Assembly (NCBI RefSeq): GCF_018860165.1
Contig: NZ_JAHKNG010000003.1
Span: 124,001 to 188,000 of the forward strand
DNA: 64,000 nt
DNA from: Paracoccus marinaquae
GTDB lineage: Bacteria; Pseudomonadota; Alphaproteobacteria; Rhodobacterales; Rhodobacteraceae
Direction of reading: 5' to 3'
The position numbers were made by a program, and so were the translations under genes. Shown here one piece after another: positions 1 through 64,000 of this stretch (positions are counted from its first letter, which is position 1; each line of letters begins with the position of its first letter). The notes below the pieces were generated by a model. The model was not told where the DNA came from. It saw only the letters and a program-made list of their open reading frames with translations, and ran no database searches.

Positions 1-1236
1 CAGATGCTGGACGATCTGGCACCGCTCGGCACCTCCTGCCCCGACCATTTCCTGCGGACGAAAATCCGCCCGCTGGTCGTCGATTTCGATCCCGCAAACC
101 CCGATCTGGACGCGACCATCGCCGGGTTGGCCGATGCCGTCGCCGTCTATCGCGACGATTACGCCGCCTATTACGACCGCTGCAAGCATCCCGACAGTCC
201 GGCCCTGCGCGACCCGAATGCGGTGGTCTATCTGGTCCCGGGCGTCGGCATGATCACCTTCGCGCTGGACAAGGCGACGGCGCGCATCTCGGGTGAGTTC
301 TATGTCAACGCGATCAATGTGATGCGTGGCGCCTCGGGTGTTTCCACCTATCAGGGCCTGCCCGAGCAGGAGGCCTTTGACATCGAATACTGGCTTCTGG
401 AAGAGGCCAAGCTGCAGCGCATGCCCAAGCCGAAATCGCTGGCCGGGCGGGTGGCGCTGGTCACCGGCGGCGCGGGCGGCATCGGGGCGGCCACGGCGCA
501 GAAACTGCTGGCCGAGGGTGCCTGTGTCATGCTGGCCGATATCGACGCCGCGGCGCTGGATGAGGCGCGCGAGGGGCTGGCGGGCCGCCACGGCAAGGAC
601 GTGGTGCGCAGCGTGCAGATGAATGTCACCGACGAGAATCAGGTGATCGGCGCCTATGCCGATCTGGCGGTGGAATTCGGCGGTATCGACATCGTCGTCT
701 CGAATGCCGGCATCGCCTCCTCGGCGCCGGTCGAGGACACCTCGCTGGCGCTGTGGAACAAGAACATGGATATCCTGTCCACCGGCTATTTCCTGGTCAG
801 CCGCGAGGCATTCCGCACCCTGCGGGCGCAGGATATCGGCGGTTCGGTGATCTTCGTCGCCTCGAAAAACGGGCTGGCCGCCAGCCCCAATGCCAGCGCC
901 TATTGCACCGCGAAGGCCTCCGAAATCCATCTGGCCCGCTGTCTGGCGCTGGAAGGCGCCGAGGCCGGGATCCGGGTCAATGTGGTGAACCCGGATGCGG
1001 TGCTGCGCGGCTCGAAGATCTGGTCGGGCGAATGGCTGGACCAGCGCGCCTCGACCTACAGGACCGACAAGGAGGGGCTTGAGGAGATGTATCGCCAGCG
1101 CTCGATGCTGAAACGCTCGGTCCTGCCCGAGGATATCGCCGAGGGCGCCTATTTCTTCGCCTCCGACCTGTCGGCCAAATCGACCGGCAACATCCTGAAT
1201 GTGGACGCCGGCAACGTCCAGGCTTTCACACGGTGA
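1..1236 (+). CDS. rhaD: Bifunctional rhamnulose-1-phosphate aldolase / short-chain dehydrogenase (5' end outside window)
   Basis: The open frame runs in from the left edge, so the N-terminal part is missing. The visible first ~140 residues match the end of a class II aldolase domain. After them comes a full SDR domain: the nucleotide-binding motif LVTGGAGGIGAAT is near visible residue 153, NAGIAS follows, and the catalytic YCTAK lies near residue 300. This aldolase-SDR fusion is the RhaD type known from Rhizobium rhamnose catabolism, which cleaves rhamnulose-1-phosphate to DHAP and lactaldehyde and oxidises the aldehyde. The stop codon overlaps the start of rhaI, so the two are translationally coupled. 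Aldolase/SDR identity is strong; the substrate rests on the rhaI neighbour. Confidence 0.88.
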   Translation, partial: QMLDDLAPLGTSCPDHFLRTKIRPLVVDFDPANPDLDATIAGLADAVAVYRDDYAAYYDRCKHPDSPALRDPNAVVYLVPGVGMITFALDKATARISGEFYVNAINVMRGASGVSTYQGLPEQEAFDIEYWLLEEAKLQRMPKPKSLAGRVALVTGGAGGIGAATAQKLLAEGACVMLADIDAAALDEAREGLAGRHGKDVVRSVQMNVTDENQVIGAYADLAVEFGGIDIVVSNAGIASSAPVEDTSLALWNKNMDILSTGYFLVSREAFRTLRAQDIGGSVIFVASKNGLAASPNASAYCTAKASEIHLARCLALEGAEAGIRVNVVNPDAVLRGSKIWSGEWLDQRASTYRTDKEGLEEMYRQRSMLKRSVLPEDIAEGAYFFASDLSAKSTGNILNVDAGNVQAFTR

Positions 1237-2516
1237 TGACCATGATCGACGCAAATCTGATCGAAGCCGAAAACGCCGCCCGTCAGGCCGATCTGGCCGC
1301 CGATTACGACGCCCTTGGCGCCCGGCTGGCGCGTCGGGGCGTGGATATCGAGGCCCTGACCGCCCGCGCCGCAGGTTTCGGCGTGGCCATTCCAAGCTGG
1401 GGCACCGGCACCGGCGGCACCCGTTTCGCCCGCTTTCCGGGCGAGGGTGAGCCCACCGGCATCATGGACAAGCTGGATGATTGCGGCGTGATCCATCGCC
1501 TGACCGGCGCCACGCCAAGGGTCAGCCTGCATATCCCCTGGGACAAGGCCGATCCCGCCCTGCTGCGCGAAAAGGCCGAGGAACTCGGGCTGGGCTTCGA
1601 CGCGATGAACTCGAACACCTTTCAGGACCAGCCGGACCAGGTCCGAAGCTACAAGTTCGGCTCGCTCAGCCATACCGATGCGGCGACGCGCCAGCAGGCG
1701 ATCGAACACAATCTGGAATGTATCGAGATCGGGCAGGCCATCGGATCGAAGGCGCTGACCGTATGGATCGGGGACGGCTCGAACTTTCCCGGCCAGACCT
1801 CGCTCAGCCGTCAGTTCGAGCGCTATCTGGACGCGATGAAGGCGATCTATGCCGGGCTGCCGGGCGACTGGCGCATCTTCAGCGAACACAAGATCTATGA
1901 GCCCGCCTTCTACTCGACCGTGGTGCAGGACTGGGGCACCAGCCTGATGATCGCGCAGGAACTGGGCGACAGGGCGCAATGCCTTGTCGATCTGGGCCAT
2001 CACGCCCCGAATGTGAATATCGAGATGATCGTTGCCCGCCTGATCCGCGCGGGCAAGCTGGGCGGCTTTCACTTCAACGACAGCAAATATGGCGATGACG
2101 ATCTGGACAGCGGCACGATCGAGCCGTTCCGCCTGTTCCTCGTCTTCAACGAGCTGGTCGAACTGGAGGACACGCCGGGCCTGAACCTCGCCCATATGAT
2201 CGACCAGAGCCATAATGTCACCGACCCGATCGAAAGCCTGATCGTCAGCGCCTGCGAGATCCAGCGCGCCTATGTGCAGGCAAGCCTCGTGGATCGCGCT
2301 ACACTGGAAGGTTATCGCGGCGAAAACGACGCGCTGATGGCGGCGGCGACGCTGCGCGCCGCGTTCCGCACCGATGTCGAGCCGATCCTTGCCATGGCGC
2401 GGCTGCGCGCGGGCGCGGCCATCGACCCGGTTTCGGTCTATCGGGCCTCGGGCTATCGCGCCCGGGTCGCGCTGAGCCGTCCGAAATCGACCGGCGGGGG
2501 CGGCGGCATCGTCTGA
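1236..2516 (+). CDS. rhaI: L-rhamnose catabolism isomerase, Rhizobium type
   Basis: A 426-residue TIM-barrel sugar isomerase that would convert L-rhamnose to L-rhamnulose in the cytoplasm. It resembles the xylose-isomerase-like RhaI proteins of Rhizobiales and Rhodobacterales rather than E. coli RhaA. Acidic and histidine motifs expected to bind the divalent metal are visible (FSEHKIYEPAF, LVDLGHHAPN, GGFHFNDSKYGDDDLDSG). The ATG at 1236 shares its A with the rhaD stop codon; a GTG at 1233 and an ATG at 1242 are alternatives, and no strong ribosome binding site separates them. Adjacency to rhaD supports the rhamnose assignment. Confidence 0.88.
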   Translation: MTMIDANLIEAENAARQADLAADYDALGARLARRGVDIEALTARAAGFGVAIPSWGTGTGGTRFARFPGEGEPTGIMDKLDDCGVIHRLTGATPRVSLHIPWDKADPALLREKAEELGLGFDAMNSNTFQDQPDQVRSYKFGSLSHTDAATRQQAIEHNLECIEIGQAIGSKALTVWIGDGSNFPGQTSLSRQFERYLDAMKAIYAGLPGDWRIFSEHKIYEPAFYSTVVQDWGTSLMIAQELGDRAQCLVDLGHHAPNVNIEMIVARLIRAGKLGGFHFNDSKYGDDDLDSGTIEPFRLFLVFNELVELEDTPGLNLAHMIDQSHNVTDPIESLIVSACEIQRAYVQASLVDRATLEGYRGENDALMAAATLRAAFRTDVEPILAMARLRAGAAIDPVSVYRASGYRARVALSRPKSTGGGGGIV

Positions 2517-2609
2517 GGGAAGGCCGGGCACCGGAATGCTGCGCGCGGTGCTGGACCTTCGCGGCGCGGGCGGGTAGTTGGGCGCCAAACCCAGATGCGA
2601 GGCCCCGCC

Positions 2610-4199
2610 ATGTCCCAACCCGTCGCCCTGAAACGCGCGCTGATCTCGGTTTCCGACAAGACCGGGCTGATCGAGTTCGCCCGCAAGCTGTCGGCGCGCG
2701 GGGTGGAAATCCTGTCCACCGGCGGCAGCGCCAAGGCGCTGCGCGAGGCCGGGCTGACGGTGGTCGATGTGGCCGATGTGACCGGCTTCCCCGAGATGAT
2801 GGACGGCCGGGTCAAGACCCTGCATCCGGTGGTGCATGGCGGGCTTCTGGCGCTGCGCGACAATCAGGAGCATCTGGCGGCGATGGAGGCGCATGGCATC
2901 GGCCCCATCGACCTGCTGGTGGTCAATCTCTACCCCTTCGAGGAAACGGTGGCGAAGGGCGCGGACTATGCCGAGTGCATCGAGAATATCGATATCGGCG
3001 GCCCGGCGATGATCCGGGCGGCGGCCAAGAATCACGGCTTCGTCTCGGTCATCGTCGATGTCGCGGATTACGAGGCGCTGCTGGCCGAACTGAATGCCAA
3101 TGACGACCGCACCACCTATGAATTCCGCCAGCGGCAGGCGCAGATCGCCTATGCCCGCACCGCGGCCTATGACGCCGCCGTCTCGACCTGGATGGCGCAG
3201 GCCATCGGCGAGGAAACCCCGCGCCGCCGCGCCTTTGCCGGAACGCTGGCGCAGGGCCTGCGCTATGGCGAGAACCCGCATCAGCAGGCGGCCTTCTATG
3301 TGACCGGCGAGGCGCGGCCCGGTGTCGCCACCGCGCGCCAGTGGCAGGGCAAGGAACTGAGCTACAACAACATCAACGACACCGATTCGGCCTTCGAACT
3401 GGTGGCCGAGTTCGATCCCGCCGAAGGCCCCGCCTGCGCGATCATCAAGCATGCCAATCCCTGCGGCGTGGCCCGTGGCGACACCGCCATCGAGGCCTAT
3501 CGGCGCGCCTTCGACTGCGACCGGACTTCGGCCTTCGGCGGCATCGTGGCACTGAACCGGGTTCTGGACGGGGCCACCGCCGAGGAAATCGTGAAGATCT
3601 TCACCGAGGTCGTCATCGCCCCCGACGCCGATGAGGACGCAAAGCGCATCTTTGCCGCCAAGAAGAACCTGCGCCTGCTGACCACCGGCGGGTTGCCCGA
3701 TCCGCGCGCGGGCGGCATGACCTTCCGGCAGGTCGCGGGCGGATTTCTGGCGCAGGGACGCGACAGCGGGCATGTCACCCGCACGGCGCTGAAGATCGTG
3801 ACCGAACGCCAGCCGGACGAGGCCGAACTGGCCGACATGCTGTTCGCCTGGACCGTCGCCAAGCATGTGAAATCGAACGCCATCGTTTATGCCCGGGACC
3901 GCGCCACCGTCGGCATCGGCGCCGGCCAGATGAGCCGGGTGGACAGCACCCGCATCGGCCGGCGCAAATCCGAGGACATGGCCGAGGCGCTTGGCCTGTC
4001 GCAGCCGCTGACCATCGGATCGGTCGTCGCCTCGGACGCCTTCTTCCCCTTCGCCGACGGCATCGAGGCGTTGGCCGAGGCCGGTGCCAGGGCGGTGATC
4101 CAGCCCGGCGGCTCGATGCGCGATGGCGAGGTGATCGCCGCCGCGAACCGGCTTGGCCTTGCCATGGTGTTCACCGGTCAGCGACATTTCCGCCACTGA
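2610..4199 (+). CDS. purH: Bifunctional AICAR transformylase / IMP cyclohydrolase
   Basis: 529 residues, the usual length. The N-terminal MGS-like cyclohydrolase domain (about residues 1-150) carries [16 protein letters not shown] and [15 protein letters not shown]. The C-terminal transformylase domain carries [22 protein letters not shown] and, near the end, [19 protein letters not shown]. It performs the last two steps of de novo IMP synthesis. The ATG at 2610 is preferred over one at 2595 because a GAGG lies 5-8 bases ahead and the family starts at this point. lspA follows after 12 bases, so co-transcription is likely. Confidence 0.96.
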
Positions 4200-4211
4200 G
4201 CCCTGACAGCG

Positions 4212-4895
4212 ATGCAGCACGAACTGCCCCTCGACGACGCGCCAAAGCCGGCGCCAGAGACGCCCAAGGCCCGGCGCCCGCGCGCGCCGCGCAAGCCCAA
4301 GCCGCCGGCGCGGGCCGACATGCGCCTGACCGCCTGGGTGGCGGTGGGCATCGTGCTGCTGGATCAGGCGCTGAAATACTGGGTCGTCCACGTCCTGCGC
4401 CTGGACCGGCTGCGCGAGATCGACCTTCTGCCGCCCTGGCTGAACCTGCGCATGGCCTGGAATCAGGGGGTCAATTTCGGGCTGATGGCCTCGGAGACCG
4501 ATCTGACGCGCTGGCTCCTGATCGGGGTCGCCGCCGCCATCTGCATCTGGGTGTGGATCTGGATCTGGCGCAGCGCGGCCGGGCGCTTCGCACGGCTGTC
4601 CGCCGGGCTGTTGATTGGTGGCGCCATCGGCAACGTCATCGACCGGGTCTATTACGGCGCGGTGGCGGATTTCCTGAACATGTCGCTGCCCGGCTGGCAG
4701 AATCCCTACAGTTTCAACGTCGCCGACATCTCGATCTTTGCCGGCGCCATCGGCCTTGTGCTGATACCGCAGACCGGCCCGGGATCCAGGGGACCGGGCC
4801 GCAAGCCCCGGCCCCGCAACGCGCCGAAGCCGGCATCCGGCACCGCGTTGCCGGGCACGGACAACACCCGTGACGGCGCCGGGAAATCACGCTAG
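4212..4895 (+). CDS. lspA: Lipoprotein signal peptidase (signal peptidase II)
   Basis: Inner-membrane aspartyl peptidase that removes signal peptides from prolipoproteins. About four membrane segments are visible (around residues 40-60, 100-118, 130-148 and 168-186). The family motifs AWNQGVNFGL, GGAIGNVIDR and NVADISIF are present; the catalytic pair should be Asp153 (VADFLN) and Asp172 (NVADIS). At 227 residues it is long for the family, owing to a Pro/Lys/Arg-rich 36-residue N-terminal extension and a 40-residue Pro/Gly/Arg tail. An ATG at 4320 would remove the N-terminal extension. The next gene encodes a lipoprotein, a likely substrate. Confidence 0.94.
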   Translation: MQHELPLDDAPKPAPETPKARRPRAPRKPKPPARADMRLTAWVAVGIVLLDQALKYWVVHVLRLDRLREIDLLPPWLNLRMAWNQGVNFGLMASETDLTRWLLIGVAAAICIWVWIWIWRSAAGRFARLSAGLLIGGAIGNVIDRVYYGAVADFLNMSLPGWQNPYSFNVADISIFAGAIGLVLIPQTGPGSRGPGRKPRPRNAPKPASGTALPGTDNTRDGAGKSR

Positions 4896-4924
4896 AACGG
4901 GCGCAAAGCAGGAAGGGGCAGTCA

Positions 4925-5446
4925 ATGCGGGCAATCGCTCTGATGATGGGTTTTGCGGCTGTGGCCGGGCTTTCGGCCTGTAGCGGCGATCCGCATCTGA
5001 TGAACATCGAGTCCGGCCAGAACAGTCCCGACGAGTTCGCGATCCTGCCGACCAAGCCACTGACCATGCCGCCCGATCTGGCGGTTCTGCCCACGCCGAC
5101 GCCGGGCGGCGCCAATATCACCGACCCGACGCCGCAGGCAGACGCGGTTGCGGCCCTTGGCGGCAATCCGGCGCAACTGGCCGATCAGGGCATCGCGGCC
5201 TCGGACCAGGCGCTGGTCGTCTATACCGGCCGCCTCGGGACCGATCCGGCCATCCGGACCCAGCTGGCGGTGGCCGATCTGCAATGGCGGTCGCGCAATT
5301 CGCGCCGCCCGCTCGAGGCGCTGTTCGGCACGTCGGTCTACCTGCGGGCCTATCGGCCGATGACGCTGGACCCGGCGGCCGAGCAGCTGCGCTGGCAACG
5401 CGCCGGGGCGCGCACCTCGACCTCGCCCACCCCCGTCGAGGAGTGA
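4925..5446 (+). CDS. DUF3035 / BamF-like outer-membrane lipoprotein
   Basis: 173 residues with a lipoprotein signal: a short hydrophobic stretch, then LSACSG with Cys19 as the likely lipidation site. The following motif SPDEFAILPTKPLTMPPD is typical of the alphaproteobacterial DUF3035 family, in which BamF of the beta-barrel assembly complex was described. An AGGAAGGGG sequence precedes the ATG. It follows lspA by 29 bases and would be processed by it. A role in outer-membrane protein assembly comes from family knowledge; the lipoprotein nature is seen directly. Confidence 0.8.
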   Translation: MRAIALMMGFAAVAGLSACSGDPHLMNIESGQNSPDEFAILPTKPLTMPPDLAVLPTPTPGGANITDPTPQADAVAALGGNPAQLADQGIAASDQALVVYTGRLGTDPAIRTQLAVADLQWRSRNSRRPLEALFGTSVYLRAYRPMTLDPAAEQLRWQRAGARTSTSPTPVEE

Positions 5447-5507
5447 GGCCAACCGCCCGTCGCAAGGCCGGGCAGGTGCCGGGCATCGCGACGGATCGCG
5501 GGCAGGT

Positions 5508-6674
5508 TCAGGTCAGTTCGACCGCGACGGCCGTGCCCTCGCCGCCGCCGATGCAGATGGCCGCGACGCCGCGCCGCCCGCCCCGTGCCTGCAGGGCGTG
5601 AATCAGCGTCACGATGATCCGTGCCCCCGAGGCGCCGATCGGATGGCCAAGCGCGCAGGCACCGCCATTCACGTTCACCCGGTCATGGCCGAGGCCCATG
5701 CGCGCCATGAAGGCCATCGGCACGACCGCGAAAGCCTCGTTCACCTCCCACAGATCGACGCTGTCCTTCGCCCAGCCGATCCGCTCCAGCAGCTTTTCGG
5801 CCGCCGGGACGGGGGCGGTCGGAAACTTGCCCGGCTCCTGCGCGTGGCTGGCATGGCCGACGATCCGGGCAATGGCGCCCGCGCCCTCGGCGCCGATGAC
5901 CAGCGCCGCCGCCCCGTCCGAGATCGAGCTGGAATTCGCCGCCGTCACCGTACCGTCCTTGCGGAAGGCGGGTTTCAGATGCGGGATCTTCTCGGGCATG
6001 GCATTGCCGGGCTGCTCGTCGGTATCGACCACGGTTTCGCCCTTGCGGGTCGCAATCGTGACCGGCGCGATCTCGGCCGCGAAGGCGCCCGAGGCAATGG
6101 CCGCCTTCGCGCGCGACAGGCTGGCCAGCGCATAATCGTCCTGCGCCGCGCGGCTGAAGTTGAACTCGGTGGCGCAATCCTCGGCAAAGGTGCCCATCAG
6201 GCGGCCCTTGTCATAGGCATCCTCGAGCCCGTCGAGAAACATGTGGTCGATGGCCTGCGCATGGCCCAGCCGGGCGCCGGCACGCATCTTCGGCAGCAGA
6301 TAGGGCGCGTTGGACATGCTTTCCATGCCGCCCGCCACGATCAGTTCGGCGCTGCCGGCGCGGATCGTATCCGCGGCCATCATCACCGCCTGCATCCCTG
6401 ACCCGCACATCTTGTTCAGCGTCGTCGCCGGCACCGATTTCGGCAGGCCGGCGGCAAAGCCGGCCTGTCGCGCCGGGGCCTGACCCTGGCCCGCCGGCAG
6501 GACGCAGCCCATGAACAGCGCCTCGGGCCGGTCGGGGGCGACCGAGGCACGCTCAAGCGCGGCGCGGATCGCGACGCCGCCCAGATCGGCGGCGGTCTGG
6601 CCGGCAAAGGCGCCCATCAGGCCGCCCATCGGCGTGCGCGCGGCGCCCAGGACGAATATATCTTGAACTGTCAT
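5508..6674 (-). CDS. Acetyl-CoA acetyltransferase / thiolase
   Basis: 388 residues, full thiolase length. The nucleophile Cys90 lies in TTLNKMCGSGMQAVMM. The C-terminal His motif GGACALGHPIGASGAR and the second Cys in AICIGGGEGTA complete the active site. Cytoplasmic enzyme that condenses or cleaves acetoacetyl-CoA and related 3-ketoacyl-CoAs. It stands alone between convergent lspA-bamF and a divergent STAS gene, so a specific pathway (ketone bodies, polyhydroxyalkanoate or beta-oxidation) cannot be fixed from context. Confidence 0.92.
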   Translation of the reverse strand: MTVQDIFVLGAARTPMGGLMGAFAGQTAADLGGVAIRAALERASVAPDRPEALFMGCVLPAGQGQAPARQAGFAAGLPKSVPATTLNKMCGSGMQAVMMAADTIRAGSAELIVAGGMESMSNAPYLLPKMRAGARLGHAQAIDHMFLDGLEDAYDKGRLMGTFAEDCATEFNFSRAAQDDYALASLSRAKAAIASGAFAAEIAPVTIATRKGETVVDTDEQPGNAMPEKIPHLKPAFRKDGTVTAANSSSISDGAAALVIGAEGAGAIARIVGHASHAQEPGKFPTAPVPAAEKLLERIGWAKDSVDLWEVNEAFAVVPMAFMARMGLGHDRVNVNGGACALGHPIGASGARIIVTLIHALQARGGRRGVAAICIGGGEGTAVAVELT

Positions 6675-6762
6675 GATCTCTCCCCTTCTCGGTGACCCGC
6701 TTACCGGATCGTAACCTTTTGCGTCTAGTCAACGCGAGAGGAATGCGAAACCAGGGGGCGTC

Positions 6763-7095
6763 ATGCAGTTCACGGTCATCGATACCGACGCGGGTCTTGT
6801 CATCACCATCGCCGAGACGCGGATCGATGCGGCGATTGCGACGCGCTTCAAGGACAAGCTGCGCGAGATCATCATCCGTCATCGCAAGCCGGTCGAGATG
6901 CGGATGGCGGCCGTGGACTTCATGGACAGTTCGGGGCTGGGGGCGATGATCGCCCTGCGCAAGGCCCTGCCCGAGGACCTGCCGATGGTGCTGCAGGATC
7001 TGACCCCGAATGTCGAGCGCGTGTTCCGTCTGACGCGCATGGATACCGTCTTTCACATCCGACCCGCAGCAAAGAGCGAGGAGCAGAAGGAATGA
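6763..7095 (+). CDS. STAS-domain anti-sigma factor antagonist
   Basis: 110 residues forming a single STAS domain of the SpoIIAA/RsbV type. The phosphorylatable serine lies in FMDSSGLGAM (Ser57 most likely). Such proteins bind a partner kinase when unphosphorylated and so free its target. The stop codon overlaps the start of the next gene, an RsbW-like kinase, so the two form a translationally coupled pair. No sigma factor or PP2C phosphatase is in the window, so the target is unknown. Confidence 0.82.
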   Translation: MQFTVIDTDAGLVITIAETRIDAAIATRFKDKLREIIIRHRKPVEMRMAAVDFMDSSGLGAMIALRKALPEDLPMVLQDLTPNVERVFRLTRMDTVFHIRPAAKSEEQKE

Positions 7096-7592
7096 TTCCG
7101 ACCGAACGGCAGAATGCCGGACCGAATGGCCGCATCTCGACGCGGACCCAGCCGATGTTTCACCGGGTGCTGCCCGCAAATCCCGCTGCGGTGCGGGACA
7201 CCCTGGCCGATATCCGGCTGCGCTTTCGCTCGGAGGTCAGCGAGGATACGCTGGGCCGGCTGGAGCTGGTGCTGGCCGAGGTGATGAATAACATCGCCGA
7301 ACACGCCGCCCGGCCGTCATCCGCTGGCGAAGGGGCGCCGTCGATCCATCTCAGCATCGTCCGGCATGATGGCGGGCTGGCCTGTGCAATCTCGGATGAC
7401 GGGGTGTCCTTGCCCGAGGATTGCATCCTTCCGCGCGGCCTGCCGGCAATGGACCCGGAGGATCTGCCCGAGGGCGGTTTCGGCTGGTACCTGATCCAGG
7501 ACCTGACCCAGGCGCTGTGCTATTACCGCGAAGACCAGCGCAATTTCCTGGCCTTCCGCGTGCCCTTCTCGGCCGAGGACGGGGCGCGGTAA
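7092..7592 (+). CDS. Anti-sigma-type serine kinase (HATPase_c, RsbW-like)
   Basis: 166 residues. The N-box of the GHKL ATPase fold is clear in LVLAEVMNNIAEHA near residues 58-71, and G-box-like residues (ISDDGVSLP, GGFGWYLI) follow. This is the kinase/anti-sigma partner expected for a STAS antagonist. The start overlaps the upstream stop as ATGA. The pair could regulate a sigma factor, a c-di-GMP enzyme or exopolysaccharide formation as in other alphaproteobacteria; which one is not visible here. It is followed by convergent hspQ. Confidence 0.82.
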   Translation: MIPTERQNAGPNGRISTRTQPMFHRVLPANPAAVRDTLADIRLRFRSEVSEDTLGRLELVLAEVMNNIAEHAARPSSAGEGAPSIHLSIVRHDGGLACAISDDGVSLPEDCILPRGLPAMDPEDLPEGGFGWYLIQDLTQALCYYREDQRNFLAFRVPFSAEDGAR

Positions 7593-7677
7593 GGGCGCCG
7601 GGGTTCGCGCATCGGCCACCCGCTCCGGTGTCCGGTCATGGGGATGGATTCAGAAACCTTACCCGGCGCGTCGAAGG

Positions 7678-8010
7678 TCAGTTCAACCGCCCCGCCAGCG
7701 GATAGCGCCCGTCGGCGAAATCGCCGAACATGTCCGACACGTCGGGATGTTCCAGCGGCTCGCCCGAGGCATCCGGAACCAGGTTCTGTTCCGAGACATA
7801 GGCGACGTAATAGGTCGCCTCGGTTTCGGCATAAAGATGGTAGAAGGGCTGGTCCTTGTCCGGGCGGACATCTTCGGGGATGGAGTCGTACCATTCCTGG
7901 GTATTGGCGAATTCGGGATCGACATCGAAGATCACGCCGCGGAACGGCCGGTTGCGATGGCGGACCACCTGACCCAGACTGTATTTTGCAATGCGGTTAT
8001 GTGGCTGCAT
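7678..8010 (-). CDS. hspQ: Heat shock protein HspQ (hemimethylated-DNA-binding family)
   Basis: About 110 residues. The block KYSLGQVVRHRNRPFRGVIF and the motifs DPEFANTQEWYDSIPE and DQPFYHLYAE are typical of alphaproteobacterial HspQ, a small protein known in enterobacteria as an adaptor that modulates Lon-family proteolysis. The ATG at 8010 puts the N-terminus where family members start. ATGs at 8025 and 8040 extend it by up to 10 residues, and no clear ribosome binding site decides among them. It is convergent with the anti-sigma kinase gene. Confidence 0.85.
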   Translation of the reverse strand: MQPHNRIAKYSLGQVVRHRNRPFRGVIFDVDPEFANTQEWYDSIPEDVRPDKDQPFYHLYAETEATYYVAYVSEQNLVPDASGEPLEHPDVSDMFGDFADGRYPLAGRLN

Positions 8011-8210
8011 CCGCGGAGATCCCATCTTCGATTCCGGCATTTCGCCAGACTGTCGGATGTTCTAACGCGAAGCGGTGATTCTGTCCACCATATCACCGGC
8101 TTCGGCGGTATCCGCGCGCAACCGGAATATGCCCGCCGGGGCGTGGCGGCTCCGCCGGCTTCATCCCGCCGCGGTGCCTCGCGCATTCCGGGCAGGGAAG
8201 CCGCCCGGTT

Positions 8211-8975
8211 TCAGCCGCCGGGATACCACGCGGCGATGATGACCTCACTGCCCGAGCCGCCCTCGCCGACCAGCCGGGCGAATTCCTGAATGTCGCTGCC
8301 GCGGTGATGATAGGGTACCACCGCCGCCGGCCTGAAGGCGGCGACCGCCTCGGCCGCCTGCTCGACGGTCATCGTGTAGGGCAGGTTCATGGGCAGGAAG
8401 GCAAGCGCGACATCGCTCAGCCCAAGCATTTCGGGCGTCGGTTCGGTATCGCCTGCGACATAGAAGCGCTGACCGCCGATCGTCAGGACATAGCCATTGT
8501 CGCGCCCGACCGGGTGATACTGCATCCGGTCCTCGGTCGTGTTATGGGCGGGAACGGCCTCCAGCGTCATCCCCAGGACCTCGACCGCTTCGCCATTGGC
8601 CATGGCGCTGGCGCGTGTCTTCATCGCTTCGGGCAGCTTGTCATGCACGGCCGGATTGCTGATCAGGCGGACGGGTGGCAGCGCCTCGAGCGTCGGCAGG
8701 TCGAAATGATCGCCATGCTCATGGGTGATCAGGATCAGCGCAGGCTCGGGCAGGCCGGCATATTTCCCGCCACCGCCAACGGGATCGACATAGATCACCC
8801 CGCCCGGCGTCTCGATCGCCAGCGAGGCATGTTCGACCGGATGAAAGACGACCTCGCCGCCCTCGATGGGCCAGGTGAGGCGTCCACGGTCCTGGGCGCC
8901 ACTCAGGCGGGGCAGGAACGGGGTGCCGATTGCGGCGGCGGCAAGGGTAAGGCCGGTGCGACGGGTGATGGGCAT
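8211..8975 (-). CDS. Exported MBL-fold metallo-hydrolase
   Basis: 254 residues starting MPITRRTGLTLAAAAIG, a twin-arginine-like or Sec signal ending near LSGAQD. The metallo-beta-lactamase signature THEHGDHFD, the VAGDTE motif and PYHHRG supply the metal ligands of an UlaG-like hydrolase. The start at 8975 is supported by an AGGAGG 6-8 bases upstream; the open frame extends further but with unlike sequence. The substrate is not recognisable. It is divergent from a PQQ sugar dehydrogenase, so both may act in the periplasm. Confidence 0.83.
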   Translation of the reverse strand: MPITRRTGLTLAAAAIGTPFLPRLSGAQDRGRLTWPIEGGEVVFHPVEHASLAIETPGGVIYVDPVGGGGKYAGLPEPALILITHEHGDHFDLPTLEALPPVRLISNPAVHDKLPEAMKTRASAMANGEAVEVLGMTLEAVPAHNTTEDRMQYHPVGRDNGYVLTIGGQRFYVAGDTEPTPEMLGLSDVALAFLPMNLPYTMTVEQAAEAVAAFRPAAVVPYHHRGSDIQEFARLVGEGGSGSEVIIAAWYPGG

Positions 8976-9143
8976 GGGGGATCCTCCTGCTGACAGGTTC
9001 ATCTCGGACCCAACCCCCGAGGATGGCAGCAGGTTCCGCGCGGGGATGCGCGATGCAGATGACGCGGACGTGATCGGTTGGTGCAGACGCCGCGGCGGCG
9101 GCCATGCTACCGTCCGCCGGTATTCCCGCGGATGGAGCATTTC

Positions 9144-10325
9144 GTGAAACGATTGACGGTTTTTGCATTTACAGCCCTGTTTGCAGGATGCGCCATGGCG
9201 CAGGATTTCAACGAGAGTCCGCCCAATGGACAGGACCAGACGCCTGCCTTCGATGGCCAGACAAGGGCACCGGTGCTTCCGGCGCGCGACCTGCGGCGGC
9301 AAGTGGTGGTCGGAGGGCTGGAATATCCCTGGGGCATGGCGGAACTGCCCGATGGCAGCTGGCTGGTGACCGAGCGGCCGGGGCGGCTGCGGATGGTTTC
9401 GCCCGACGGCAAACTGTCCGAGCCGATCGAGGGGCTGCCGCCGGTAGATGATCGCGGCCAGGGCGGCTTGCTGGATGTCATTGTCGATGAGGATTTCGCC
9501 CAGACCCGCCGTCTCTGGGTCGCCTTTTCCGAGATACATCAGTACGAGTTGTCGGGGACTTCGGTTGCCACCGGCATCCTGTCCGAGGATGGCCGCAGGA
9601 TCGACGGGCTTCAGGTGCTCTGGGGGCAGGAGCCGTGGAACTCGAACATCCATCTGGGCGCGCGGCTGGTCCTCGACAACGATGGCGGGCTGTTTGTCAC
9701 CACTGGCGAGCGTGGCGAGATCGAGCGGCCGCCCGCGACCCAGGATGTCGGATCGACCATCGGCAAGGTGGTGCGTGTCGATCCCCTGACCGGCGATCCG
9801 ATGGGGGCCACCGGGATCGAAGGGGCGATCCCCGAGCTATGGTCCTATGGCCATCGCAATGTGCAGGGTGCGGCCCTGGGACCCGATGGCGCGTTGTGGA
9901 CGATCGAGCATGGGCCGAGGGGCGGGGACGAGTTGAACCGGCCCGAGGCAGGCAAGAACTACGGTTGGCCGCTGGTGACCTATGGCACCAATTATGACGG
10001 CACACCGGTCGGCGACGGGCTGACGCAGATGGAGGGAATCGAGCAGCCGGTCTATTACTGGGACCCGATCGTCGCGCCAAGCGGCATGATCTTTTATGAT
10101 GGCGAGATGTTTCCGGACTGGCAGGGCGATCTGCTGTTCGGCGGGCTGAGCACGCAGTCGCTGGTGCAACTGAAGATCGCCGACGGCCGGGTGATCGGCG
10201 AGGCGCGGCATCTGTGGGGTGAAGAGGGGCGTATCCGCGACGTGGACGTGGCGCGGGACGGCGCGATCATGCTGCTGATCGATGCCGAGGATGGCGCCAT
10301 GATCCGGGTCACGCCGGCCGATTGA
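9144..10325 (+). CDS. Soluble PQQ-dependent aldose sugar dehydrogenase
   Basis: 393 residues with a signal peptide (VKRLTVFAFTALFAGCAMAQ, read with Met at the GTG start) and a six-bladed glucose/sorbosone dehydrogenase fold. Motifs include EYPWGMAELP, NSNIHLGARLV, YGHRNVQGAALGPDG, EHGPRGGDELN and GKNYGWPLVTYG. It would oxidise aldoses in the periplasm with PQQ and calcium. The GTG at 9144 has GGAG six bases upstream; an ATG at 9132 is possible but has no such site. The FAGC in the signal is not a good lipobox. Confidence 0.88.
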   Translation: MKRLTVFAFTALFAGCAMAQDFNESPPNGQDQTPAFDGQTRAPVLPARDLRRQVVVGGLEYPWGMAELPDGSWLVTERPGRLRMVSPDGKLSEPIEGLPPVDDRGQGGLLDVIVDEDFAQTRRLWVAFSEIHQYELSGTSVATGILSEDGRRIDGLQVLWGQEPWNSNIHLGARLVLDNDGGLFVTTGERGEIERPPATQDVGSTIGKVVRVDPLTGDPMGATGIEGAIPELWSYGHRNVQGAALGPDGALWTIEHGPRGGDELNRPEAGKNYGWPLVTYGTNYDGTPVGDGLTQMEGIEQPVYYWDPIVAPSGMIFYDGEMFPDWQGDLLFGGLSTQSLVQLKIADGRVIGEARHLWGEEGRIRDVDVARDGAIMLLIDAEDGAMIRVTPAD

Positions 10326-10358
10326 GGCGGGCGTGGCAGGGCGCGGCGCGGGTCCTGC

Positions 10359-10730
10359 TCAGACCGGGCGGGTCAGGTCGTCCTGAGCGGCTTCGGGTGA
10401 AATCCCCAGCGATTCCAGGCCGGCCTCCAGAAGGTCGGCCAGGCGCGGCTCGCCCATCAGGTAGTCCTCGGTCGGAATGCTGCGCTCGGCCTGGGCGGTG
10501 GCGATGGCCTCGTCCAGATCCTCGGGCTCGAAGCTTTCGCGCCCGATCCACATGACCGCGACAAGGCTGGCCTGTTCGTCCTCGTTCAGCCCCTCGATGA
10601 AATCATGCAGTTCGGTCCGCGTCCCGTGCTGGCGGCGGCTGCCGGCATGGGCCCAGGGGTTCAGCCCACTTTCGTATTCGCGGGCGCGAATGATGACATG
10701 GGCGATCTTGTCCGGGCTGATCTGAAGCAT
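10359..10730 (-). CDS. DUF3775 family protein
   Basis: 123 residues, acidic, no signal or membrane segment. It begins MLQISPDKIAHVIIRAREYE and continues with LHDFIEGLNEDEQASLVAVMWIGR, the pattern of the DUF3775 family common in alphaproteobacteria. A GGAGG lies just upstream of the ATG at 10730. It sits immediately downstream of mutL (47 bases) on the same strand and may be co-transcribed. Function unknown. Confidence 0.75.
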   Translation of the reverse strand: MLQISPDKIAHVIIRAREYESGLNPWAHAGSRRQHGTRTELHDFIEGLNEDEQASLVAVMWIGRESFEPEDLDEAIATAQAERSIPTEDYLMGEPRLADLLEAGLESLGISPEAAQDDLTRPV

Positions 10731-10777
10731 GGGAACCTCCGAGGATTTCCCTTTTCTGGCCCCAGTCGGCAGCGGGG

Positions 10778-12604
10778 TCAATCCTTTCGGCCGAACAGCC
10801 TTTCGATATCGGACAGGCGCAGCTTGACCCAGGTCGGGCGGCCGTGATTACACTGCCCGGACTTTGGTGTCCGTTCCATCTCGCGCAGCAGGGCGTTCAT
10901 CTCCTCGGCGCTCATGCGCCGCCCCGACCGGACCGAGCCATGGCAGGCCATCGAGGACAGCACCGCGTCGATCCGGGCGCGCAGGCGATCCGACGCACCC
11001 TGATCGGCCAGGTCGTCGAGAATATCGCGGATCAGCGCGGCGGCGTTCAGCCGGCTCAGCATGGCCGGTGCCTCGCGGACGGCGATGGCGCCGCCGCCGA
11101 AGGGCTCGATCACCAGCCCGAGCCCGGCCAGATCGCCGGCGATGGACAGGATGCGGGCGGCATCGGCTTCGGACAGCTCGACGATCTCGGGGATCAGGAG
11201 GGCCTGGCCGGCGATGCCGTTGGCTTCGGCCTGCGCCTTCAGCCGCTCATAGACCAGTCGCTCATGCGCGGCATGCTGATCGACGATCACCAGACCGTCC
11301 CCGGTCTGGGCGATGATGTAATTCTCGTGGATCTGTGCCCGCGCGGCCCCCAGCGGAGCCTCGGCAGCAGTCTCATTGGATGCGGCCTCGAAACGGGCCG
11401 AAGGCGTCTCGGCAAAGCCCGTCTCGGGCGTCGGCAGCGGCGCCTGCAGGTCGAGACCGGCGCGGACCGCGCCCCGCGACGGGCGGTAATCCATCTGGTA
11501 GGGCCGGGTCGCGGCCGGTCCCGGCACCTCGGCGCGAAAGGCCGCCAGCGTCGCAGTGCCGACTGTTGATGAGGCGCGGTGCCCGGCATTGGCCAGTCCG
11601 TGCCGCAGCGCGCTGACCACCAGCCCGCGCGCCGCCTGCGGGTCGCGGAAACGAACCTCGGCCTTGGCCGGGTGGACGTTCACATCGACCAGTTGCGGAT
11701 CGCAGGTCAGATACAGCACCGCCGCCGGATGCCGTCCCGAGGCCAGCACATCCATGTAGCCGGCCCTGAGCGCCCCGGTCAGCAGCTTGTCGCGGACCGG
11801 GCGTCCGTTGACATAAAGATGCTGCGCCACCGCCGCACCGCGCGAATAGGTCGGCAGCGCGGCAAAGCCGGTCAGGGTCAGCCCGTCGCGGGTGGCGTCA
11901 ATGGCGACGGCGTTGTCGGTGAAATCGCGGCCCATGACCCGGCCCAGCCGCGCCTGCAGGGCGCCGAACAACTCGCCCTGTTCGGCATCGGCGCGGAAGA
12001 TCTCGCGGCCATCGGCGCTGAGGCTGAAGCCGACAAAGGGCTCGGCCATGGCGAGGCGGCGGACGGTTTCGGCCACCGCCTGCGTCTCGGCCCGCTCGCT
12101 GCGCATGAACTTCAGCCGCGCGGGGGTGGCGAAGAACAGGTCGCGCAGCTCGACCACGGTGCCGCGATTGGCGGCCGCCGGGCGGACCGGGGCGCCCTTT
12201 CCGGCGCTGACCGCGATCACCGCGCCCTCGGCGCCCGCCGCGCGCGAGGTGATGCTCAGCCGTCCGACCGCGGCAAGCGAGGGCAGGGCCTCGCCCCGAA
12301 AACCGAAGCTGCGGATCGCCAGCAGATCCGAGCCGTCGATCTTGCTGGTCGCATGGCGCGCCAATGCCAGCGGCAGATCCTCGGCCGTCATGCCGCAACC
12401 GTCATCGGCGACCCGGATCAGCCGCTTGCCGCCGTCTTCCACGGCGATGTCGATCCGCGTGGCCCCCGCATCCAGCGCGTTCTCGACCAGTTCCTTCACC
12501 GCCGAGGCAGGACGTTCCACCACCTCGCCGGCCGCGATACGATTGGCCGTCGCTTCGTCAAGCTGCCGGATGACCGGGCGGATATTGGGGCTGTGGTTAT
12601 TCAT
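10778..12604 (-). CDS. mutL: DNA mismatch repair protein MutL
   Basis: 608 residues. The GHKL ATPase motifs are clear: [38 protein letters not shown] and [10 protein letters not shown]. The C-terminal dimerisation domain contains [12 protein letters not shown], which fits the DQHA(X)2E(X)4E metal-binding motif of MutL proteins with nicking activity. That agrees with an organism lacking a MutH-type nickase. The ATG at 12604 gives the usual family N-terminus; an in-frame start at 12649 adds 15 unconserved residues. A non-conserved linker spans about residues 330-410. Confidence 0.95.
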
Positions 12605-12732
12605 GCTACCAGATATAGCAGGTCTTGGGGCAGGCGGAAAGCGAATCATCCGGCGAGGCGCGGGATGGAAACCTTGGGCCGGCCCGGTTCGTTTGGATAC
12701 GGCGCCGCGATAGGCGCGAAAGGAAGACTGCC

Positions 12733-12909
12733 ATGCGCAAACAGATCACCGTCCTTGCCTGGATAACCTTGTCGGTGCTGGCCGCCTGCGGCCCGAACAC
12801 CACCACGCGCGCCACGACCGGCGCCGCGGCCGGGGCGCTTGCCGCAGGCCCGGTCGGCGCCGTCGCCGGCGCCGCCCTGGGCGCCAGCGGCACCGTTCAG
12901 ATCAGGTAA
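12733..12909 (+). CDS. Small glycine/alanine-rich lipoprotein
   Basis: 58 residues. A lipoprotein signal ([20 protein letters not shown]) has a clear lipobox LAAC with Cys20. The mature part is almost wholly Gly, Ala, Val and Thr, with repeats such as GAAAGAL and [10 protein letters not shown] that resemble a glycine-zipper segment inserted in a membrane. An AGGAAG lies upstream of the ATG. It is divergent from mutL and convergent with an M16 peptidase gene. Tiny proteins of this kind are frequent next to other genes in Rhodobacteraceae; function unknown. Confidence 0.7.
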
Positions 12910-12945
12910 CGCACCCCGCGCGCCTTCGCAGGCGATTGCAGACGG

Positions 12946-14274
12946 TCAGTTCGTCGCCGCGGCGCCCTCGTCCGGGTCCACGCCTTCGGGGCGGCCAACC
13001 AGAACGAAGCGCAGGTTATCCGAATCCAGCAGGCGTTGTGCGACGCGCTGCACGTCCGCGGCGGTGACGGCCTCGACCTTCTGGTTGCGGGTGTTCGGAT
13101 AGTCGATCGGAAAACCGGTCAGCTGCATCCCGGCCAGGATCGCGGCGATCTTGCCGTTGCCGTCGAATCGCAGCGGATATTCGCCGGTCAGATAGGTCTT
13201 GGCATCGGTCAGTTCCTGATCGGTCACGCCTTCGGCGGCCATGCGGTCCCATTCCTGCCGGATCAGCGCCAAGGCCTCGCCGATGGTCGCGTTCGAGCCG
13301 GCCATGGCGCCGCGCCAGCTCTGGCCGTAGATGCCGGTGGCTAGGCCGGAATAGACGCCATAGGTCAGTCCGCGCTTTTCGCGGATTTCCTCCATCAGTC
13401 GCGAGCTGAAGCCGCCGCCGCCGAGGATGTGATTGGCGACATAGGCGGCGAAATAGTCCGGATCGTCGATCGGCAGGCCGGGGCCGGCAAAGCTGACGAT
13501 GGTCTGCGGGCTGTCCCAGTCGATGACGGTGACGCCGCCGGCCACGGCCAGTTCCGCCGTCCCGGGCAGGGGCGCCGTGCCCTCTTCGGGCAGCCGGCCA
13601 AGGATCCGGTCCACCAGCAGGCCCAGTTCCTCGGGGGTGATGTCGCCGGCGGCGCCGATCACCACCCGGTCGCGGGCCAGCACCCGGTTCTTGGCGGCGA
13701 CCAGATCCTGCCGGCTCAGCGCGGCAACCGAAGCGGCGTCACCGTTGGTCGAACTGCCATAGGGGTGATCGCCCCAGGATTGCTTTGCCATCTCCTTGGC
13801 GGCGATGGATTGCGGATCGGTCGCCTCGCGGCGGATGATCGCCTGGATCTGGGCACGCACACGCTCGATGGCGCTGTCGTCGAAACGCGGCTGGCTCAGC
13901 GCCAGCGCCAGGAGATTGGCGGCCTGATCGCGGTTCTCGGTCAGGGCCCGCATCGAGACGCTGAGTGAATCATCGCCCACGTCGAAATTCAGCCGCGCGC
14001 CCAGATCCTCGACCGCCTGCGCGAAGGCGGTCGAATCCAGCTTGCCGGCGCCTTCCTCCAGCGTTGCGGTCATCAGGTTGATCGCCCCGCGCTTGCCCGG
14101 CGCATCGAGGCTGGCGCCGCCCCTGAATTCCAGATCGAGCGCGGTGAAGGGGATCGAATGATCCTCGACCAGCCAGGCCTCGATGCCACCGGGCGAGATC
14201 ACCCGCTGGATGTCGATGGCTTGGGCCGGGGCGGCGAGAACCGCAAGAAACAGGGCGATGGCGGCGCGGATCAT
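12946..14274 (-). CDS. M16 family peptidase, non-catalytic partner chain
   Basis: 442 residues with a signal peptide (MIRAAIALFLAVLAAPAQA). It has the two-lobed M16 (pitrilysin/insulinase) pattern, including GGGGFSSRLMEEIREKRGLTY, but lacks the zinc-binding HxxEH motif in the first lobe. It should therefore be the inactive half of a heterodimer with the next gene upstream, which has the motif. Its start overlaps that gene's stop by four bases, so the chains are translationally coupled. Probably periplasmic. Confidence 0.88.
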   Translation of the reverse strand: MIRAAIALFLAVLAAPAQAIDIQRVISPGGIEAWLVEDHSIPFTALDLEFRGGASLDAPGKRGAINLMTATLEEGAGKLDSTAFAQAVEDLGARLNFDVGDDSLSVSMRALTENRDQAANLLALALSQPRFDDSAIERVRAQIQAIIRREATDPQSIAAKEMAKQSWGDHPYGSSTNGDAASVAALSRQDLVAAKNRVLARDRVVIGAAGDITPEELGLLVDRILGRLPEEGTAPLPGTAELAVAGGVTVIDWDSPQTIVSFAGPGLPIDDPDYFAAYVANHILGGGGFSSRLMEEIREKRGLTYGVYSGLATGIYGQSWRGAMAGSNATIGEALALIRQEWDRMAAEGVTDQELTDAKTYLTGEYPLRFDGNGKIAAILAGMQLTGFPIDYPNTRNQKVEAVTAADVQRVAQRLLDSDNLRFVLVGRPEGVDPDEGAAATN

Positions 14275-15794
14275 CCTTGCACCTCGTTGTTGCGGGCATC
14301 TGACGGGGCGGGGCGGGCGGGCGGGCGATCCGCGGCGGGTGCGGGCGTCGCCGCGGCGGGCAGCGGCGTTCCCTGCGCGTTGGTGCCGTCCTGCTTGCGG
14401 GCCGGGGCCCTGGCGGGCCGGGCCTCGCCCTCGGGCGGGGGGGCGGGCAGGAGCCAGCCGGTCACGGTGGCGGTGTCGGCCAGCAGGTCCCGGGCTGCGG
14501 CGCGCACATCTTCGGCCGTGACCTGCGCGAGGATGTCGGGCCAGTCGTTCACGTCCTCGATGGTCAGCCCCGTCGCCAGCCCCTGCCCGTAATCATAGGC
14601 CCGGCCATGGGCGGAATCGCGGGCATAGATGCGCGCGGCGCGGATGCGTGTCTTGACGCGATCGAGATCGGCCGCGTCGGGGCCGGCCTGGACGAATTTC
14701 GCCAGCGCCTGATCCAGCAGCGCCTCGGCCTGTTCGGGTGTGATCCCCTCGGCCGGAACCATCGACAGGGTGAAGGTCGTCGGATCGACCGCCAGCCCGT
14801 CATAGCCCGCGTTCACCCAGATCGCCTTGCCGGGCAGCGCCAGTTCGCGCCCCAGGACCGAGGTCTGCATCGAGCCGCCCAGCAATTCGGCAAGAACCGT
14901 CAGCGCGGCGGCGGGTTCCTGATCGCCCGGGTTGCGCTCGGTGGCGATATGGCTGCGGATCAGCGTCGGCTGGGCCACGCGCGCATCCTGCATCTGCATC
15001 CTTCGGGATGCGCGCTGCACGGGTTCCTGCGGGCGGATGCGCGGCGCGGCCTCGCCCCGGGCCGGGAGCTGGCCGTAATATGTTTCGGCCAGTTCGCGCG
15101 CCTTCTCGGGGGTGACATCGCCGGCGAGGATCAGCACCGCCTTGTTCGGCGAATAGTGATCGTCGTACCAGGCGATCGCATCCTCGCGGGTCAGCTCCTC
15201 CATTTCCTGCCGCCAGCCGATGACCGGGCGGCCGTAAGGATGGTTGTAGAACTGCACCGCGTCGCGTTCCTCGGCGAAAAGCGAACGGGGATCGCTGTCG
15301 GTGCGCTGTGCGCGTTCCTCAAGCACCACCTGCCGTTCGGCCTGCCAGTCATCCTCGCCGATCCTGAGATTGGCCATCCGGTCGGCCTCCATCTCCATGA
15401 TCAGCGGCAGCCGGTCGCTGGCGATACGCTGGAAATAGGCGGTGTAGTCGTAGGAGGTGAAGGCGTTGTCCATGCCGCCATTGGCGGTGACGGTCTTCGA
15501 CAGTTCCCCGGGTTCCAGCTTGTCGGTACCCTTGAACATCAGGTGTTCGAGGTAATGGGCGATGCCGGACTTGCCCGGCGGTTCATCGGCCGAGCCGATC
15601 CGGTACCACAGCATCTGCACGATGACCGGGGCGCGGGGATCCTCGATCACCACCGTTTCCAGCCCGTTCGGCAGGGTGAAATGGCTGATGCCCTCGGGCA
15701 TCTCCGGCATCTCGGCGGTCTGGGCCAGCGCAGGCAGGGCAGGCAGCGACAGGGTCAGCGACAGCGCGCTGGACAAGGCGAGGCGGCGCATCAT
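14271..15794 (-). CDS. M16 family zinc peptidase, catalytic chain
   Basis: 507 residues with a signal peptide ending near LPALAQTAE. The inverted zinc motif is present as HYLEHLMFKG, with further acidic residues downstream. The C-terminus is a long Ala/Pro-rich tail that reads through to the partner gene. The ATG at 15794 has AAGGAG nine bases upstream; the open frame extends to 15911 without family similarity. With its inactive partner it would form a periplasmic protease degrading peptides or misfolded proteins; no substrate is evident. Confidence 0.9.
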   Translation of the reverse strand: MMRRLALSSALSLTLSLPALPALAQTAEMPEMPEGISHFTLPNGLETVVIEDPRAPVIVQMLWYRIGSADEPPGKSGIAHYLEHLMFKGTDKLEPGELSKTVTANGGMDNAFTSYDYTAYFQRIASDRLPLIMEMEADRMANLRIGEDDWQAERQVVLEERAQRTDSDPRSLFAEERDAVQFYNHPYGRPVIGWRQEMEELTREDAIAWYDDHYSPNKAVLILAGDVTPEKARELAETYYGQLPARGEAAPRIRPQEPVQRASRRMQMQDARVAQPTLIRSHIATERNPGDQEPAAALTVLAELLGGSMQTSVLGRELALPGKAIWVNAGYDGLAVDPTTFTLSMVPAEGITPEQAEALLDQALAKFVQAGPDAADLDRVKTRIRAARIYARDSAHGRAYDYGQGLATGLTIEDVNDWPDILAQVTAEDVRAAARDLLADTATVTGWLLPAPPPEGEARPARAPARKQDGTNAQGTPLPAAATPAPAADRPPARPAPSDARNNEVQG

Positions 15795-15892
15795 CGGGGC
15801 AAGCTCCTTGTTCTCGGGCCGGAATCTGACCCGGCGGCGGCCGGGGTGCAAGCCGATCTCGCGGGATTGTGTGCAGAGGGTGATCCGGCGGA

Positions 15893-15965
15893 GCGGGCGT
15901 GCCGCCCGCACCAGATGCGTTCGCGGGGGCGCTGCCCCCGACCCCGAGGTATTTTCAAAGAGTGC
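15893..15965 (+). repeat. Two-hairpin intergenic repeat, copy A
   Basis: On the plus strand there is a first hairpin GCGGGC/GCCCGC (15893-15898 with 15904-15909). A second follows, CGGGGGC/GCCCCCG (15924-15930 with 15934-15940), and then ACCCCGAGGTATTTTCAAAG. The same plan (GC hairpin, G-run/C-run hairpin, C-rich stretch, then an ATATTT- or TATTTT-type tail) occurs on the minus strand at copies B and C. Here both flanking genes are on the minus strand, so the element points against them and is not simply the terminator of the gene before it. Confidence 0.65.
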
Positions 15966-16019
15966 GAGGGTCGGGCGAGCTGAGCCAGGTTGCCGGCGAT
16001 CCGCGATGCCACCGGAGGA

Positions 16020-16760
16020 TCAGCCGACGCGGCGCAGGAAGGCGCGGGTGCGTTCGTCCTCGGCGGCGCCGAAGATCCGGTCGGGTGGACCCTGTTCGAC
16101 GATCCGCCCGCCTTCCATGAACACCACCCGGTCGGCGATCTCGCGGGCGAACTGCATCTCGTGGGTGACGATCAGCATGGTCTGGCGGCCGCCGGCGATG
16201 CGGCGGATCAGGTCGAGGACCTCGCCCACCCATTCCGGGTCCAGCGCGCTGGTCGGTTCGTCGAACAGCATCAGGTCGGCCTCGAGCGCCATGGCGCGGC
16301 CGATGCCCACGCGCTGCTGCTGGCCGCCCGACAGCCCGGCCGGATAGCTGTCGCCGCGATCGCCCAGCCCGATCTGGCGCAGGATCGCGTCGGCGCGGGC
16401 GCCGGCCTTTGCTTCGGGCCAGCCGCGCACGGTGGTCAGCCCTTCCATGATGTTCTGGCGCGCGGTCTTGTTGGCGAAGAGGGCATAGTTCTGGAACACG
16501 AAGCCGGTGCGCCGCCGCAGCGCCAGGATCTCGTCGCGATGGGCGCGGGCGGCGTCCAGGCTCAGATCGCCCAGGGTGATGCGTCCCTCATCCGGGCGGT
16601 CGAGAAAGTTCAGGCAGCGCAGCAGCGTCGATTTGCCGGTGCCCGAGGGGCCGATGATCGCCACCCGTTCGCCCGGCTTCAGATGCAGGTCGATGCCGTT
16701 CAGCACGGTGCTGCCGCCGAAACGCTTGACCAGCCCGTCGATGCGGATCTCGCAGCTCAT
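16020..16760 (-). CDS. Polar amino-acid (cystine-type) ABC transporter ATPase
   Basis: 246 residues. Walker A is GPSGTGKSTLL, the signature is GLSGGQQQRVGIGRAM and Walker B is LMLFDEPTSALD. It powers uptake by the permease encoded just upstream, whose stop overlaps this start by four bases (ATGA). The set of one ATPase, one permease and one binding protein is the cystine/polar amino-acid type. The start at 16760 gives the family N-terminus MSCEIRIDGLVKRFGG; longer in-frame sequence is part of the permease gene in another frame. Confidence 0.9.
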   Translation of the reverse strand: MSCEIRIDGLVKRFGGSTVLNGIDLHLKPGERVAIIGPSGTGKSTLLRCLNFLDRPDEGRITLGDLSLDAARAHRDEILALRRRTGFVFQNYALFANKTARQNIMEGLTTVRGWPEAKAGARADAILRQIGLGDRGDSYPAGLSGGQQQRVGIGRAMALEADLMLFDEPTSALDPEWVGEVLDLIRRIAGGRQTMLIVTHEMQFAREIADRVVFMEGGRIVEQGPPDRIFGAAEDERTRAFLRRVG

Positions 16761-17425
16761 CGCGCCACCGCCTTGCCGAGGCGAAGTTCCAGCCGGCGCT
16801 GGCCGACCGACAGCACCTCGACGATGGCCCAGTAGAACAGGGCGACGACGAGGAAGGCCTCGAGATAGAGAAAGCTGCCCGCTGCCTCTTTCTGCGCCGC
16901 GCCCATCATCTCGGTCACGCCGAGGGTGAAGGCCAGCGAGGTGCTTTTGATCATGTCGATGAAATAGTTCATCAGCGTCGGCGCGGCGATGCGGGCGGCC
17001 TGCGGCAGGATGATGCGGCGCAGCAACTGGGCCTGCGTCATGCCGATGGACTGCGCCGCCTCCCATTGGCTGCGGTCGACGCCAAGGATCGCGCCGCGGA
17101 TGCTTTCGGCCATATAGGCCGCGAAATGCAGCGTGAGCCCGAAGATCGCGGCGGTCACGCCGTTGATATTGGTCATGAAGGCCAGAAGCTGGGGCAGCCC
17201 GTAATAGAACAGGAACAGCTGCACCAGCAGTGGCGTGCCGCGGAAGAAGCTGATGAACACCGCCACGATCCGGTCCAGCACCGGCAGCCGCAGCACCCGC
17301 ACGATGGCAAGGATCGCGGCCAGCACCAGTGCGGCGGCCATCGCCACCACGGCCATGAACAGGGTCAGGGGAACATAGCCGGCGATGACCGGCACCAGTT
17401 CCCCCATATAGGCAATGTCCAGCAC
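16757..17425 (-). CDS. Polar amino-acid (cystine-type) ABC transporter permease
   Basis: 222 residues with about five membrane segments and the EAA loop EAAQSIGMTQAQLLRRIILPQ, which docks the ATPase. Similar in size and pattern to TcyL/HisM-family permeases. Only one permease gene is present, so a homodimeric channel is likely. It lies seven bases after the binding-protein gene. Confidence 0.9.
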   Translation of the reverse strand: MLDIAYMGELVPVIAGYVPLTLFMAVVAMAAALVLAAILAIVRVLRLPVLDRIVAVFISFFRGTPLLVQLFLFYYGLPQLLAFMTNINGVTAAIFGLTLHFAAYMAESIRGAILGVDRSQWEAAQSIGMTQAQLLRRIILPQAARIAAPTLMNYFIDMIKSTSLAFTLGVTEMMGAAQKEAAGSFLYLEAFLVVALFYWAIVEVLSVGQRRLELRLGKAVAR

Positions 17426-17431
17426 CCGGAG

Positions 17432-18187
17432 TTATTCCGCCAGCGGCTTCGTCACATCCGCTTCAAGCCATTTCTGCGAGATTTCGGCAAGCTTGCCGTT
17501 CTCTTTCAGCGTGGTGATGGCGGCGTCGACGCGGTCGCGCAGCGCCAGGCCGGCCTCGTCATTGCGGAAGGGCAGGGCGTTCCGGATTTCGTCGAAAGGC
17601 TCGCCGGCCTGGGCCAGCGGCAGCGGGCTTTTCGCGATCACCTGCGCGGTCGAGACCCGGTCCATGACGAAGGCATCGACCCGGCCAAGGGCGGTGTCCT
17701 GTTCGATATTGCTGTCATAGGTGCGGATGTCGATCTCGTCGGCATAGGGCAGGGCGCGCAGCAGTTCCTCGAAGTTCGAGCCGAGATTGACCGCGACCGA
17801 CTTGCCTTTCAGGCTTTCGGGGCCGGTGATCTGGTCCTCGTTGCCGGCCTTCACGACGACCTGCGCGCCGTCATAGACATAGGGCTGGGTGAAGACGAAT
17901 TTCGCCTCGCGCTCGGGCGTGATGGTGATCTGGTTGGCCACGGTGTCGATGCGGTTCGCTTCCAGCGCGCCGATCAGCCCGGAAAAGGACATGGTGACGA
18001 ATTCGACCTCGTCGCCGGTGACCTCGGCGACGGCATTCATGAAATCGACCTCGAAGCCCTGCAATTCGTCGGCCTTGGTGAAGGTGAAGGGGAAATAGCC
18101 GCCCGACATGCCGACGCGGATGGTTTCGGCGGCGGCGGGCAGGGCGGTGGTCAGGGCGAGGATGGCGGTCAGAAGCGTCTTGCGCAT
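17432..18187 (-). CDS. Periplasmic amino-acid (cystine-like) binding protein
   Basis: 251 residues with a Sec signal (MRKTLLTAILALTTALPAAA, cleaved before ETIRVG). The motifs GFEVDFMNAVAE, ITITPEREAKFVFTQPY and SLKGKSVAVNLGSNFEELLR belong to the family-3 solute-binding proteins and are closest in style to cystine binders (FliY/TcyJ). AAGGAG precedes the ATG. It is the first gene of the importer operon and is divergent from a TRAP transporter, with which it shares a 294-base promoter region. Cystine is a guess; a polar amino acid is safe. Confidence 0.87.
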   Translation of the reverse strand: MRKTLLTAILALTTALPAAAETIRVGMSGGYFPFTFTKADELQGFEVDFMNAVAEVTGDEVEFVTMSFSGLIGALEANRIDTVANQITITPEREAKFVFTQPYVYDGAQVVVKAGNEDQITGPESLKGKSVAVNLGSNFEELLRALPYADEIDIRTYDSNIEQDTALGRVDAFVMDRVSTAQVIAKSPLPLAQAGEPFDEIRNALPFRNDEAGLALRDRVDAAITTLKENGKLAEISQKWLEADVTKPLAE

Positions 18188-18481
18188 CGGTAAACTCCTT
18201 GAATTTCTAGTCCTGTAGATGCGGCCTTGCGCGGGCCGGGGCAACCGGCCAACCGACCGGACGGTGAAAAAAGGATGGCATCTCAGCCGTGATCGCGTCG
18301 TGCGGAACGATATGCGATCGGCTGGCAGGCGCAAGGAACTCTGTTCCGTGGCCACCCGTCATCGCTGTTGCGACAGGAACGAGTTTCCGATTTTCTGCCC
18401 GGAAAGGTGATGGATCGCAGGAGATTGCGCTTGGCCTGCATGTCGCGCAAACTCTGCCCCAAAATGATGGGAGGATATCAC
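18188..18481 (+). other. Divergent promoter region between ABC and TRAP transporter operons
   Basis: 294 bases without a convincing gene. It must hold promoters for the leftward amino-acid importer and the rightward TRAP operon. Good ribosome binding sites lie at both ends (AAGGAG for the left gene, GGGAGGA for dctP). I see no clear operator palindrome and no regulator gene next to it. Confidence 0.45.
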
Positions 18482-19450
18482 ATGAAGCATGTCTATGCCG
18501 CCGCGCTGATCGGCGCCGCCGCCGTCGCGCCCGCCGCCGCGCAGGAAATCAAGATCGGCTATGCGCTGGCCGAGGACAGCCATTACGGCGTCGCCGCCAA
18601 GGCGTTCGAGGAATCGCTGACCGCAGCACTTGGCGATCAGTTCAGCTTTCGCCATTTCCCCTCGTCGGGCCTGGGCGGCGAGCGCGAGGTGGTCGAGGGC
18701 GTGCAACTGGGCACGGTCGAGATGACCATCGTCTCGACCGGGACGCTGTCGAATTTCGTGCCCGAGGCCGGGGTTTTCGACGTGCCCTTCCTGCTGACCA
18801 GCCTCGATCACGCCCGCGGGGTGCTGGATGGCGAGATCGGTCAGGAGATGCTGGCAAAGTTCGACGCTGCCGGCATTCACGCGCTGGCCTGGGGCGAGCA
18901 GGGGTTCCGCCATATCACCAACAACCGCAATCCGATCTCGACCCCCGCCGATGCCAGTGGGCTGAAGATCCGCACCATGGAAAACCCGGTCCATATCGCC
19001 GCCTTCCAGGCGCTTGGCGCGGCGCCCACGCCGATGGCATGGCCCGAGGTGATCGGCGCCCTGCAGCAGGGCGCCATCGACGGGCAGGAAAACCCGCTGT
19101 CGGTGATCGTCTCGGCCAAGCTGAATGAGGTGCAGAAATACCTGACGCTGGACGGTCATGTCTATTCGCCGGCCGTCATCCTGATCGCGCCCTCGCTGTG
19201 GAACGGGCTGGATGACGCGCAGAAGGCGGCCTTCGATCAGGCGGCCGTGGATGCGGTTGCGGCCATGCGCGGCTATGTCGATGAGGTCGAGGCATCGGGC
19301 GTCGAGGCGCTGAAGGCCGCCGGCATGGAGGTGAACGAGTTGACGCCCGAACAGAAGGCGGAATTCCGCGCCGCGCTGGAAGAGCCCTACAAGGCCTACG
19401 AGGCGCAGTTCGGCAAGGAGCTGATGGACCGGATCCAGGCCGCCGAATGA
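18482..19450 (+). CDS. TRAP transporter substrate-binding protein (DctP family)
   Basis: 322 residues with a signal peptide (MKHVYAAALIGAAAVAPAAA). The DctP pattern is clear: SSGLGGEREVVEGVQLGTVEM, then GLKIRTMENPVH with the conserved Arg that grips a carboxylate, then GAIDGQENPLSVI. It would deliver an organic acid to the DctQM membrane units encoded directly downstream. A GGGAGGATATC precedes the ATG. The carboxylate nature of the substrate follows from the family Arg; the exact ligand is unknown. Confidence 0.9.
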   Translation: MKHVYAAALIGAAAVAPAAAQEIKIGYALAEDSHYGVAAKAFEESLTAALGDQFSFRHFPSSGLGGEREVVEGVQLGTVEMTIVSTGTLSNFVPEAGVFDVPFLLTSLDHARGVLDGEIGQEMLAKFDAAGIHALAWGEQGFRHITNNRNPISTPADASGLKIRTMENPVHIAAFQALGAAPTPMAWPEVIGALQQGAIDGQENPLSVIVSAKLNEVQKYLTLDGHVYSPAVILIAPSLWNGLDDAQKAAFDQAAVDAVAAMRGYVDEVEASGVEALKAAGMEVNELTPEQKAEFRAALEEPYKAYEAQFGKELMDRIQAAE

Positions 19451-19457
19451 CGGTCTG

Positions 19458-19952
19458 ATGCGGCGGATCGAGCGCGTTTTCGTCATCCTGAACGGCACCG
19501 CCGTCATCGCCGGTCTGGCGCTGATGGCGGTGGTCGTCGGCTGGAACGTCGCCGGCCGCTACTGGGGTGGCTTCTCGCTGCCCTGGTCGGACGAGGTGGC
19601 GCGCTACACGATGATCTGGCTGACCTTCCTCGGCAGCGGGCTGGCCCTGCGCGAGGGCGCCCATGTCGCCATCGCCAATGCGCAGGAGGCGCTGCCCGGT
19701 CCCGCCCAGTATGCGCTGCGATGGGCGATCCTGCTGATCCTGTTCGGCTTTTTCGCCTTCATGGTCTGGGTCGGCATCGACTATATGAACCGCATGGCGA
19801 TCCAGAAATCGGCGGCTCTGCGATTGCCGATGAGATGGGTCTATGCCGCCATGCCGGCCGGTTTCGCGCTGATGATCGTTCATCTGGCACTGATCGCGCC
19901 GCGCTATCTGCGGGCCGGCTTCGCCCCCGGCGACGAGGCCGCGCGTGGTTGA
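19458..19952 (+). CDS. TRAP transporter small permease (DctQ family)
   Basis: 164 residues with four membrane segments, as in DctQ. The motif PWSDEVARYTMIWLTFLGSG is the family signature. It starts seven bases after dctP and overlaps the large-permease gene by eight bases. Together with DctM it couples solute uptake to a sodium gradient. Confidence 0.9.
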   Translation: MRRIERVFVILNGTAVIAGLALMAVVVGWNVAGRYWGGFSLPWSDEVARYTMIWLTFLGSGLALREGAHVAIANAQEALPGPAQYALRWAILLILFGFFAFMVWVGIDYMNRMAIQKSAALRLPMRWVYAAMPAGFALMIVHLALIAPRYLRAGFAPGDEAARG

Positions 19953-21234
19953 GATCCTGATCGCCGCCTTCCTGATCCTGATGCTGATCGGCGTGCCGGT
20001 GGCCTTTGCGCTGGCGCTGGCGGCCTTTGCGGCGGTCGGCATCACCGGGCGCTATCCGCTGGTCGTGGTGGTCAAGGAGATGTTCACCGGCCTCGACAGT
20101 TTTCCGTTGCTGGCCGTGCCCTTCTTCATCCTTGCCGCCGAGATCATGTCGACCGGCGCGATCTCGGCCATGTTGCTGCGCTTTGCCTCGCAATTCGTCG
20201 GCCATCTGCGGGGCGGGCTGGGCTATGCCAATGTGCTGACCTCGACGCTGTTCGCCGGCATCTCGGGCTCGGCGCTGGCCGATGCGGCGGGCCCGGGGGC
20301 GATGATGGTGCGGATGATGGAGAAGGGCGGCTATTCGCGCGCCTATGCCGGCGCGCTGACCATCGCCACGGCGGTCGTGGGGCCGATCATCCCGCCCTCG
20401 ATCACCATGATCATCTATGCGCTGCAGGACCGCAACGTCTCGGTCGGGTCGCTGTTCGTCGCGGGGATCCTGCCGGGGCTGCTGATCTCGGCCGCGATGG
20501 CCGGGGTGAACTGGTGGATCAGCCGCAGGCGCGGCTATCGCAGCGCCGAGCCGCGCCCGCCCGTCCGGCAGATGATCCGCAACAGCTTTGCGGCCCTTCC
20601 GGCGCTGCTTCTGGTGGTGCTGATCGTCGGCGGCATCCGTGGCGGCGTCTTTACCCCGACCGAGGCCTCGGTCATCGCGGTCGCCTATGCCATCGTCGTC
20701 AGCGCGGTCATCTATCGCGGCTTCACGCTGGGCGATCTGTGGGGGGCGTTCTGGCGGGCGGGGATCATGTCGGTCGCGGTGCTGATGATCCTTGCCGCCG
20801 CCCGCGCCTTCGCCTGGGTGCTGATCATCGAGGGCGTGCCGCAGGCCATGGCCGATGCGGTGATCGCCATGGATCTGTCGCCCATCGCCTTCCTGCTGAT
20901 GGTGAACCTGCTGCTGCTGGTCTTCGGCATGTTCATGGATCCGCTGCCCGGGGTGATGATCCTGGTGCCGATCCTTGCGCCCATCGCCCACAGCCTGGGC
21001 ATCGCGCCCGACCATTTCGCCATCATCGTCATCGTCAACCTGACCTTCGGGCTGATCACGCCGCCGGTCGGCGGGCTGATCTTCGTCGTCGCCTCGGCCA
21101 CCCGGCAGTCGCCTGCGGCGCTGATCCGCGAATTGCCGCCCTTCTTCGTCGCGGCCATCGCGGTTCTGCTGATCCTGACCTTCGTGCCCGGACTCTCGAC
21201 ATGGTTGCCGGCGATCGGCGGGTTCGCGCGATAG
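19945..21234 (+). CDS. TRAP transporter large permease (DctM family)
   Basis: 429 residues with about twelve hydrophobic segments. The family motifs GISGSALADAAGPGAMMVRMM and VVGPIIPPSITMI are present. The start is GTG at 19945, inside the end of the small-permease gene. This is the ion-coupled transport channel of the system. The operon seems to end here: the next gene has its own strong ribosome binding site after an 84-base gap. Confidence 0.92.
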   Translation: MVEILIAAFLILMLIGVPVAFALALAAFAAVGITGRYPLVVVVKEMFTGLDSFPLLAVPFFILAAEIMSTGAISAMLLRFASQFVGHLRGGLGYANVLTSTLFAGISGSALADAAGPGAMMVRMMEKGGYSRAYAGALTIATAVVGPIIPPSITMIIYALQDRNVSVGSLFVAGILPGLLISAAMAGVNWWISRRRGYRSAEPRPPVRQMIRNSFAALPALLLVVLIVGGIRGGVFTPTEASVIAVAYAIVVSAVIYRGFTLGDLWGAFWRAGIMSVAVLMILAAARAFAWVLIIEGVPQAMADAVIAMDLSPIAFLLMVNLLLLVFGMFMDPLPGVMILVPILAPIAHSLGIAPDHFAIIVIVNLTFGLITPPVGGLIFVVASATRQSPAALIRELPPFFVAAIAVLLILTFVPGLSTWLPAIGGFAR

Positions 21235-21318
21235 GATCAGTGTAAATCTGCGGACTTGATAAATGTGCCGCCCGCAAGCATTCTTTCCGAGGATTTTCAT
21301 AACCAAAGGAGGGGGACG

Positions 21319-21660
21319 ATGGGCAAGCGTGATGAATTGATCGCGAAATACGCCACCGACATTCAGGACAAGTTTGGCCAGGCGCCGGATATGGCCCTGC
21401 TGACCAAGGTCACGATCGGCTGCGGGCCGTCGATCTACAATGCCGATGCCGAAACCGTCGCCGCCAGCGACGAGGCCGAGCTGGAGCGGGTCCGCTCGAG
21501 CTATCTGATCAAGAAGCTGGGCCTGCCCGACAGCCCGGACCTGCTGGCCGCGATCAACAAGGTGATCGACGCCTATGGCCGGTCGAACCGCAACAAGTAT
21601 CGCGCGGTGATCTATTACATGCTGTGCCGGCATTTCGGCCGGGAAGCGGCCTATAGCTGA
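21319..21660 (+). CDS. DUF2853 family protein
   Basis: 113 residues, soluble, starting MGKRDELIAKYATDIQDKFG and ending RNKYRAVIYYMLCRHFGREA, the pattern of the small DUF2853 family of alphaproteobacteria. A strong AAAGGAGGGGG stands before the ATG at 21319. Its last ten bases overlap, tail to tail, the end of an enoyl-CoA hydratase gene on the other strand. Function unknown. Confidence 0.75.
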   Translation: MGKRDELIAKYATDIQDKFGQAPDMALLTKVTIGCGPSIYNADAETVAASDEAELERVRSSYLIKKLGLPDSPDLLAAINKVIDAYGRSNRNKYRAVIYYMLCRHFGREAAYS

Positions 21661-22271
21661 CCGATCATCGCCTTGATGGCGGTGACGTGGTCGGGGGCGG
21701 CGGCCAGGCAATCGGCCGCCAGTGCCTCGGCTTCGGCCAGAAGCGTGGCGTCTGGGGCGATGCGGTCGATCAGGCCCCAGTCCAGCGCCTCCTCGGCGCC
21801 GATCTTCTGGCCCGCCATCAGGATCATCTTGGCCCGCGCCGCGCCGACCAGCCGGGTCATGCGCCGCGGATCGCTGGGCTGCGGCAGAAACCCCAGCTTC
21901 ATCACCGGATAGAAGAACCTGGCGCCCGGCACCGCGATGCGCAGGTCGCAGGCCAGCACCATGCCGAAGGCGCCGCCCGCCAGCGTGCCGTTCAGTGCCG
22001 CGACGGTCAGGCAGGGCATGGTGGCGACGCGCGCCGACAGCCGTTCCCATTCCGGCGATTTCGCCAGCCCGGCCTTGGCCTCGGCCAGATCGGCGCCGGC
22101 CGAGAAGACCGTGCCCGCCCCGGTCAGGATCACCGCGCCGCTATCGCCCGCGGCGATCTGGTCCAGCGCTGCGGTCAGGTCGCGCAGCATCGTTTCGGTC
22201 AGCGAGTTGGCCTTGTCCTGCCGGTCGATGGTCAGCACCGCCAGCCCGCCGCGCCGTTCGGATCGGATCAC
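21651..22271 (-). CDS. Enoyl-CoA hydratase/isomerase (crotonase) family protein
   Basis: 206 residues from a GTG start at 22271 (MIRSERRGGLAVLTIDRQDK). Crotonase-fold signs are ILTGAGTVFSAGADLAEAK and the oxyanion-hole region NGTLAGGAFGMVLACDLRIA. It is short for the family (about 250-260) and lacks the usual C-terminal helices, although the stop is clean. Of the two catalytic glutamates of the true hydratase, neither is obvious, so the reaction is uncertain. It stands alone. Confidence 0.8.
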   Translation of the reverse strand: MIRSERRGGLAVLTIDRQDKANSLTETMLRDLTAALDQIAAGDSGAVILTGAGTVFSAGADLAEAKAGLAKSPEWERLSARVATMPCLTVAALNGTLAGGAFGMVLACDLRIAVPGARFFYPVMKLGFLPQPSDPRRMTRLVGAARAKMILMAGQKIGAEEALDWGLIDRIAPDATLLAEAEALAADCLAAAPDHVTAIKAMIGQL

Positions 22272-22347
22272 GGAATGTTCCCTTTTCCTCGCCCTGCCGC
22301 TGTGCCAGACAGCGTGCAGGTTTATTGCATTTCGAAAGGTATCCGGC

Positions 22348-23946
22348 ATGTTCCGCTCGCTTGCAACCTCGGCCGTCGCGCTTCTGGCAGGCGCCGCACC
22401 GCTTTTGGCCGAGGTGACCCCGGCCGAGGTCTGGGAAAATCTCAGCAGATACTACACCGACATGGGATACGACGTGGCCATCGCGGCCACCGATGATGCC
22501 GGCGGCACGCTGACCCTGTCCGAAATCGTGTTCTCGACCGATTCCGAGACGACCGAGCTGAGCATCGTCGTCCCGAAAATGACCCTGCAGCAGACCGGCG
22601 ACGCGAAGGTGCGCACCATCATCGACGGCCCGGTCAGCGCCGATATGGTATCGAAAACCGTCGATGACGAAGACGTGAACCTCAGTTCGGTCATCACCGT
22701 TCCCGGCAATGAGATGCTGTCCTCGGGCAGCGCCGGGGACATGCTGCATGTGATGACCTATCCGACCATCGAGATATCGGCCCGCTTCGACACCGACGAG
22801 ACCGCGGGCGCGGGTGCGGACATGCCGGTCCGGCTGGTGATGACCGGGGTCGCGGGCGAGTATCGCAGCAACTCGAAGGCAGGCCAGCAATCGACCTATG
22901 ACCTGGCCGCCAAGGGGCTGGACCTGACGCTGTCGATGACCGATCCCGACACGGCGGATGGCAACGCGGGCAGCGTCACCGCGACCTCGCATGTGGATGG
23001 CCTGACGGCAAGCGGCAGCATGATCGCACCCGAGGGCAAGTTCGACATGGTCGACAACCCGCATGAGGCGTTCCGGGCTGGGATGGTCGTCCAGGGCGGG
23101 CTGGCGTTGGGTGCCGTGACCGGAGAGGCCCAGTTTTCGGGCACCGACGCAGAGGGGATGCCGCAGAATGGCAGCGCCTCATTCGCCTCGGACAGCAGCG
23201 AACTGCTGTTCAGCATGTCGCGCGAGGGGGTGTCCTATGGCGGCTCGGCCAAGGGCACCGAGGCCGAGATGACCGTCGGCGGATTGCCCTTCCCGATCAG
23301 TTACGCGATCGAGACGGCTTCGGGCATGCTGAATTTCCCGATCTCGAAATCGGACGAACCGCAGCCCTACAAGCTGAGCTACAGCCTCTCCGGGCTGACC
23401 CTGGCCGACGGCATCTGGGCCATGTTCGACCCGCAGGGGGCGCTGCCGCGCGATCCTGCAAACCTGACGGTCGATCTGGAGGGCGAGGCGCGGGTGACCG
23501 AGGATCTGCTGGATCCGACCCTGGCCCAGCGGATGGCGGCGACGATGGAGGAGACTGCGGCCACCGACGGGGCGGCGACGGATCAGCCGGCGACCGGGGA
23601 CGAGATCATGCCCGAAATGCCGATGCCCTTCACGCCGGAAACCGTGCGCATCAAGCAGTTCCTGCTCGAGGCGGTGGGCGCGCGCGCCGATCTGAGCGGC
23701 GACCTGACCATTCCCGAAGGCGCCGAGCAGCCGGTCGGCACCGTCGAGGGCAGCTTTACCGGCCTCAACGCGCTGCTGGACAAGCTGGTCTCGATGGGTT
23801 TCGTGCCGCAGGAGCAGGTGATGGGCGCGCGGATGATGCTGGCCATGTTCGCCCGTCCGGTCGAGGGCAAGCCGGACGAATTGCAGACCAGCCTGGAATT
23901 CCGCGAGAACGGCTCGATCTTCGCCAATGGCCAGCAGGTCAAGTGA
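22348..23946 (+). CDS. Exported DUF2125-like protein
   Basis: 532 residues with a signal peptide (MFRSLATSAVALLAGAAPLLA, cleaved before EVTPAEVWEN). Many short beta-like blocks follow (TLTLSEIVFSTDSE, VSYGGSAKGTEAEMTVGGLP), in the style of Rhodobacterales DUF2125 proteins. It has no catalytic motif. Probably a periplasmic or outer-membrane-associated protein of unknown role. The ATG at 22348 has AAAGG upstream. A good terminator hairpin follows at 23968. Confidence 0.65.
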   Translation: MFRSLATSAVALLAGAAPLLAEVTPAEVWENLSRYYTDMGYDVAIAATDDAGGTLTLSEIVFSTDSETTELSIVVPKMTLQQTGDAKVRTIIDGPVSADMVSKTVDDEDVNLSSVITVPGNEMLSSGSAGDMLHVMTYPTIEISARFDTDETAGAGADMPVRLVMTGVAGEYRSNSKAGQQSTYDLAAKGLDLTLSMTDPDTADGNAGSVTATSHVDGLTASGSMIAPEGKFDMVDNPHEAFRAGMVVQGGLALGAVTGEAQFSGTDAEGMPQNGSASFASDSSELLFSMSREGVSYGGSAKGTEAEMTVGGLPFPISYAIETASGMLNFPISKSDEPQPYKLSYSLSGLTLADGIWAMFDPQGALPRDPANLTVDLEGEARVTEDLLDPTLAQRMAATMEETAATDGAATDQPATGDEIMPEMPMPFTPETVRIKQFLLEAVGARADLSGDLTIPEGAEQPVGTVEGSFTGLNALLDKLVSMGFVPQEQVMGARMMLAMFARPVEGKPDELQTSLEFRENGSIFANGQQVK

Positions 23947-23967
23947 TCCGGGGCACATGCTGAAAGG

Positions 23968-23993
23968 GGGCCGGGCATCCGTCCGGCCCTTTT
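23968..23993 (+). terminator. Rho-independent terminator after the DUF2125 gene
   Basis: Stem GGGCCGG (23968-23974) with CCGGCCC (23983-23989), an eight-base loop and TTTT at once after it. The spacing of 22 bases from the stop codon is right for the end of the DUF2125 transcript. Confidence 0.8.
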
Positions 23994-24048
23994 CGTTTGC
24001 GCCCGCCGCCAAGGCGCGGGAAAAGGGGCGAAGGATGACGAGGGTGAG

Positions 24049-25422
24049 ATGACCGGCGAGGGTGAATCCGCAGATCGGGCCGCAGTGTTGCAGGGGCTGG
24101 CCGAAGCGCTGGTCTCGGCGGCAAGGAAGGCCGGGGCCGAACAGGCCGATGCGCTGGCGATGCGGGGCCAGTCGGTCAGCATCGATGTGCGCGGCGGCGC
24201 GCTGGAACATGCCGACCGCGCCGAAGGGGTCGAGATCGGCCTGCGCGTGCTGATCGGCGGGCGTCAGGCCTGTGTCTCGGCCTCGGATCACAGCGCCGCC
24301 AGCATCGCCGAGATGGCCGCCCGCGCCGTTGCCATGGCCCGCGAGGCGCCGGTGGACGACGCGCTTGGGCTGGCCGAACCGGATCAGTTGGCGCAGGTCC
24401 GCGACGCGACGGCCCTGCAGATCGGCGACGACCGCCCCGATCCCGCGCCCGATGCCCTGCAGGACCTGGCGCTGCGGGCCGAAGCGGCGGCGCTGGCCGC
24501 GAAGGGCATCTCGCAGGTCGAGGCCGCGAATGCCAGTTTCAGCCGCCGGCATCTGTGGCTGGCCGCTTCGAACGGGTTTTCGGGCGGTTACGGGCGGACC
24601 ACGCATGCGATCTCGGCCGTGGCGATCACCGGCGAGGGGCTGGGGATGGAGCGCGACTATGCCGCCGAATCCCGCGTCTGGGCGGCGGATCTGCCCGAGC
24701 CCGAGGACATCGGCCGTCTGGCGGCCGAGCGCACATTGGCCCGCGCCGGGTCGAGGAAGCCGCCGACCGGAGCCTTTCCGATCCTCTATGACCGGCGGGT
24801 GTCGGCCTCGCTGATCGGGCATCTGCTGTCGGCGGTGAATGGCAGCGCCATCGCCCGCGGCGCCAGCTGGCTGCGCAAGGCCATGGGCGAGCCGGTGCTG
24901 CCGGTGGGCATGGATCTGGCCGAGGATCCGCGTCGCCCCCGCTATCCCTCGTCGCGGCCCTTCGATGCCGAGGGGCTGGCGACGAGGCCGCGCAGGATCG
25001 TCGCAGACGGGGTGTTGCAGGGCTGGACCCTGGATCTGGCGACCGGGCGCAAGCTGGGCCTTGGCAGCACCGCCTCGGCGGCGCGCGGTCTGGCCTCGCC
25101 GCCCTCGCCGACGAACAGCAACGTGATCCTGACGCCCGGCGCGGCCGGTTTCGACGAATTGCTGGCCGGGATGGGGACCGGGCTGGTGGTCACCTCGATG
25201 CTGGGCGCGTCGATCAACGGCACCACCGGGGATTATTCGCGCGGCGCGGCCGGGTTCTGGGTCGAGAACGGCCGGATCGCCTATCCGGTCAATGAATGCA
25301 CCATCGCCGGCAACCTGCGCGACATGCTGCTGAGCCTGCGGGCCGGCAATGACGCCCTGCCTTGGCGCGCGGCCGAGGTGCCCAGCCTGCTGGTCGAGGG
25401 GATGACCGTTGCCGGCGCCTGA
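24049..25422 (+). CDS. pmbA: Metalloprotease-family protein PmbA/TldE
   Basis: 457 residues of the TldD/PmbA family. The C-terminal half has NSNVILTPGAAGFDELLAGMG-type sequence and GTTGDYSRGAAGFWVENG, the best conserved part of PmbA. It lacks the HExxxH motif that marks the catalytic TldD partner, as expected for TldE. In E. coli TldD/TldE trims modified peptides and processes antitoxin CcdA. No tldD is nearby. It overlaps the following cysQ by 14 bases. Confidence 0.9.
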   Translation: MTGEGESADRAAVLQGLAEALVSAARKAGAEQADALAMRGQSVSIDVRGGALEHADRAEGVEIGLRVLIGGRQACVSASDHSAASIAEMAARAVAMAREAPVDDALGLAEPDQLAQVRDATALQIGDDRPDPAPDALQDLALRAEAAALAAKGISQVEAANASFSRRHLWLAASNGFSGGYGRTTHAISAVAITGEGLGMERDYAAESRVWAADLPEPEDIGRLAAERTLARAGSRKPPTGAFPILYDRRVSASLIGHLLSAVNGSAIARGASWLRKAMGEPVLPVGMDLAEDPRRPRYPSSRPFDAEGLATRPRRIVADGVLQGWTLDLATGRKLGLGSTASAARGLASPPSPTNSNVILTPGAAGFDELLAGMGTGLVVTSMLGASINGTTGDYSRGAAGFWVENGRIAYPVNECTIAGNLRDMLLSLRAGNDALPWRAAEVPSLLVEGMTVAGA

Positions 25423-26212
25423 CGAGGATCTTGCCCTGCTGGAAGGCGCCGCCCGCGCCGCGGGCCGGATCGCGCTGGATTTCTGGCGGCAGGATCCGAA
25501 AGCCTGGGACAAGGCCGATGACGCGGGTCCGGTGACCGAGGCCGATCTGGCCGTCAACGAGGAACTGCACGCGCGGCTGACGGGTGCGCGCCCGGGCTAT
25601 GGCTGGCTGTCCGAGGAGAGCGAGGCGGATTCCTCGCGGCTGGACGCCGAGCATTGCTTCATCATCGACCCGATCGACGGCACCCGCGCCTTCATCGCCG
25701 GGCAAGAGGGGTTCTCGCATTCCCTTGCTGTCGCGCGCGGCGACCGGATCGTGGCGGCGGTCGTCTTCCTGCCGGTCAGCGGTCGTTGCTATACCGCCTT
25801 TGGCGAGGGACCGGCGCTCTTGAACGGCGAGCCCATCGCCCCGACCGACAGGGGCGTGTCGGGTGCCAGCGTGCTGACCTATCGCGCCGTCTCCGAGCCC
25901 GGCCATTGGAAGGACGGACGGGTGCCGGATTTCCGGCGCGAATTCCGCCCCTCGCTGGCCTGGCGGCTCTGCCTTGCCGCCGAGGGGCGTTTCGATGCGG
26001 CCCTGTCGCTGCGCGCGGCATGGGAATGGGACATCGCCGCGGGCAGCCTGATCGCCGAACGGGCCGGGGCCGCGGTCAGCGACCGGTATGGCCGCCGGAT
26101 GCGCTTCAACAGCCAGCGCGGCATGGTCGATGGCCTGATCGTGGCCGGCCCCCGTCTGCATGGCGAGTTGCTGGCGGCGCTGGATGATCCCGGCTTGCGG
26201 CCGGCCGGCTGA
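25409..26212 (+). CDS. cysQ: 3'(2'),5'-bisphosphate nucleotidase / inositol monophosphatase family
   Basis: 267 residues. The Mg-binding motifs of the IMPase superfamily are in place: GWLSEESEAD, IDPIDGTRAFIAG and WEWDIAAGSLIAERAGA. CysQ-type enzymes hydrolyse adenosine 3',5'-bisphosphate formed in sulfate assimilation. The start is TTG at 25409, inside the pmbA end, with GAGGGG seven bases upstream; no ATG or GTG fits the conserved N-terminus. The overlap suggests coupling to pmbA. An inositol phosphatase role cannot be excluded. Confidence 0.87.
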   Translation: MPAPDEDLALLEGAARAAGRIALDFWRQDPKAWDKADDAGPVTEADLAVNEELHARLTGARPGYGWLSEESEADSSRLDAEHCFIIDPIDGTRAFIAGQEGFSHSLAVARGDRIVAAVVFLPVSGRCYTAFGEGPALLNGEPIAPTDRGVSGASVLTYRAVSEPGHWKDGRVPDFRREFRPSLAWRLCLAAEGRFDAALSLRAAWEWDIAAGSLIAERAGAAVSDRYGRRMRFNSQRGMVDGLIVAGPRLHGELLAALDDPGLRPAG

Positions 26213-26221
26213 CGCGGCGGG

Positions 26222-26347
26222 CTATCCGGTCAGGTCCGTCAGATACAGCGCCATGCCGGCCGCTGCCGCCCCGGCCAGCACCGGCATCATGCCCAGCCGG
26301 AACCGGAACACCGCAAGAATCGCCAGCACGGCCAGCGTCGGGGGCAG
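26222..26347 (-). pseudogene. Possible remnant of a chromate transporter (ChrA) C-terminus
   Basis: The frame reads PPTLAVLAILAVFRFRLGMM, continues with PVLAGAAAAGMALYL and stops at 26222. That looks like the last membrane segment of a ChrA-type chromate transporter. Nothing like the remaining part of ChrA is visible upstream in any frame. It sits in the 281-base gap between cysQ and narR. The assignment is by pattern memory only; it could also be chance hydrophobic sequence. Confidence 0.35.
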
Positions 26348-26493
26348 GGGTGCCGCATCCGGGCGGTGTCCTGCCGAAGGGGAGGATAAGGGGGCGGGCA
26401 GCTGAAGCCCTCCCACCGCGCCGGCGGATCACGGTCGTTGCGCCGCCATGGTCGCGGCATCCCGCGACCGCTGTCAATTTGCCGGTTTCCGGG

Positions 26494-27180
26494 TCAGTCG
26501 ATCAGCGGATCGGGAACGGCGATATCCCGCACCTGGTCCGGATCGGTCAGGGTGACGCGCATGCCCTGGATATGCACGCCATGGTCCGACAGTGCCCGGA
26601 AGGCGCGCGAGAGGCTTTCGGGCGTCATGCCCAGATGCGAGGCCAGCAAACGCTTTTCATGCGGCAGCATGAAGCCGGCCGCGCCGCCATTCTCGGCCGA
26701 CAGCCGCAGCAGGTAGGCGGCAAGCCGTTCGCGCGAATTCCTCAGCTTGAGGCTTTTTGCATGCCGGACCATGCTGCGATAGGCCGATGCAAGCTCGTTG
26801 GCGGCGTCCACGGCGAAATCGGGATCGCGGCGGAAGGTTTCGCGGATATCGACGGCCGGGATCAGCACGATCCTGCTGGGCTGAAGGGTCCGGGCCGACA
26901 TCAGGTAATGCGCATCGCGCATGCAGGCGGCGAGGATGAAGCTGGTCACCGGCCGCAGGATCGCCATGGTGGTGTCATGGCCGTTCCATTCGGCGAACAG
27001 CTCGACCGTGCCCTCGACCAGCACATGCAGGAAATCCGCCCGCCCGCCCTGCCGGACAAGCTGCAACTGGGCGGGAAACTCCTGCGCATAGGCCGCCTGC
27101 ATCATCGCGTCAAAGCTGGGCTCGGCCATGTTGGCGAAGATTTCGAGCCCGCGGATTTCCTGTCTTTCGTCGTCGCGCAT
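26494..27180 (-). CDS. narR: Crp/Fnr-family regulator NarR
   Basis: 228 residues: an N-terminal cyclic-nucleotide-binding-like sensor domain, then a winged helix with RLLASHLGMTPESLSRAFRAL as the recognition helix region. The N-terminal cysteine cluster of FNR is absent (only one Cys in the sensor half), so it is not an oxygen-sensing iron-sulfur protein. In Paracoccus the regulator divergent from narK is NarR, which activates narK-GHJI in response to nitrate/nitrite. The ATG at 27180 has AGGAC upstream; in-frame starts at 27231 and 27255 are less likely. Confidence 0.85.
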   Translation of the reverse strand: MRDDERQEIRGLEIFANMAEPSFDAMMQAAYAQEFPAQLQLVRQGGRADFLHVLVEGTVELFAEWNGHDTTMAILRPVTSFILAACMRDAHYLMSARTLQPSRIVLIPAVDIRETFRRDPDFAVDAANELASAYRSMVRHAKSLKLRNSRERLAAYLLRLSAENGGAAGFMLPHEKRLLASHLGMTPESLSRAFRALSDHGVHIQGMRVTLTDPDQVRDIAVPDPLID

Positions 27181-27248
27181 GCCGTCCTGCGAATCGGTTT
27201 GCCAGTTTTTGATACGGCGAGTCTTGCGCATTCGGGGCCCATGTCGAC

Positions 27249-27262
27249 ATGACATAAGTCAA
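27249..27262 (-). promoter_or_regulatory. FNR/NarR-like box upstream of narR
   Basis: On the minus strand TTGAC-TTAT-GTCAT, a near-palindromic FNR-family site about 70 bases upstream of the narR start. It differs from the narK box by having C in place of T at the inner position, the type favoured by some Nnr/Dnr regulators. It may allow self-control of narR. Seen as sequence; function inferred. Confidence 0.5.
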
Positions 27263-27384
27263 ATCGCGGCACGTCAGCCGTCGATTCCTCCGATGACGGA
27301 TGCCGGAACGGCGGGTCAGGTTCGCGAAGCTGTCGCGGCGCGAACGGCAATTGCGGTCGCTTTCCGCCGGACCCGCCCGAGCAT

Positions 27385-27398
27385 TTGATTGAGATCAA
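27385..27398 (+). promoter_or_regulatory. Perfect FNR-type box upstream of narK
   Basis: TTGAT-TGAG-ATCAA, the exact FNR consensus, extended by matching A/T on both sides. Its centre lies 82 bases before the narK ATG. If it sits at -41.5, transcription would begin near 27433. FnrP and/or NarR would use it to switch on the nar operon when oxygen is low and nitrate is present. Confidence 0.85.
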
Positions 27399-27473
27399 AT
27401 TCGCGATTTTGCTCTCGTGTTGGTTGTCCGTGAACCGCCCGGCTTTCTTGCCGGGCCCAACGGAGCAGTCGTT

Positions 27474-30191
27474 ATGTCTGACCAGAAGACCGCATCTCCG
27501 GCAGAGCAGCAGAGGGCGCTTTGGCTCAGCACCACCGCCTTCACGCTTTGCTTTGCCGTCTGGACCATCTTTTCCATCATCGGGCTGGCCATCAAGGATG
27601 AGCTTGGCCTGACCGAATCCCAATATGGCCTGCTGATCGCCACCCCCATCCTCACCGGCTCGCTGACCCGCCTGATCCTGGGCGTCTGGACCGAGCGCTA
27701 TGGCGGTCGCCTGATCTTTTCGCTGCAGATGATCCTGACCGGGGCCGCCACCTGGGCGCTGACCTGGGCCGAGACCTATCCGGCCTTTCTGGTGGCGGCG
27801 CTTGGCGTCGGCCTGGCCGGCGGGTCGTTCATCATCGGCGTGGCCTATGTGTCGAAGTGGTTCCCGGCCGGAAAGCAGGGCACCGCGCTTGGCATCTTCG
27901 GGATGGGCAATGTCGGTGCGGCGGTGACCAAGTTTCTGGCGCCCTTCGTGCTGGTCGCCTGGGGCTGGGAGGCGGTGGCGCAGATCTGGGCCGTGGCCAT
28001 CGTGCTGATGGGCGTGGTGTTCTTCCTGATGGCCCGCGACGATCCGGCCTTCCGCGCCCGGCGCGAACAGGGCATTGCCGCGCCCTCGCTGGCCGAGCAG
28101 TTCGCGCCGCTGAAGAACCTGCAGGTCTGGCGCTTCTCGCTGTACTATTTCTTCGTCTTCGGCGGCTTCGTCGCGCTGGCGTTGTGGCTGCCGCATTACC
28201 TGACCGATGTCTATGGCGCCGATGTGCGCGTCGCCGGCATGGCGGCCGCGGCCTTCAGCCTCGCGGCCAGCGTGTTCCGCGCCTATGGCGGCGTGCTGTC
28301 GGATCGTTTCGGCGCCCGCACGGTCATGTACTGGACCTTCGGCTTCTCGGCGGTGCTGCTGTTCATGCTGTCCTATCCGCCGACCGATTACGTCATCCGC
28401 GGCAAGGACGGTCCGATCACCTTCTCGACCGAGATGGGCATGGTGCCCTTCGTCATCACGCTGTTCGTGCTGGGCTTCTTCATGAGCCTCGGCAAGGCGG
28501 CCGTCTACAAGCATATCCCGGTCTATTACCCGAACCATGTCGGCGCGGTCGGCGGCCTCGTCGGCATGATCGGCGGTCTGGGCGGCTTCATCCTGCCGAT
28601 CATCTTCGGCGCGCTGCTGGATCTGACCGGCATCTATACCTCGTGCTTCCTGCTTCTGTTCCTGATCGTTCTGGTCTCGGCGGGCTGGATGCATCTGTCG
28701 GTCCGCCAGATGGAGCAGAAGGCGGCGGGAACCGAACTGGGCAAACTGCCCAGCTTCCCCGAACTGGCCGAGATCCACGACCCCGAGCGCACGGTCATGC
28801 CGAAGGTGCTGGACGACTGGCGCCCCGAGGATCCGGTCTTCTGGGCCGAGAAGGGCCGCAAGCTGGCGCGGCGCAACCTGTGGATCTCGATCCCGGCGCT
28901 GCTGCTGGCCTTCGCGGTCTGGATGGTCTGGTCGGTCGTCGTCGCGCGGCTGCCCGCCATCGGCTTCGAGTTCACCACCGGACAGCTGTTCTGGCTGGCC
29001 TCGCTGCCGGGCCTGTCGGGCGCCACGCTGCGGATCTTCTACAGCTTCATGGTGCCGATCTTCGGCGGGCGGCTGTGGACGACCCTGTCCACCGCCTCGC
29101 TGCTGCTGCCGGCGCTTGGCATCGGCTATGCGGTGCAGAACCCCGATACGCCCTACCTGATCTTCCTGACGCTGGCGCTGCTGTGCGGCTTCGGCGGCGG
29201 CAACTTCGCCTCGTCCATGGCCAATATCGCCTTCTTCTTCCCGAAGGCCGAAAAGGGCAATGCGCTGGCGCTGAATGCGGGCCTGGGCAACCTGGGCGTC
29301 TCGGTCATGCAGTTCCTGGTGCCGCTGGTCATCACCGCGGGCGTCTTCGGCGCGCTCGGTGGCGCCCCGCAGGAACTGGGCGAGGGCGGTCAGCTGTGGA
29401 TGCAGAACGCGGGCTTCATCTGGGTGCCCTTCATCCTGCTGGCGACCGCTGCCGCCTGGCTGGGCATGAACGACATCGCCGATGCACGCGCCAGTTTCCG
29501 CGAGCAGGCGATCATCTTCACGCGCAAGCATAACTGGCTGATGTGCATCCTCTATACCGGCACCTTCGGCAGCTTCATCGGCTATTCGGCGGGCTTCCCG
29601 CTGCTGACCAAGCTGGCCTTCCCCGAGGTGAACGCGCTGCAATTCGTGTTCCTCGGGCCGCTGGTCGGTGCGCTCAGCCGTGCCGGCACCGGCTGGGTCA
29701 GCGACCGCTTCGGCGGCGGCAGGGTCACCTTCTGGACCTTTGCCGGCATGATCGTCGCCACCTTCGGGGTCATCAGCGCGCTTGGCGCGGGCAGCTTCAC
29801 GGGCTTCTTCGCGGCCTTCATGGCGCTGTTCTTCCTGACCGGGGTCGGCAATGCCTCGACCTTCCAGATGATCCCGATCATCATGTCGAAGGAAGTGCCG
29901 CGGCTGATGCCCGACCTGGAGGCCGATGACCGCCGCCGCCAGTCCGAGCGGGAAAGTGCCGCGATCATCGCCTTCACCTCGGCGATTGCCGCCTATGGCG
30001 CCTTCTTCATCCCCAAGGCCTACGGAACCTCGATCGGCATGATGGGCTCGCCCGTGGGCGCGCTGTGGGGCTTCCTCGTGTTCTACGTGCTCTGCCTCGC
30101 GATCACCTGGGCCTATTACACCCGGCGCGGTGGCCTTCTTTACGACATCGAGCGTGGGCGGCCCGCAGCCGCTGCCCCGCAAACCGCCTGA
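27474..30191 (+). CDS. narK: Fused NarK1-NarK2 nitrate/nitrite transporter
   Basis: 905 residues, twice the length of a normal NarK. Two complete 12-helix MFS modules lie in tandem (about residues 20-440 and 470-885), each with its own GG(N/F)F-type and nitrate-signature regions (for example IIGVAYVSKWFPAGKQGTALG in the first, GFGGGNFASSMANIAFFFPK in the second). In Paracoccus such a fusion is known: NarK1 works as a proton/nitrate symporter and NarK2 as a nitrate/nitrite exchanger. The ATG at 27474 has CGGAG upstream. narG follows after 21 bases with AAAGGAGA before it. Confidence 0.95.
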   Translation: MSDQKTASPAEQQRALWLSTTAFTLCFAVWTIFSIIGLAIKDELGLTESQYGLLIATPILTGSLTRLILGVWTERYGGRLIFSLQMILTGAATWALTWAETYPAFLVAALGVGLAGGSFIIGVAYVSKWFPAGKQGTALGIFGMGNVGAAVTKFLAPFVLVAWGWEAVAQIWAVAIVLMGVVFFLMARDDPAFRARREQGIAAPSLAEQFAPLKNLQVWRFSLYYFFVFGGFVALALWLPHYLTDVYGADVRVAGMAAAAFSLAASVFRAYGGVLSDRFGARTVMYWTFGFSAVLLFMLSYPPTDYVIRGKDGPITFSTEMGMVPFVITLFVLGFFMSLGKAAVYKHIPVYYPNHVGAVGGLVGMIGGLGGFILPIIFGALLDLTGIYTSCFLLLFLIVLVSAGWMHLSVRQMEQKAAGTELGKLPSFPELAEIHDPERTVMPKVLDDWRPEDPVFWAEKGRKLARRNLWISIPALLLAFAVWMVWSVVVARLPAIGFEFTTGQLFWLASLPGLSGATLRIFYSFMVPIFGGRLWTTLSTASLLLPALGIGYAVQNPDTPYLIFLTLALLCGFGGGNFASSMANIAFFFPKAEKGNALALNAGLGNLGVSVMQFLVPLVITAGVFGALGGAPQELGEGGQLWMQNAGFIWVPFILLATAAAWLGMNDIADARASFREQAIIFTRKHNWLMCILYTGTFGSFIGYSAGFPLLTKLAFPEVNALQFVFLGPLVGALSRAGTGWVSDRFGGGRVTFWTFAGMIVATFGVISALGAGSFTGFFAAFMALFFLTGVGNASTFQMIPIIMSKEVPRLMPDLEADDRRRQSERESAAIIAFTSAIAAYGAFFIPKAYGTSIGMMGSPVGALWGFLVFYVLCLAITWAYYTRRGGLLYDIERGRPAAAAPQTA

Positions 30192-30212
30192 TCATCCAAA
30201 GGAGACAGCAAG

Positions 30213-33200
30213 ATGAGCCATCTTCTGGATCGCCTGAACTTCCTGAAATCGAACCGCAAGGACGTGTTCGCCGAGGGGCACGGGCAGACCACCACCGAGA
30301 ACCGCGACTGGGAGGATACCTATCGCGCCCGCTGGCGGCACGACAAGATCGTCCGCTCGACCCATGGGGTGAACTGCACCGGGTCCTGCTCGTGGAAGAT
30401 CTATGTCAAGTCGGGCATCGTCACATGGGAGACGCAGCAGACCGACTATCCGCGCACCCGCCCCGACCTGCCCAATCACGAGCCGCGCGGTTGCGCGCGG
30501 GGGGCAAGCTACAGCTGGTATCTCTATTCCGCGAACCGGGTGAAGAACCCGCTGATCCGCGGCCGGCTGATGCGGCTGTGGCGGGAAAAGCGCAAGACCA
30601 TGTCGCCGATCGCGGCCTGGGAGGCGATCCAGAAGGACCCGCAGGCCCGGGCCAGCTATACCAAGACCCGCGGCAAGGGCGGCTTCGTGCGGGCGACCTG
30701 GGACGAGGCGACCGAGATCGTCGCCGCCGCCAACGCCTATACCGCCAGGACCTACGGTCCCGACCGGGTGTTCGGCTTCTCGCCGATCCCGGCGATGTCG
30801 ATGATCTCCTATGCCGCCGGCACGCGCTATCTGTCGCTTCTGGGTGGTACCTGCATGTCCTTCTATGACTGGTATTGCGACCTGCCGCCGGCAAGCCCGC
30901 AGACCTGGGGCGAACAGACCGACGTGCCGGAATCGGCCGACTGGTATAATGCGGGCTATCTGCTGCTGTGGGGCTCGAACGTGCCGCAGACGCGGACGCC
31001 GGATGCGCATTTCTACACCGAGGCGCGCTATCGCGGCACCAAATCGGCGGTGATCTGCCCGGACTATTCCGAAGCGGCGAAATTCGGCGATATCTGGCTG
31101 AACGCCAAGCAGGGCACCGACGCGGCCCTCGGTATGGCCTTCGGCCACGTCATCCTGCGCGAGTTCCACCTGGACCGGCAGGTGCCCTATTTCGAGGATT
31201 ACTGCCGCCGCTATTCCGACATGCCGATGCTGGTCAGGCTGGACCGGCAGGGTGAGCGGCTGGTGCCGGGCCGGCAGTTGCGCGCCGCCGATCTGGCCGA
31301 GGGGATGGGCCAGAAGATCAACCCCGAATGGAAGACCGTCGCCATCGACGAGAACAGCGGCAAGCTGGTCGTGCCCAATGGTTCGGTCGGGTTCCGCTGG
31401 GGCGAAGAGCGGGGCAAGTGGAACCTCGAGGAAAAGGCCGATGGCGCGGATGTCACGCTGAAGCTGAGCCTGATCCTCGACGAGGACCGCGACGAGGTGG
31501 CCGCCGTCGATTTCCCCTATTTCGGCGGCAGTGCCACCAACGGCTTCGAGGTCGATGACCGCGGCGAGGTCCTGACCCGCAACGTGCCGGTCAAGCGCAT
31601 CGCGCTGGCCGACGGCAGCGAGGCGCTGGTGGCCACGGTCTTTGACCTGTTCTGCGCCAATTATGGCCTCGACCGGGGCCTGGGCGGCGATCATGTCGCC
31701 TCGGATTACGACGCCGACGTGCCCTTCACCCCGGCCTGGGCCGAGCGCATCACTGGCGTGCGCCGCGACAGGATCATCCAGGTGGCGCGCGAATTCGCCG
31801 CCAATGCCGAAAAGACCAATGGCCGTTCCATGGTCATCATCGGCGCGGCGATGAACCACTGGTTCCACATGGACATGAACTATCGCGCCGTCATCAACAT
31901 GCTGGTGATGTGCGGCTGCGTCGGCCAGTCCGGCGGCGGCTGGTCGCATTATGTCGGGCAGGAGAAACTGCGCCCGCAGACCGGCTGGACGGCGCTGGCC
32001 TTCGCGCTGGACTGGGCGCGTCCGCCGCGGCACATGAACGCGACCAGCGCCTGGTACGCGCATACCGACCAGTGGCGCTATGAGACGGTCAGTTCGGCCG
32101 AAATCCTGTCGCCGACCGCGCCCGAGGGCGACTGGAGCCGGCTCAGCCTGATCGACTACAACATCCGGGCCGAGCGCATGGGCTGGCTGCCCTCGGCGCC
32201 GCAGCTGAAGACCAACCCGCTCGAGGTCGGGCGCGCGGCCAAGGAAGCCGGCGTGCCGGTCAGGGACTATGTCGCCCAGCGTTTGAAATCGGGCGAATTG
32301 CAGATGTCCTGCGAGGATCCCGACGCGCCCGAGAACTGGCCGCGCAACCTGTTCGTCTGGCGTTCGAACCTGCTGGGCTCGTCCGGCAAGGGGCACGAGT
32401 ATTTCCTCAAGCACCTTCTGGGTACCGATCACGGCGTTCAGGGCAAGGATCTGGGGGCCGAAGGCGGGCAGAAGCCGGTCGAGGCGGTCTGGCATGACGA
32501 GGCGCCCGAGGGCAAGCTGGACCTGCTGGTGACCATCGACTTCCGCATGTCCACCACGGCCGTCTATGCCGATATCGTGCTGCCGACCGCGTCCTGGTAC
32601 GAAAAGGACGACATGAACACCTCGGACATGCACCCGTTCATCCACCCGCTGCAGGCGGCGGTGGATCCGGCCTACGAGTCGAAATCCGACTGGGAGATCT
32701 TCAAGTCGATCGCCCGGAAATTCTCGGAGGTGGCGCCCGAGGTCTTGGGCGAGGAAACCGACGTGGTGCAGTTGCCGCTGCAGCATGACAGCCCCGGCGA
32801 GATCGCCCAGGACGCGGTGCGCGACTGGAAGCGCGATCAGTGCGACCTGATCCCCGGCGAGACCGCGCCCGCCTATATCGAGGTCACGCGCGACTATCCG
32901 AACCTCTACAAGCGGTTCACCGCGCTTGGCCCGCTGATGGAAAAGGTCGGCAATGGCGGCAAGGGCATCAGCTGGAACACCGAAACCGAGGTGCATCACC
33001 TTCAGGCGCTGAACGGCCGGGTGACCGAGGAGGGCGTGACCAAGGGCATGGCCCGGATCGAGACCGCCATCGACGCCGCCGAGGTGGTGCTGATGCTGGC
33101 GCCCGAGACGAACGGCGAGGTGGCGGTGAAGGCATGGGAGGCGCTTGGCAAGGCGACCGGCCGCGATCACAAGCATCTGGCCGAGGTCAAGGAGGACGAG

Positions 33201-33980
33201 AAAATCCGCTTCCGTGACATTGCCGCCCAGCCGCGCAAGATCATCAGCTCGCCCACATGGTCGGGGATCGAAAGCGAGGAGGTCTGCTATAACGCCGGCT
33301 GGACCAACGTGCATGAACTGATCCCCTGGCGCACCGTCACCGGCCGTCAGCAGCTGTATCAGGACCATGAATGGATGCGCGCCTTCGGCGAGGGTTTCGT
33401 GACCTGGCGGCCGCCCGTCGATCTGAAGACGGTGGGGGCCGCGGCCACGAAATCGCTGGCCAATGGCGAAAAGCATGTGGTGCTGAACTTCATCACCCCG
33501 CACCAGAAATGGGGCATCCACTCGACCTATACCGACAACCTGCTGATGCTGACGCTGAACCGCGGCGGCCCCTGCGTCTGGATCTCCGAGGTCGATGCGC
33601 GCAAGGCGGGGCTGGTCGACAACGACTGGATCGAGGTCTTCAACAGCAACGGCGTCATCACCGCCCGCGCCGTGGTCAGCCAGCGGATGAAGGAAGGCAC
33701 CGCCTTCATGTATCACGCCCAGGAAAAGATCGTGAACACGCCCGGCAGCCAGATCACCAATTTGCGCGGCGGCATCCACAACTCGGTCACCCGCGTCGTG
33801 CTGAAACCCACCCACATGATCGGCGGCTATGCCCAGCTGGCCTACGGGTTCAACTATTACGGCACGGTCGGTTCGAACCGGGACGAATTCGTGATCGTCC
33901 GCAAACTGGACAAGGTCGACTGGCTCGACACCCCGCTGGAGGCGGGAACCGCAACCCAAACGACGGAGGCAGCGGAATGA
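30213..33980 (+). CDS. narG: Respiratory nitrate reductase alpha subunit
   Basis: 1255 residues, the usual NarG size. It reduces nitrate to nitrite at a bis-MGD molybdenum centre facing the cytoplasm. The first iron-sulfur cluster site is His51-x3-Cys55-x3-Cys59 with Cys94 in PRGCARGASYSWY. The molybdenum ligand is expected at Asp223 in YDWYCDLPPASPQTWGEQ. It has no twin-arginine signal, as normal for NarG. The stop overlaps narH (ATGA). It is the second gene of the FNR-controlled operon. Confidence 0.97.
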   Translation: MSHLLDRLNFLKSNRKDVFAEGHGQTTTENRDWEDTYRARWRHDKIVRSTHGVNCTGSCSWKIYVKSGIVTWETQQTDYPRTRPDLPNHEPRGCARGASYSWYLYSANRVKNPLIRGRLMRLWREKRKTMSPIAAWEAIQKDPQARASYTKTRGKGGFVRATWDEATEIVAAANAYTARTYGPDRVFGFSPIPAMSMISYAAGTRYLSLLGGTCMSFYDWYCDLPPASPQTWGEQTDVPESADWYNAGYLLLWGSNVPQTRTPDAHFYTEARYRGTKSAVICPDYSEAAKFGDIWLNAKQGTDAALGMAFGHVILREFHLDRQVPYFEDYCRRYSDMPMLVRLDRQGERLVPGRQLRAADLAEGMGQKINPEWKTVAIDENSGKLVVPNGSVGFRWGEERGKWNLEEKADGADVTLKLSLILDEDRDEVAAVDFPYFGGSATNGFEVDDRGEVLTRNVPVKRIALADGSEALVATVFDLFCANYGLDRGLGGDHVASDYDADVPFTPAWAERITGVRRDRIIQVAREFAANAEKTNGRSMVIIGAAMNHWFHMDMNYRAVINMLVMCGCVGQSGGGWSHYVGQEKLRPQTGWTALAFALDWARPPRHMNATSAWYAHTDQWRYETVSSAEILSPTAPEGDWSRLSLIDYNIRAERMGWLPSAPQLKTNPLEVGRAAKEAGVPVRDYVAQRLKSGELQMSCEDPDAPENWPRNLFVWRSNLLGSSGKGHEYFLKHLLGTDHGVQGKDLGAEGGQKPVEAVWHDEAPEGKLDLLVTIDFRMSTTAVYADIVLPTASWYEKDDMNTSDMHPFIHPLQAAVDPAYESKSDWEIFKSIARKFSEVAPEVLGEETDVVQLPLQHDSPGEIAQDAVRDWKRDQCDLIPGETAPAYIEVTRDYPNLYKRFTALGPLMEKVGNGGKGISWNTETEVHHLQALNGRVTEEGVTKGMARIETAIDAAEVVLMLAPETNGEVAVKAWEALGKATGRDHKHLAEVKEDEKIRFRDIAAQPRKIISSPTWSGIESEEVCYNAGWTNVHELIPWRTVTGRQQLYQDHEWMRAFGEGFVTWRPPVDLKTVGAAATKSLANGEKHVVLNFITPHQKWGIHSTYTDNLLMLTLNRGGPCVWISEVDARKAGLVDNDWIEVFNSNGVITARAVVSQRMKEGTAFMYHAQEKIVNTPGSQITNLRGGIHNSVTRVVLKPTHMIGGYAQLAYGFNYYGTVGSNRDEFVIVRKLDKVDWLDTPLEAGTATQTTEAAE

Positions 33981-35494
33981 AAGTACGTGCGCAAATCGGC
34001 ATGGTGCTGAACCTCGACAAATGCATCGGCTGTCACACCTGTTCGGTCACCTGCAAGAACGTCTGGACCTCGCGCGAGGGCGTCGAATACGCATGGTTCA
34101 ACAATGTCGAAACCAAGCCCGGCATCGGCTATCCCAAGGACTGGGAGAACCAGAAACGCTGGAACGGCGGCTGGACCCGGACCCGCTCGGGCCATCTGCA
34201 ACCCAAGCAGGGCGGCAAGTGGCGGATCCTTGCGAATATCTTCGCCAACCCCGACCTGCCCGAGATCGACGATTTCTACGAGCCCTTCACCTTTGACTAC
34301 GACCATCTGAAATCGGCGCCCGAGATGCCGGCCTTCCCGACCGCACGGCCGCGTTCGCTGATCTCGGGCGAGCGGATGGAAAAGATCGAATGGGGGCCGA
34401 ACTGGGAGGAAATCCTCGGCGGCGAATTCGCCAAACGCTCGCAGGACTACAATTTCGAGGGCGTGCAGAAGGAGATCTACGGCGAATACGAAAACACCTT
34501 CATGATGTATCTGCCGCGTTTGTGCGAACATTGCCTGAACCCGGCCTGCGTCGCCTCCTGCCCTTCGGGCGCGATCTACAAGCGCGAGGATGACGGCGTC
34601 GTGCTGATCGACCAGGAAAAGTGCCGGGGCTGGCGGATGTGCGTCTCGGGCTGCCCCTACAAGAAGATCTATTACAACTGGTCCACCGGCAAATCGGAAA
34701 AATGCGTGCTGTGCTATCCGCGTCTGGAAAGCGGCCAGCCGACGGTCTGTTCGGAAACCTGCGTCGGCCGCATCCGCTATCTCGGCGTGATGCTGTATGA
34801 CGCCGACCGCATCGCCGAGGCGGCCGGGGTCGAGGCCGAGAAGGATCTTTACGACGCGCAACTGGGCGTGTTCCTCGATCCGAACGATCCCGAAGTCATC
34901 GCCGCCGCCCGCGCCGAGGGCGTGCCCGAGGACTGGATCATCGGCGCGCAGAAATCGCCGATCTGGAAGATGGCGATGGAGTGGAAGATCGCCTTCCCGC
35001 TGCATCCCGAATATCGCACCCTGCCGATGGTCTGGTATGTGCCGCCGCTGTCGCCGATCCAGAACGCCGCCGAGGCGGGCAGGATCGCGGCACAGGACGA
35101 CATGCCCGATGTCCGCAGCCTGCGCATCCCGCTGCGCTATCTGGCGAACATGCTGACGGCGGGCGACGAGGCCCCGGTGGCGCTGGCGCTGGAGCGGATG
35201 CTGGCCATGCGCTCCTACATGCGGTCGAAGTCGATCGACGGCGTGATCAACCTGGGCGCGGCGCAGCGCGTCGGCCTGACGCCCCTGCAGATCGACGAGA
35301 TGTATCAGCTTCTGGCCATCGCCAATTACGAGGACCGCTTTGTCATCCCGACGACGCACCGCGAACTGGTCGAGGACGCCTATGACCTGCGCGGCGGCTG
35401 CGGCTTTACCGACGGCAACGGCTGCTCGTCGGGCAGCAGCGGCTCGATGTTCGGCGGCAAGAAGTTCCGCAGCCCGCAGGAGTTCATCGCATGA
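33977..35494 (+). CDS. narH: Respiratory nitrate reductase beta subunit
   Basis: 505 residues carrying four iron-sulfur clusters that pass electrons from NarI to NarG. Cysteine sets: 16/19/22/26 (CIGCHTCSVTC), 183/186/191/195, 216/222/226 and 243/246/258/262. In the third set the second position is Trp219 (CRGWRMC) rather than Cys, the NarH hallmark that gives a [3Fe-4S] cluster. The C-terminus is Gly/Ser-rich (GCSSGSSGSMFGG). Overlaps narG and narJ by four bases each. Confidence 0.97.
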   Translation: MKVRAQIGMVLNLDKCIGCHTCSVTCKNVWTSREGVEYAWFNNVETKPGIGYPKDWENQKRWNGGWTRTRSGHLQPKQGGKWRILANIFANPDLPEIDDFYEPFTFDYDHLKSAPEMPAFPTARPRSLISGERMEKIEWGPNWEEILGGEFAKRSQDYNFEGVQKEIYGEYENTFMMYLPRLCEHCLNPACVASCPSGAIYKREDDGVVLIDQEKCRGWRMCVSGCPYKKIYYNWSTGKSEKCVLCYPRLESGQPTVCSETCVGRIRYLGVMLYDADRIAEAAGVEAEKDLYDAQLGVFLDPNDPEVIAAARAEGVPEDWIIGAQKSPIWKMAMEWKIAFPLHPEYRTLPMVWYVPPLSPIQNAAEAGRIAAQDDMPDVRSLRIPLRYLANMLTAGDEAPVALALERMLAMRSYMRSKSIDGVINLGAAQRVGLTPLQIDEMYQLLAIANYEDRFVIPTTHRELVEDAYDLRGGCGFTDGNGCSSGSSGSMFGGKKFRSPQEFIA

Positions 35495-36177
35495 AGACCT
35501 TCAAGGCACTCTCCGCCCTGCTCAGCTATCCCGGCCCGGATCTGGCTGAGGCGATCCCCGCCATCGACGCCGTCCTGCATGACGAGGGGCTGCTTGGCCC
35601 CACCCGGCAAAAGGAACTGGCGCCGCTTCTGCAATCGCTGGCCCATGACGATCTCTATGATCTTCAGGAACGCTATGTGCTGCTGTTCGACCGCTCGCGT
35701 ACCCTGTCCCTGAACCTGTTCGAGCATGTCCATGGCGAAAGCCGCGACCGCGGCGGCGCCATGGTCGACCTGCTGGAAACCTATCGCGCCGGCGGCTTCG
35801 ATCTGGCCGGCACGGAACTGCCCGACCATCTGCCGGTGCTGCTGGAATACCTGTCCACCCGGCCCCTGGCCGAGGCGCGCTCGATGCTGGCCGATGCCGG
35901 TCATATCCTGACCGCGCTGGCCGAGCGGCTGATCCGGCGCGGCTCGCCCTATGCGGCGGTGTTCTCGGCCCTGGTCACGCTGGCCCAGACCGAGATCGCG
36001 CCTTCGGCCGAACTGGCCGCGATCCCCGATGACGACCCCGAGGATCTGGCCGCGCTGGATGCCGTCTGGGAAGAGGCGCAGGTCACCTTCGGCCCCGATC
36101 CCAATGCCGGCTGCCCGGTCAGCCGCGACATCCTTGCCCGCATGGACCCGCGCGCCCCCGCGCAGGCCGCCGAATGA
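35491..36177 (+). CDS. narJ: Nitrate reductase molybdenum cofactor assembly chaperone
   Basis: 228 residues, all-helical TorD/NarJ family. Motifs FKALSALLSYPGPDL at the start and RGGAMVDLLETYRAGGFDL with LPDHLPVLLEYLS in the middle are typical of NarJ. It binds apo-NarG and assists cofactor insertion before the complex docks to NarI; it is not part of the final enzyme. The start overlaps the narH stop; narI follows after 13 bases. Confidence 0.95.
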   Translation: MKTFKALSALLSYPGPDLAEAIPAIDAVLHDEGLLGPTRQKELAPLLQSLAHDDLYDLQERYVLLFDRSRTLSLNLFEHVHGESRDRGGAMVDLLETYRAGGFDLAGTELPDHLPVLLEYLSTRPLAEARSMLADAGHILTALAERLIRRGSPYAAVFSALVTLAQTEIAPSAELAAIPDDDPEDLAALDAVWEEAQVTFGPDPNAGCPVSRDILARMDPRAPAQAAE

Positions 36178-36190
36178 ACGAGGCACAGTC

Positions 36191-36877
36191 ATGAACAACT
36201 TCTTCTTTGGCATCTATCCCTATATCGCCATCACCGTGATGATCCTCGGCTCGATCATCCGCTATGACCGCGATCCCTTCACCTGGAAGTCGAAATCCAG
36301 CCAGATCCTGCGCCGGCGGCAATTCGTCATCGGCTCGGTCCTGTTTCATGTCGGCGTGCTGATCATCCTCTTCGGTCATGTCGTCGGGCTGCTGACCCCG
36401 GTCGTGATCTTCGACGCCATCGGCATCAGCCACAGCGCCAAGCAGATCCTGGCCATGAGCGTGGGCGGCATCGCCGGCATCATGGCGCTGACCGGGGGCG
36501 CGATTCTGCTGCACCGGCGCATGACGGATCCGCGCGTCCGCGCCAACTCCACCCTTGCCGATACCGGCATCCTTGCGCTTCTGGTGCTGCAACTGGTGCT
36601 GGGGCTGCTGACCATCCTCGTCTCGCTGCAGCATCTGGACGGCGAGGAAATGGTGCGGCTGATGTCCTGGGCGCAGAGCATCGTCTATCTGCGATCCGGC
36701 GCGGCCGATCACATGGCCGGTGTCAACATCCTGTTCAAGCTGCATATCTTCCTGGGCCTGACCATCTTCCTGCTGTTCCCCTTCACCCGGCTGGTGCACA
36801 TGATCTCGGCCCCGGTCCGCTATCTGTGGCGGCCCGGCTACCAGATCGTGCGGACCAAGCGGCATCCGGCGGAGTGA
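36191..36877 (+). CDS. narI: Respiratory nitrate reductase gamma subunit (cytochrome b)
   Basis: 228 residues, five membrane helices. The four haem b ligands of NarI are in place: His53, His63, His185 and His203 (LFHVGVLIILFGHVVG and KLHIFLGLTIF...RLVHM). It oxidises quinol at the periplasmic side and feeds electrons to NarH. The ATG at 36191 is 13 bases after narJ with GAGG upstream. The operon continues without a terminator. Confidence 0.96.
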   Translation: MNNFFFGIYPYIAITVMILGSIIRYDRDPFTWKSKSSQILRRRQFVIGSVLFHVGVLIILFGHVVGLLTPVVIFDAIGISHSAKQILAMSVGGIAGIMALTGGAILLHRRMTDPRVRANSTLADTGILALLVLQLVLGLLTILVSLQHLDGEEMVRLMSWAQSIVYLRSGAADHMAGVNILFKLHIFLGLTIFLLFPFTRLVHMISAPVRYLWRPGYQIVRTKRHPAE

Positions 36878-36881
36878 GGCG

Positions 36882-37670
36882 ATGGAACTGAAACCGCTGC
36901 TGCCGCCGGTCGTCGTGAACGGCGTGACCATCGACCCCGGCCGCATCGCGGCCGAGGCGCAGAACCACCCCGCGCCCAAGGGCAAGCCGGGACTGGCTTG
37001 GAAATCCGCCGCCCGCGCGCTGGCGATCCGCGAATTGCTGTTGCAGCAGGCGCGGGCCTGCGGGCTGGCCCCGCAACCGGTCGAAACCGCGCCCGGCCAG
37101 TGGGAGACCGAGGACGAGGCGCTGATCCGGCAATTGCTGGATCAGGCGGTTTCGCCCGAACCCTGCGACGAGGCCGGGCTGCGGGCCGCCTATGAGGCCG
37201 ATCCCGACCGGTTCCGCGCGCCCTCGCTGTTCGAGGCCGCGCATATCCTGTTCGCCGCGGTCCCCGGGGATGCCGAGGCCCGCTCCGCCGCGCGGCAGAT
37301 GGCCGAGGCGGTGCTGGCCGAGTTGCGGGACGAGCCGCGGCGCTTTGCCGAACTGGCTACCCGCCACAGCGCCTGTTCGTCGAAAACCGCGGGCGGGCTG
37401 TTGGGGCAACTGTCCTCGGGCGATACCGTGCCGGAATTCGAGGCGGTGATGGCGCGCATGAACGAGGGGCAGATCGAACTGGCCGAATCGCGCTATGGTC
37501 TGCACGTCATCCGGCTGGATGCCTGCGCGCGGGGCGAGGTTCTGCCCTTCGAGGCGGTGCTGCCGGCGCTGCGCGAGGCGCATGACAAGGCCGCCTGGCT
37601 GCGCGCCAGCCGCGATTTCGTCGCCGCGCTGGTCGCGGGGGCCGAGATCAGCGGCATCGAGATGACCTGA
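36882..37670 (+). CDS. Parvulin-type peptidyl-prolyl isomerase of the nar operon
   Basis: 262 residues without a signal peptide, so probably cytoplasmic. The central parvulin domain (about residues 115-235) reads FEAAHILFAAVPGDAEARS, then RRFAELATRHSACSSKTAGG, then LGQLSSGDTVPEFEAVM and SRYGLHVIRLD. The overall plan resembles NifM, which matures nitrogenase iron protein. It starts five bases after narI with GAGG ahead, so it is co-transcribed with the reductase. A folding role for a Nar subunit is the natural inference. Such genes have been noted after narI in related Paracoccus operons. Confidence 0.86.
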   Translation: MELKPLLPPVVVNGVTIDPGRIAAEAQNHPAPKGKPGLAWKSAARALAIRELLLQQARACGLAPQPVETAPGQWETEDEALIRQLLDQAVSPEPCDEAGLRAAYEADPDRFRAPSLFEAAHILFAAVPGDAEARSAARQMAEAVLAELRDEPRRFAELATRHSACSSKTAGGLLGQLSSGDTVPEFEAVMARMNEGQIELAESRYGLHVIRLDACARGEVLPFEAVLPALREAHDKAAWLRASRDFVAALVAGAEISGIEMT

Positions 37671-37681
37671 GGGAGACCGGA

Positions 37682-38191
37682 ATGCGCCTCGCCTATGTCA
37701 GCCTGCCCGGACGCGGTGCCAATGACCGTTTCCTGGCCGGCATCGCCGATCTGCTGCGGGCCGATGGGCTGCGCCTTGCCGGCACCGTGCAAAGCAATGT
37801 CCTGCGTCCGGACCGCGCCCGGTGCGACATGGACATCGTGGTGCTGCCCGACGGCCCGGTCCTGCGGATCAGCGAGGATCGCGGCGATCTGGCACGCGGC
37901 TGCCGTCTGGATGCCGGGGCGCTGGAACAGGCGGTTCTGGGCGTGGCCCGCGCCCTGCCTTCGGCCGATCTGCTGATCGTCAACAAGTTCGGCAAGCAGG
38001 AGGCCGAGGGCCGCGGCCTCGCGCCGCTGATCGCCGAGGCCCTGACCTGCGGCCTGCCGGTCCTGATCGGCGTGAACGGCCTGAACCTGCCGGCCTTCGA
38101 GGGTTTCGCCGGGGGGCTGGCCCGTGCCCTGCCGGGGGACGAGCGGGCGGTGATCGGCTGGTGTCGGGACGCGGTGCCGGCCACCGCCTGA
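37682..38191 (+). CDS. DUF2478 family protein
   Basis: 169 residues. The family pattern includes LAGTVQSNVL, MDIVVLPDGPVLRISEDRG, CRLDAGALEQAV, LLIVNKFGKQEAEGRGL and LPVLIGVN. DUF2478 proteins often occur with molybdenum uptake or molybdoenzyme genes and look like P-loop-related nucleotide binders, but no Walker motif is plain here. It lies 11 bases after the PPIase gene with GAGGGAGA before the ATG, making it the last gene of the nar operon. A hairpin terminator follows. Role unknown; molybdenum supply is a guess. Confidence 0.8.
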   Translation: MRLAYVSLPGRGANDRFLAGIADLLRADGLRLAGTVQSNVLRPDRARCDMDIVVLPDGPVLRISEDRGDLARGCRLDAGALEQAVLGVARALPSADLLIVNKFGKQEAEGRGLAPLIAEALTCGLPVLIGVNGLNLPAFEGFAGGLARALPGDERAVIGWCRDAVPATA

Positions 38192-38218
38192 GCGAAACCT
38201 GTATTTGCCCCGATGAAA

Positions 38219-38246
38219 GGCCCGGCCGGCGCGACCGGGCCGTTTT
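38219..38246 (+). terminator. Bidirectional terminator between the nar operon and nnrS
   Basis: Stem GGCCCGG (38219-38225) with CCGGGCC (38235-38241), nine-base loop, then GTTTTC. It stands between the convergent ends of the DUF2478 and nnrS genes and has AAA on the left side, so it may serve both. Confidence 0.8.
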
Positions 38247-38255
38247 CGTCGGCTC

Positions 38256-39449
38256 TTACGAGCCCGGTGCCGGCTTGGGGCGCAGCAGGATCGGCCCGTA
38301 GGCCAGCGCGAAGCCGGCGAATGCGGCCAGCCACAGCCCGGCCGACAGATGCAGCAGCGGCATCGGGTCGGACCACAGCCCGGCCGCCACCCGCAGCAAG
38401 GCCGACCCGATCAGCGCCAGATAGATCAGCAGCGTCGGCCGGTCGGCCTGCAGGGGCCTGCCGGTATGGCCGCGCGTCGCCCGGGTCATCACCCCGACCG
38501 TCATCAGACCGATCGCGCCGGCCAGCCACAGATGGCGGGCCGCCGCCCGGGTGATCAGATCGAAGCCGGCCGCCGCCTCTGCGACAAAGCCAAGCGCCAG
38601 CATCGCATAGGCGACATGCAGCACCCAGAGCAGCGGCTCGGCCCGGGTCAGCCCGCCGCACCAGCGCGACAGCCGCCACAGATGCGCGGCCCCCGCCGCC
38701 AGCATCAGCCAGCGCAGCCCGGCCGTGTCGGGGGCGGCGACGAAGGCCAGAAGTGTCACCGCGCTCAGGCCGAGGACCGCGGCGTCGAAACGGTCGAAGG
38801 GTTGCGGCAGCCGCGCCGAGCCACGCGCGGTCAGCCAGTTGCGGGTAAAGGCCGGGATGATGCGGCCGCCGATCAGCGCGATCAGCAGCACCGCCGCCGC
38901 AAGCCCGAGGCGCATGCCGACCCCGTCGAAGGCGACGCCGCCGCCAGCCGCCTCGGCCAGAAACACAGCATTGGCCAGCCCATAGAGCCCGATCAGCCCG
39001 ACGACCGGCAGGTTGCGCCAGTTCCCGCTCTGGATCACCTCGCGGGTCAGGAACAGCACCAGTGCCACGGCCAGCGACAGATCAATGGCCGCCACCGCAG
39101 GCCAGGGCAGCCAGCCCGAGACCGCGATCGCAAGCCGCCCCGACAGCCACAGAAGCACCAGCCCGGCCAACGGTGTGCCCGCCAGTGGCCGCCTGCCGGT
39201 CCAGTTCGGGACCGCGGTCAGGACGAATCCGGCAATGACCGCGCCGAGATAGCCGAACAGGAATTCATGCGCATGCCAGCTGATCGGATCGAGGCTCAGG
39301 GGCAGGGGCGTCCCGCCCGACAGCATCACGACCCACAGCAGCATCGCCGCCGCCGCCCACAGCCCGGCCAGCAGGAAGAACGGCCGGAACCCATAGGTCA
39401 GGACTGCGGGCCCGTGAAACCGGCCCGTGCGTTCGGCGGTACTTGTCAT
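38256..39449 (-). CDS. nnrS: NnrS family membrane protein
   Basis: 397 residues with about twelve membrane helices. The start TYGFRPFFLLAGLWAA and the motif WHAHEFLFGYLGAVIAGFVLTAVPNW are the NnrS signature, with histidines that bind haem. NnrS proteins lessen stress from nitric oxide and usually sit in denitrification loci, which fits its place facing the nar operon. The ATG at 39449 has AAAGG upstream. No clear FNR box was found before it. Confidence 0.93.
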   Translation of the reverse strand: MTSTAERTGRFHGPAVLTYGFRPFFLLAGLWAAAAMLLWVVMLSGGTPLPLSLDPISWHAHEFLFGYLGAVIAGFVLTAVPNWTGRRPLAGTPLAGLVLLWLSGRLAIAVSGWLPWPAVAAIDLSLAVALVLFLTREVIQSGNWRNLPVVGLIGLYGLANAVFLAEAAGGGVAFDGVGMRLGLAAAVLLIALIGGRIIPAFTRNWLTARGSARLPQPFDRFDAAVLGLSAVTLLAFVAAPDTAGLRWLMLAAGAAHLWRLSRWCGGLTRAEPLLWVLHVAYAMLALGFVAEAAAGFDLITRAAARHLWLAGAIGLMTVGVMTRATRGHTGRPLQADRPTLLIYLALIGSALLRVAAGLWSDPMPLLHLSAGLWLAAFAGFALAYGPILLRPKPAPGS

Positions 39450-39770
39450 GTCGCTACCTTTCCAGATCCGGCCCGTCGGTGACTGGCGGGCCAAAGAATA
39501 TGTCCCGGATGCGTGGCGTCAGTGACGCGCTGCGCCAGGGATCCGGACGGTGAGGCGGGGTGGTGATACCACCGGCGCGGCCCATGGCCGAGATCGCTCG
39601 GACCTGGCTCGCCCGGACGGCGCTTCTATATCACCGCGGTGCAGAAGGGTCCATGCGAGGCGCGTGTTTCCGGCACCATCTCAAGGCATTATTCTGGCCT
39701 TCGACGGGCTGCGAAACGGGTCGGTGCCACGGGACGCGATCCACCCTGCAACCGGGAAGGGAACGACGAG
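39450..39770 (+). promoter_or_regulatory. Intergenic region between nnrS and HNH gene with two palindromes
   Basis: 321 bases with no convincing gene. Two odd-length perfect palindromes are present: GCGTCA-G-TGACGC at 39516-39528 and GGTGGT-GAT-ACCACC at 39559-39573. A weaker stem GGCCCG/CGGGCC spans 39470-39492. They could be operators for nnrS, which reads leftward, or for the HNH gene. No FNR-type TTGAT-N4-ATCAA site is present. Confidence 0.4.
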
Positions 39771-40112
39771 ATGGCAAGGACACGGGGGGCCGGGAGGGGT
39801 GGGACACCCATGCCGGACATGGCTGCGGAGACTGCCGGGCCGGACCCCGTCTGTCCGCTCTGCGATCGTCCGATCCCGCCCGGTGTGCCGCAAAGCCGCC
39901 ACCACCTGACGCCGCGATTGCGCGGTGGCAAGGGCGGCCCGGTGATCCTGATCCATCAGGTCTGTCACTCGACCATCCACAAGACCCTAAGCGAGACCGA
40001 ACTCGCCCGCCGCTACAACAGCGTCGAGGCCCTGCGCGCCCATCCGGATCTGGCGCGCTTCTTTGCCTGGGTGGCCCGGCGGCCGCCCGGCTGGAAGGGC
40101 AAGGTCCGTTAG
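39771..40112 (+). CDS. HNH endonuclease domain protein
   Basis: 113 residues. A CPLC pair, then RHHLTPRLRGGKGG, then HQVCHSTIHKTLSE give an HNH zinc/nuclease motif with paired CxxC and C-x3-H ligands. Short HNH proteins of this form ending WVARRPPGWKGKVR occur as single genes in Rhodobacteraceae. The ATG at 39771 has AAGGGA upstream; a start at 39810 is possible. It overlaps the convergent DsbA-like gene by four bases. Not linked to a phage or restriction system here. Confidence 0.75.
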   Translation: MARTRGAGRGGTPMPDMAAETAGPDPVCPLCDRPIPPGVPQSRHHLTPRLRGGKGGPVILIHQVCHSTIHKTLSETELARRYNSVEALRAHPDLARFFAWVARRPPGWKGKVR

Positions 40113-40738
40113 CCCAGCGTGTCGCGGGCGCGGGTAATCAGGCCCTGCATCTCTTTCAGGCTCATCTCGCCGAAGGCGCCCTCGTCGCCGGCAATGAAGG
40201 TCGGCGTGCCCATCAGCCCCATGTGATCGGCCAGCGCGAAGGAGGTCTGAATATGCTCGTCGATGCGCGCCGCCTGCATGTCCTTGCGCAGACGCGCCTC
40301 ATCCAGTCCGACCTCGCGGGCGGATCGCATCACCGTCGCTTCGACCGCGCGGCCCTTCATGCCCAGCAGGGAGGCGTGGAACTGCCAGTATTTGCCCTGA
40401 TCCAGCGAGGCGAGCGAGGCGCGGGCGGCGAATTCGGAATCTGCGCCGAAGACCGGCCATTCGCGATAGACCACGCGCAGCTGCGGGTCCGAGCTTATCA
40501 GCTGCTGCATCGGGCCGACCATCTTCTTGCAGAAGGGACAGTTGTAGTCGAAGAACTCGACAAGGGTGATGTCGCCCCTGGGATTGCCGAGGACCGGGGC
40601 GTTGGGATCGCGCTCCAGCGCCTCGCGCAGTTCCTCGGGCATCGGGTTCGGTCGGTTGGCGGACTGCCCCAGGGCCGGCAGGGCGGTTGCGGCGCCAAGG
40701 GCCGCGCTGCTGATCAGAAGATGGCGGCGGGTGGGCAT
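40109..40738 (-). CDS. DsbA-family thiol:disulfide oxidoreductase
   Basis: 209 residues. The start MPTRRHLLISSAALGAATAL is an export signal with a twin-arginine-like RR. The mature part is a thioredoxin fold with the active site Cys67-Pro-Phe-Cys70 (DYNCPFCKKM) and the cis-proline motif GTPTFI. The set-up resembles the Com1/BdbD-like DsbA proteins of alphaproteobacteria, which introduce disulfides in periplasmic proteins. Confidence 0.9.
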   Translation of the reverse strand: MPTRRHLLISSAALGAATALPALGQSANRPNPMPEELREALERDPNAPVLGNPRGDITLVEFFDYNCPFCKKMVGPMQQLISSDPQLRVVYREWPVFGADSEFAARASLASLDQGKYWQFHASLLGMKGRAVEATVMRSAREVGLDEARLRKDMQAARIDEHIQTSFALADHMGLMGTPTFIAGDEGAFGEMSLKEMQGLITRARDTLG

Positions 40739-40918
40739 GGGGGCTCCTCTCGGTCATCGGCGGGTCATCCCAAGTGGTAGAACGGCCAGAGACAGAGGGA
40801 CAGTCACGTTCCGGTGCGGGCGGAAATGACGGCGATGTGAGCGGGATTCCTTTGGCGATACGCTGATTCGGCCCCATGCTGACGCCATTGATCCAGGATC
40901 ATGCCGAAAGGAACCGCC

Positions 40919-41134
40919 ATGCTTCGCCGCATCCTCGCCGCGTTTGCGCTGGTCCCGCTGACCGCATTGCCGGTCCTTGCGCAACAGGTGGAAGCCCCGA
41001 AACCCGTGCCCGCGCCCGCGCCCGCCGTGCAGACCGCGCCCGCCGCCGGTGAGGTCAATCAGCAGAGCCAGCCCGAGCTGATCACCCCGGCCCGCAAGTC
41101 GAACTGCTCGCATGCCCGGCAGGTGACTTCCTAG
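40919..41134 (+). CDS. Small exported Pro/Ala-rich protein
   Basis: 71 residues: a signal peptide (MLRRILAAFALVPLTALPVLA) and a mature part rich in Pro, Ala and Gln (VEAPKPVPAPAPAVQ), with one Cys in KSNCSHARQ near the end. The ATG at 40919 has AAAGGAA eight bases upstream; an in-frame ATG at 40901 would add six residues. It is divergent from the DsbA-like gene. No recognised family. Confidence 0.55.
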   Translation: MLRRILAAFALVPLTALPVLAQQVEAPKPVPAPAPAVQTAPAAGEVNQQSQPELITPARKSNCSHARQVTS

Positions 41135-41386
41135 GCTTCGGGCAAGCCGATCCCTCGACCTGCCGCCGCGCCCCCATGGCCGCGGCGAAGGGCGGTATTT
41201 TGGCGAACGCATCCGGGGCGTGGCAACCCGGCTTTTCGGACATCGATAACGGTTGACCCACACGGCGTCGGCGGATAGTTGCCTATCATGACGTGTTTGT
41301 GGTGGGCGACCGAGGCAGGCGGCCGTGCCGCGCCCTTTGGTCGCGCGGGGGTTTTCCGCGTGGTGGCGATATCTGCACATGACAGT

Positions 41387-41713
41387 TCAGCCGGTGCCGT
41401 CCGTCCGGCTGCCCGGCGCAGCCTCGACAAGAACCGGGGTGAAGAAGCGCTTGGTTCTTTGACCGACGCAGATCGGGGTGATCATCTCGACACAACGGCG
41501 ATAGTGTTCGGTCCGGACATGGGCGTGCAGCGCCTCGGGGCCGGTAAAGACCTCATAGACCGAAAAGCTGTTCTCGTCCTCGGGATCGCAGAGCAGGTCG
41601 AACCGCAGGTTCCCCGGCTCGCGCCGGCTGCCTTCGCAATTGATCCGGAACGCTTCGATGAACCTGTCGCGATGTTCTGGAAGAACCCGGATACTGACCA
41701 ATTGAACCAGCAT
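41387..41713 (-). CDS. Antibiotic biosynthesis monooxygenase (ABM) family, LsrG-like
   Basis: 108 residues forming one ABM ferredoxin-like domain. The run SRREPGNLRFDLLCDPED matches the core of LsrG, the isomerase that processes phosphorylated autoinducer-2, and of related YgiN-type quinol monooxygenases. No lsr genes are nearby, so the reaction is open. CGAGG precedes the ATG. It is divergent from a glycosyltransferase gene over a 73-base AT-richer gap. Confidence 0.78.
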   Translation of the reverse strand: MLVQLVSIRVLPEHRDRFIEAFRINCEGSRREPGNLRFDLLCDPEDENSFSVYEVFTGPEALHAHVRTEHYRRCVEMITPICVGQRTKRFFTPVLVEAAPGSRTDGTG

Positions 41714-41786
41714 ATTACCTCGTTACGGTTGAATATCTTTTACCAACGACCAATGGCGGCCATCAGATCATAAAGCGGTTTTCAAC

Positions 41787-42863
41787 ATGTTCCATTCCCT
41801 CCGCGCCTTTACCTCCCGCCTGCGACAACTTGCTGGTCTGTCCGGCTCCGATTTCTTCGCCGGAGCCGAGGACCGCTGGCAGGTCGCGCCGGCGGAAACC
41901 ATGCAGTACCGTCGTTCGCTGGTCCTTCCGGGGCAGGTCGAGCGGATCCGGGCAAGCATCTTCGCGCCCCTGCCCGAGACCTTGCATGCGCTGGTCGAGG
42001 AAGAGGTCTGTGAAGAGGGGCCGACAATGGCCTGGCGGTTGCGCGAAGTCGATCTGGTGGATGGTGTGCTGTACCATGGCGGCGCCGAATATCACCTGCG
42101 CGCGCGCGAACGGCGCTTTGGCCTGACGCCCCGCCCCGAGAGCCGGATCAGCGGCGCGCTCTATGAGGACTGGTCGGCCAATCGCTGGTTCGGAAGCTGG
42201 CTGATGGATGCCTGCGTGGCCTATGATCTGGCCGAGGCGGCGGGCCGGCCGGTCAGCGGGGCGGCGTCGCCTGTTGGAAGCCACAAGGCCCGCTATGAAG
42301 ACCTGCTTGGCATGTCGCCCGAGCGGGTCGAGGGCGACGTGCATTTCACCGAACTGGTGATGTTCGATGATTTCGCCAATAACAGCCACCGGGCACGGCG
42401 TCAGGATGCGCTGCGTTGCCGGCTGCTGGAAGGTCGCAGCCCACGCCCGGTGGCCGGTGTCTTCCTGCTGCGCGGCAGCGCCGGTGAGGCCCGGCTGCTG
42501 GAGAACGAACTGGATCTGGCCGAGGCACTGGTCGCCGAGCGCGGCTTTCTGGCCATCGACCCGCTTGAGGCCAGCGTGGACGAACTGATCGAGGCCTGCG
42601 GCGCCGCCGCTGCCATCGTCGGCGTCGAGGGTAGCCATCTGGTGCATGGCATGATGGTCGCGCCGAAGGATGCCGCCATCGTACCGATCCAGCCGCCCGA
42701 TCGCGTGGCCGCGACGCTGAAGCAACTGGCCAATCGTCTGGACCAGCGTTTCGGCCTGCTGGTCGCCGAGGGCGGCGATGGCAGTTTCCGGCTGGAACGC
42801 GACGAGTTGATGGCGACGCTGGATCTGTTCGGACGCGATGCGCCCCCGGCGCGCTTCGCCTAA
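41787..42863 (+). CDS. Glycosyltransferase family 61 protein
   Basis: 358 residues. The C-terminal part (about 200-320) has the GT61/DUF563 pattern: RRQDALRCRLLEGR, VFLLRGSAGEARLLENE, ERGFLAIDPLEASVDEL and GVEGSHLVHGMMVAP. Such enzymes add sugars to capsule or lipopolysaccharide. The N-terminal third is not recognised. It is alone, not in a polysaccharide cluster, and its end overlaps trxC tail to tail by four bases. The ribosome binding site is weak. Confidence 0.75.
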   Translation: MFHSLRAFTSRLRQLAGLSGSDFFAGAEDRWQVAPAETMQYRRSLVLPGQVERIRASIFAPLPETLHALVEEEVCEEGPTMAWRLREVDLVDGVLYHGGAEYHLRARERRFGLTPRPESRISGALYEDWSANRWFGSWLMDACVAYDLAEAAGRPVSGAASPVGSHKARYEDLLGMSPERVEGDVHFTELVMFDDFANNSHRARRQDALRCRLLEGRSPRPVAGVFLLRGSAGEARLLENELDLAEALVAERGFLAIDPLEASVDELIEACGAAAAIVGVEGSHLVHGMMVAPKDAAIVPIQPPDRVAATLKQLANRLDQRFGLLVAEGGDGSFRLERDELMATLDLFGRDAPPARFA

Positions 42864-43300
42864 CGCACCGTCGCGCCTTCGACGAAACGGACCAGATCGG
42901 CCGCCGGGCGGGCGCCGGCCTGCCGTGCGACCTCGCGCCCGTCCCTGAACAGGATGAAGGCGGGAATGCCGCGGATATTCCAGCGGATGCTGGCGGTGGG
43001 CTCGCGCTCGGTGTCGATCTTGACCAGCCGCGCCCGGCCCTTCAACAGTGCCGCCGCCTTCTCGAACTCGGGCGCCATCGCCCGGCAGGGACCGCACCAG
43101 GGGGCCCAGAAATCCGCCAGCAAGGGCAACCCGTCGGTCCGGGCCGCCTTTTGCAGCGTCTCGAAATCGACCGCCACCGGCTTTGCCGGCAGCAAGGCCG
43201 CCCCGCAGGTGCCGCATTTTGGCGCGGCGCCCAGCCGGGCGGCGGGCAGGGCGTTGGTCTGGCCGCAGTCAAGGCAGGTCAGTTTCAGCGTCTCGGCCAT
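42860..43300 (-). CDS. trxC: Thioredoxin 2 (zinc-ribbon thioredoxin)
   Basis: 146 residues. An N-terminal zinc ribbon has Cys9/Cys12 and Cys29/Cys32. A thioredoxin domain follows with the active site Trp68-Cys-Gly-Pro-Cys72 and the cis-proline motif RGIPAFI. TrxC reduces cytoplasmic disulfides, often in oxidative stress. An in-frame ATG at 43312 lies inside a long inverted repeat just upstream; 43300 is preferred from family alignment. The gene lies 98 bases downstream of gcvP on the same strand. Confidence 0.92.
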   Translation of the reverse strand: MAETLKLTCLDCGQTNALPAARLGAAPKCGTCGAALLPAKPVAVDFETLQKAARTDGLPLLADFWAPWCGPCRAMAPEFEKAAALLKGRARLVKIDTEREPTASIRWNIRGIPAFILFRDGREVARQAGARPAADLVRFVEGATVR

Positions 43301-43306
43301 GCTTCG

Positions 43307-43336
43307 CCACATATATCATTTGCGAGATATATGTGG
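43307..43336 (-). promoter_or_regulatory. 11-bp perfect inverted repeat at the trxC start
   Basis: CCACATATATC (43307-43317) and GATATATGTGG (43326-43336) are exact complements with an 8-base spacer. The repeat ends seven bases before the trxC ATG, in an AT-rich patch that stands out from the surrounding GC-rich DNA. It could be an operator for a dimeric repressor or an mRNA hairpin covering the ribosome binding site. There is no T-run, so a terminator for gcvP is unlikely. Confidence 0.6.
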
Positions 43337-43398
43337 ACAGTGACCGGACCGATCAAGCCCGGCCCTGCCGTATCACGTCCGCTTGCGGATGCGGCCGA

Positions 43399-46239
43399 TC
43401 ACTCGGCCGCCTCGGCATAGCTGTCCAGCGGCGGGCAGGTGCAGATCAGGTTGCGGTCGCCATAGGCATTGTCGACCCGCCCGACCGGAGGCCAGTACTT
43501 GTCCACCCGGAAGGCGCCCGGCGGGAAGCAGCCCTGCTCGCGGCTGTAGGGCCGGTCCCATTCGGCGACCAGATCCTCGACCGTATGCGGCGCCCGGCGC
43601 AGGGGTGATTCCTCGGCGCTGATGCGGCCCTCGGCAACCTCGGTGATCTCGTCGCGGATCGCCAGAAGCGCCGTGATGAAGCGGTCGATCTCGGCCTTGG
43701 TCTCGGATTCCGTCGGCTCGACCATCAGCGTGCCGGCAACCGGCCAGCTCATCGTCGGGGCGTGGAAGCCGTTGTCGATCAGCCGCTTGGCGATATCGTC
43801 CACGGTCACGCCATGTTCGGCGAAGGGCCGGGTGTCGAGGATGCATTCATGCGCCACCCGGCCGCGATTGCCCATGAACAGGATCGGATAGGCCCCGGCC
43901 AGCCGGCTGGCGATGTAATTGGCGTTCAGGATCGCCACGCGCGTCGCCTGGGTCAGACCCTCGCCACCCATCATCAGGATATAGGCCCATGAGATCAGCA
44001 GGATGGACGCGCTGCCATAGGGGGCCGCGCTGACCGCGCCGCTGTCGCCCTCGCAGGGATCGCCGGGCAGATGCGGCGCCAGATGCGCCTTGACGCCGAT
44101 CGGCCCCATGCCCGGCCCGCCGCCGCCATGCGGGATGGCGAAGGTCTTGTGCAGGTTCAGGTGGCTGACATCGCCGCCGATCTCGCCCGGCTTTACCAGA
44201 CCGACCAGCGCGTTCATGTTCGCGCCGTCGATATAGACCTGCCCGCCATGGTCATGGGTGATCCGGCAGACCTCGCGCACGGTGTCCTCGAAGACGCCAT
44301 GGGTCGAGGGATAGGTGATCATCACCGCCGCCAGCTTCTCGCCCGCGGCCTTGGCCTTGTCGGCGAAATCCTCAAGGTCGATATCGCCGTTCGGCGCCGA
44401 TTTCACCACCACGACCTGCATCCCGGCCATCTGCGCGCTGGCCGGGTTAGTGCCATGCGCGCTCATCGGGATCAGGCAGATGTCGCGCTGCTGATCGCCA
44501 TTGGCGCGGTGATAGGCGGCGATGGTCAGAAGCCCCGCATATTCGCCCTGCGCGCCGCTGTTCGGCTGCATCGAGAAGGCGTCATAGCCGGTGATCTCGC
44601 ACAGCTTGTCGGTCAGATCGGCGATGGCCTCGGCATATCCCGCCGCCTGATGGCGCGGCGCGAAGGGATGCAGCGCGCCGAATTCCGGCCAGGTGATCGG
44701 CATCATCTCGGCCGCCGCGTTCAGCTTCATCGTGCAGGACCCCAGCGGGATCATCGCCCGGTCCAGCGCCAGATCGCGGTCCGACAGGCGGCGCATATAG
44801 CGCATCATCTCGGATTCCGCCCGGTTCATGTGAAAGACCGGATGGGTCAGGTAATCGCTGTCGCGCAGCAATTCGTCGGGGATCGCCGGGGCGGTGGCGG
44901 GCCGGGCGCAATCGGTTATGCCGAAGGCGTCCAGCAGCCGCGCGATCACGCCGGCATCGGTGGTTTCATCGACGCTGATCCCCACGCGGTCGCGGCCGAC
45001 CTTGCGCAGGTTGATGCCGCGCTGCTCGGCCGCGGCCAGGATGCCGGCCTGACCCACGCCGACCTTGACCGTGATCGTGTCGAAAAACGCGCCCGGCGCG
45101 ACCTCTGCATCGGCGGCGCGCAGGGCCTCGGCCAGGGTCGCGGCGTTCAGATGCACCCGCTGCGCGATGGCCCGCAGCCCCTCGGGGCCGTGGAACACGG
45201 CATAGAAGCTGGCCATCACCGCCAGCAGCGCCTGCGCCGTACAGACATTGCTGGTGGCCTTCTCGCGGCGGATATGCTGCTCGCGCGTCTGCAGGCTCAG
45301 CCGATAGGCCTGGTTGCCGCTGGCATCGATGCTGACCCCGACGATCCGGCCGGGCATGGCGCGTTTCAGCTCGTCCCGGCAGGACATGAAGGCGGCATGC
45401 GGGCCGCCATAGCCCATCGGCACGCCGAAACGCTGGGCGCTGCCGACGGCGATATCGGCGCCCATCGCGCCCGGCTCCTTCAGCAGGCACAGGGCCAGCA
45501 GATCGGTCGCCACCACCGCCAGCGCCTTGGCCTGATGCAGCGCCGCGATCTCGGGGCTCAGGTCGCGGATATGGCCGTAGGTGCCCGGATACTGGAAGAT
45601 CGCGCCGAAGACCTGATCCGGCACCAGATCGTCGATCGAGCCCTTGACGATGCGGATGCCAAGGGGCGCCGCCCGCGTCTCGATCACGGCGATGGTCTGC
45701 GGATGCAGGTCATGGGCGACGAAGAAGGCATCGGCCCTGGATTTCGCCTGCCGCCTGGCCATGGCCATGGCCTCCGCTGCCGCCGTCGCCTCGTCCAGCA
45801 GCGAGGCATTGGCGACCGGCAGCCCGGTCAGGTCGGCGACCATGGTCTGGAAGTTCAGCAGGGCCTCCAGCCGGCCCTGCGCGATCTCGGGCTGGTAGGG
45901 GGTATAGGCGGTGTACCATGCCGGGTTCTCAAGGATGTTGCGCTGGATCGCCGGCGGGGTGACGGTGCCGAAATAGCCCTGCCCGATCAGGCTGGTCATG
46001 ACCCGGTTCTGCTTCGCGACCTCCTCCATCCGCGCCAGCAGGGCGGCCTCGGACAGGGCCGGCCAGTCCAGCGGCCTCTCCTGCCGGATCGCCTGCGGCA
46101 CGGTCTGCTCGATCAGCGCATCCAGACTGTCCGCCCCGACCGCCTTCAGCATCTCGGCCATCTCGGCGGGCGAGGGGCCGATATGCCGGCGATTGGCGAA
46201 ATCATCGGGATTATAGTCGGTGGGTTTCCAGCGGGCCAT
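43399..46239 (-). CDS. gcvP: Glycine dehydrogenase (decarboxylating), P-protein
   Basis: 946 residues, the single-chain form of the glycine cleavage P-protein. The PLP-binding lysine lies in [18 protein letters not shown] (around residue 698). Other family blocks are [14 protein letters not shown] at the start, GQGYFGT and [11 protein letters not shown]. It decarboxylates glycine and passes the aminomethyl group to lipoyl-GcvH. It is the last gene of the gcv operon, after the VOC gene by 21 bases. Confidence 0.97.
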
Positions 46240-46260
46240 TCGCTTCCATCTTTCTCAGTT

Positions 46261-46620
46261 TCAACCTTGCCGGCCATGGCAAAGCACGTTCACCAGATTT
46301 CCTTCGGGATCGCGCAGATAGAATCGGCGCAACCCCCACGGCTCGTCAACCGGACCATAGACGATCTCGCCACCGGCTGCGCTGACGCCCCGCTCCGCCT
46401 CGGCCAGATCGTCGACCTCGATCGAGATCACCGGCAGATCGGTCCCCGACCCGCCCTGCGACGCCGCATGAAGCTCGATCCTCTGCGGCCGGCCCAATTC
46501 AAGAAAGGCGATCCAGCCCATGTCCAGGGACATCTCGAACCCGAAAGCCGCGCGATAGAAATCCGCCAGCCGCAGAAGATCCTGCGCCGCGAGGTTCGGG
46601 ACAATCCGCAGGACGCTCAT
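46261..46620 (-). CDS. VOC-family (glyoxalase/bleomycin-resistance-like) protein inside the gcv operon
   Basis: 119 residues with one vicinal-oxygen-chelate domain: an N-terminal FYRAAFGFEMSLDMGWIAFLE half and a C-terminal RRFYLRDPEGNLVNVL half. A metal-binding pattern is possible (His54 region and the final Glu of DPEGN). Substrate unknown. It separates gcvH from gcvP, an unusual place. The ATG at 46620 follows the tail of repeat copy B; a TTG at 46635 would use GAGGA from that repeat as its ribosome binding site. Confidence 0.75.
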   Translation of the reverse strand: MSVLRIVPNLAAQDLLRLADFYRAAFGFEMSLDMGWIAFLELGRPQRIELHAASQGGSGTDLPVISIEVDDLAEAERGVSAAGGEIVYGPVDEPWGLRRFYLRDPEGNLVNVLCHGRQG

Positions 46621-46691
46621 TTCTTCTTCATGCAAATATCCTCGGGGGTCCGGGGGCAGACAGCCCCCGGCTTCGGCCCGGCCGCCGGGCC
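46621..46691 (-). repeat. Two-hairpin intergenic repeat, copy B (between gcvH and VOC gene)
   Basis: Read on the minus strand, a stem CCGGGCC..GGCCCGG shape (46691-46685 with 46681-46675) stands right after the gcvH stop. The second hairpin is an 8-bp pair built on GGGGGC (46670-46663 with 46657-46650, five-base loop). Then come ACCCCCGAGGATATTTGC and TGAAGAAGAA up to the VOC start. The order and tail match copy C closely. It may damp transcription beyond gcvH, supply a ribosome binding site, or both. Confidence 0.7.
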
Positions 46692-46701
46692 AGACCCTTC
46701 A

Positions 46702-47061
46702 TCAGCCGATCAGCGCCTGATAGGCCGCCTCGTCCAGAAATCCGTCCATGACGCCGGGCTCGGTCGGTTTGATGCGAAAGAACCACGCCGCCATCGGATC
46801 GGCATTCACATCGCCCGGCGCATCGGCCAGCGCGCTGTTCACCGCCGTCAGAACGCCCGCCACCGGCGCGGTGATGTCCGAGGCTGCCTTGACCGATTCG
46901 ATCACCACGATCTCCTCGCCCGCCGCGACCTCGCGGCCCTCCTCGGGCAGTTCGATGAACACCACGTCGCCCAGCTGCTCGCTGGCATGGGCGGTGATGC
47001 CGACGACGATCTCGTCGCCCTCGGCGCGCAGCCATTCGTGGTCTTCGGTATATTTCAGCAT
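46702..47061 (-). CDS. gcvH: Glycine cleavage system H protein
   Basis: 119 residues. The lipoylation site is Lys58 in IVVIESVKAASDI. The start MLKYTEDHEWLRAEGDEIVVG and the Asp/Glu-rich helix that follows are typical. It shuttles the aminomethyl group between GcvP and GcvT. It follows gcvT by 14 bases. Confidence 0.97.
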   Translation of the reverse strand: MLKYTEDHEWLRAEGDEIVVGITAHASEQLGDVVFIELPEEGREVAAGEEIVVIESVKAASDITAPVAGVLTAVNSALADAPGDVNADPMAAWFFRIKPTEPGVMDGFLDEAAYQALIG

Positions 47062-47075
47062 GGGGTTCAGGCTCC

Positions 47076-48200
47076 TCAGCGTTTGTAGGACGGCGTGATG
47101 AAGGGAAGCGGCGCGACTGTCACAGGCAGGCGCTTGCCGCGCAATTCGGCATGAAGCGTGGCGCCGTCCGCGATGCCGGACGGGATGCGGGCCATGGCGA
47201 TGGGCCCCTCGACCGAGGGGCCGAAGCCGCCCGAACTGACCGTGCCGATGGGCTCGCCGCCCTCGGCCTCGGCAAAGATCGCCACCCCCTCGCGGATCGG
47301 GGCGCGGCCCTCGGGGCGCAGCCCGCGGCGGGTCGCCGCAACTCCATCGGCCAGTTCGGCCAGCACGCGCCCGGCGCCCGGAAAGCCGCCCGCGCGGGCG
47401 CCGCCCGGCCGGCGGACCTTCTGGATCGACCAGCCAAGTGCTGCCTCGGCCGGGGTCACGCCGGCATCCATGTCATGACCGTAAAGCGGCATCCCGGCCT
47501 CCAGCCGCAGGCTGTCGCGGGCGCCAAGGCCGATGGGCTCGACCCCCGGCTGGGCCAGCAATGCTTGGGCAAACTCGGCCAGCCGCGCCGCGGGCACCGA
47601 GATCTCGAACCCGTCCTCGCCGGTATAGCCCGAACGCGACAGCCACATCTCGGCTCCGTCCCAGTCCATGATGGCACTGTCCATGAAGCGCATCCCGGCC
47701 GCGCCGGGGATCAGGGCCGACAGGACGCCCGCCGCCTCGGGGCCCTGCAGCGCCAGCAGCCCGCGATCCGTGACCGGGACGATCTCGACGCCGTCCAGCC
47801 CTTGCAGATGGGCGATGTCCTGATCGGCGCAGGCGGCATTGACGACCAGCAGATAATGATCGCCGCGATTGGCGAACATCAGATCGTCGAGGATGCCGCC
47901 GTCCTCATTGGTGAACAGCCCATAGCGCTGCCGCCCCTCGGCCAGGCCCAGCACGTCGGCGGGGATCAGGCTTTCCAGCGCCAGCGCCGCGGTCTGCAGG
48001 TTGCCGTCCTTCGGCACCACCAGCACCTGGCCCATATGGCTGACATCGAACAGGCCGGCATGACCGCGGGTATGCAGATGCTCGCCCATCACCCCCATCG
48101 GATATTGCACGGGCATTTCCCAGCCCGCGAAGGGAACCATGCGCGCCCCGCGCGCCACATGCAGATCGTAAAGCCCGGTCCGGCGCAATTCTTCGGCCAT
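47076..48200 (-). CDS. gcvT: Glycine cleavage system aminomethyltransferase, T-protein
   Basis: 374 residues. Motifs [42 protein letters not shown] and [13 protein letters not shown] are those of GcvT, which transfers the C1 unit to tetrahydrofolate and releases ammonia. First gene of the operon. AAGGAGG stands eight bases ahead of the ATG, and the start lies inside the palindrome GGCCATATGGCC. Its leader holds the glycine riboswitch. Confidence 0.96.
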
Positions 48201-48206
48201 ATGGCC
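48195..48206 (-). promoter_or_regulatory. 12-bp palindrome over the gcvT start codon
   Basis: GGCCATATGGCC is a perfect palindrome with the ATG in its middle, just downstream of the ribosome binding site AAGGAGG. It could fold with the riboswitch expression platform or be chance from the codons Met-Ala. Listed because it may matter for how the riboswitch controls translation. Confidence 0.3.
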
Positions 48207-48267
48207 TCCTTCAGGTCTCGCCGGATCTCCGGCATCGGTTGGGCGGGCTGATGGCCCACATGACGAT

Positions 48268-48436
48268 GCCCCCTCTGTCCCTGCCCGGCCGGGCGCCTGA
48301 GATCGCTATCCCTTCGGCGGGCCGGTTGGCGGCCACTCTCCAGAGTCATTGTCGGAAGACGGTCCTTTCGCCTGAGAGTTCGCCGGGGCGGCTGCTCCTT
48401 CGGCACCGGCGCAGGGCCGGCTTCTCCCGAATTCCG
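48268..48436 (-). promoter_or_regulatory. Tandem glycine riboswitch
   Basis: Read on the minus strand, aptamer 1 runs from GGGAGAAGCC (about 48429) through GCCGAAGGAGCAGCC to CGAACTCTCAGGCGAAAGGA near 48361. A short linker then leads to aptamer 2, which starts CTCTGGAGAGTGGCC, has CCGCCGAAGGGATAGCGATC and ends TCAGGCGCCCGG...CAGGGACAGAGGGG at about 48268. These are the conserved cores of the two glycine aptamers. It lies directly upstream of gcvT, and binding of glycine should turn the gcv operon on. Confidence 0.93.
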
Positions 48437-48443
48437 TGCGCGA

Positions 48444-48472
48444 CTGCTAGCCGCAGCCTGCACATGACGCAA
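48444..48472 (-). promoter_or_regulatory. Putative promoter of the gcv riboswitch transcript
   Basis: On the minus strand TTGCGT (48472-48467), a 17-base spacer, then TAGCAG (48449-48444). It would start transcription near 48437, exactly at the first bases of the riboswitch. The match to a sigma-70 promoter is moderate; the position makes it credible. Confidence 0.45.
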
Positions 48473-48543
48473 GTCCTTTTGTCGCAGCCGCGGCGCAGAC
48501 CGTCGCATTCGGAGGTTCTGGGCGGCGATCGGCGCGGCCGGGC

Positions 48544-49623
48544 TCAGATCTTGGGAAAGACGAACACCCGGTCGCGGCGCAGCATCAGCCACATCGGCGT
48601 GCCGGCGGGGGGCAGGAAGACGCCCGGCACGCTGGCGGTCAGGGCGATATCGCCCATCTCGGTGGCGAATTCGACCAGCGATTCGCTGCCGAGATAGCGG
48701 GCGCGGGTGACGCGGGCCAAGGCCGCCGTGCCGTTCTCGGCGGTGGGGGCGGGGCCCTGGCCGGCGCGGTGGAAATCGATCTTCAGATGCTGGGGCCGGA
48801 TGACGATCTCGACCGCGTGGCCTTCGGGGATCCCAGGCGTCAGGAACTGCCCGAAGGGCGTGTCGGTCAGCGCTCCCCGGACCTGACCGGTCAGCACATT
48901 GATATCGCTGAAGAATGCGGCGGCCCTGCGATCCACCGGCGCATTGTACAGATTATAGGGCGCGCCCTGCTGGACGATCCGGCCGGCGCGCATCAGCAGG
49001 ATCTGGTCGGCCATGCGCATCGCCTCGTCCGGCTCATGCGTGACCAGCAGAACGGCGGTGCGTTCCTCCTTCAGCAGCGCCAGCGTGTCGTCGCGGATGC
49101 CGTCGCGCAGCCGTTCGTCAAGGCCGCTGAACGGCTCGTCCATCAGCAGCACCCGCGGCTTCGGCGCCAGCGCCCGGGCCAGCGCGACCCGCTGCTGTTC
49201 GCCGCCCGACAGCTCATGCGGATAGCTGTCGACATGGTTCGACATCTGCACCCGCTCCAGCAGTTCGCCCACGCGGGCGCGGTTGGTGGCGAACCCGCCC
49301 GGCAGCCCGAAGGCGACATTCTCGCTGACCGGCAGATGCGGGAACAGGGCGAAATCCTGAAACATCAGCCCGATGGCGCGGCGTTCCGGCGGGATGCGGA
49401 AGACGGTGTCGCAGATCAGCCGGCCATCGACGAAGATGCTGCCGCTGTCCTGCATGTCGACGCCCGCGACGATGCGCAGCGTCGTGGACTTGCCGCAGCC
49501 CGAGGGGCCCAGCAGGCAGGCAACCTCGCCCGCCGCCACGGTGAAGGAGACATCATCGACGACCCGCAAGCCGTCGAAGGCACGGATCAGATGCTGGACC
49601 TCCAGTCGGGGCGGTGTCGTCAC
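48544..49623 (-). CDS. ABC transporter ATPase, FbpC/PotA-like, without partner genes
   Basis: 359 residues. Walker A is GPSGCGKSTTLR, the signature ELSGGEQQRVALARAL and Walker B RVLLMDEPFSGLDE. A C-terminal TOBE-like regulatory domain follows (about 240-359, with EIVIRPQHLKIDF). This layout is that of iron(III) or polyamine importers (FbpC/AfuC/PotA). No permease or binding protein is adjacent, so the partner genes must be elsewhere or this ATPase is shared. Confidence 0.88.
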   Translation of the reverse strand: MTTPPRLEVQHLIRAFDGLRVVDDVSFTVAAGEVACLLGPSGCGKSTTLRIVAGVDMQDSGSIFVDGRLICDTVFRIPPERRAIGLMFQDFALFPHLPVSENVAFGLPGGFATNRARVGELLERVQMSNHVDSYPHELSGGEQQRVALARALAPKPRVLLMDEPFSGLDERLRDGIRDDTLALLKEERTAVLLVTHEPDEAMRMADQILLMRAGRIVQQGAPYNLYNAPVDRRAAAFFSDINVLTGQVRGALTDTPFGQFLTPGIPEGHAVEIVIRPQHLKIDFHRAGQGPAPTAENGTAALARVTRARYLGSESLVEFATEMGDIALTASVPGVFLPPAGTPMWLMLRRDRVFVFPKI

Positions 49624-49692
49624 GGCCTTGCCGATTCTTTCACTAAGGTTTCGACTGCCCTAGCAGGGGCATGAAAGGCCTGCAAGCTTGGC

Positions 49693-50472
49693 TCAGATGG
49701 TGACGTTCAGCGCGCCACCATCCAGCAGAATGTTCTGGCCGACGATGAACCGCGCCTGCTGGCTGCACAGGAAGGCGCAGGTGGCGCCGAAATCCTCGGG
49801 CCGGCCATAGGTGCCGGTCGGGATGGTCGCCTGTCGGTTCTCGCGGGCCTGATCGACGCTGATCCCCTCCTTGTCCGAGACACCCTTGTCTAGGCTGTCG
49901 GCGCGGGCGGTGGCATGGATCCCGGGCAGGATGTTGTTGACGCAGACCCCGTGCCCCGCCACCTGCCGCGACATGCCGGCCACGAAACCGGTCAGCCCGG
50001 CCCGGGCGGTGTTCGACAGACCCAGAACGGCGATGGGCGAACGGACCGATTGCGAGGTGATGTTGACGACCCGGCCCCAGCCGCGCGCCATCATCCCCGG
50101 CACCAGCGCCTGCATCAGCGCCACCGCCGACAGCATGTTGGCATCGATGGCCTTGATGAAATCCTCGCGGTTCCAGTCGGTCCACATGCCCGGCGGCGGC
50201 CCGCCGGCATTGGTGACCAGGATATCGGCCTCGCCCAACGCAGCCAGCACCCGGGCGCGGCCCTCATCGGTGGTGATATCGGCGGCGACCGGGGTGACCT
50301 TCACGCCGTATCTGCCGGCGATGTCGCCCGCCGTGGCCGCGATCTCGGCCTCGGTGCGGCTGTTGATCACCAGATCGACGCCGGCTTCGGCCAAAGCCTC
50401 GGCACAGCCCCGGCCCAGCCCCTTCGAGGCCGCGCAGACCAGCCCCCGTTTGCCCCTGATACCCAGATCCAT
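49693..50472 (-). CDS. Divergent short-chain dehydrogenase/reductase without the YxxxK motif
   Basis: 259 residues with an SDR fold: GLVCAASKGLGRGCAEALAE replaces the usual TGxxxGxG, and NAGGPPPGMW and the C-terminal GQNILLDGGALN are typical. At the catalytic site the sequence is GLSNTARAGLTGF, so Tyr and Lys of YxxxK are replaced by Leu and Arg. A subgroup of SDRs with GLSN(T/G)AR at this place is known; activity as an oxidoreductase is uncertain. It lies 51 bases downstream of the cbb operon on the same strand. GGGAGGG precedes the ATG at 50472. Confidence 0.82.
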   Translation of the reverse strand: MDLGIRGKRGLVCAASKGLGRGCAEALAEAGVDLVINSRTEAEIAATAGDIAGRYGVKVTPVAADITTDEGRARVLAALGEADILVTNAGGPPPGMWTDWNREDFIKAIDANMLSAVALMQALVPGMMARGWGRVVNITSQSVRSPIAVLGLSNTARAGLTGFVAGMSRQVAGHGVCVNNILPGIHATARADSLDKGVSDKEGISVDQARENRQATIPTGTYGRPEDFGATCAFLCSQQARFIVGQNILLDGGALNVTI

Positions 50473-50523
50473 CGCGCCCTCCCCTCGGTGTGCGGCCAAG
50501 GAAACGCGCGCGGATGCGGATTG

Positions 50524-51213
50524 TCAAATCCCGGCTTCGGCGGCCTCGCGGATGGCGCGGATGTTGGCGCCGTAGATCTCGGGCTGGCTGACCGATCCGC
50601 CCTTGAACACGGCCGAGCCCGCGACCAGCACATCCGCCCCGGCCCTGGCCACGACGGGCGCGGTTTTCGGATCGACGCCGCCATCCACCTGGATATGGAT
50701 CGGCCGGTCGCCGATCATGCCGCGCAGCCGGGCGATCTTGTCGATCTGGCCATGGATGAACTTCTGCCCGCCGAAGCCCGGGTTCACCGTCATGATCAGC
50801 ACCATGTCGCAGAGGTCCAGCAGATATTCGATGGCTTCCAGCGGCGTGCCGGGATTAAGCGAAATCCCCGCTTTCTTTCCCGTCGCGCGGATCGCCTGCA
50901 GGGTACGGTGCGGATGCGGGCCCGCCTCGACATGGGCGGTGATCATGTCGGCCCCGGCCTCGGCATAGGCCTCGATATAGGGATCGACCGGCGCGATCAT
51001 CAGATGCACGTCCATGAAGGTGGTGACATGCGGCCGGAAGGCCTTCACGGCGGGCGGCCCGAAGGTCAGGTTCGGCACGAAATGCCCGTCCATCACATCG
51101 ATATGGACCCAATCGGCGCCCTCAGCCTCGATGGCGCGGATCTCGCGCCCGAAATCGGCGAAATCGGCCGACAGGATCGAAGGCGCGATCCTGATCTTGC
51201 GGTCGAATGTCAT
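50524..51213 (-). CDS. cbbE: Ribulose-phosphate 3-epimerase
   Basis: 229 residues, complete. Motifs [17 protein letters not shown] and [14 protein letters not shown] carry the metal-binding and catalytic Asp/His residues. It interconverts ribulose-5- and xylulose-5-phosphate for the Calvin cycle and pentose phosphate pathway. The start overlaps the cbbX stop as ATGA, so it is the last gene of the cbb operon (equals rpe). Confidence 0.95.
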
Positions 51214-52139
51214 GGCTCATCTCTCCTGCGGCTGCCGTCGATGTCCAGCCCGCCCGAAAAGACGCGGCTGGCCCGGATATCCGCCTCCGATATGGTCGAA
51301 AGCGTCTCGGCGTCAACCGGTCCGTCATGCTCGAACAGCCGGTTCGCCTGTCGCAGCCTCGCCCGGTCCAGCGCGTTGCGGATGGATCGCGCATTGGCGA
51401 AATGCGGCTGCCCGCGGCGCAGCCGCACATAGTCGTCCATCGCCGCCCGCCCGGCCGCATCGAAGCGATAGCCCTGCGCCCCCAGCATCGCGCCCGAGAT
51501 CCGCCCCAGTTCGGCATCGGTATAGTCGGGAAACTCGATGTGATGCGCGATGCGCGAGCGGAACCCGGGATTGGCGGAAAAGAACCGGTCCATGCGGTCG
51601 GCATAGCCGGCCATGATCACCACCAGATCGTCGCGGTTGTTCTCCATCACCTGCAACAGGATCTCGATCGCCTCCTGCCCGTAATCGCGCTCGTTGTCGG
51701 GCTTGTAGAGGTAATAGGCCTCGTCGATGAACAGCACCCCGCCCATCGCCTTCTTCAGCACCTCCTTGGTCTTGGGCGCGGTATGGCCGATATACTGGCC
51801 GACCAGGTCGTCGCGGGTGACGCTGACCAGATGGCCCTTGCGGACATAGCCCAACCGATGCAGCAACCCCGCCATCTTCAGCGCCACGGTGGTCTTGCCG
51901 GTGCCGGGATTGCCGGTGAAGGACATGTGCAGCGTCGGCGTCTCATGCGCCAGCCCCATCTCGCGCCGCGCCCGGTCGACCAGCAGCAGCGCCGCGGTCT
52001 CGCGGATGCGCCGCTTCACCGGCGCCAGCCCGATCAGTTCCGCCTCCAGCTCGTCCAGCACCTCGCGCACGCCCGAGCTTTCGTATTCCGCCTTCAGGTC
52101 GATCCGCGCCGGCCGCGCCCGTTCGCCCGCCTCATCCAT
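51210..52139 (-). CDS. cbbX: Red-type RuBisCO activase CbbX
   Basis: 309 residues, one AAA+ module. Walker A is GNPGTGKTT (residues 76-84) and Walker B is [13 protein letters not shown] (from 133). CbbX forms rings that use ATP to pull the C-terminal tail of red-type CbbL and remove inhibitory sugar phosphates. Its presence with a form IC CbbL is the expected pairing. It is separated from cbbS by a 94-base gap that holds two strong hairpins and repeat copy C. Confidence 0.95.
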
Positions 52140-52150
52140 GACCCTGATCC

Positions 52151-52231
52151 CTTCTTCTTCACGAAAATATCCCGCGGGGGGTTCCGGGGGGCGCGAAGCC
52201 CCCCGGCTTCCGCCGGGCCGTCAGGCCCGGC
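52151..52231 (-). repeat. Two-hairpin intergenic repeat, copy C (between cbbS and cbbX)
   Basis: Minus strand, right after the cbbS stop: hairpin GCCGGGCC/GGCCCGGC (52231-52224 with 52219-52212, four-base loop). Then a 9-bp hairpin CCGGGGGGC/GCCCCCCGG (52206-52198 with 52192-52184, five-base loop). Then CCCCCCGCGGGATATTTTCG and TGAAGAAGAAGGG. It is the same architecture as copies A and B. In this place it may act as an attenuator so that cbbX and cbbE are made in smaller amounts than RuBisCO. Confidence 0.7.
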
Positions 52232-52233
52232 TC

Positions 52234-52623
52234 TCAGCCGACCAGTTCATGCGTATAGCGGATCGAGCGGCCATCGACCTCCTGCCGCCAGCTGCGGAAC
52301 GAAGGTTCGGTCTCGGGGCGGTTGACGATGAAGGACATCATCACCGTTTCCCAGCCGCGGGCATTGTCGAAGGCGTTGATGCGGATGTATTTCTCGCCAT
52401 GCGCCTTGCGGCAGTCGTCCAGCTCGATCATCACGCCCTTGGCGTCCTTCAGGTCGAACATCGGATTGCCCCACATCTCCCAATAGGTGTTGCGGGGATG
52501 CGGCTCGTCGGTGAACTCGATGCCGACCGACCATTCCTTCGACAGGATGTACTCGATCTGCGCGGTGATCTGGGCGTCGTCCAGATCGGGCAGGAAGGAA
52601 AAGCAGCCCTGAGTGATACGCAT
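52234..52623 (-). CDS. cbbS: RuBisCO small subunit, red-type
   Basis: 129 residues. The start MRITQGCFSFLPDLDDAQI and the C-terminal extension after FDNARGWETV are those of form IC/ID small subunits, which are longer at the C-terminus than green-type ones. GGGAG precedes the ATG. It follows cbbL by 11 bases. The partner protein of the CbbL8S8 enzyme in the cytoplasm. Confidence 0.96.
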   Translation of the reverse strand: MRITQGCFSFLPDLDDAQITAQIEYILSKEWSVGIEFTDEPHPRNTYWEMWGNPMFDLKDAKGVMIELDDCRKAHGEKYIRINAFDNARGWETVMMSFIVNRPETEPSFRSWRQEVDGRSIRYTHELVG

Positions 52624-52634
52624 GTCATGCTCCC

Positions 52635-55190
<2,556 letters not shown>

Positions 55191-55191
<1 letters not shown>

Positions 55192-57191
55192 CAGTGTCCT
55201 CCCTGGATCAGATCGCGGGCCAGATCGGCCGCGGCCTCGGCCGTGATGCCGAAATGGCGGTAAAGATCGGCGGCCGGCGCCGAGGCGCCAAAGCCGGTCA
55301 TGCCGACAAAGCCGTCCTCGGGGCGCAGCATCAGCTCCCAGCCCTGCCGGATCGCCGCCTCGATGCCGATGCGCGGGGCAAAGCCCAGAACTCCGCGCCG
55401 GTAATCGGCGTCCTGCGCCGCGAACAGCTCGAAGCAGGGGGCCGAGACCACGGCGGCGTTGATCCGTGCGCCCGCCAGCAGGTCGGCGGCGGCCAGCGCG
55501 ATCTCGACCTCGGATCCGGTGGCGATCAGCGTCAGGTCGCGCTCGACCGGGGTTTCGCGCAGTACATAGGCGCCGCGACGGCTGCGATTGGTGCCGTCAT
55601 CCTCGATCCTGACGGCCGGCAGGTTCTGCCGCGACAGCGCCAGAACCGAGGGCGTGCCCTCGCTGGTCAGCGCGATCTCCCACGCCTCGGCGGTCTCGAC
55701 CGCATCGGCCGGGCGGAACACCTGCAGGTTCGGAATGGCGCGCAGAGCGGCCAGATGCTCGACCGGCTGATGGGTCGGGCCGTCCTCGCCCAGCCCGATG
55801 CTGTCATGGGTCATCACATGGACGACCTTTACCCCCATCAGCGCGCCCAGCCGGATCGCCGGCCGCGAATAGTCCGCGAAGGCGAGGAAGGTGCCGCCAT
55901 AGGGAATGAACCCGCCATGCAGCGCGAGGCCGTTCATCGCCGCGGCCATGGCATGTTCGCGGATGCCGTAATGGACATAGCGGCCGGCGTAATCGCCCGG
56001 ACGGATCGCCTGCATCCCGGCGCTGCGGGTGTTGTTCGATCCGGTCAGGTCGGCGCTTCCGCCAATGGTCCGGGGCAGGGTGGCGTTGATCACCTCCAGC
56101 GCCATTTCGCTGGATTTGCGGGTTGCGACCTTCGGGCGATCCGCGACCAGCCGGTGACAATATTCCCCGATGGCACTGCGCAGCGCCGCCGCATCGGGCG
56201 CCCCCTGCGCGGCCAGAAAAGCGGCGCGGTCGGCGGATGCGTCCAACCGCGCCGTCCAGTCGGCCCGCGCCGCCGCCCCCCGCGCCGCGATCGCGGCCCA
56301 GGCGGCGGAGACATCCGCGGGCAGGGAGAAGGGGTCATGCGGCCAGTCCAGCACCCGCCGCGCGGCGGCGATTTCCTCGGCCCCCAGCGGCGCGCCATGA
56401 ACGTCATGGCTGCCTTGCTTGTTCGGCGCGCCAAAGCCGATCACCGTCCTGCAGGCGATCATTGAGGGGCGTTGATCCGCGCGCGCGGCCCGAATGGCCG
56501 CCGCCACCGCCTCGCGGTCATGCCCGTCCACGGCCGCGACATGCCAGCCGGCGGCGGCAAAGCGCGCCTGCTGATCGGTCGAGGTGGACAGATCGGTGCT
56601 GCCGTCGATGGTGATGCCGTTGTCGTCCCACAGCACGAGCAGCCGGCCCAGACGCAGGTGGCCTGCCATGTCGATGGCCTCGTGGCTGATCCCTTCCATC
56701 AGGCAGCCGTCGCCGGCGATGACATAGGTGAAGTGATCGACCAGATCATCGCCCCAGCGGGCATTGGCCATCCGTTCCGCCAGCGCCATGCCGACGGCGG
56801 TGGTGATGCCCTGACCCAGGGGGCCGGTGGTGGTCTCGATCCCCTTGGCGTGGCCGTATTCGGGATGCCCGGCCGTGCGGCTGCCCAACTGGCGGAAGCC
56901 GCGGATCTGGTCCATGCCCATGTCGTCATAGCCCAGCAGGTGATTGATCGCATAGACCAGCATCGAGCCATGGCCGGCCGACATCACGAAACGGTCGCGG
57001 TCGGGCCAGCGATGATCCGCCGGATCGATGCTGATGAAGCGGTTGAACAGCACGGTCGCCACATCGGCCATGCCCATCGGCGCGCCCGGATGGCCGGATT
57101 TCGCCGCCTCGACGGCATCCATGGCCAGCGCGCGGATGGCATTCGCCATGCGGGTTTCCAGCGCCGGGTCGATACGGGTCATCTGGTTCAT
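55191..57191 (-). CDS. cbbT: Transketolase
   Basis: 666 residues, full length. Thiamine-diphosphate and substrate motifs: [43 protein letters not shown]. It moves two-carbon units to rebuild pentose phosphates. AAGGAG stands seven bases before the ATG. It follows cbbP by 12 bases. Confidence 0.97.
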
Positions 57192-57203
57192 GCGGTTTCT
57201 CCT

Positions 57204-58076
57204 TCAGGCGCGCTTCGATTCACTGACCAGCCGCAGGATCATCGGCGTCAGGATCAGCTGCATGGCCAGATCCAGCTTCGGCCCCGGAATGACGATCGAG
57301 TTCGCCCGGCTCATCCAGGACCCGTCGATCATCGAGGTCAGGTAGGGAAAATCGATGCCGCGCGGGTTGCGGAAACGGATCACGACAAGGCTTTCATCCG
57401 CCGTTGGAATCCAGCGCGCGATGAACGGGTTCGAGGTATCGACCACCGGCACGCGCTGGAAATTGATGTCGGTCTGGGTGAATTGCGGGCAGATGCAATG
57501 CACATAGGCCTGCATGCGGCGCAGGATGGTGTCGGTCACGGCCTCGGTCGTATAGCCGCGGCTGGCCTTGTCGCGGTGGATCTTCTGGATCCATTCCAGG
57601 TTGATGACCGGCACAACGCCGATCTTCAGATCGGCCAGCTGGGCCAGGTTCACCTCGCCATTGGCCACCGCGCCGTGCAGCCCCTCGTAGAACAGAAGGT
57701 CTGAGCCATCCTCGAAGGCCGCCCAGCCGGTAAAGGTGCCGGGCGCGCTGCCCCATCTTTCGGCCTCGGCCTCGTCATGGACGTAATGGCGCGTCTCGCC
57801 CGCGCCGGTTTCGCCATAGATGCGGAACACCTCCTCCAGCTTTGCCAGCTCATTGGCGTCATAGCTGAAATGGCTGAAGGTCTGGTCGCCCTCGGCCTGC
57901 CGCTTGGCCAGTTCCGCCTTCATCGCGGCGCGGTCGAAACGGTGGAAGGCATCGCCCTCGATGCTGACCGCGCTGATCCCCTCGCGGCGGAAGATCTGGT
58001 CGAAGGTGGCCTTGACCGTGGTGGTGCCCGCCCCGGAACTGCCGGTGACCGAGATGATGGGGTGTTTCTTGCTCAT
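57204..58076 (-). CDS. cbbP: Phosphoribulokinase
   Basis: 290 residues. The P-loop is GSSGAGTTTV (residues 12-21). Further blocks FHRFDRAAM, FSHFSYDANE and LFYEGLHGA are typical of bacterial CbbP. It makes ribulose-1,5-bisphosphate with ATP, the step that commits carbon to RuBisCO. The ATG at 58076 has GAGGAAA ahead. It begins eight bases after cbbF. Confidence 0.96.
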   Translation of the reverse strand: MSKKHPIISVTGSSGAGTTTVKATFDQIFRREGISAVSIEGDAFHRFDRAAMKAELAKRQAEGDQTFSHFSYDANELAKLEEVFRIYGETGAGETRHYVHDEAEAERWGSAPGTFTGWAAFEDGSDLLFYEGLHGAVANGEVNLAQLADLKIGVVPVINLEWIQKIHRDKASRGYTTEAVTDTILRRMQAYVHCICPQFTQTDINFQRVPVVDTSNPFIARWIPTADESLVVIRFRNPRGIDFPYLTSMIDGSWMSRANSIVIPGPKLDLAMQLILTPMILRLVSESKRA

Positions 58077-58084
58077 GGGTTTCC

Positions 58085-59080
58085 TCAGGCGCGGAACAGG
58101 CCGCGATTGCCGAACAGCGCCGAGACCTCGGCCTCGGGCAGGTCGTGATAGGCGGCGACGCGGTCGACCTTCTCGGCCGATCCGAAGACGAAGGGGGTGC
58201 GGCCATGCAGGCTGTCGATGCGGCCGTCGAGGATCGGCAGCGCGCCATCGGTGGCGCGGCCGCCCGCCTGCTCGATCAGCATTGCGATGGGCGCGCATTC
58301 GTACAGCATCCGCAGCCGGCCGTTCTGATAGCCGTCGCGGCCGTCGGCGGGATACAGGAAGATGCCGCCGCGGATCAGGATGCGATGCGCCTCGGCCACC
58401 AGCGAGGCGATCCAGCGCATGTTGAAATTCTTCGCGCGCGGTCCCTCGGCCCCGGCCAGGCAATCGTCGATATAGGCCCGGACCGGGCGCGGCCAGTGCC
58501 GGTAGTTCGAGGCGTTGATGGCGAATTCGAAGGAACAGTCCGGCATCTCGACGCGCGCATCGGTCAGATCGAAACCCCCGGTATCGGGGTTCAGCGTATA
58601 GAACTGGGTGCCGTCGCCAAAGCTGACCAGCAGGCAGCAGCGCGGCCCGTAGATGATATAGCCGCCGGCGATCATGTCGCGCGCGGGGCGCAGAAAGCTG
58701 GCCCCGGCCTCGTCCGCGGCCGGGTAGATCGCAAAGATCGTCCCGATCGAGACATTGGTATCGATATTCGACGACCCGTCCAGCGGATCGATGGCCAGCG
58801 CGAATTCGCCGCCGGGCTGCATGGCGATGGGCTGGTCCCGCTCTTCGCTGGCAAACCAGCGCAGGCCCGCGCCCTTCAGCGCGTCGAGGAACAGCGCGTC
58901 GGCATAGAGATCCAGCCGCTTCTGCCCGTCGCCGTCGCTGTTGGTGCCGACCTCGGCGCCCATGCTGCGGTCGCCCCGGCGGATCACCCCCGACAGCGCC
59001 GCGCCGCCGCGCGCAATGGCCTGCATCAGCGGGCGCAGCCCCTCGGGAATATGCGTGGTGTCGATACTCGGCCCGGTCAT
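58085..59080 (-). CDS. cbbF: Class I fructose-1,6-bisphosphatase
   Basis: 331 residues. The metal-binding motif [20 protein letters not shown] is intact. Other blocks are [17 protein letters not shown] and [17 protein letters not shown]. It dephosphorylates fructose-1,6- and probably sedoheptulose-1,7-bisphosphate. The ATG at 59080 has GGGGAGGGG upstream and is chosen over one at 59101. First gene of the cbb operon, divergent from cbbR. Confidence 0.95.
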
Positions 59081-59136
59081 CGGCCCCTCCCCTGGCGGCA
59101 ACGCGGCATGGCTGGACCTTGACAGGGAAGGGGCTT

Positions 59137-59152
59137 TTATAAAATTTAATAA
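59137..59152. promoter_or_regulatory. Likely CbbR operator between cbbR and cbbF
   Basis: TTAT-AAAATTTA-ATAA, a near-perfect AT palindrome with only the innermost outer pair mismatched. It stands in the 101-base divergent gap, which is much richer in A+T than its surroundings. LysR-type regulators bind T-N11-A style sites of this kind. CbbR would use it to activate the cbb operon and repress itself. Confidence 0.55.
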
Positions 59153-59181
59153 GATCGAAGCATAATTCAGGATTAGTTAAG

Positions 59182-60102
59182 ATGCGCCTCGACGCCCTGA
59201 CCCTGCGGCAGTTGCGCAGCCTGCGCGCGGTCGCCGAGACCGGCAGCCTGACCGCCGCCGCCGCCGCCATGGGGCTGACGCCGCCGGCGGTGCACAGCCA
59301 GTTGCGCGGGCTGGAGGATCTGGCCGGCTGCCCGCTGATGGAGCGGGGCGAGCATGGCGCCTTCTTCGCCACCCCCGAAGGGCGGGCGCTGCTGCAGGCC
59401 GAGGCCGAGATCGCCACCGCGCTGGCCCGCGCCGGGCGCGAGATCGCGGCGCTGCGTCAGGGGCACAGCGGCACCGTCGTGCTGGGGGTCGTCTCCACCG
59501 GAAAGTATTTCGCCCCCGGCCTCGTGGCCCGGCTGCTGCGTCTTTTGCCCGATGTCGAGGTGACGCTGCGGATCGGCAACCGCGATGCGACCATCGCGGC
59601 GCTGGCGGGAAACGAGCTGGACCTGGCGATCATGGGCCGGCCGCCGCGCGAGCCCGCGGTCATCGCCGATCCGGTCGGCCCGCATCCCCATATCATCATC
59701 GCCGCGCCCGATCACCCGCTGGCCGGGCAGGATCCGGTGACCCCCGGCGAGTTGCTGGCCGAAACCTTCCTGTCGCGCGAATCCGGCTCGGGCACCCGCA
59801 TCCTGATGACCCGGCTGCTGGATCGCCTGGGCGAGGGCGCGCCCTGGCGGGCGGTCGAGATGGGCACCAACGAGACGATCAAGCAGGCGGTGATCGCCGG
59901 GCTGGGCATCGCCCTGATCTCGCAGCACACGGTGACCGAGGAACTGCGTTCGGGGCGGCTGGTAGCGCTGTCGGCGATCGGGCTGCCGATCCAGCGCAGC
60001 TGGTACCTGCTGCGCCGCGCCGACCGCGAGATGACCCCGGCCACGGCCCGCGTCCACCACCAGATCGAGGCGATGCGCGGCGCCTTCCTGCCCTCGGTCT
60101 GA
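59182..60102 (+). CDS. cbbR: LysR-type regulator of the Calvin cycle operon
   Basis: 306 residues. The N-terminal winged helix (RQLRSLRAVAETGSLTAAAA, then PPAVHSQLRGLEDLAG) is followed by a LysR effector domain with PLAGQDPVTPGELLAE and the C-terminal tail QRSWYLLRRADREMTPA usual for CbbR. It senses metabolites such as ribulose-1,5-bisphosphate or NADPH. Divergent from cbbF. The ribosome binding site is weak (GGA ten bases ahead). Confidence 0.93.
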   Translation: MRLDALTLRQLRSLRAVAETGSLTAAAAAMGLTPPAVHSQLRGLEDLAGCPLMERGEHGAFFATPEGRALLQAEAEIATALARAGREIAALRQGHSGTVVLGVVSTGKYFAPGLVARLLRLLPDVEVTLRIGNRDATIAALAGNELDLAIMGRPPREPAVIADPVGPHPHIIIAAPDHPLAGQDPVTPGELLAETFLSRESGSGTRILMTRLLDRLGEGAPWRAVEMGTNETIKQAVIAGLGIALISQHTVTEELRSGRLVALSAIGLPIQRSWYLLRRADREMTPATARVHHQIEAMRGAFLPSV

Positions 60103-60109
60103 GGCTGCG

Positions 60110-60125
60110 GGCCGGTCAGCCGGCC
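60110..60125. terminator. Short hairpin between convergent cbbR and flgD
   Basis: GGCCGG-TCAG-CCGGCC, 6-bp stem and four-base loop, overlapping the last codons of flgD. No T-run, so at best a weak terminator. Confidence 0.3.
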
Positions 60126-60781
60126 TCGCGCAGGGCCTCGATGCCGGTCGCCGGGGCGGAGCTTCCGCCCTCGAAGATCAGCTTGATCCCGCTCGTGCCG
60201 GTCTCGGCCTCGATGATCCGCGCATAGGCGCCAACCCTGTCCTCTGAAATCACCTCGCCATTGCGCCGGCTTTCGATGCTGAAGGAATACAGCCCGTCCG
60301 GCAGCTTCTCGCCCAGATCGTCGCGGCCGAACCAGTCGATCTGCCCCGATCCGGGGCCGATCTCCTCGCGCGTGATCTCGCGTCCAAGGGGATCGCGGGC
60401 CACCAGAATCACGCTGTCGGCGGCCGCATGCGGATCGACATCCAGCGCCAGCGCCTTGTCCCCGAACCAGACCGGCTCGGTCGTCCGCGCCTCCTTGCCG
60501 ATCCATTCGGCCACCTCGCCCAGCCCGCCGCCGCCCATCTGCTGGATCAGCTGGTTCAGCAGCTTGTTGGTCTGCGCCTGCTGCTCGACCCCGGAAAAGG
60601 TCGCCAGCTGGACCGCGAATTCGGTTCCCTCCATCGGGTTCAGCGGGTCCTGGTTCTGCAACTGTGCCGTCAGCATCTTCAGGAATGTGTCGAAATCGGC
60701 GCTGGTCGTCGCCGGCGCGGCGGCGCTGGCGGCTGTGGCCGAGGCCGCGGTGGCGGCGGAACTGCTGGTGGCGGAAATCAT
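60116..60781 (-). CDS. flgD: Flagellar hook capping protein
   Basis: 221 residues. The conserved core FDTFLKMLTAQLQNQDPLNP, then MEGTEFAVQLATFSGVEQQ, is the FlgD N-terminal signature; the C-terminal half holds FlgD Ig-like sequence (VDPHAAADSVILVARDPLGR). It caps the growing hook so that FlgE can assemble. AGGAGAAGG precedes the ATG at 60781. It follows fliK by 11 bases. Confidence 0.93.
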   Translation of the reverse strand: MISATSSSAATAASATAASAAAPATTSADFDTFLKMLTAQLQNQDPLNPMEGTEFAVQLATFSGVEQQAQTNKLLNQLIQQMGGGGLGEVAEWIGKEARTTEPVWFGDKALALDVDPHAAADSVILVARDPLGREITREEIGPGSGQIDWFGRDDLGEKLPDGLYSFSIESRRNGEVISEDRVGAYARIIEAETGTSGIKLIFEGGSSAPATGIEALREAG

Positions 60782-60792
60782 GCCTTCTCCTT

Positions 60793-61920
60793 TCACAATC
60801 TCAGGTCGATATGCCGAAGGCCCGATGACATGCCCGCCATCGGGCTGACCATCTGCCCGGCGGTCAGGATCTGCAGCCCGGTCGGGTCGTCGTCGCCGCC
60901 TGGGCGCGGGCTGTTGGGCGCGGTGTCGCGGCTGCCGCGATCCTCGCGGAACTCGAATCCGGCGCCCTCGAATCCGGCCTCACCGAAATGCTGTTCCAGC
61001 AGGGTCGTGTTGCGGCGGATCATGTCCATGACTTCGGGGCGCTCGATCCAGAAGGTGACCTGGGGCGCGCGCTCGGTCCCGCTCAGGATCATGCGTACCC
61101 GGCCCAGTTCCTCGGGGGACAGGGCAATCTCGATCCGGTCCTCGCGCATCGTCACCACCGCATCCGCGATCTGGCGCATGACCGACTGGGGATGGGCGGC
61201 GGCGGGCCGCCAGTCCGCTTGAAGCGCCGCCGCCCGCATCGGATCCGCGCTGGCGGAGGCCGGCACCGCCAGCACCTCGCTGCGCGGGGCCGGGGCTTCG
61301 GCATCGATGGCGCGCAATCCCGGCTGCGCCTCGACGGATGCGGCCGGCGCCGAATCGGCGCGGCGCTGGGCGGCAGGGACAGGCTCGTCGGGTGCGGCGG
61401 CCCGATCCGGTAATCGGTCGAAGCGGGTCGCGGCCTCTGCCTCGCCGGTCGCGGCCTCCTCGGTCGGCGCCGTGGCGGCGCCCGGCGCCTCCGTATCCTC
61501 TGCTGCCGATGGCACGGCCACCCGGATCGTGGTCACCGCCGGGGCCTCTCCGGCCTCTGCGGCCTCTGCGTCCGGCATCCCGACCGCTTTCCCAAGGCCG
61601 GCGCTGACCCCGGACCAGCCCTCCAGCAGATCGACCAGCGGGTCCGCGCCCGGCGCCGGATCCTCGGCCTCGGGCCAGTCCCCTGCGGCCAGGGGTGGCA
61701 GGCTTGTGTCCACCGATTCGGCCGGCCGGTCGGCCTCGACCTCGGCCGGGGGTTCCGCCGGGCGGGCGGCCGGCTCTGGCGCAGGGCCTTCGGCCGAATC
61801 GACCTCGGACCGGAACTCGCCCCCGGCCGCATCCTGCGCGCCGGGTTCCGCGGCCGGACGGCCCGCCGGCCCGTCGCCTGTCCGGTCGAAACCCACTTTC
61901 ATAAAGACTGCATCGGTCAT
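60793..61920 (-). CDS. fliK: Flagellar hook-length control protein
   Basis: 375 residues. The first ~250 are low-complexity, rich in Ala, Pro, Glu and Asp, as expected of a molecular ruler. The C-terminal domain (about 255-345) has the Flg_hook pattern MREDRIEIALSPEELGRVRM and FWIERPEVMDMIRRNTTLLE. Secreted, it measures the hook and switches the export substrate. Operon with flgD. Confidence 0.9.
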   Translation of the reverse strand: MTDAVFMKVGFDRTGDGPAGRPAAEPGAQDAAGGEFRSEVDSAEGPAPEPAARPAEPPAEVEADRPAESVDTSLPPLAAGDWPEAEDPAPGADPLVDLLEGWSGVSAGLGKAVGMPDAEAAEAGEAPAVTTIRVAVPSAAEDTEAPGAATAPTEEAATGEAEAATRFDRLPDRAAAPDEPVPAAQRRADSAPAASVEAQPGLRAIDAEAPAPRSEVLAVPASASADPMRAAALQADWRPAAAHPQSVMRQIADAVVTMREDRIEIALSPEELGRVRMILSGTERAPQVTFWIERPEVMDMIRRNTTLLEQHFGEAGFEGAGFEFREDRGSRDTAPNSPRPGGDDDPTGLQILTAGQMVSPMAGMSSGLRHIDLRL

Positions 61921-61963
61921 GACTATCCGCCCATCGCTTCGCGGCAGATCTAAGCGATAACCC

Positions 61964-61978
61964 TTACCAATTATTTAC
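61964..61978 (+). promoter_or_regulatory. CtrA-box-like sequence between fliK and the rod-binding gene
   Basis: TTAC-CAATTAT-TTAC: two TTAC half-sites seven bases apart in an AT-rich part of the 106-base divergent gap. The alphaproteobacterial CtrA site is TTAA-N7-TTAA, so each half has one mismatch. In related Rhodobacteraceae CtrA controls flagellar genes. Weak evidence. Confidence 0.3.
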
Positions 61979-62026
61979 CGCTAGCGCGTAACGTCGAGAA
62001 TTCGAGGCAATTCGGAGTTTCCGTTC

Positions 62027-62275
62027 ATGCAGATCAATCAGCTTGCGCCCCCGGCGGCGACGGCCCATCCGCAGCCTGCCCCCGCCGACCGGCTGGAACA
62101 GGCCTTTCTTGAGGAGATGTTGAAATATTGCGGCCCGCAGCCCGGTCAGGGCGCATTTTCGGGCGGCGCGGGCGAGGATCAGTTCGCCAGTTTCCTGAAC
62201 CGCGAATATGCCGCGATCATGGCGCGGCGGATGGATCTGGGCTTTTCGGCCATCCTGCCGGGGGCACAAGGATGA
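62027..62275 (+). CDS. Rod-binding protein (FlgJ N-terminal type)
   Basis: 82 residues. The core LEQAFLEEMLKYCGP and FASFLNREYAAIMARRMDLGF matches the rod-binding domain found at the N-terminus of FlgJ. It lacks the peptidoglycan-hydrolase part, as usual in alphaproteobacteria. It helps rod assembly in the periplasm. CGGAG precedes the ATG. Its stop overlaps the next start as ATGA. Confidence 0.82.
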   Translation: MQINQLAPPAATAHPQPAPADRLEQAFLEEMLKYCGPQPGQGAFSGGAGEDQFASFLNREYAAIMARRMDLGFSAILPGAQG

Positions 62276-62589
62276 GCGCGCGGCTGATGGACAAGCTTGC
62301 CGCGGCCAAATCCGCGGTGATCGCCGGGCAGGTGGACAGGGCGCTGGCGCTGATCGGCGATTTTGCCGATCTGGCGACCCGGACCGGCATTCCCGCGGCC
62401 GAACGCGCCCGGTTCGAGGCGCGGCTGGCCGAGTTGCGGGTTCTGGCCGAGGCCTCGCAGCAGGGGGCGCAGCGCGCGCTGGAGGATGTGCGCGCGATCA
62501 TCCAGGCCGCGCGCAGCCTGCAGACCTATGACGACAATGGCCGCCGGCAGACGGCCGTGACCGCCGCGCCGCCGCCGCATCGTTTTTAG
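62272..62589 (+). CDS. Small helical protein, possible FlgN-like flagellar chaperone
   Basis: 105 residues, mainly helical and Ala/Arg-rich (MDKLAAAKSAVIAGQVDRAL, then ERARFEARLAELRVLAEASQ and ALEDVRAIIQAARSLQTYDD). Size, helical content, a C-terminal polar tail and coupling to the rod-binding gene suggest a FlgN-type export chaperone, but no firm signature is seen. It ends 175 bases before fliC. Confidence 0.6.
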   Translation: MSARLMDKLAAAKSAVIAGQVDRALALIGDFADLATRTGIPAAERARFEARLAELRVLAEASQQGAQRALEDVRAIIQAARSLQTYDDNGRRQTAVTAAPPPHRF

Positions 62590-62764
62590 GTAAAATGCGC
62601 GATGACCTGTGTTTGAGTGGTGGACAGGAATTCACTATTTGTAAATCGCCGCCCGGTAGAACGGTGGACGCACGGCGAAACGTGCGGGGCAAGACTGCCC
62701 GCAAGGTCAGAAGGCCGATTGTCGCAATCAAGGGCGTAAAGCGCCCCAAATTCCGGAGGACAAC
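62590..62764 (+). promoter_or_regulatory. fliC promoter and leader with a hairpin near the ribosome binding site
   Basis: 175 bases. A small hairpin GGGCG-TAAAG-CGCCC (62732-62746) lies shortly before the strong site GGAGG (62756-62760). No convincing sigma-28 (TAAA/GCCGATAA) or sigma-54 (GG/GC) promoter was found. In alphaproteobacteria the FlbT/FlaF pair acts on the fliC leader, so the hairpin is a fair target. Confidence 0.4.
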
Positions 62765-63607
62765 ATGTCCAGCATTCTGACCAATAACGGCGCCATCGTC
62801 GCGCTGCAGACCCTGAAGTCGATCAACTCGAACCTGAACAAGGCCCAGGCCGAGATCTCGACCGGCAAATCCATCGCCAACGCCCAGGACAACGCCGCGA
62901 TCTGGGCCATTTCCAAGGTCATGGAAACCGATCAGGCCGCCTTCAAGACCATCCAGAGCGGCCTGAACGTCGCCGAGGCGACGGTGTCCACCGCGCGCGC
63001 CGGCGCCGAGCAGGTGACCGATCTGCTGAAGGAGATGAAGAACCTGGCGCTTAACGCCGGCACCGACGGCTTCGACTATGCGAAGGTCCAGACCGACATC
63101 ACCGCCAAAATGGCGCAGATCACCTCGATCGTGTCGGGTACCCAGATGAACGGGGTGAACCTGCTCAGCACCAACGGCATCGATGGCGGGGCCACCTTCA
63201 CGGTTCTGGCCTCGCTGGATCGCCAGGTGGCGACGGCAGCGACGGCCTCGAACACGATCGTGGTCAACTCGGTCGATTTCGAGGCCGATATCGTCGGTGG
63301 CACGATTACCGCGATCACCGACCGCGCGACGGCCGATACCGCGGTGCACGACCTCGAGGCACTGATCGAGCTTGCCATCAACGGGGCTGCCGCCCTGGGT
63401 TCGGCCGGCAAGCAGATTGCCGACCAGTCAAACTTTGTCGGCAAGCTGGCCGATTCGCTGAAATCGGGGATCGGTTCGCTGGTCGATGCCGATATGGAAG
63501 AGGCGTCGGCCCGTCTGCAGGCCCTGCAGACCCAGCAGCAGCTGGGCATCCAGGCCCTGTCGATCGCCAACCAGGCGCCGTCCTCGATCCTGGCGCTGTT
63601 CCGCTGA
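62765..63607 (+). CDS. fliC: Flagellin
   Basis: 280 residues. The N-terminal D0/D1 helices (LTNNGAIVALQTLKSINSNL with EISTGKSIANAQDNAA) and the C-terminal ones (ARLQALQTQQQLGIQALSIA and NQAPSSILALFR) are clear. The central variable region is short, giving a small flagellin as in many alphaproteobacteria. GGAGG precedes the ATG. A terminator-like hairpin follows, then flaF. Confidence 0.96.
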   Translation: MSSILTNNGAIVALQTLKSINSNLNKAQAEISTGKSIANAQDNAAIWAISKVMETDQAAFKTIQSGLNVAEATVSTARAGAEQVTDLLKEMKNLALNAGTDGFDYAKVQTDITAKMAQITSIVSGTQMNGVNLLSTNGIDGGATFTVLASLDRQVATAATASNTIVVNSVDFEADIVGGTITAITDRATADTAVHDLEALIELAINGAAALGSAGKQIADQSNFVGKLADSLKSGIGSLVDADMEEASARLQALQTQQQLGIQALSIANQAPSSILALFR

Positions 63608-63616
63608 CAACCTTAC

Positions 63617-63636
63617 GGGGCGCCCTCGGGCGCCCC
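63617..63636 (+). terminator. Strong hairpin after fliC
   Basis: GGGGCGCCC-TC-GGGCGCCCC, a perfect 9-bp stem with a two-base loop, ten bases after the fliC stop. There is no T-run. It probably ends or stabilises the 3' end of the abundant fliC mRNA. Confidence 0.65.
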
Positions 63637-63671
63637 GCCTTCCCATCCCATTTCATATCGGAACATGAACC

Positions 63672-64000
63672 TTGAACGCGGTAACTCCCTTGTCTGAGAA
63701 CGGATACGGCACCAATGCCGTCCGGAGCGCACGCGACGCCGAATATGATGTCATCTCGCGCGTGACGCGCCAGTTGCGGCAATCCGACCGCGCCGGCCGC
63801 AGCCCCGAAGCCATCGCCGCGATCCACCTCAACAACGAGCTGTGGACATTGCTGGCGACCGATCTGGCCGATGCCGGTAACGCGCTGCCCGATGAGGTCA
63901 AGGCGGGGCTGCTGTCGCTGGCCGGGTTTTCGCTGCGCCACGGGCATGCGGTCCTGGCCGGCGGGGCGACGACCGATGCCCTGATCGACATCAACATCTC
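63672..64000 (+). CDS. flaF: Flagellar biosynthesis regulator FlaF (3' end outside window)
   Basis: At least 109 residues, cut by the window edge. From a TTG start the protein reads MNAVTPLSENGYG, then ARDAEYDVISRVTRQLRQSD, then IAAIHLNNELWTLLATDLAD, the FlaF pattern. An in-frame TGA two codons before the TTG rules out an upstream ATG, and the Met-Asn-Ala start agrees with the family. FlaF promotes flagellin translation or secretion and works against FlbT. The ribosome binding site is weak, which may keep the level low. Confidence 0.85.
   Translation, partial: MNAVTPLSENGYGTNAVRSARDAEYDVISRVTRQLRQSDRAGRSPEAIAAIHLNNELWTLLATDLADAGNALPDEVKAGLLSLAGFSLRHGHAVLAGGATTDALIDINI

Follow-up and report, generated by a model that had tools for sequence, protein, structure and literature searches.

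What occupies the space between gcvH and the VOC-family gene that follows it in Paracoccus marinaquae, and what could it do there? The window, i.e., the whole stretch of 64,000 nucleotides that was analyzed (contig NZ_JAHKNG010000003.1, positions 124,001 to 188,000), contains three related structures at such sites, which an earlier note had taken for a REP- or MITE-like sequence family recruited for attenuation and for supplying a ribosome binding site.

Three copies in the window and their genome-wide family

The copy after gcvH, copy B (46621-46691, minus strand), lies between gcvH (46702-47061, minus) and the VOC-family gene (46261-46620, minus); here and below, genes in the window were named by recognising their translations. 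On its own strand it begins with an optional 5' GC hairpin, GGCCCGGCGGCCGGGCC (46675-46691), followed by stem 1, which is made up of a 5' strand CCGGGGGC with a G-run of five (46663-46670), the hairpin loop TGTCT (46658-46662) and a 3' strand GCCCCCGG with C-run 1 (46650-46657). C-run 2, five C and thus of the same length as the G-run, comes next (46644-46648), then GAGG with the ATATTT box (46634-46643) and a type I tail, TGAAGAAGAA (46621-46630), whose end adjoins the ATG of the VOC gene. Loop bases 3-4 (TC) are predicted to pair with GA at 46642-46643, which would form stem 2. The tail region 46617-46631 (minus) reads ATG AAG AAG AAA TGA (MKKK, stop), the stop overlapping the ATG of the VOC gene. 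A glycine riboswitch is located upstream of gcvT in the same cluster (48350-48439, minus; Rfam, 56 bits), and the gcv genes thus carry a 5' switch plus the element after gcvH.

Copy C (52151-52231, minus) separates cbbS (52234-52623, minus) from cbbX (51210-52139, minus). It contains the optional 5' GC hairpin GCCGGGCCTGACGGCCCGGC (52212-52231), the stem 1 hairpin CCGGGGGGC-TTCGC-GCCCCCCGG with a G-run of six (52184-52206), a C-run 2 of six C (52176-52181), GCGGG with ATATTT (52165-52175), its GCG being the complement of the loop's CGC (stem 2), and the type I tail TGAAGAAGAAG (52151-52161). Copy A (15893-15969, plus) is antisense to both of its neighbours, an M16-like peptidase gene (14271-15794, minus) and an ABC transporter ATPase gene (16020-16760, minus). 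Its optional 5' GC hairpin is GCGGGCGTGCCGCCCGC (15893-15909) and its stem 1 hairpin CGGGGGC-GCT-GCCCCCG (15924-15940), the 3-nt loop of which is not expected to form stem 2. Copy A departs from the other two in its run pattern of 5/5/4, with four C in C-run 2 (15942-15945) against a G-run of five, and in carrying a second tail type, type II, GAGGTATTTTCAAAGAGTGCGAGG (15946-15969).

All three copies are present as the earlier note described them, and a covariance model recovered exactly these three loci. Two points of the proposed common plan are corrected: the first GC hairpin, variable or absent, lies outside the family core, and copy A has the type II tail and the 5/5/4 run pattern. The model matches are 46616-46688 (minus, 77 bits), 52147-52224 (minus, 64 bits) and 15903-15972 (plus, 47 bits), and are by construction, since the three copies are among the 23 training rows, all from this genome; two extra short matches represent the same hairpins on the other strand. 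ViennaRNA, which cannot draw pseudoknots, folded stem 1 in all three copies, with z values of -1.8 to -3.0 for the element strand and -0.9 to -3.1 for the opposite one.

Family membership of the three copies is proven by genome-wide matches, not by window-only strings. Within the window, the 24-nt pattern GCCCCCGGACCCCCGAGGATATTT, with as many as 3 mismatches allowed, matched once and in none of 100 shuffles, and the shorter strings were not above chance: one match against 0.95 expected for GAGGATATTT (1 mismatch), two against 1.59 for GATATTT. Genome-wide, the covariance model gave at least 72 matches at E<=0.1 and at least 43 at E<=1e-6, 20 of these 43 outside the training set; the counts are lower bounds, 150 of 3894 first-look candidates having been scored. 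BLAST with copy B returned 29 matches at E<=0.001, itself counted. The type I tail GGATATTTNNNTGAAGAAGAAG occurs at 34 places (up to 2 mismatches) and the type II tail GAGGTATTTGGAAAGAGCGCGAGG at 30 (up to 3 mismatches), and neither reversed pattern occurs at all. Rather than few further copies, or ordinary terminators confined to gene orientation, the genome thus holds dozens of copies, some of them antisense. A weak fourth relative suspected at 41164-41201 was rejected, as the covariance model has no match there among its window matches, though a GGTATTTTGG string is present.

A search of Rfam 15 with the window and 20 chosen loci yielded three matches, none of them on the element, so a known Rfam RNA was rejected: nothing scored above the gathering threshold there. 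The longer printed core strings were not found in the open-access papers searched; the two shortest occur, none in work about Rhodobacteraceae by title, and the listed matches to the 10-mer GAGGATATTT are likewise unrelated by title. No REP or intergenic repeat family of this kind was found for Rhodobacter, Rhodobacteraceae or Paracoccus in the open-access literature, which leaves room for an earlier description, and neither Paracoccus nor Rhodobacter is mentioned in the main texts of the GTAG/CGTC survey (PMC3733652) and of RepRanger. Within this scope, no earlier description of the element was found.

Run lengths and loop pairing

Across the family, a 5' hairpin, which is optional, precedes the G-run, the loop and C-run 1. 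Either a short spacer, mostly GGA, or another hairpin that varies in sequence separates these from C-run 2, after which come a post of 3-6 bases, the (A/G)TATTT box and a purine-rich tail. Stem 1 is the G-run paired with C-run 1; the bases at its foot are mostly CC/GG, then A. Box conservation in the parsed set is by construction, since the parser required (A/G)TA(T/C)TT. A GTAG or CGTC tag was not found at the foot of stem 1, and a GCGTCCCGCG-type box, which contains CGTC, occurs upstream in 40 of 302 copies, some bases off the stem.

The three runs tend to share one length. G-run, C-run 1 and C-run 2 are equal in 228 of 302 distinct elements, and where the G-run equals C-run 1, C-run 2 follows in 17/17 elements at length four, 172/196 at five, 38/45 at six and 1/1 at seven, although many of the 302 were found with a model or query favouring equal runs. 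Among 87 elements picked by their tails only, C-run 2 was as long as the G-run in 58, against a mean of 37.7 and a maximum of 56 over 10,000 shuffles, and all three runs were equal in 53, including 38/51 at length five and 8/13 at length six; the match is looser here than in the model-picked elements. For 132 distinct cores the corresponding figure was 92 (shuffles: mean 52.5, maximum 71 in 10,000). A family survey, in which 62 of the 63 parsed elements came from other genera and three of 66 loci remained unparsed, gave equal runs in 60/63; these elements are best hits of the model and hence biased toward equal runs.

A second pattern of covariation links the loop to the post. Where the loop has the form YGxCT, x and the second base of the post are Watson-Crick complements in 84/84 elements, 11 of them from the tail-picked set, and all four combinations occur (T-A 75, C-G 6, A-T 2, G-C 1). 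TTCGC is accompanied by GCG, TTTGC by GCA and TTCAC by GTG in 45/50. Permutation of loop against post gave p = 5e-5 (18 distinct loops), and a fixed-register version p = 1e-4 (25 loops; 40/75 pairs vs 29.6 expected), both tests ignoring that the elements are related by descent. A first, looser permutation was weaker, being reached by 49/3000 shuffles with Watson-Crick pairs and by 2/3000 with G-U, and the control 5' register of the loop gave p = 0.0018 with G-U allowed and p = 0.81 with Watson-Crick pairs only. Several of the 25 distinct five-base loops pair poorly in the fixed register, TTCCC fits neither register, and 3-base inner loops such as that of copy A (CGCTG) seem to leave too little room for stem 2.

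A pair count over 20 rows found 99.5% of cells paired, no one-sided changes, and a covariation score of 0.331 vs 0.116 for shuffled and at most 0.087 for slid alignments. Three of the five measures beat the shuffled and slid controls; the two that did not beat shuffling were pairs changed on both sides (65/500) and further pair types (276/500). Within stem 1, in rows chosen with runs of 5/5/5, three of eight pairs vary, every change is two-sided and 100% are paired. The hairpin between the C-runs of the long form keeps its pairing over 55 distinct sequences, with 343 Watson-Crick and 12 G-U pairs (12/355). G-U pairs are scarce in the outer stem as well (2/164 cells, with 8 mismatches).

Because of the covariation of stem 1 and of loop with post, the element points to a putative H-type pseudoknot, in which the 3' end of the loop would pair with 2-3 bases after C-run 2. 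C-run 2, in some elements preceded by an extra hairpin, would then be the strand crossing stem 1, as suggested by its length, which follows that of the stem.

Not every tail belongs to such a core. In a second architecture, a CCTCCGGCGG hairpin stands directly before GGATATTT and the same tail (e.g., at L117, L118, L121 and L131, and with 18 tails of named Paracoccus). Tails with this hairpin number 4/64 in the genome studied and 18/108 in named Paracoccus, tails without a hairpin 7/64 and 21/108, so that 11/64 and 39/108 lack the G-run hairpin. At L151 and L170, the CCTCCGGCGG-type architecture faces a G-run element about 140 nt away. Compared by eye, genomes with several copies (e.g., G051, G086 and G064; loci L351-L376 and L380-L419) have tails that are alike within a genome and differ from one genus to another, while identical loop alleles turn up in several genera. 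Core and tail may have separate evolutionary paths, as though the tail followed a trans-acting factor.

Placement, spread and mobility

The orientation counts rest on a gene caller seeded with recognised genes, not on public annotation; it replaced a first caller that had followed shadow ORFs. For 62 of 64 tails of the genome (one of the others lies in a gene and one at a contig edge), the classes were ++ 25, +- 19, -- 14 and -+ 4, and for 100 of 108 type I tails of named Paracoccus they were ++ 37, +- 47, -- 16 and -+ 0. Tandem copies are thus sense in 62/92 and antisense in 30/92 (p = 0.001), and convergent positions (66/162) far outnumber divergent ones (4/162). A canonical hairpin plus T-run terminator follows within 80 nt downstream of the tail in 6/162 copies. 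On the complete genome G039, 35 of 63 copies lie on the leading strand, with origin and terminus placed approximately from the noisy GC skew of 20 samples; this lack of bias makes a replication-strand signal unlikely.

Two operon junctions stand out. The element follows gcvH in sense direction in 22 of 30 loci and cbbS in 21 of 30, own loci included, and it is antisense in none. The 30 loci per site are the top-scoring BLAST matches from 41 and 61 genomes (this genome counted), and the queries contained the element, which biases presence, not direction, upward. Loop and run alleles at these sites differ between species, and in species without the element after cbbS another GC hairpin is often seen there by eye. 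That position and orientation are kept after gcvH and cbbS supports the earlier note's idea of recruitment, for which attenuation would be a candidate role. None of the 16 relatives whose sequence beyond the ABC gene was read shows the copy A arrangement, no match spans both flanks of copy A among the relatives' matches listed, and no close empty site for a target-duplication comparison was seen among the relatives.

At E<=1e-6, the element was detected in 46 of 61 Rhodobacteraceae genomes (45/60 genera), with up to 73 copies (G086), and at least 115 stretches in the named genome collection carry the exact type I tail, 100 of them in Paracoccus records. Outside Rhodobacteraceae, a class-wide draw of 94 genomes under stricter filters gave one weak match. 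The core also occurs on plasmids of Rhizobium, Agrobacterium, Ancylobacter, Methylocystis and others, and a 37-nt core is 100% identical on two Rhizobiales plasmids; the Paracoccus tail is absent from the five Rhizobiales plasmid copies compared. A repA gene is annotated 0.4-2.2 kb away in seven of eight Rhizobiales plasmid loci, often with mobQ near, the copies pointing toward repA in five cases and away in two. On one Rhizobium plasmid (L289, upstream of 4001), a second G-run/C-run hairpin and then a C-run lie about 35 nt before the core. Phage records contained no match to the element, and a phage origin was rejected.

The REP-like character is borne out by dozens of intergenic copies, mostly convergent or tandem, four of 162 lying between divergent genes. 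An origin from a RAYT-type transposase or a MITE found no support. Y1_Tnp is absent from six of eight other Paracoccus genomes tested, among them one with 26 element matches (G036), which makes a RAYT-driven REP unlikely, and the element ends, compared by eye, differ in sequence and form no inverted repeats. The genome studied has Y1_Tnp at four places: one complete reading frame of 139 aa on contig C77 (L009:1468-1887, plus), presumably of the IS200 type by its size, and three partial matches at contig starts. No element was found on contig C77 among the covariance model matches listed.

What the element may do

The repeat family, its covariation, its placement and its direction are supported by the data presented here; from these patterns we infer that it works at the RNA level, that it stops exonucleases and that cutting takes place in its box. 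Our preferred reading, held tentatively and with somewhat less than even confidence, is that of a conserved structured module at mRNA 3' ends of Rhodobacteraceae, serving as a barrier to 3'-to-5' decay. The element would be transcribed right after the stop codon of the upstream gene, and its very stable fold would stop 3'-to-5' exonucleases, so defining where the upstream mRNA ends. The initial end, produced by termination or by RNase E in the AU-rich (A/G)UAUUU box, would be shortened as far as the knot. Within operons, genes in high demand such as cbbS and gcvH could thereby be uncoupled in level from the gene that follows. New copies would spread within genomes in REP fashion, which would explain why some are antisense.

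The run-length rule, the stem 2 covariation, the excess of sense copies in tandem and of convergent over divergent positions, the complete absence of antisense copies at the gcvH and cbbS ends (0/60) and the other GC hairpins often seen where the element is missing after cbbS argue for such a module. The Salmonella RNase E consensus, reportedly RN|WUU, would fit (A/G)U|AUU of the box. According to the parts consulted of PMC6238624, RNase E sites of R. sphaeroides are AU-enriched, which agrees with the module, and only about 2% of them are in 3' UTRs, which stands against it. Also against it are the antisense third of the tandem copies (30/92), the opposite strand folding about equally well, the tails without a G-run hairpin, and the scarcity of G-U pairs, of which RNA under selection usually shows more. 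The scarce G-U pairs and these 30 copies lend some weight to readings at the DNA level or as a REP-like repeat.

An intrinsic terminator consists of a GC stem after a stop codon with a U-tract 3' of the stem. The element shares the GC stem after the stop codon and a U-containing box 3' of it, and differs in that stem and box lie apart, a long U-tract is missing, antisense copies exist and the loop covaries with the post. No U-tract directly follows the stem of the short form, from which A, C-run 2 and a further 3-6 bases separate the box, and constant direction with the upstream gene is not seen; this spacing and the antisense copies make a plain intrinsic terminator unlikely. A non-canonical one, at which RNA polymerase, paused by the GC structure, would be released in the UAUUU box with or without Rho, would accord with the positions after stop codons, the excess of sense over antisense tandem copies, the many convergent copies and the rarity of canonical terminators downstream. 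We find it rather doubtful: the same spacing and the same antisense copies count against it, and at gcvH-gcvP and cbbS-cbbX, apparently pairs of co-transcribed genes, transcription has to reach the second gene. Still less probable is that the tail supplies the Shine-Dalgarno or start region of the next gene, the fold being an attenuator; we rate this highly improbable. The called start codon does lie no more than 40 nt from where the tail starts in 28/62 sense copies in tandem, which would accord with the proposed supply of a ribosome binding site, and type I tails read RTG AAG AAG (AAG), with ATG or GTG, in 128/142. The RTG frame carries no coding signal, however, staying open for a median of 43.5 codons vs 48 in the +2 frame. 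Tails also occur where the next gene is convergent, and both type II tails and the majority consensus of other genera lack a start codon at this place.

The family may instead be a selfish, REP-like repeat between genes, with a structure that serves its own spread and not the host, which we consider unlikely. Dozens of similar copies per genome, the avoidance of divergent promoters, inverted facing pairs (e.g., L150, L151 and L170), sites without the element in relatives, and a copy A arrangement not seen in the 16 relatives read are what such a repeat would leave behind. Against this stand a position and orientation shared throughout the genus at two operon junctions, the lack of a Y1 transposase in six of eight Paracoccus, the fact that no inverted termini were seen, and the other hairpins seen by eye at the site where the element is missing. 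The GTAG/CGTC palindromic repeats (REP/BIME), as portrayed in the portions consulted of PMC3733652, are alike in being short intergenic palindromes with dozens of copies, which are rare between divergent genes and can form facing pairs. The element differs from them in having no GTAG tag at its stem and, in most Paracoccus tested, no Y1 transposase, and in its three length-coupled runs, loop-to-tail pairing, conserved asymmetric tail and fixed place and direction at two operon junctions. A site acting as single-stranded DNA or otherwise at the DNA level, such as a priming, strand-transfer or protein-binding structure, is less probable again. G-U (G-T) scarcity, the identical 37-nt plasmid cores and the vicinity of repA, often near mobQ, would suit it; the absence of replication-strand bias, the mixed direction of plasmid copies relative to repA and the preference for gene 3' ends would not.

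Returning to the 3'-end module, a comparable structure is reported from the same group of bacteria. For the Rhodobacter puf operon, Klug reportedly described in 1987 an intercistronic GC hairpin and proposed that it sets differing mRNA stability. The likeness is a GC hairpin between co-transcribed genes; the puf hairpin is a single locus, and is not known to belong to a repeat family or to have a pseudoknot or tail. SAM/SAH riboswitches are ligand-binding 5' leaders. Their H-type pseudoknots, as presented in excerpts of PMC7367207, are similar in that a hairpin loop pairs with downstream bases, and the element differs from them in its position at gene ends and its many copies.

In its widest form, which we regard as doubtful, the proposal describes a family of exonuclease-blocking pseudoknots with a matched C-run along a G-C stem, possibly as a base-triple strand. 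The 3'-end knot and AU box would then determine RNA ends and subunit ratios throughout Rhodobacteraceae, at dozens of loci in each genome, and the element would also have been passed to Rhizobiales plasmids. If the module is real, it would represent a new repeated RNA architecture at the ends of key Rhodobacteraceae genes, including those of carbon fixation and glycine cleavage, with a strict rule by which x demands x' after C-run 2 and the three runs tend to one length. Segmental mRNA stability is a long-studied subject in this group, and the element would provide a structural basis for it. One and the same repeat would then be both REP-like in its dispersal and regulator-like in its fixed place.
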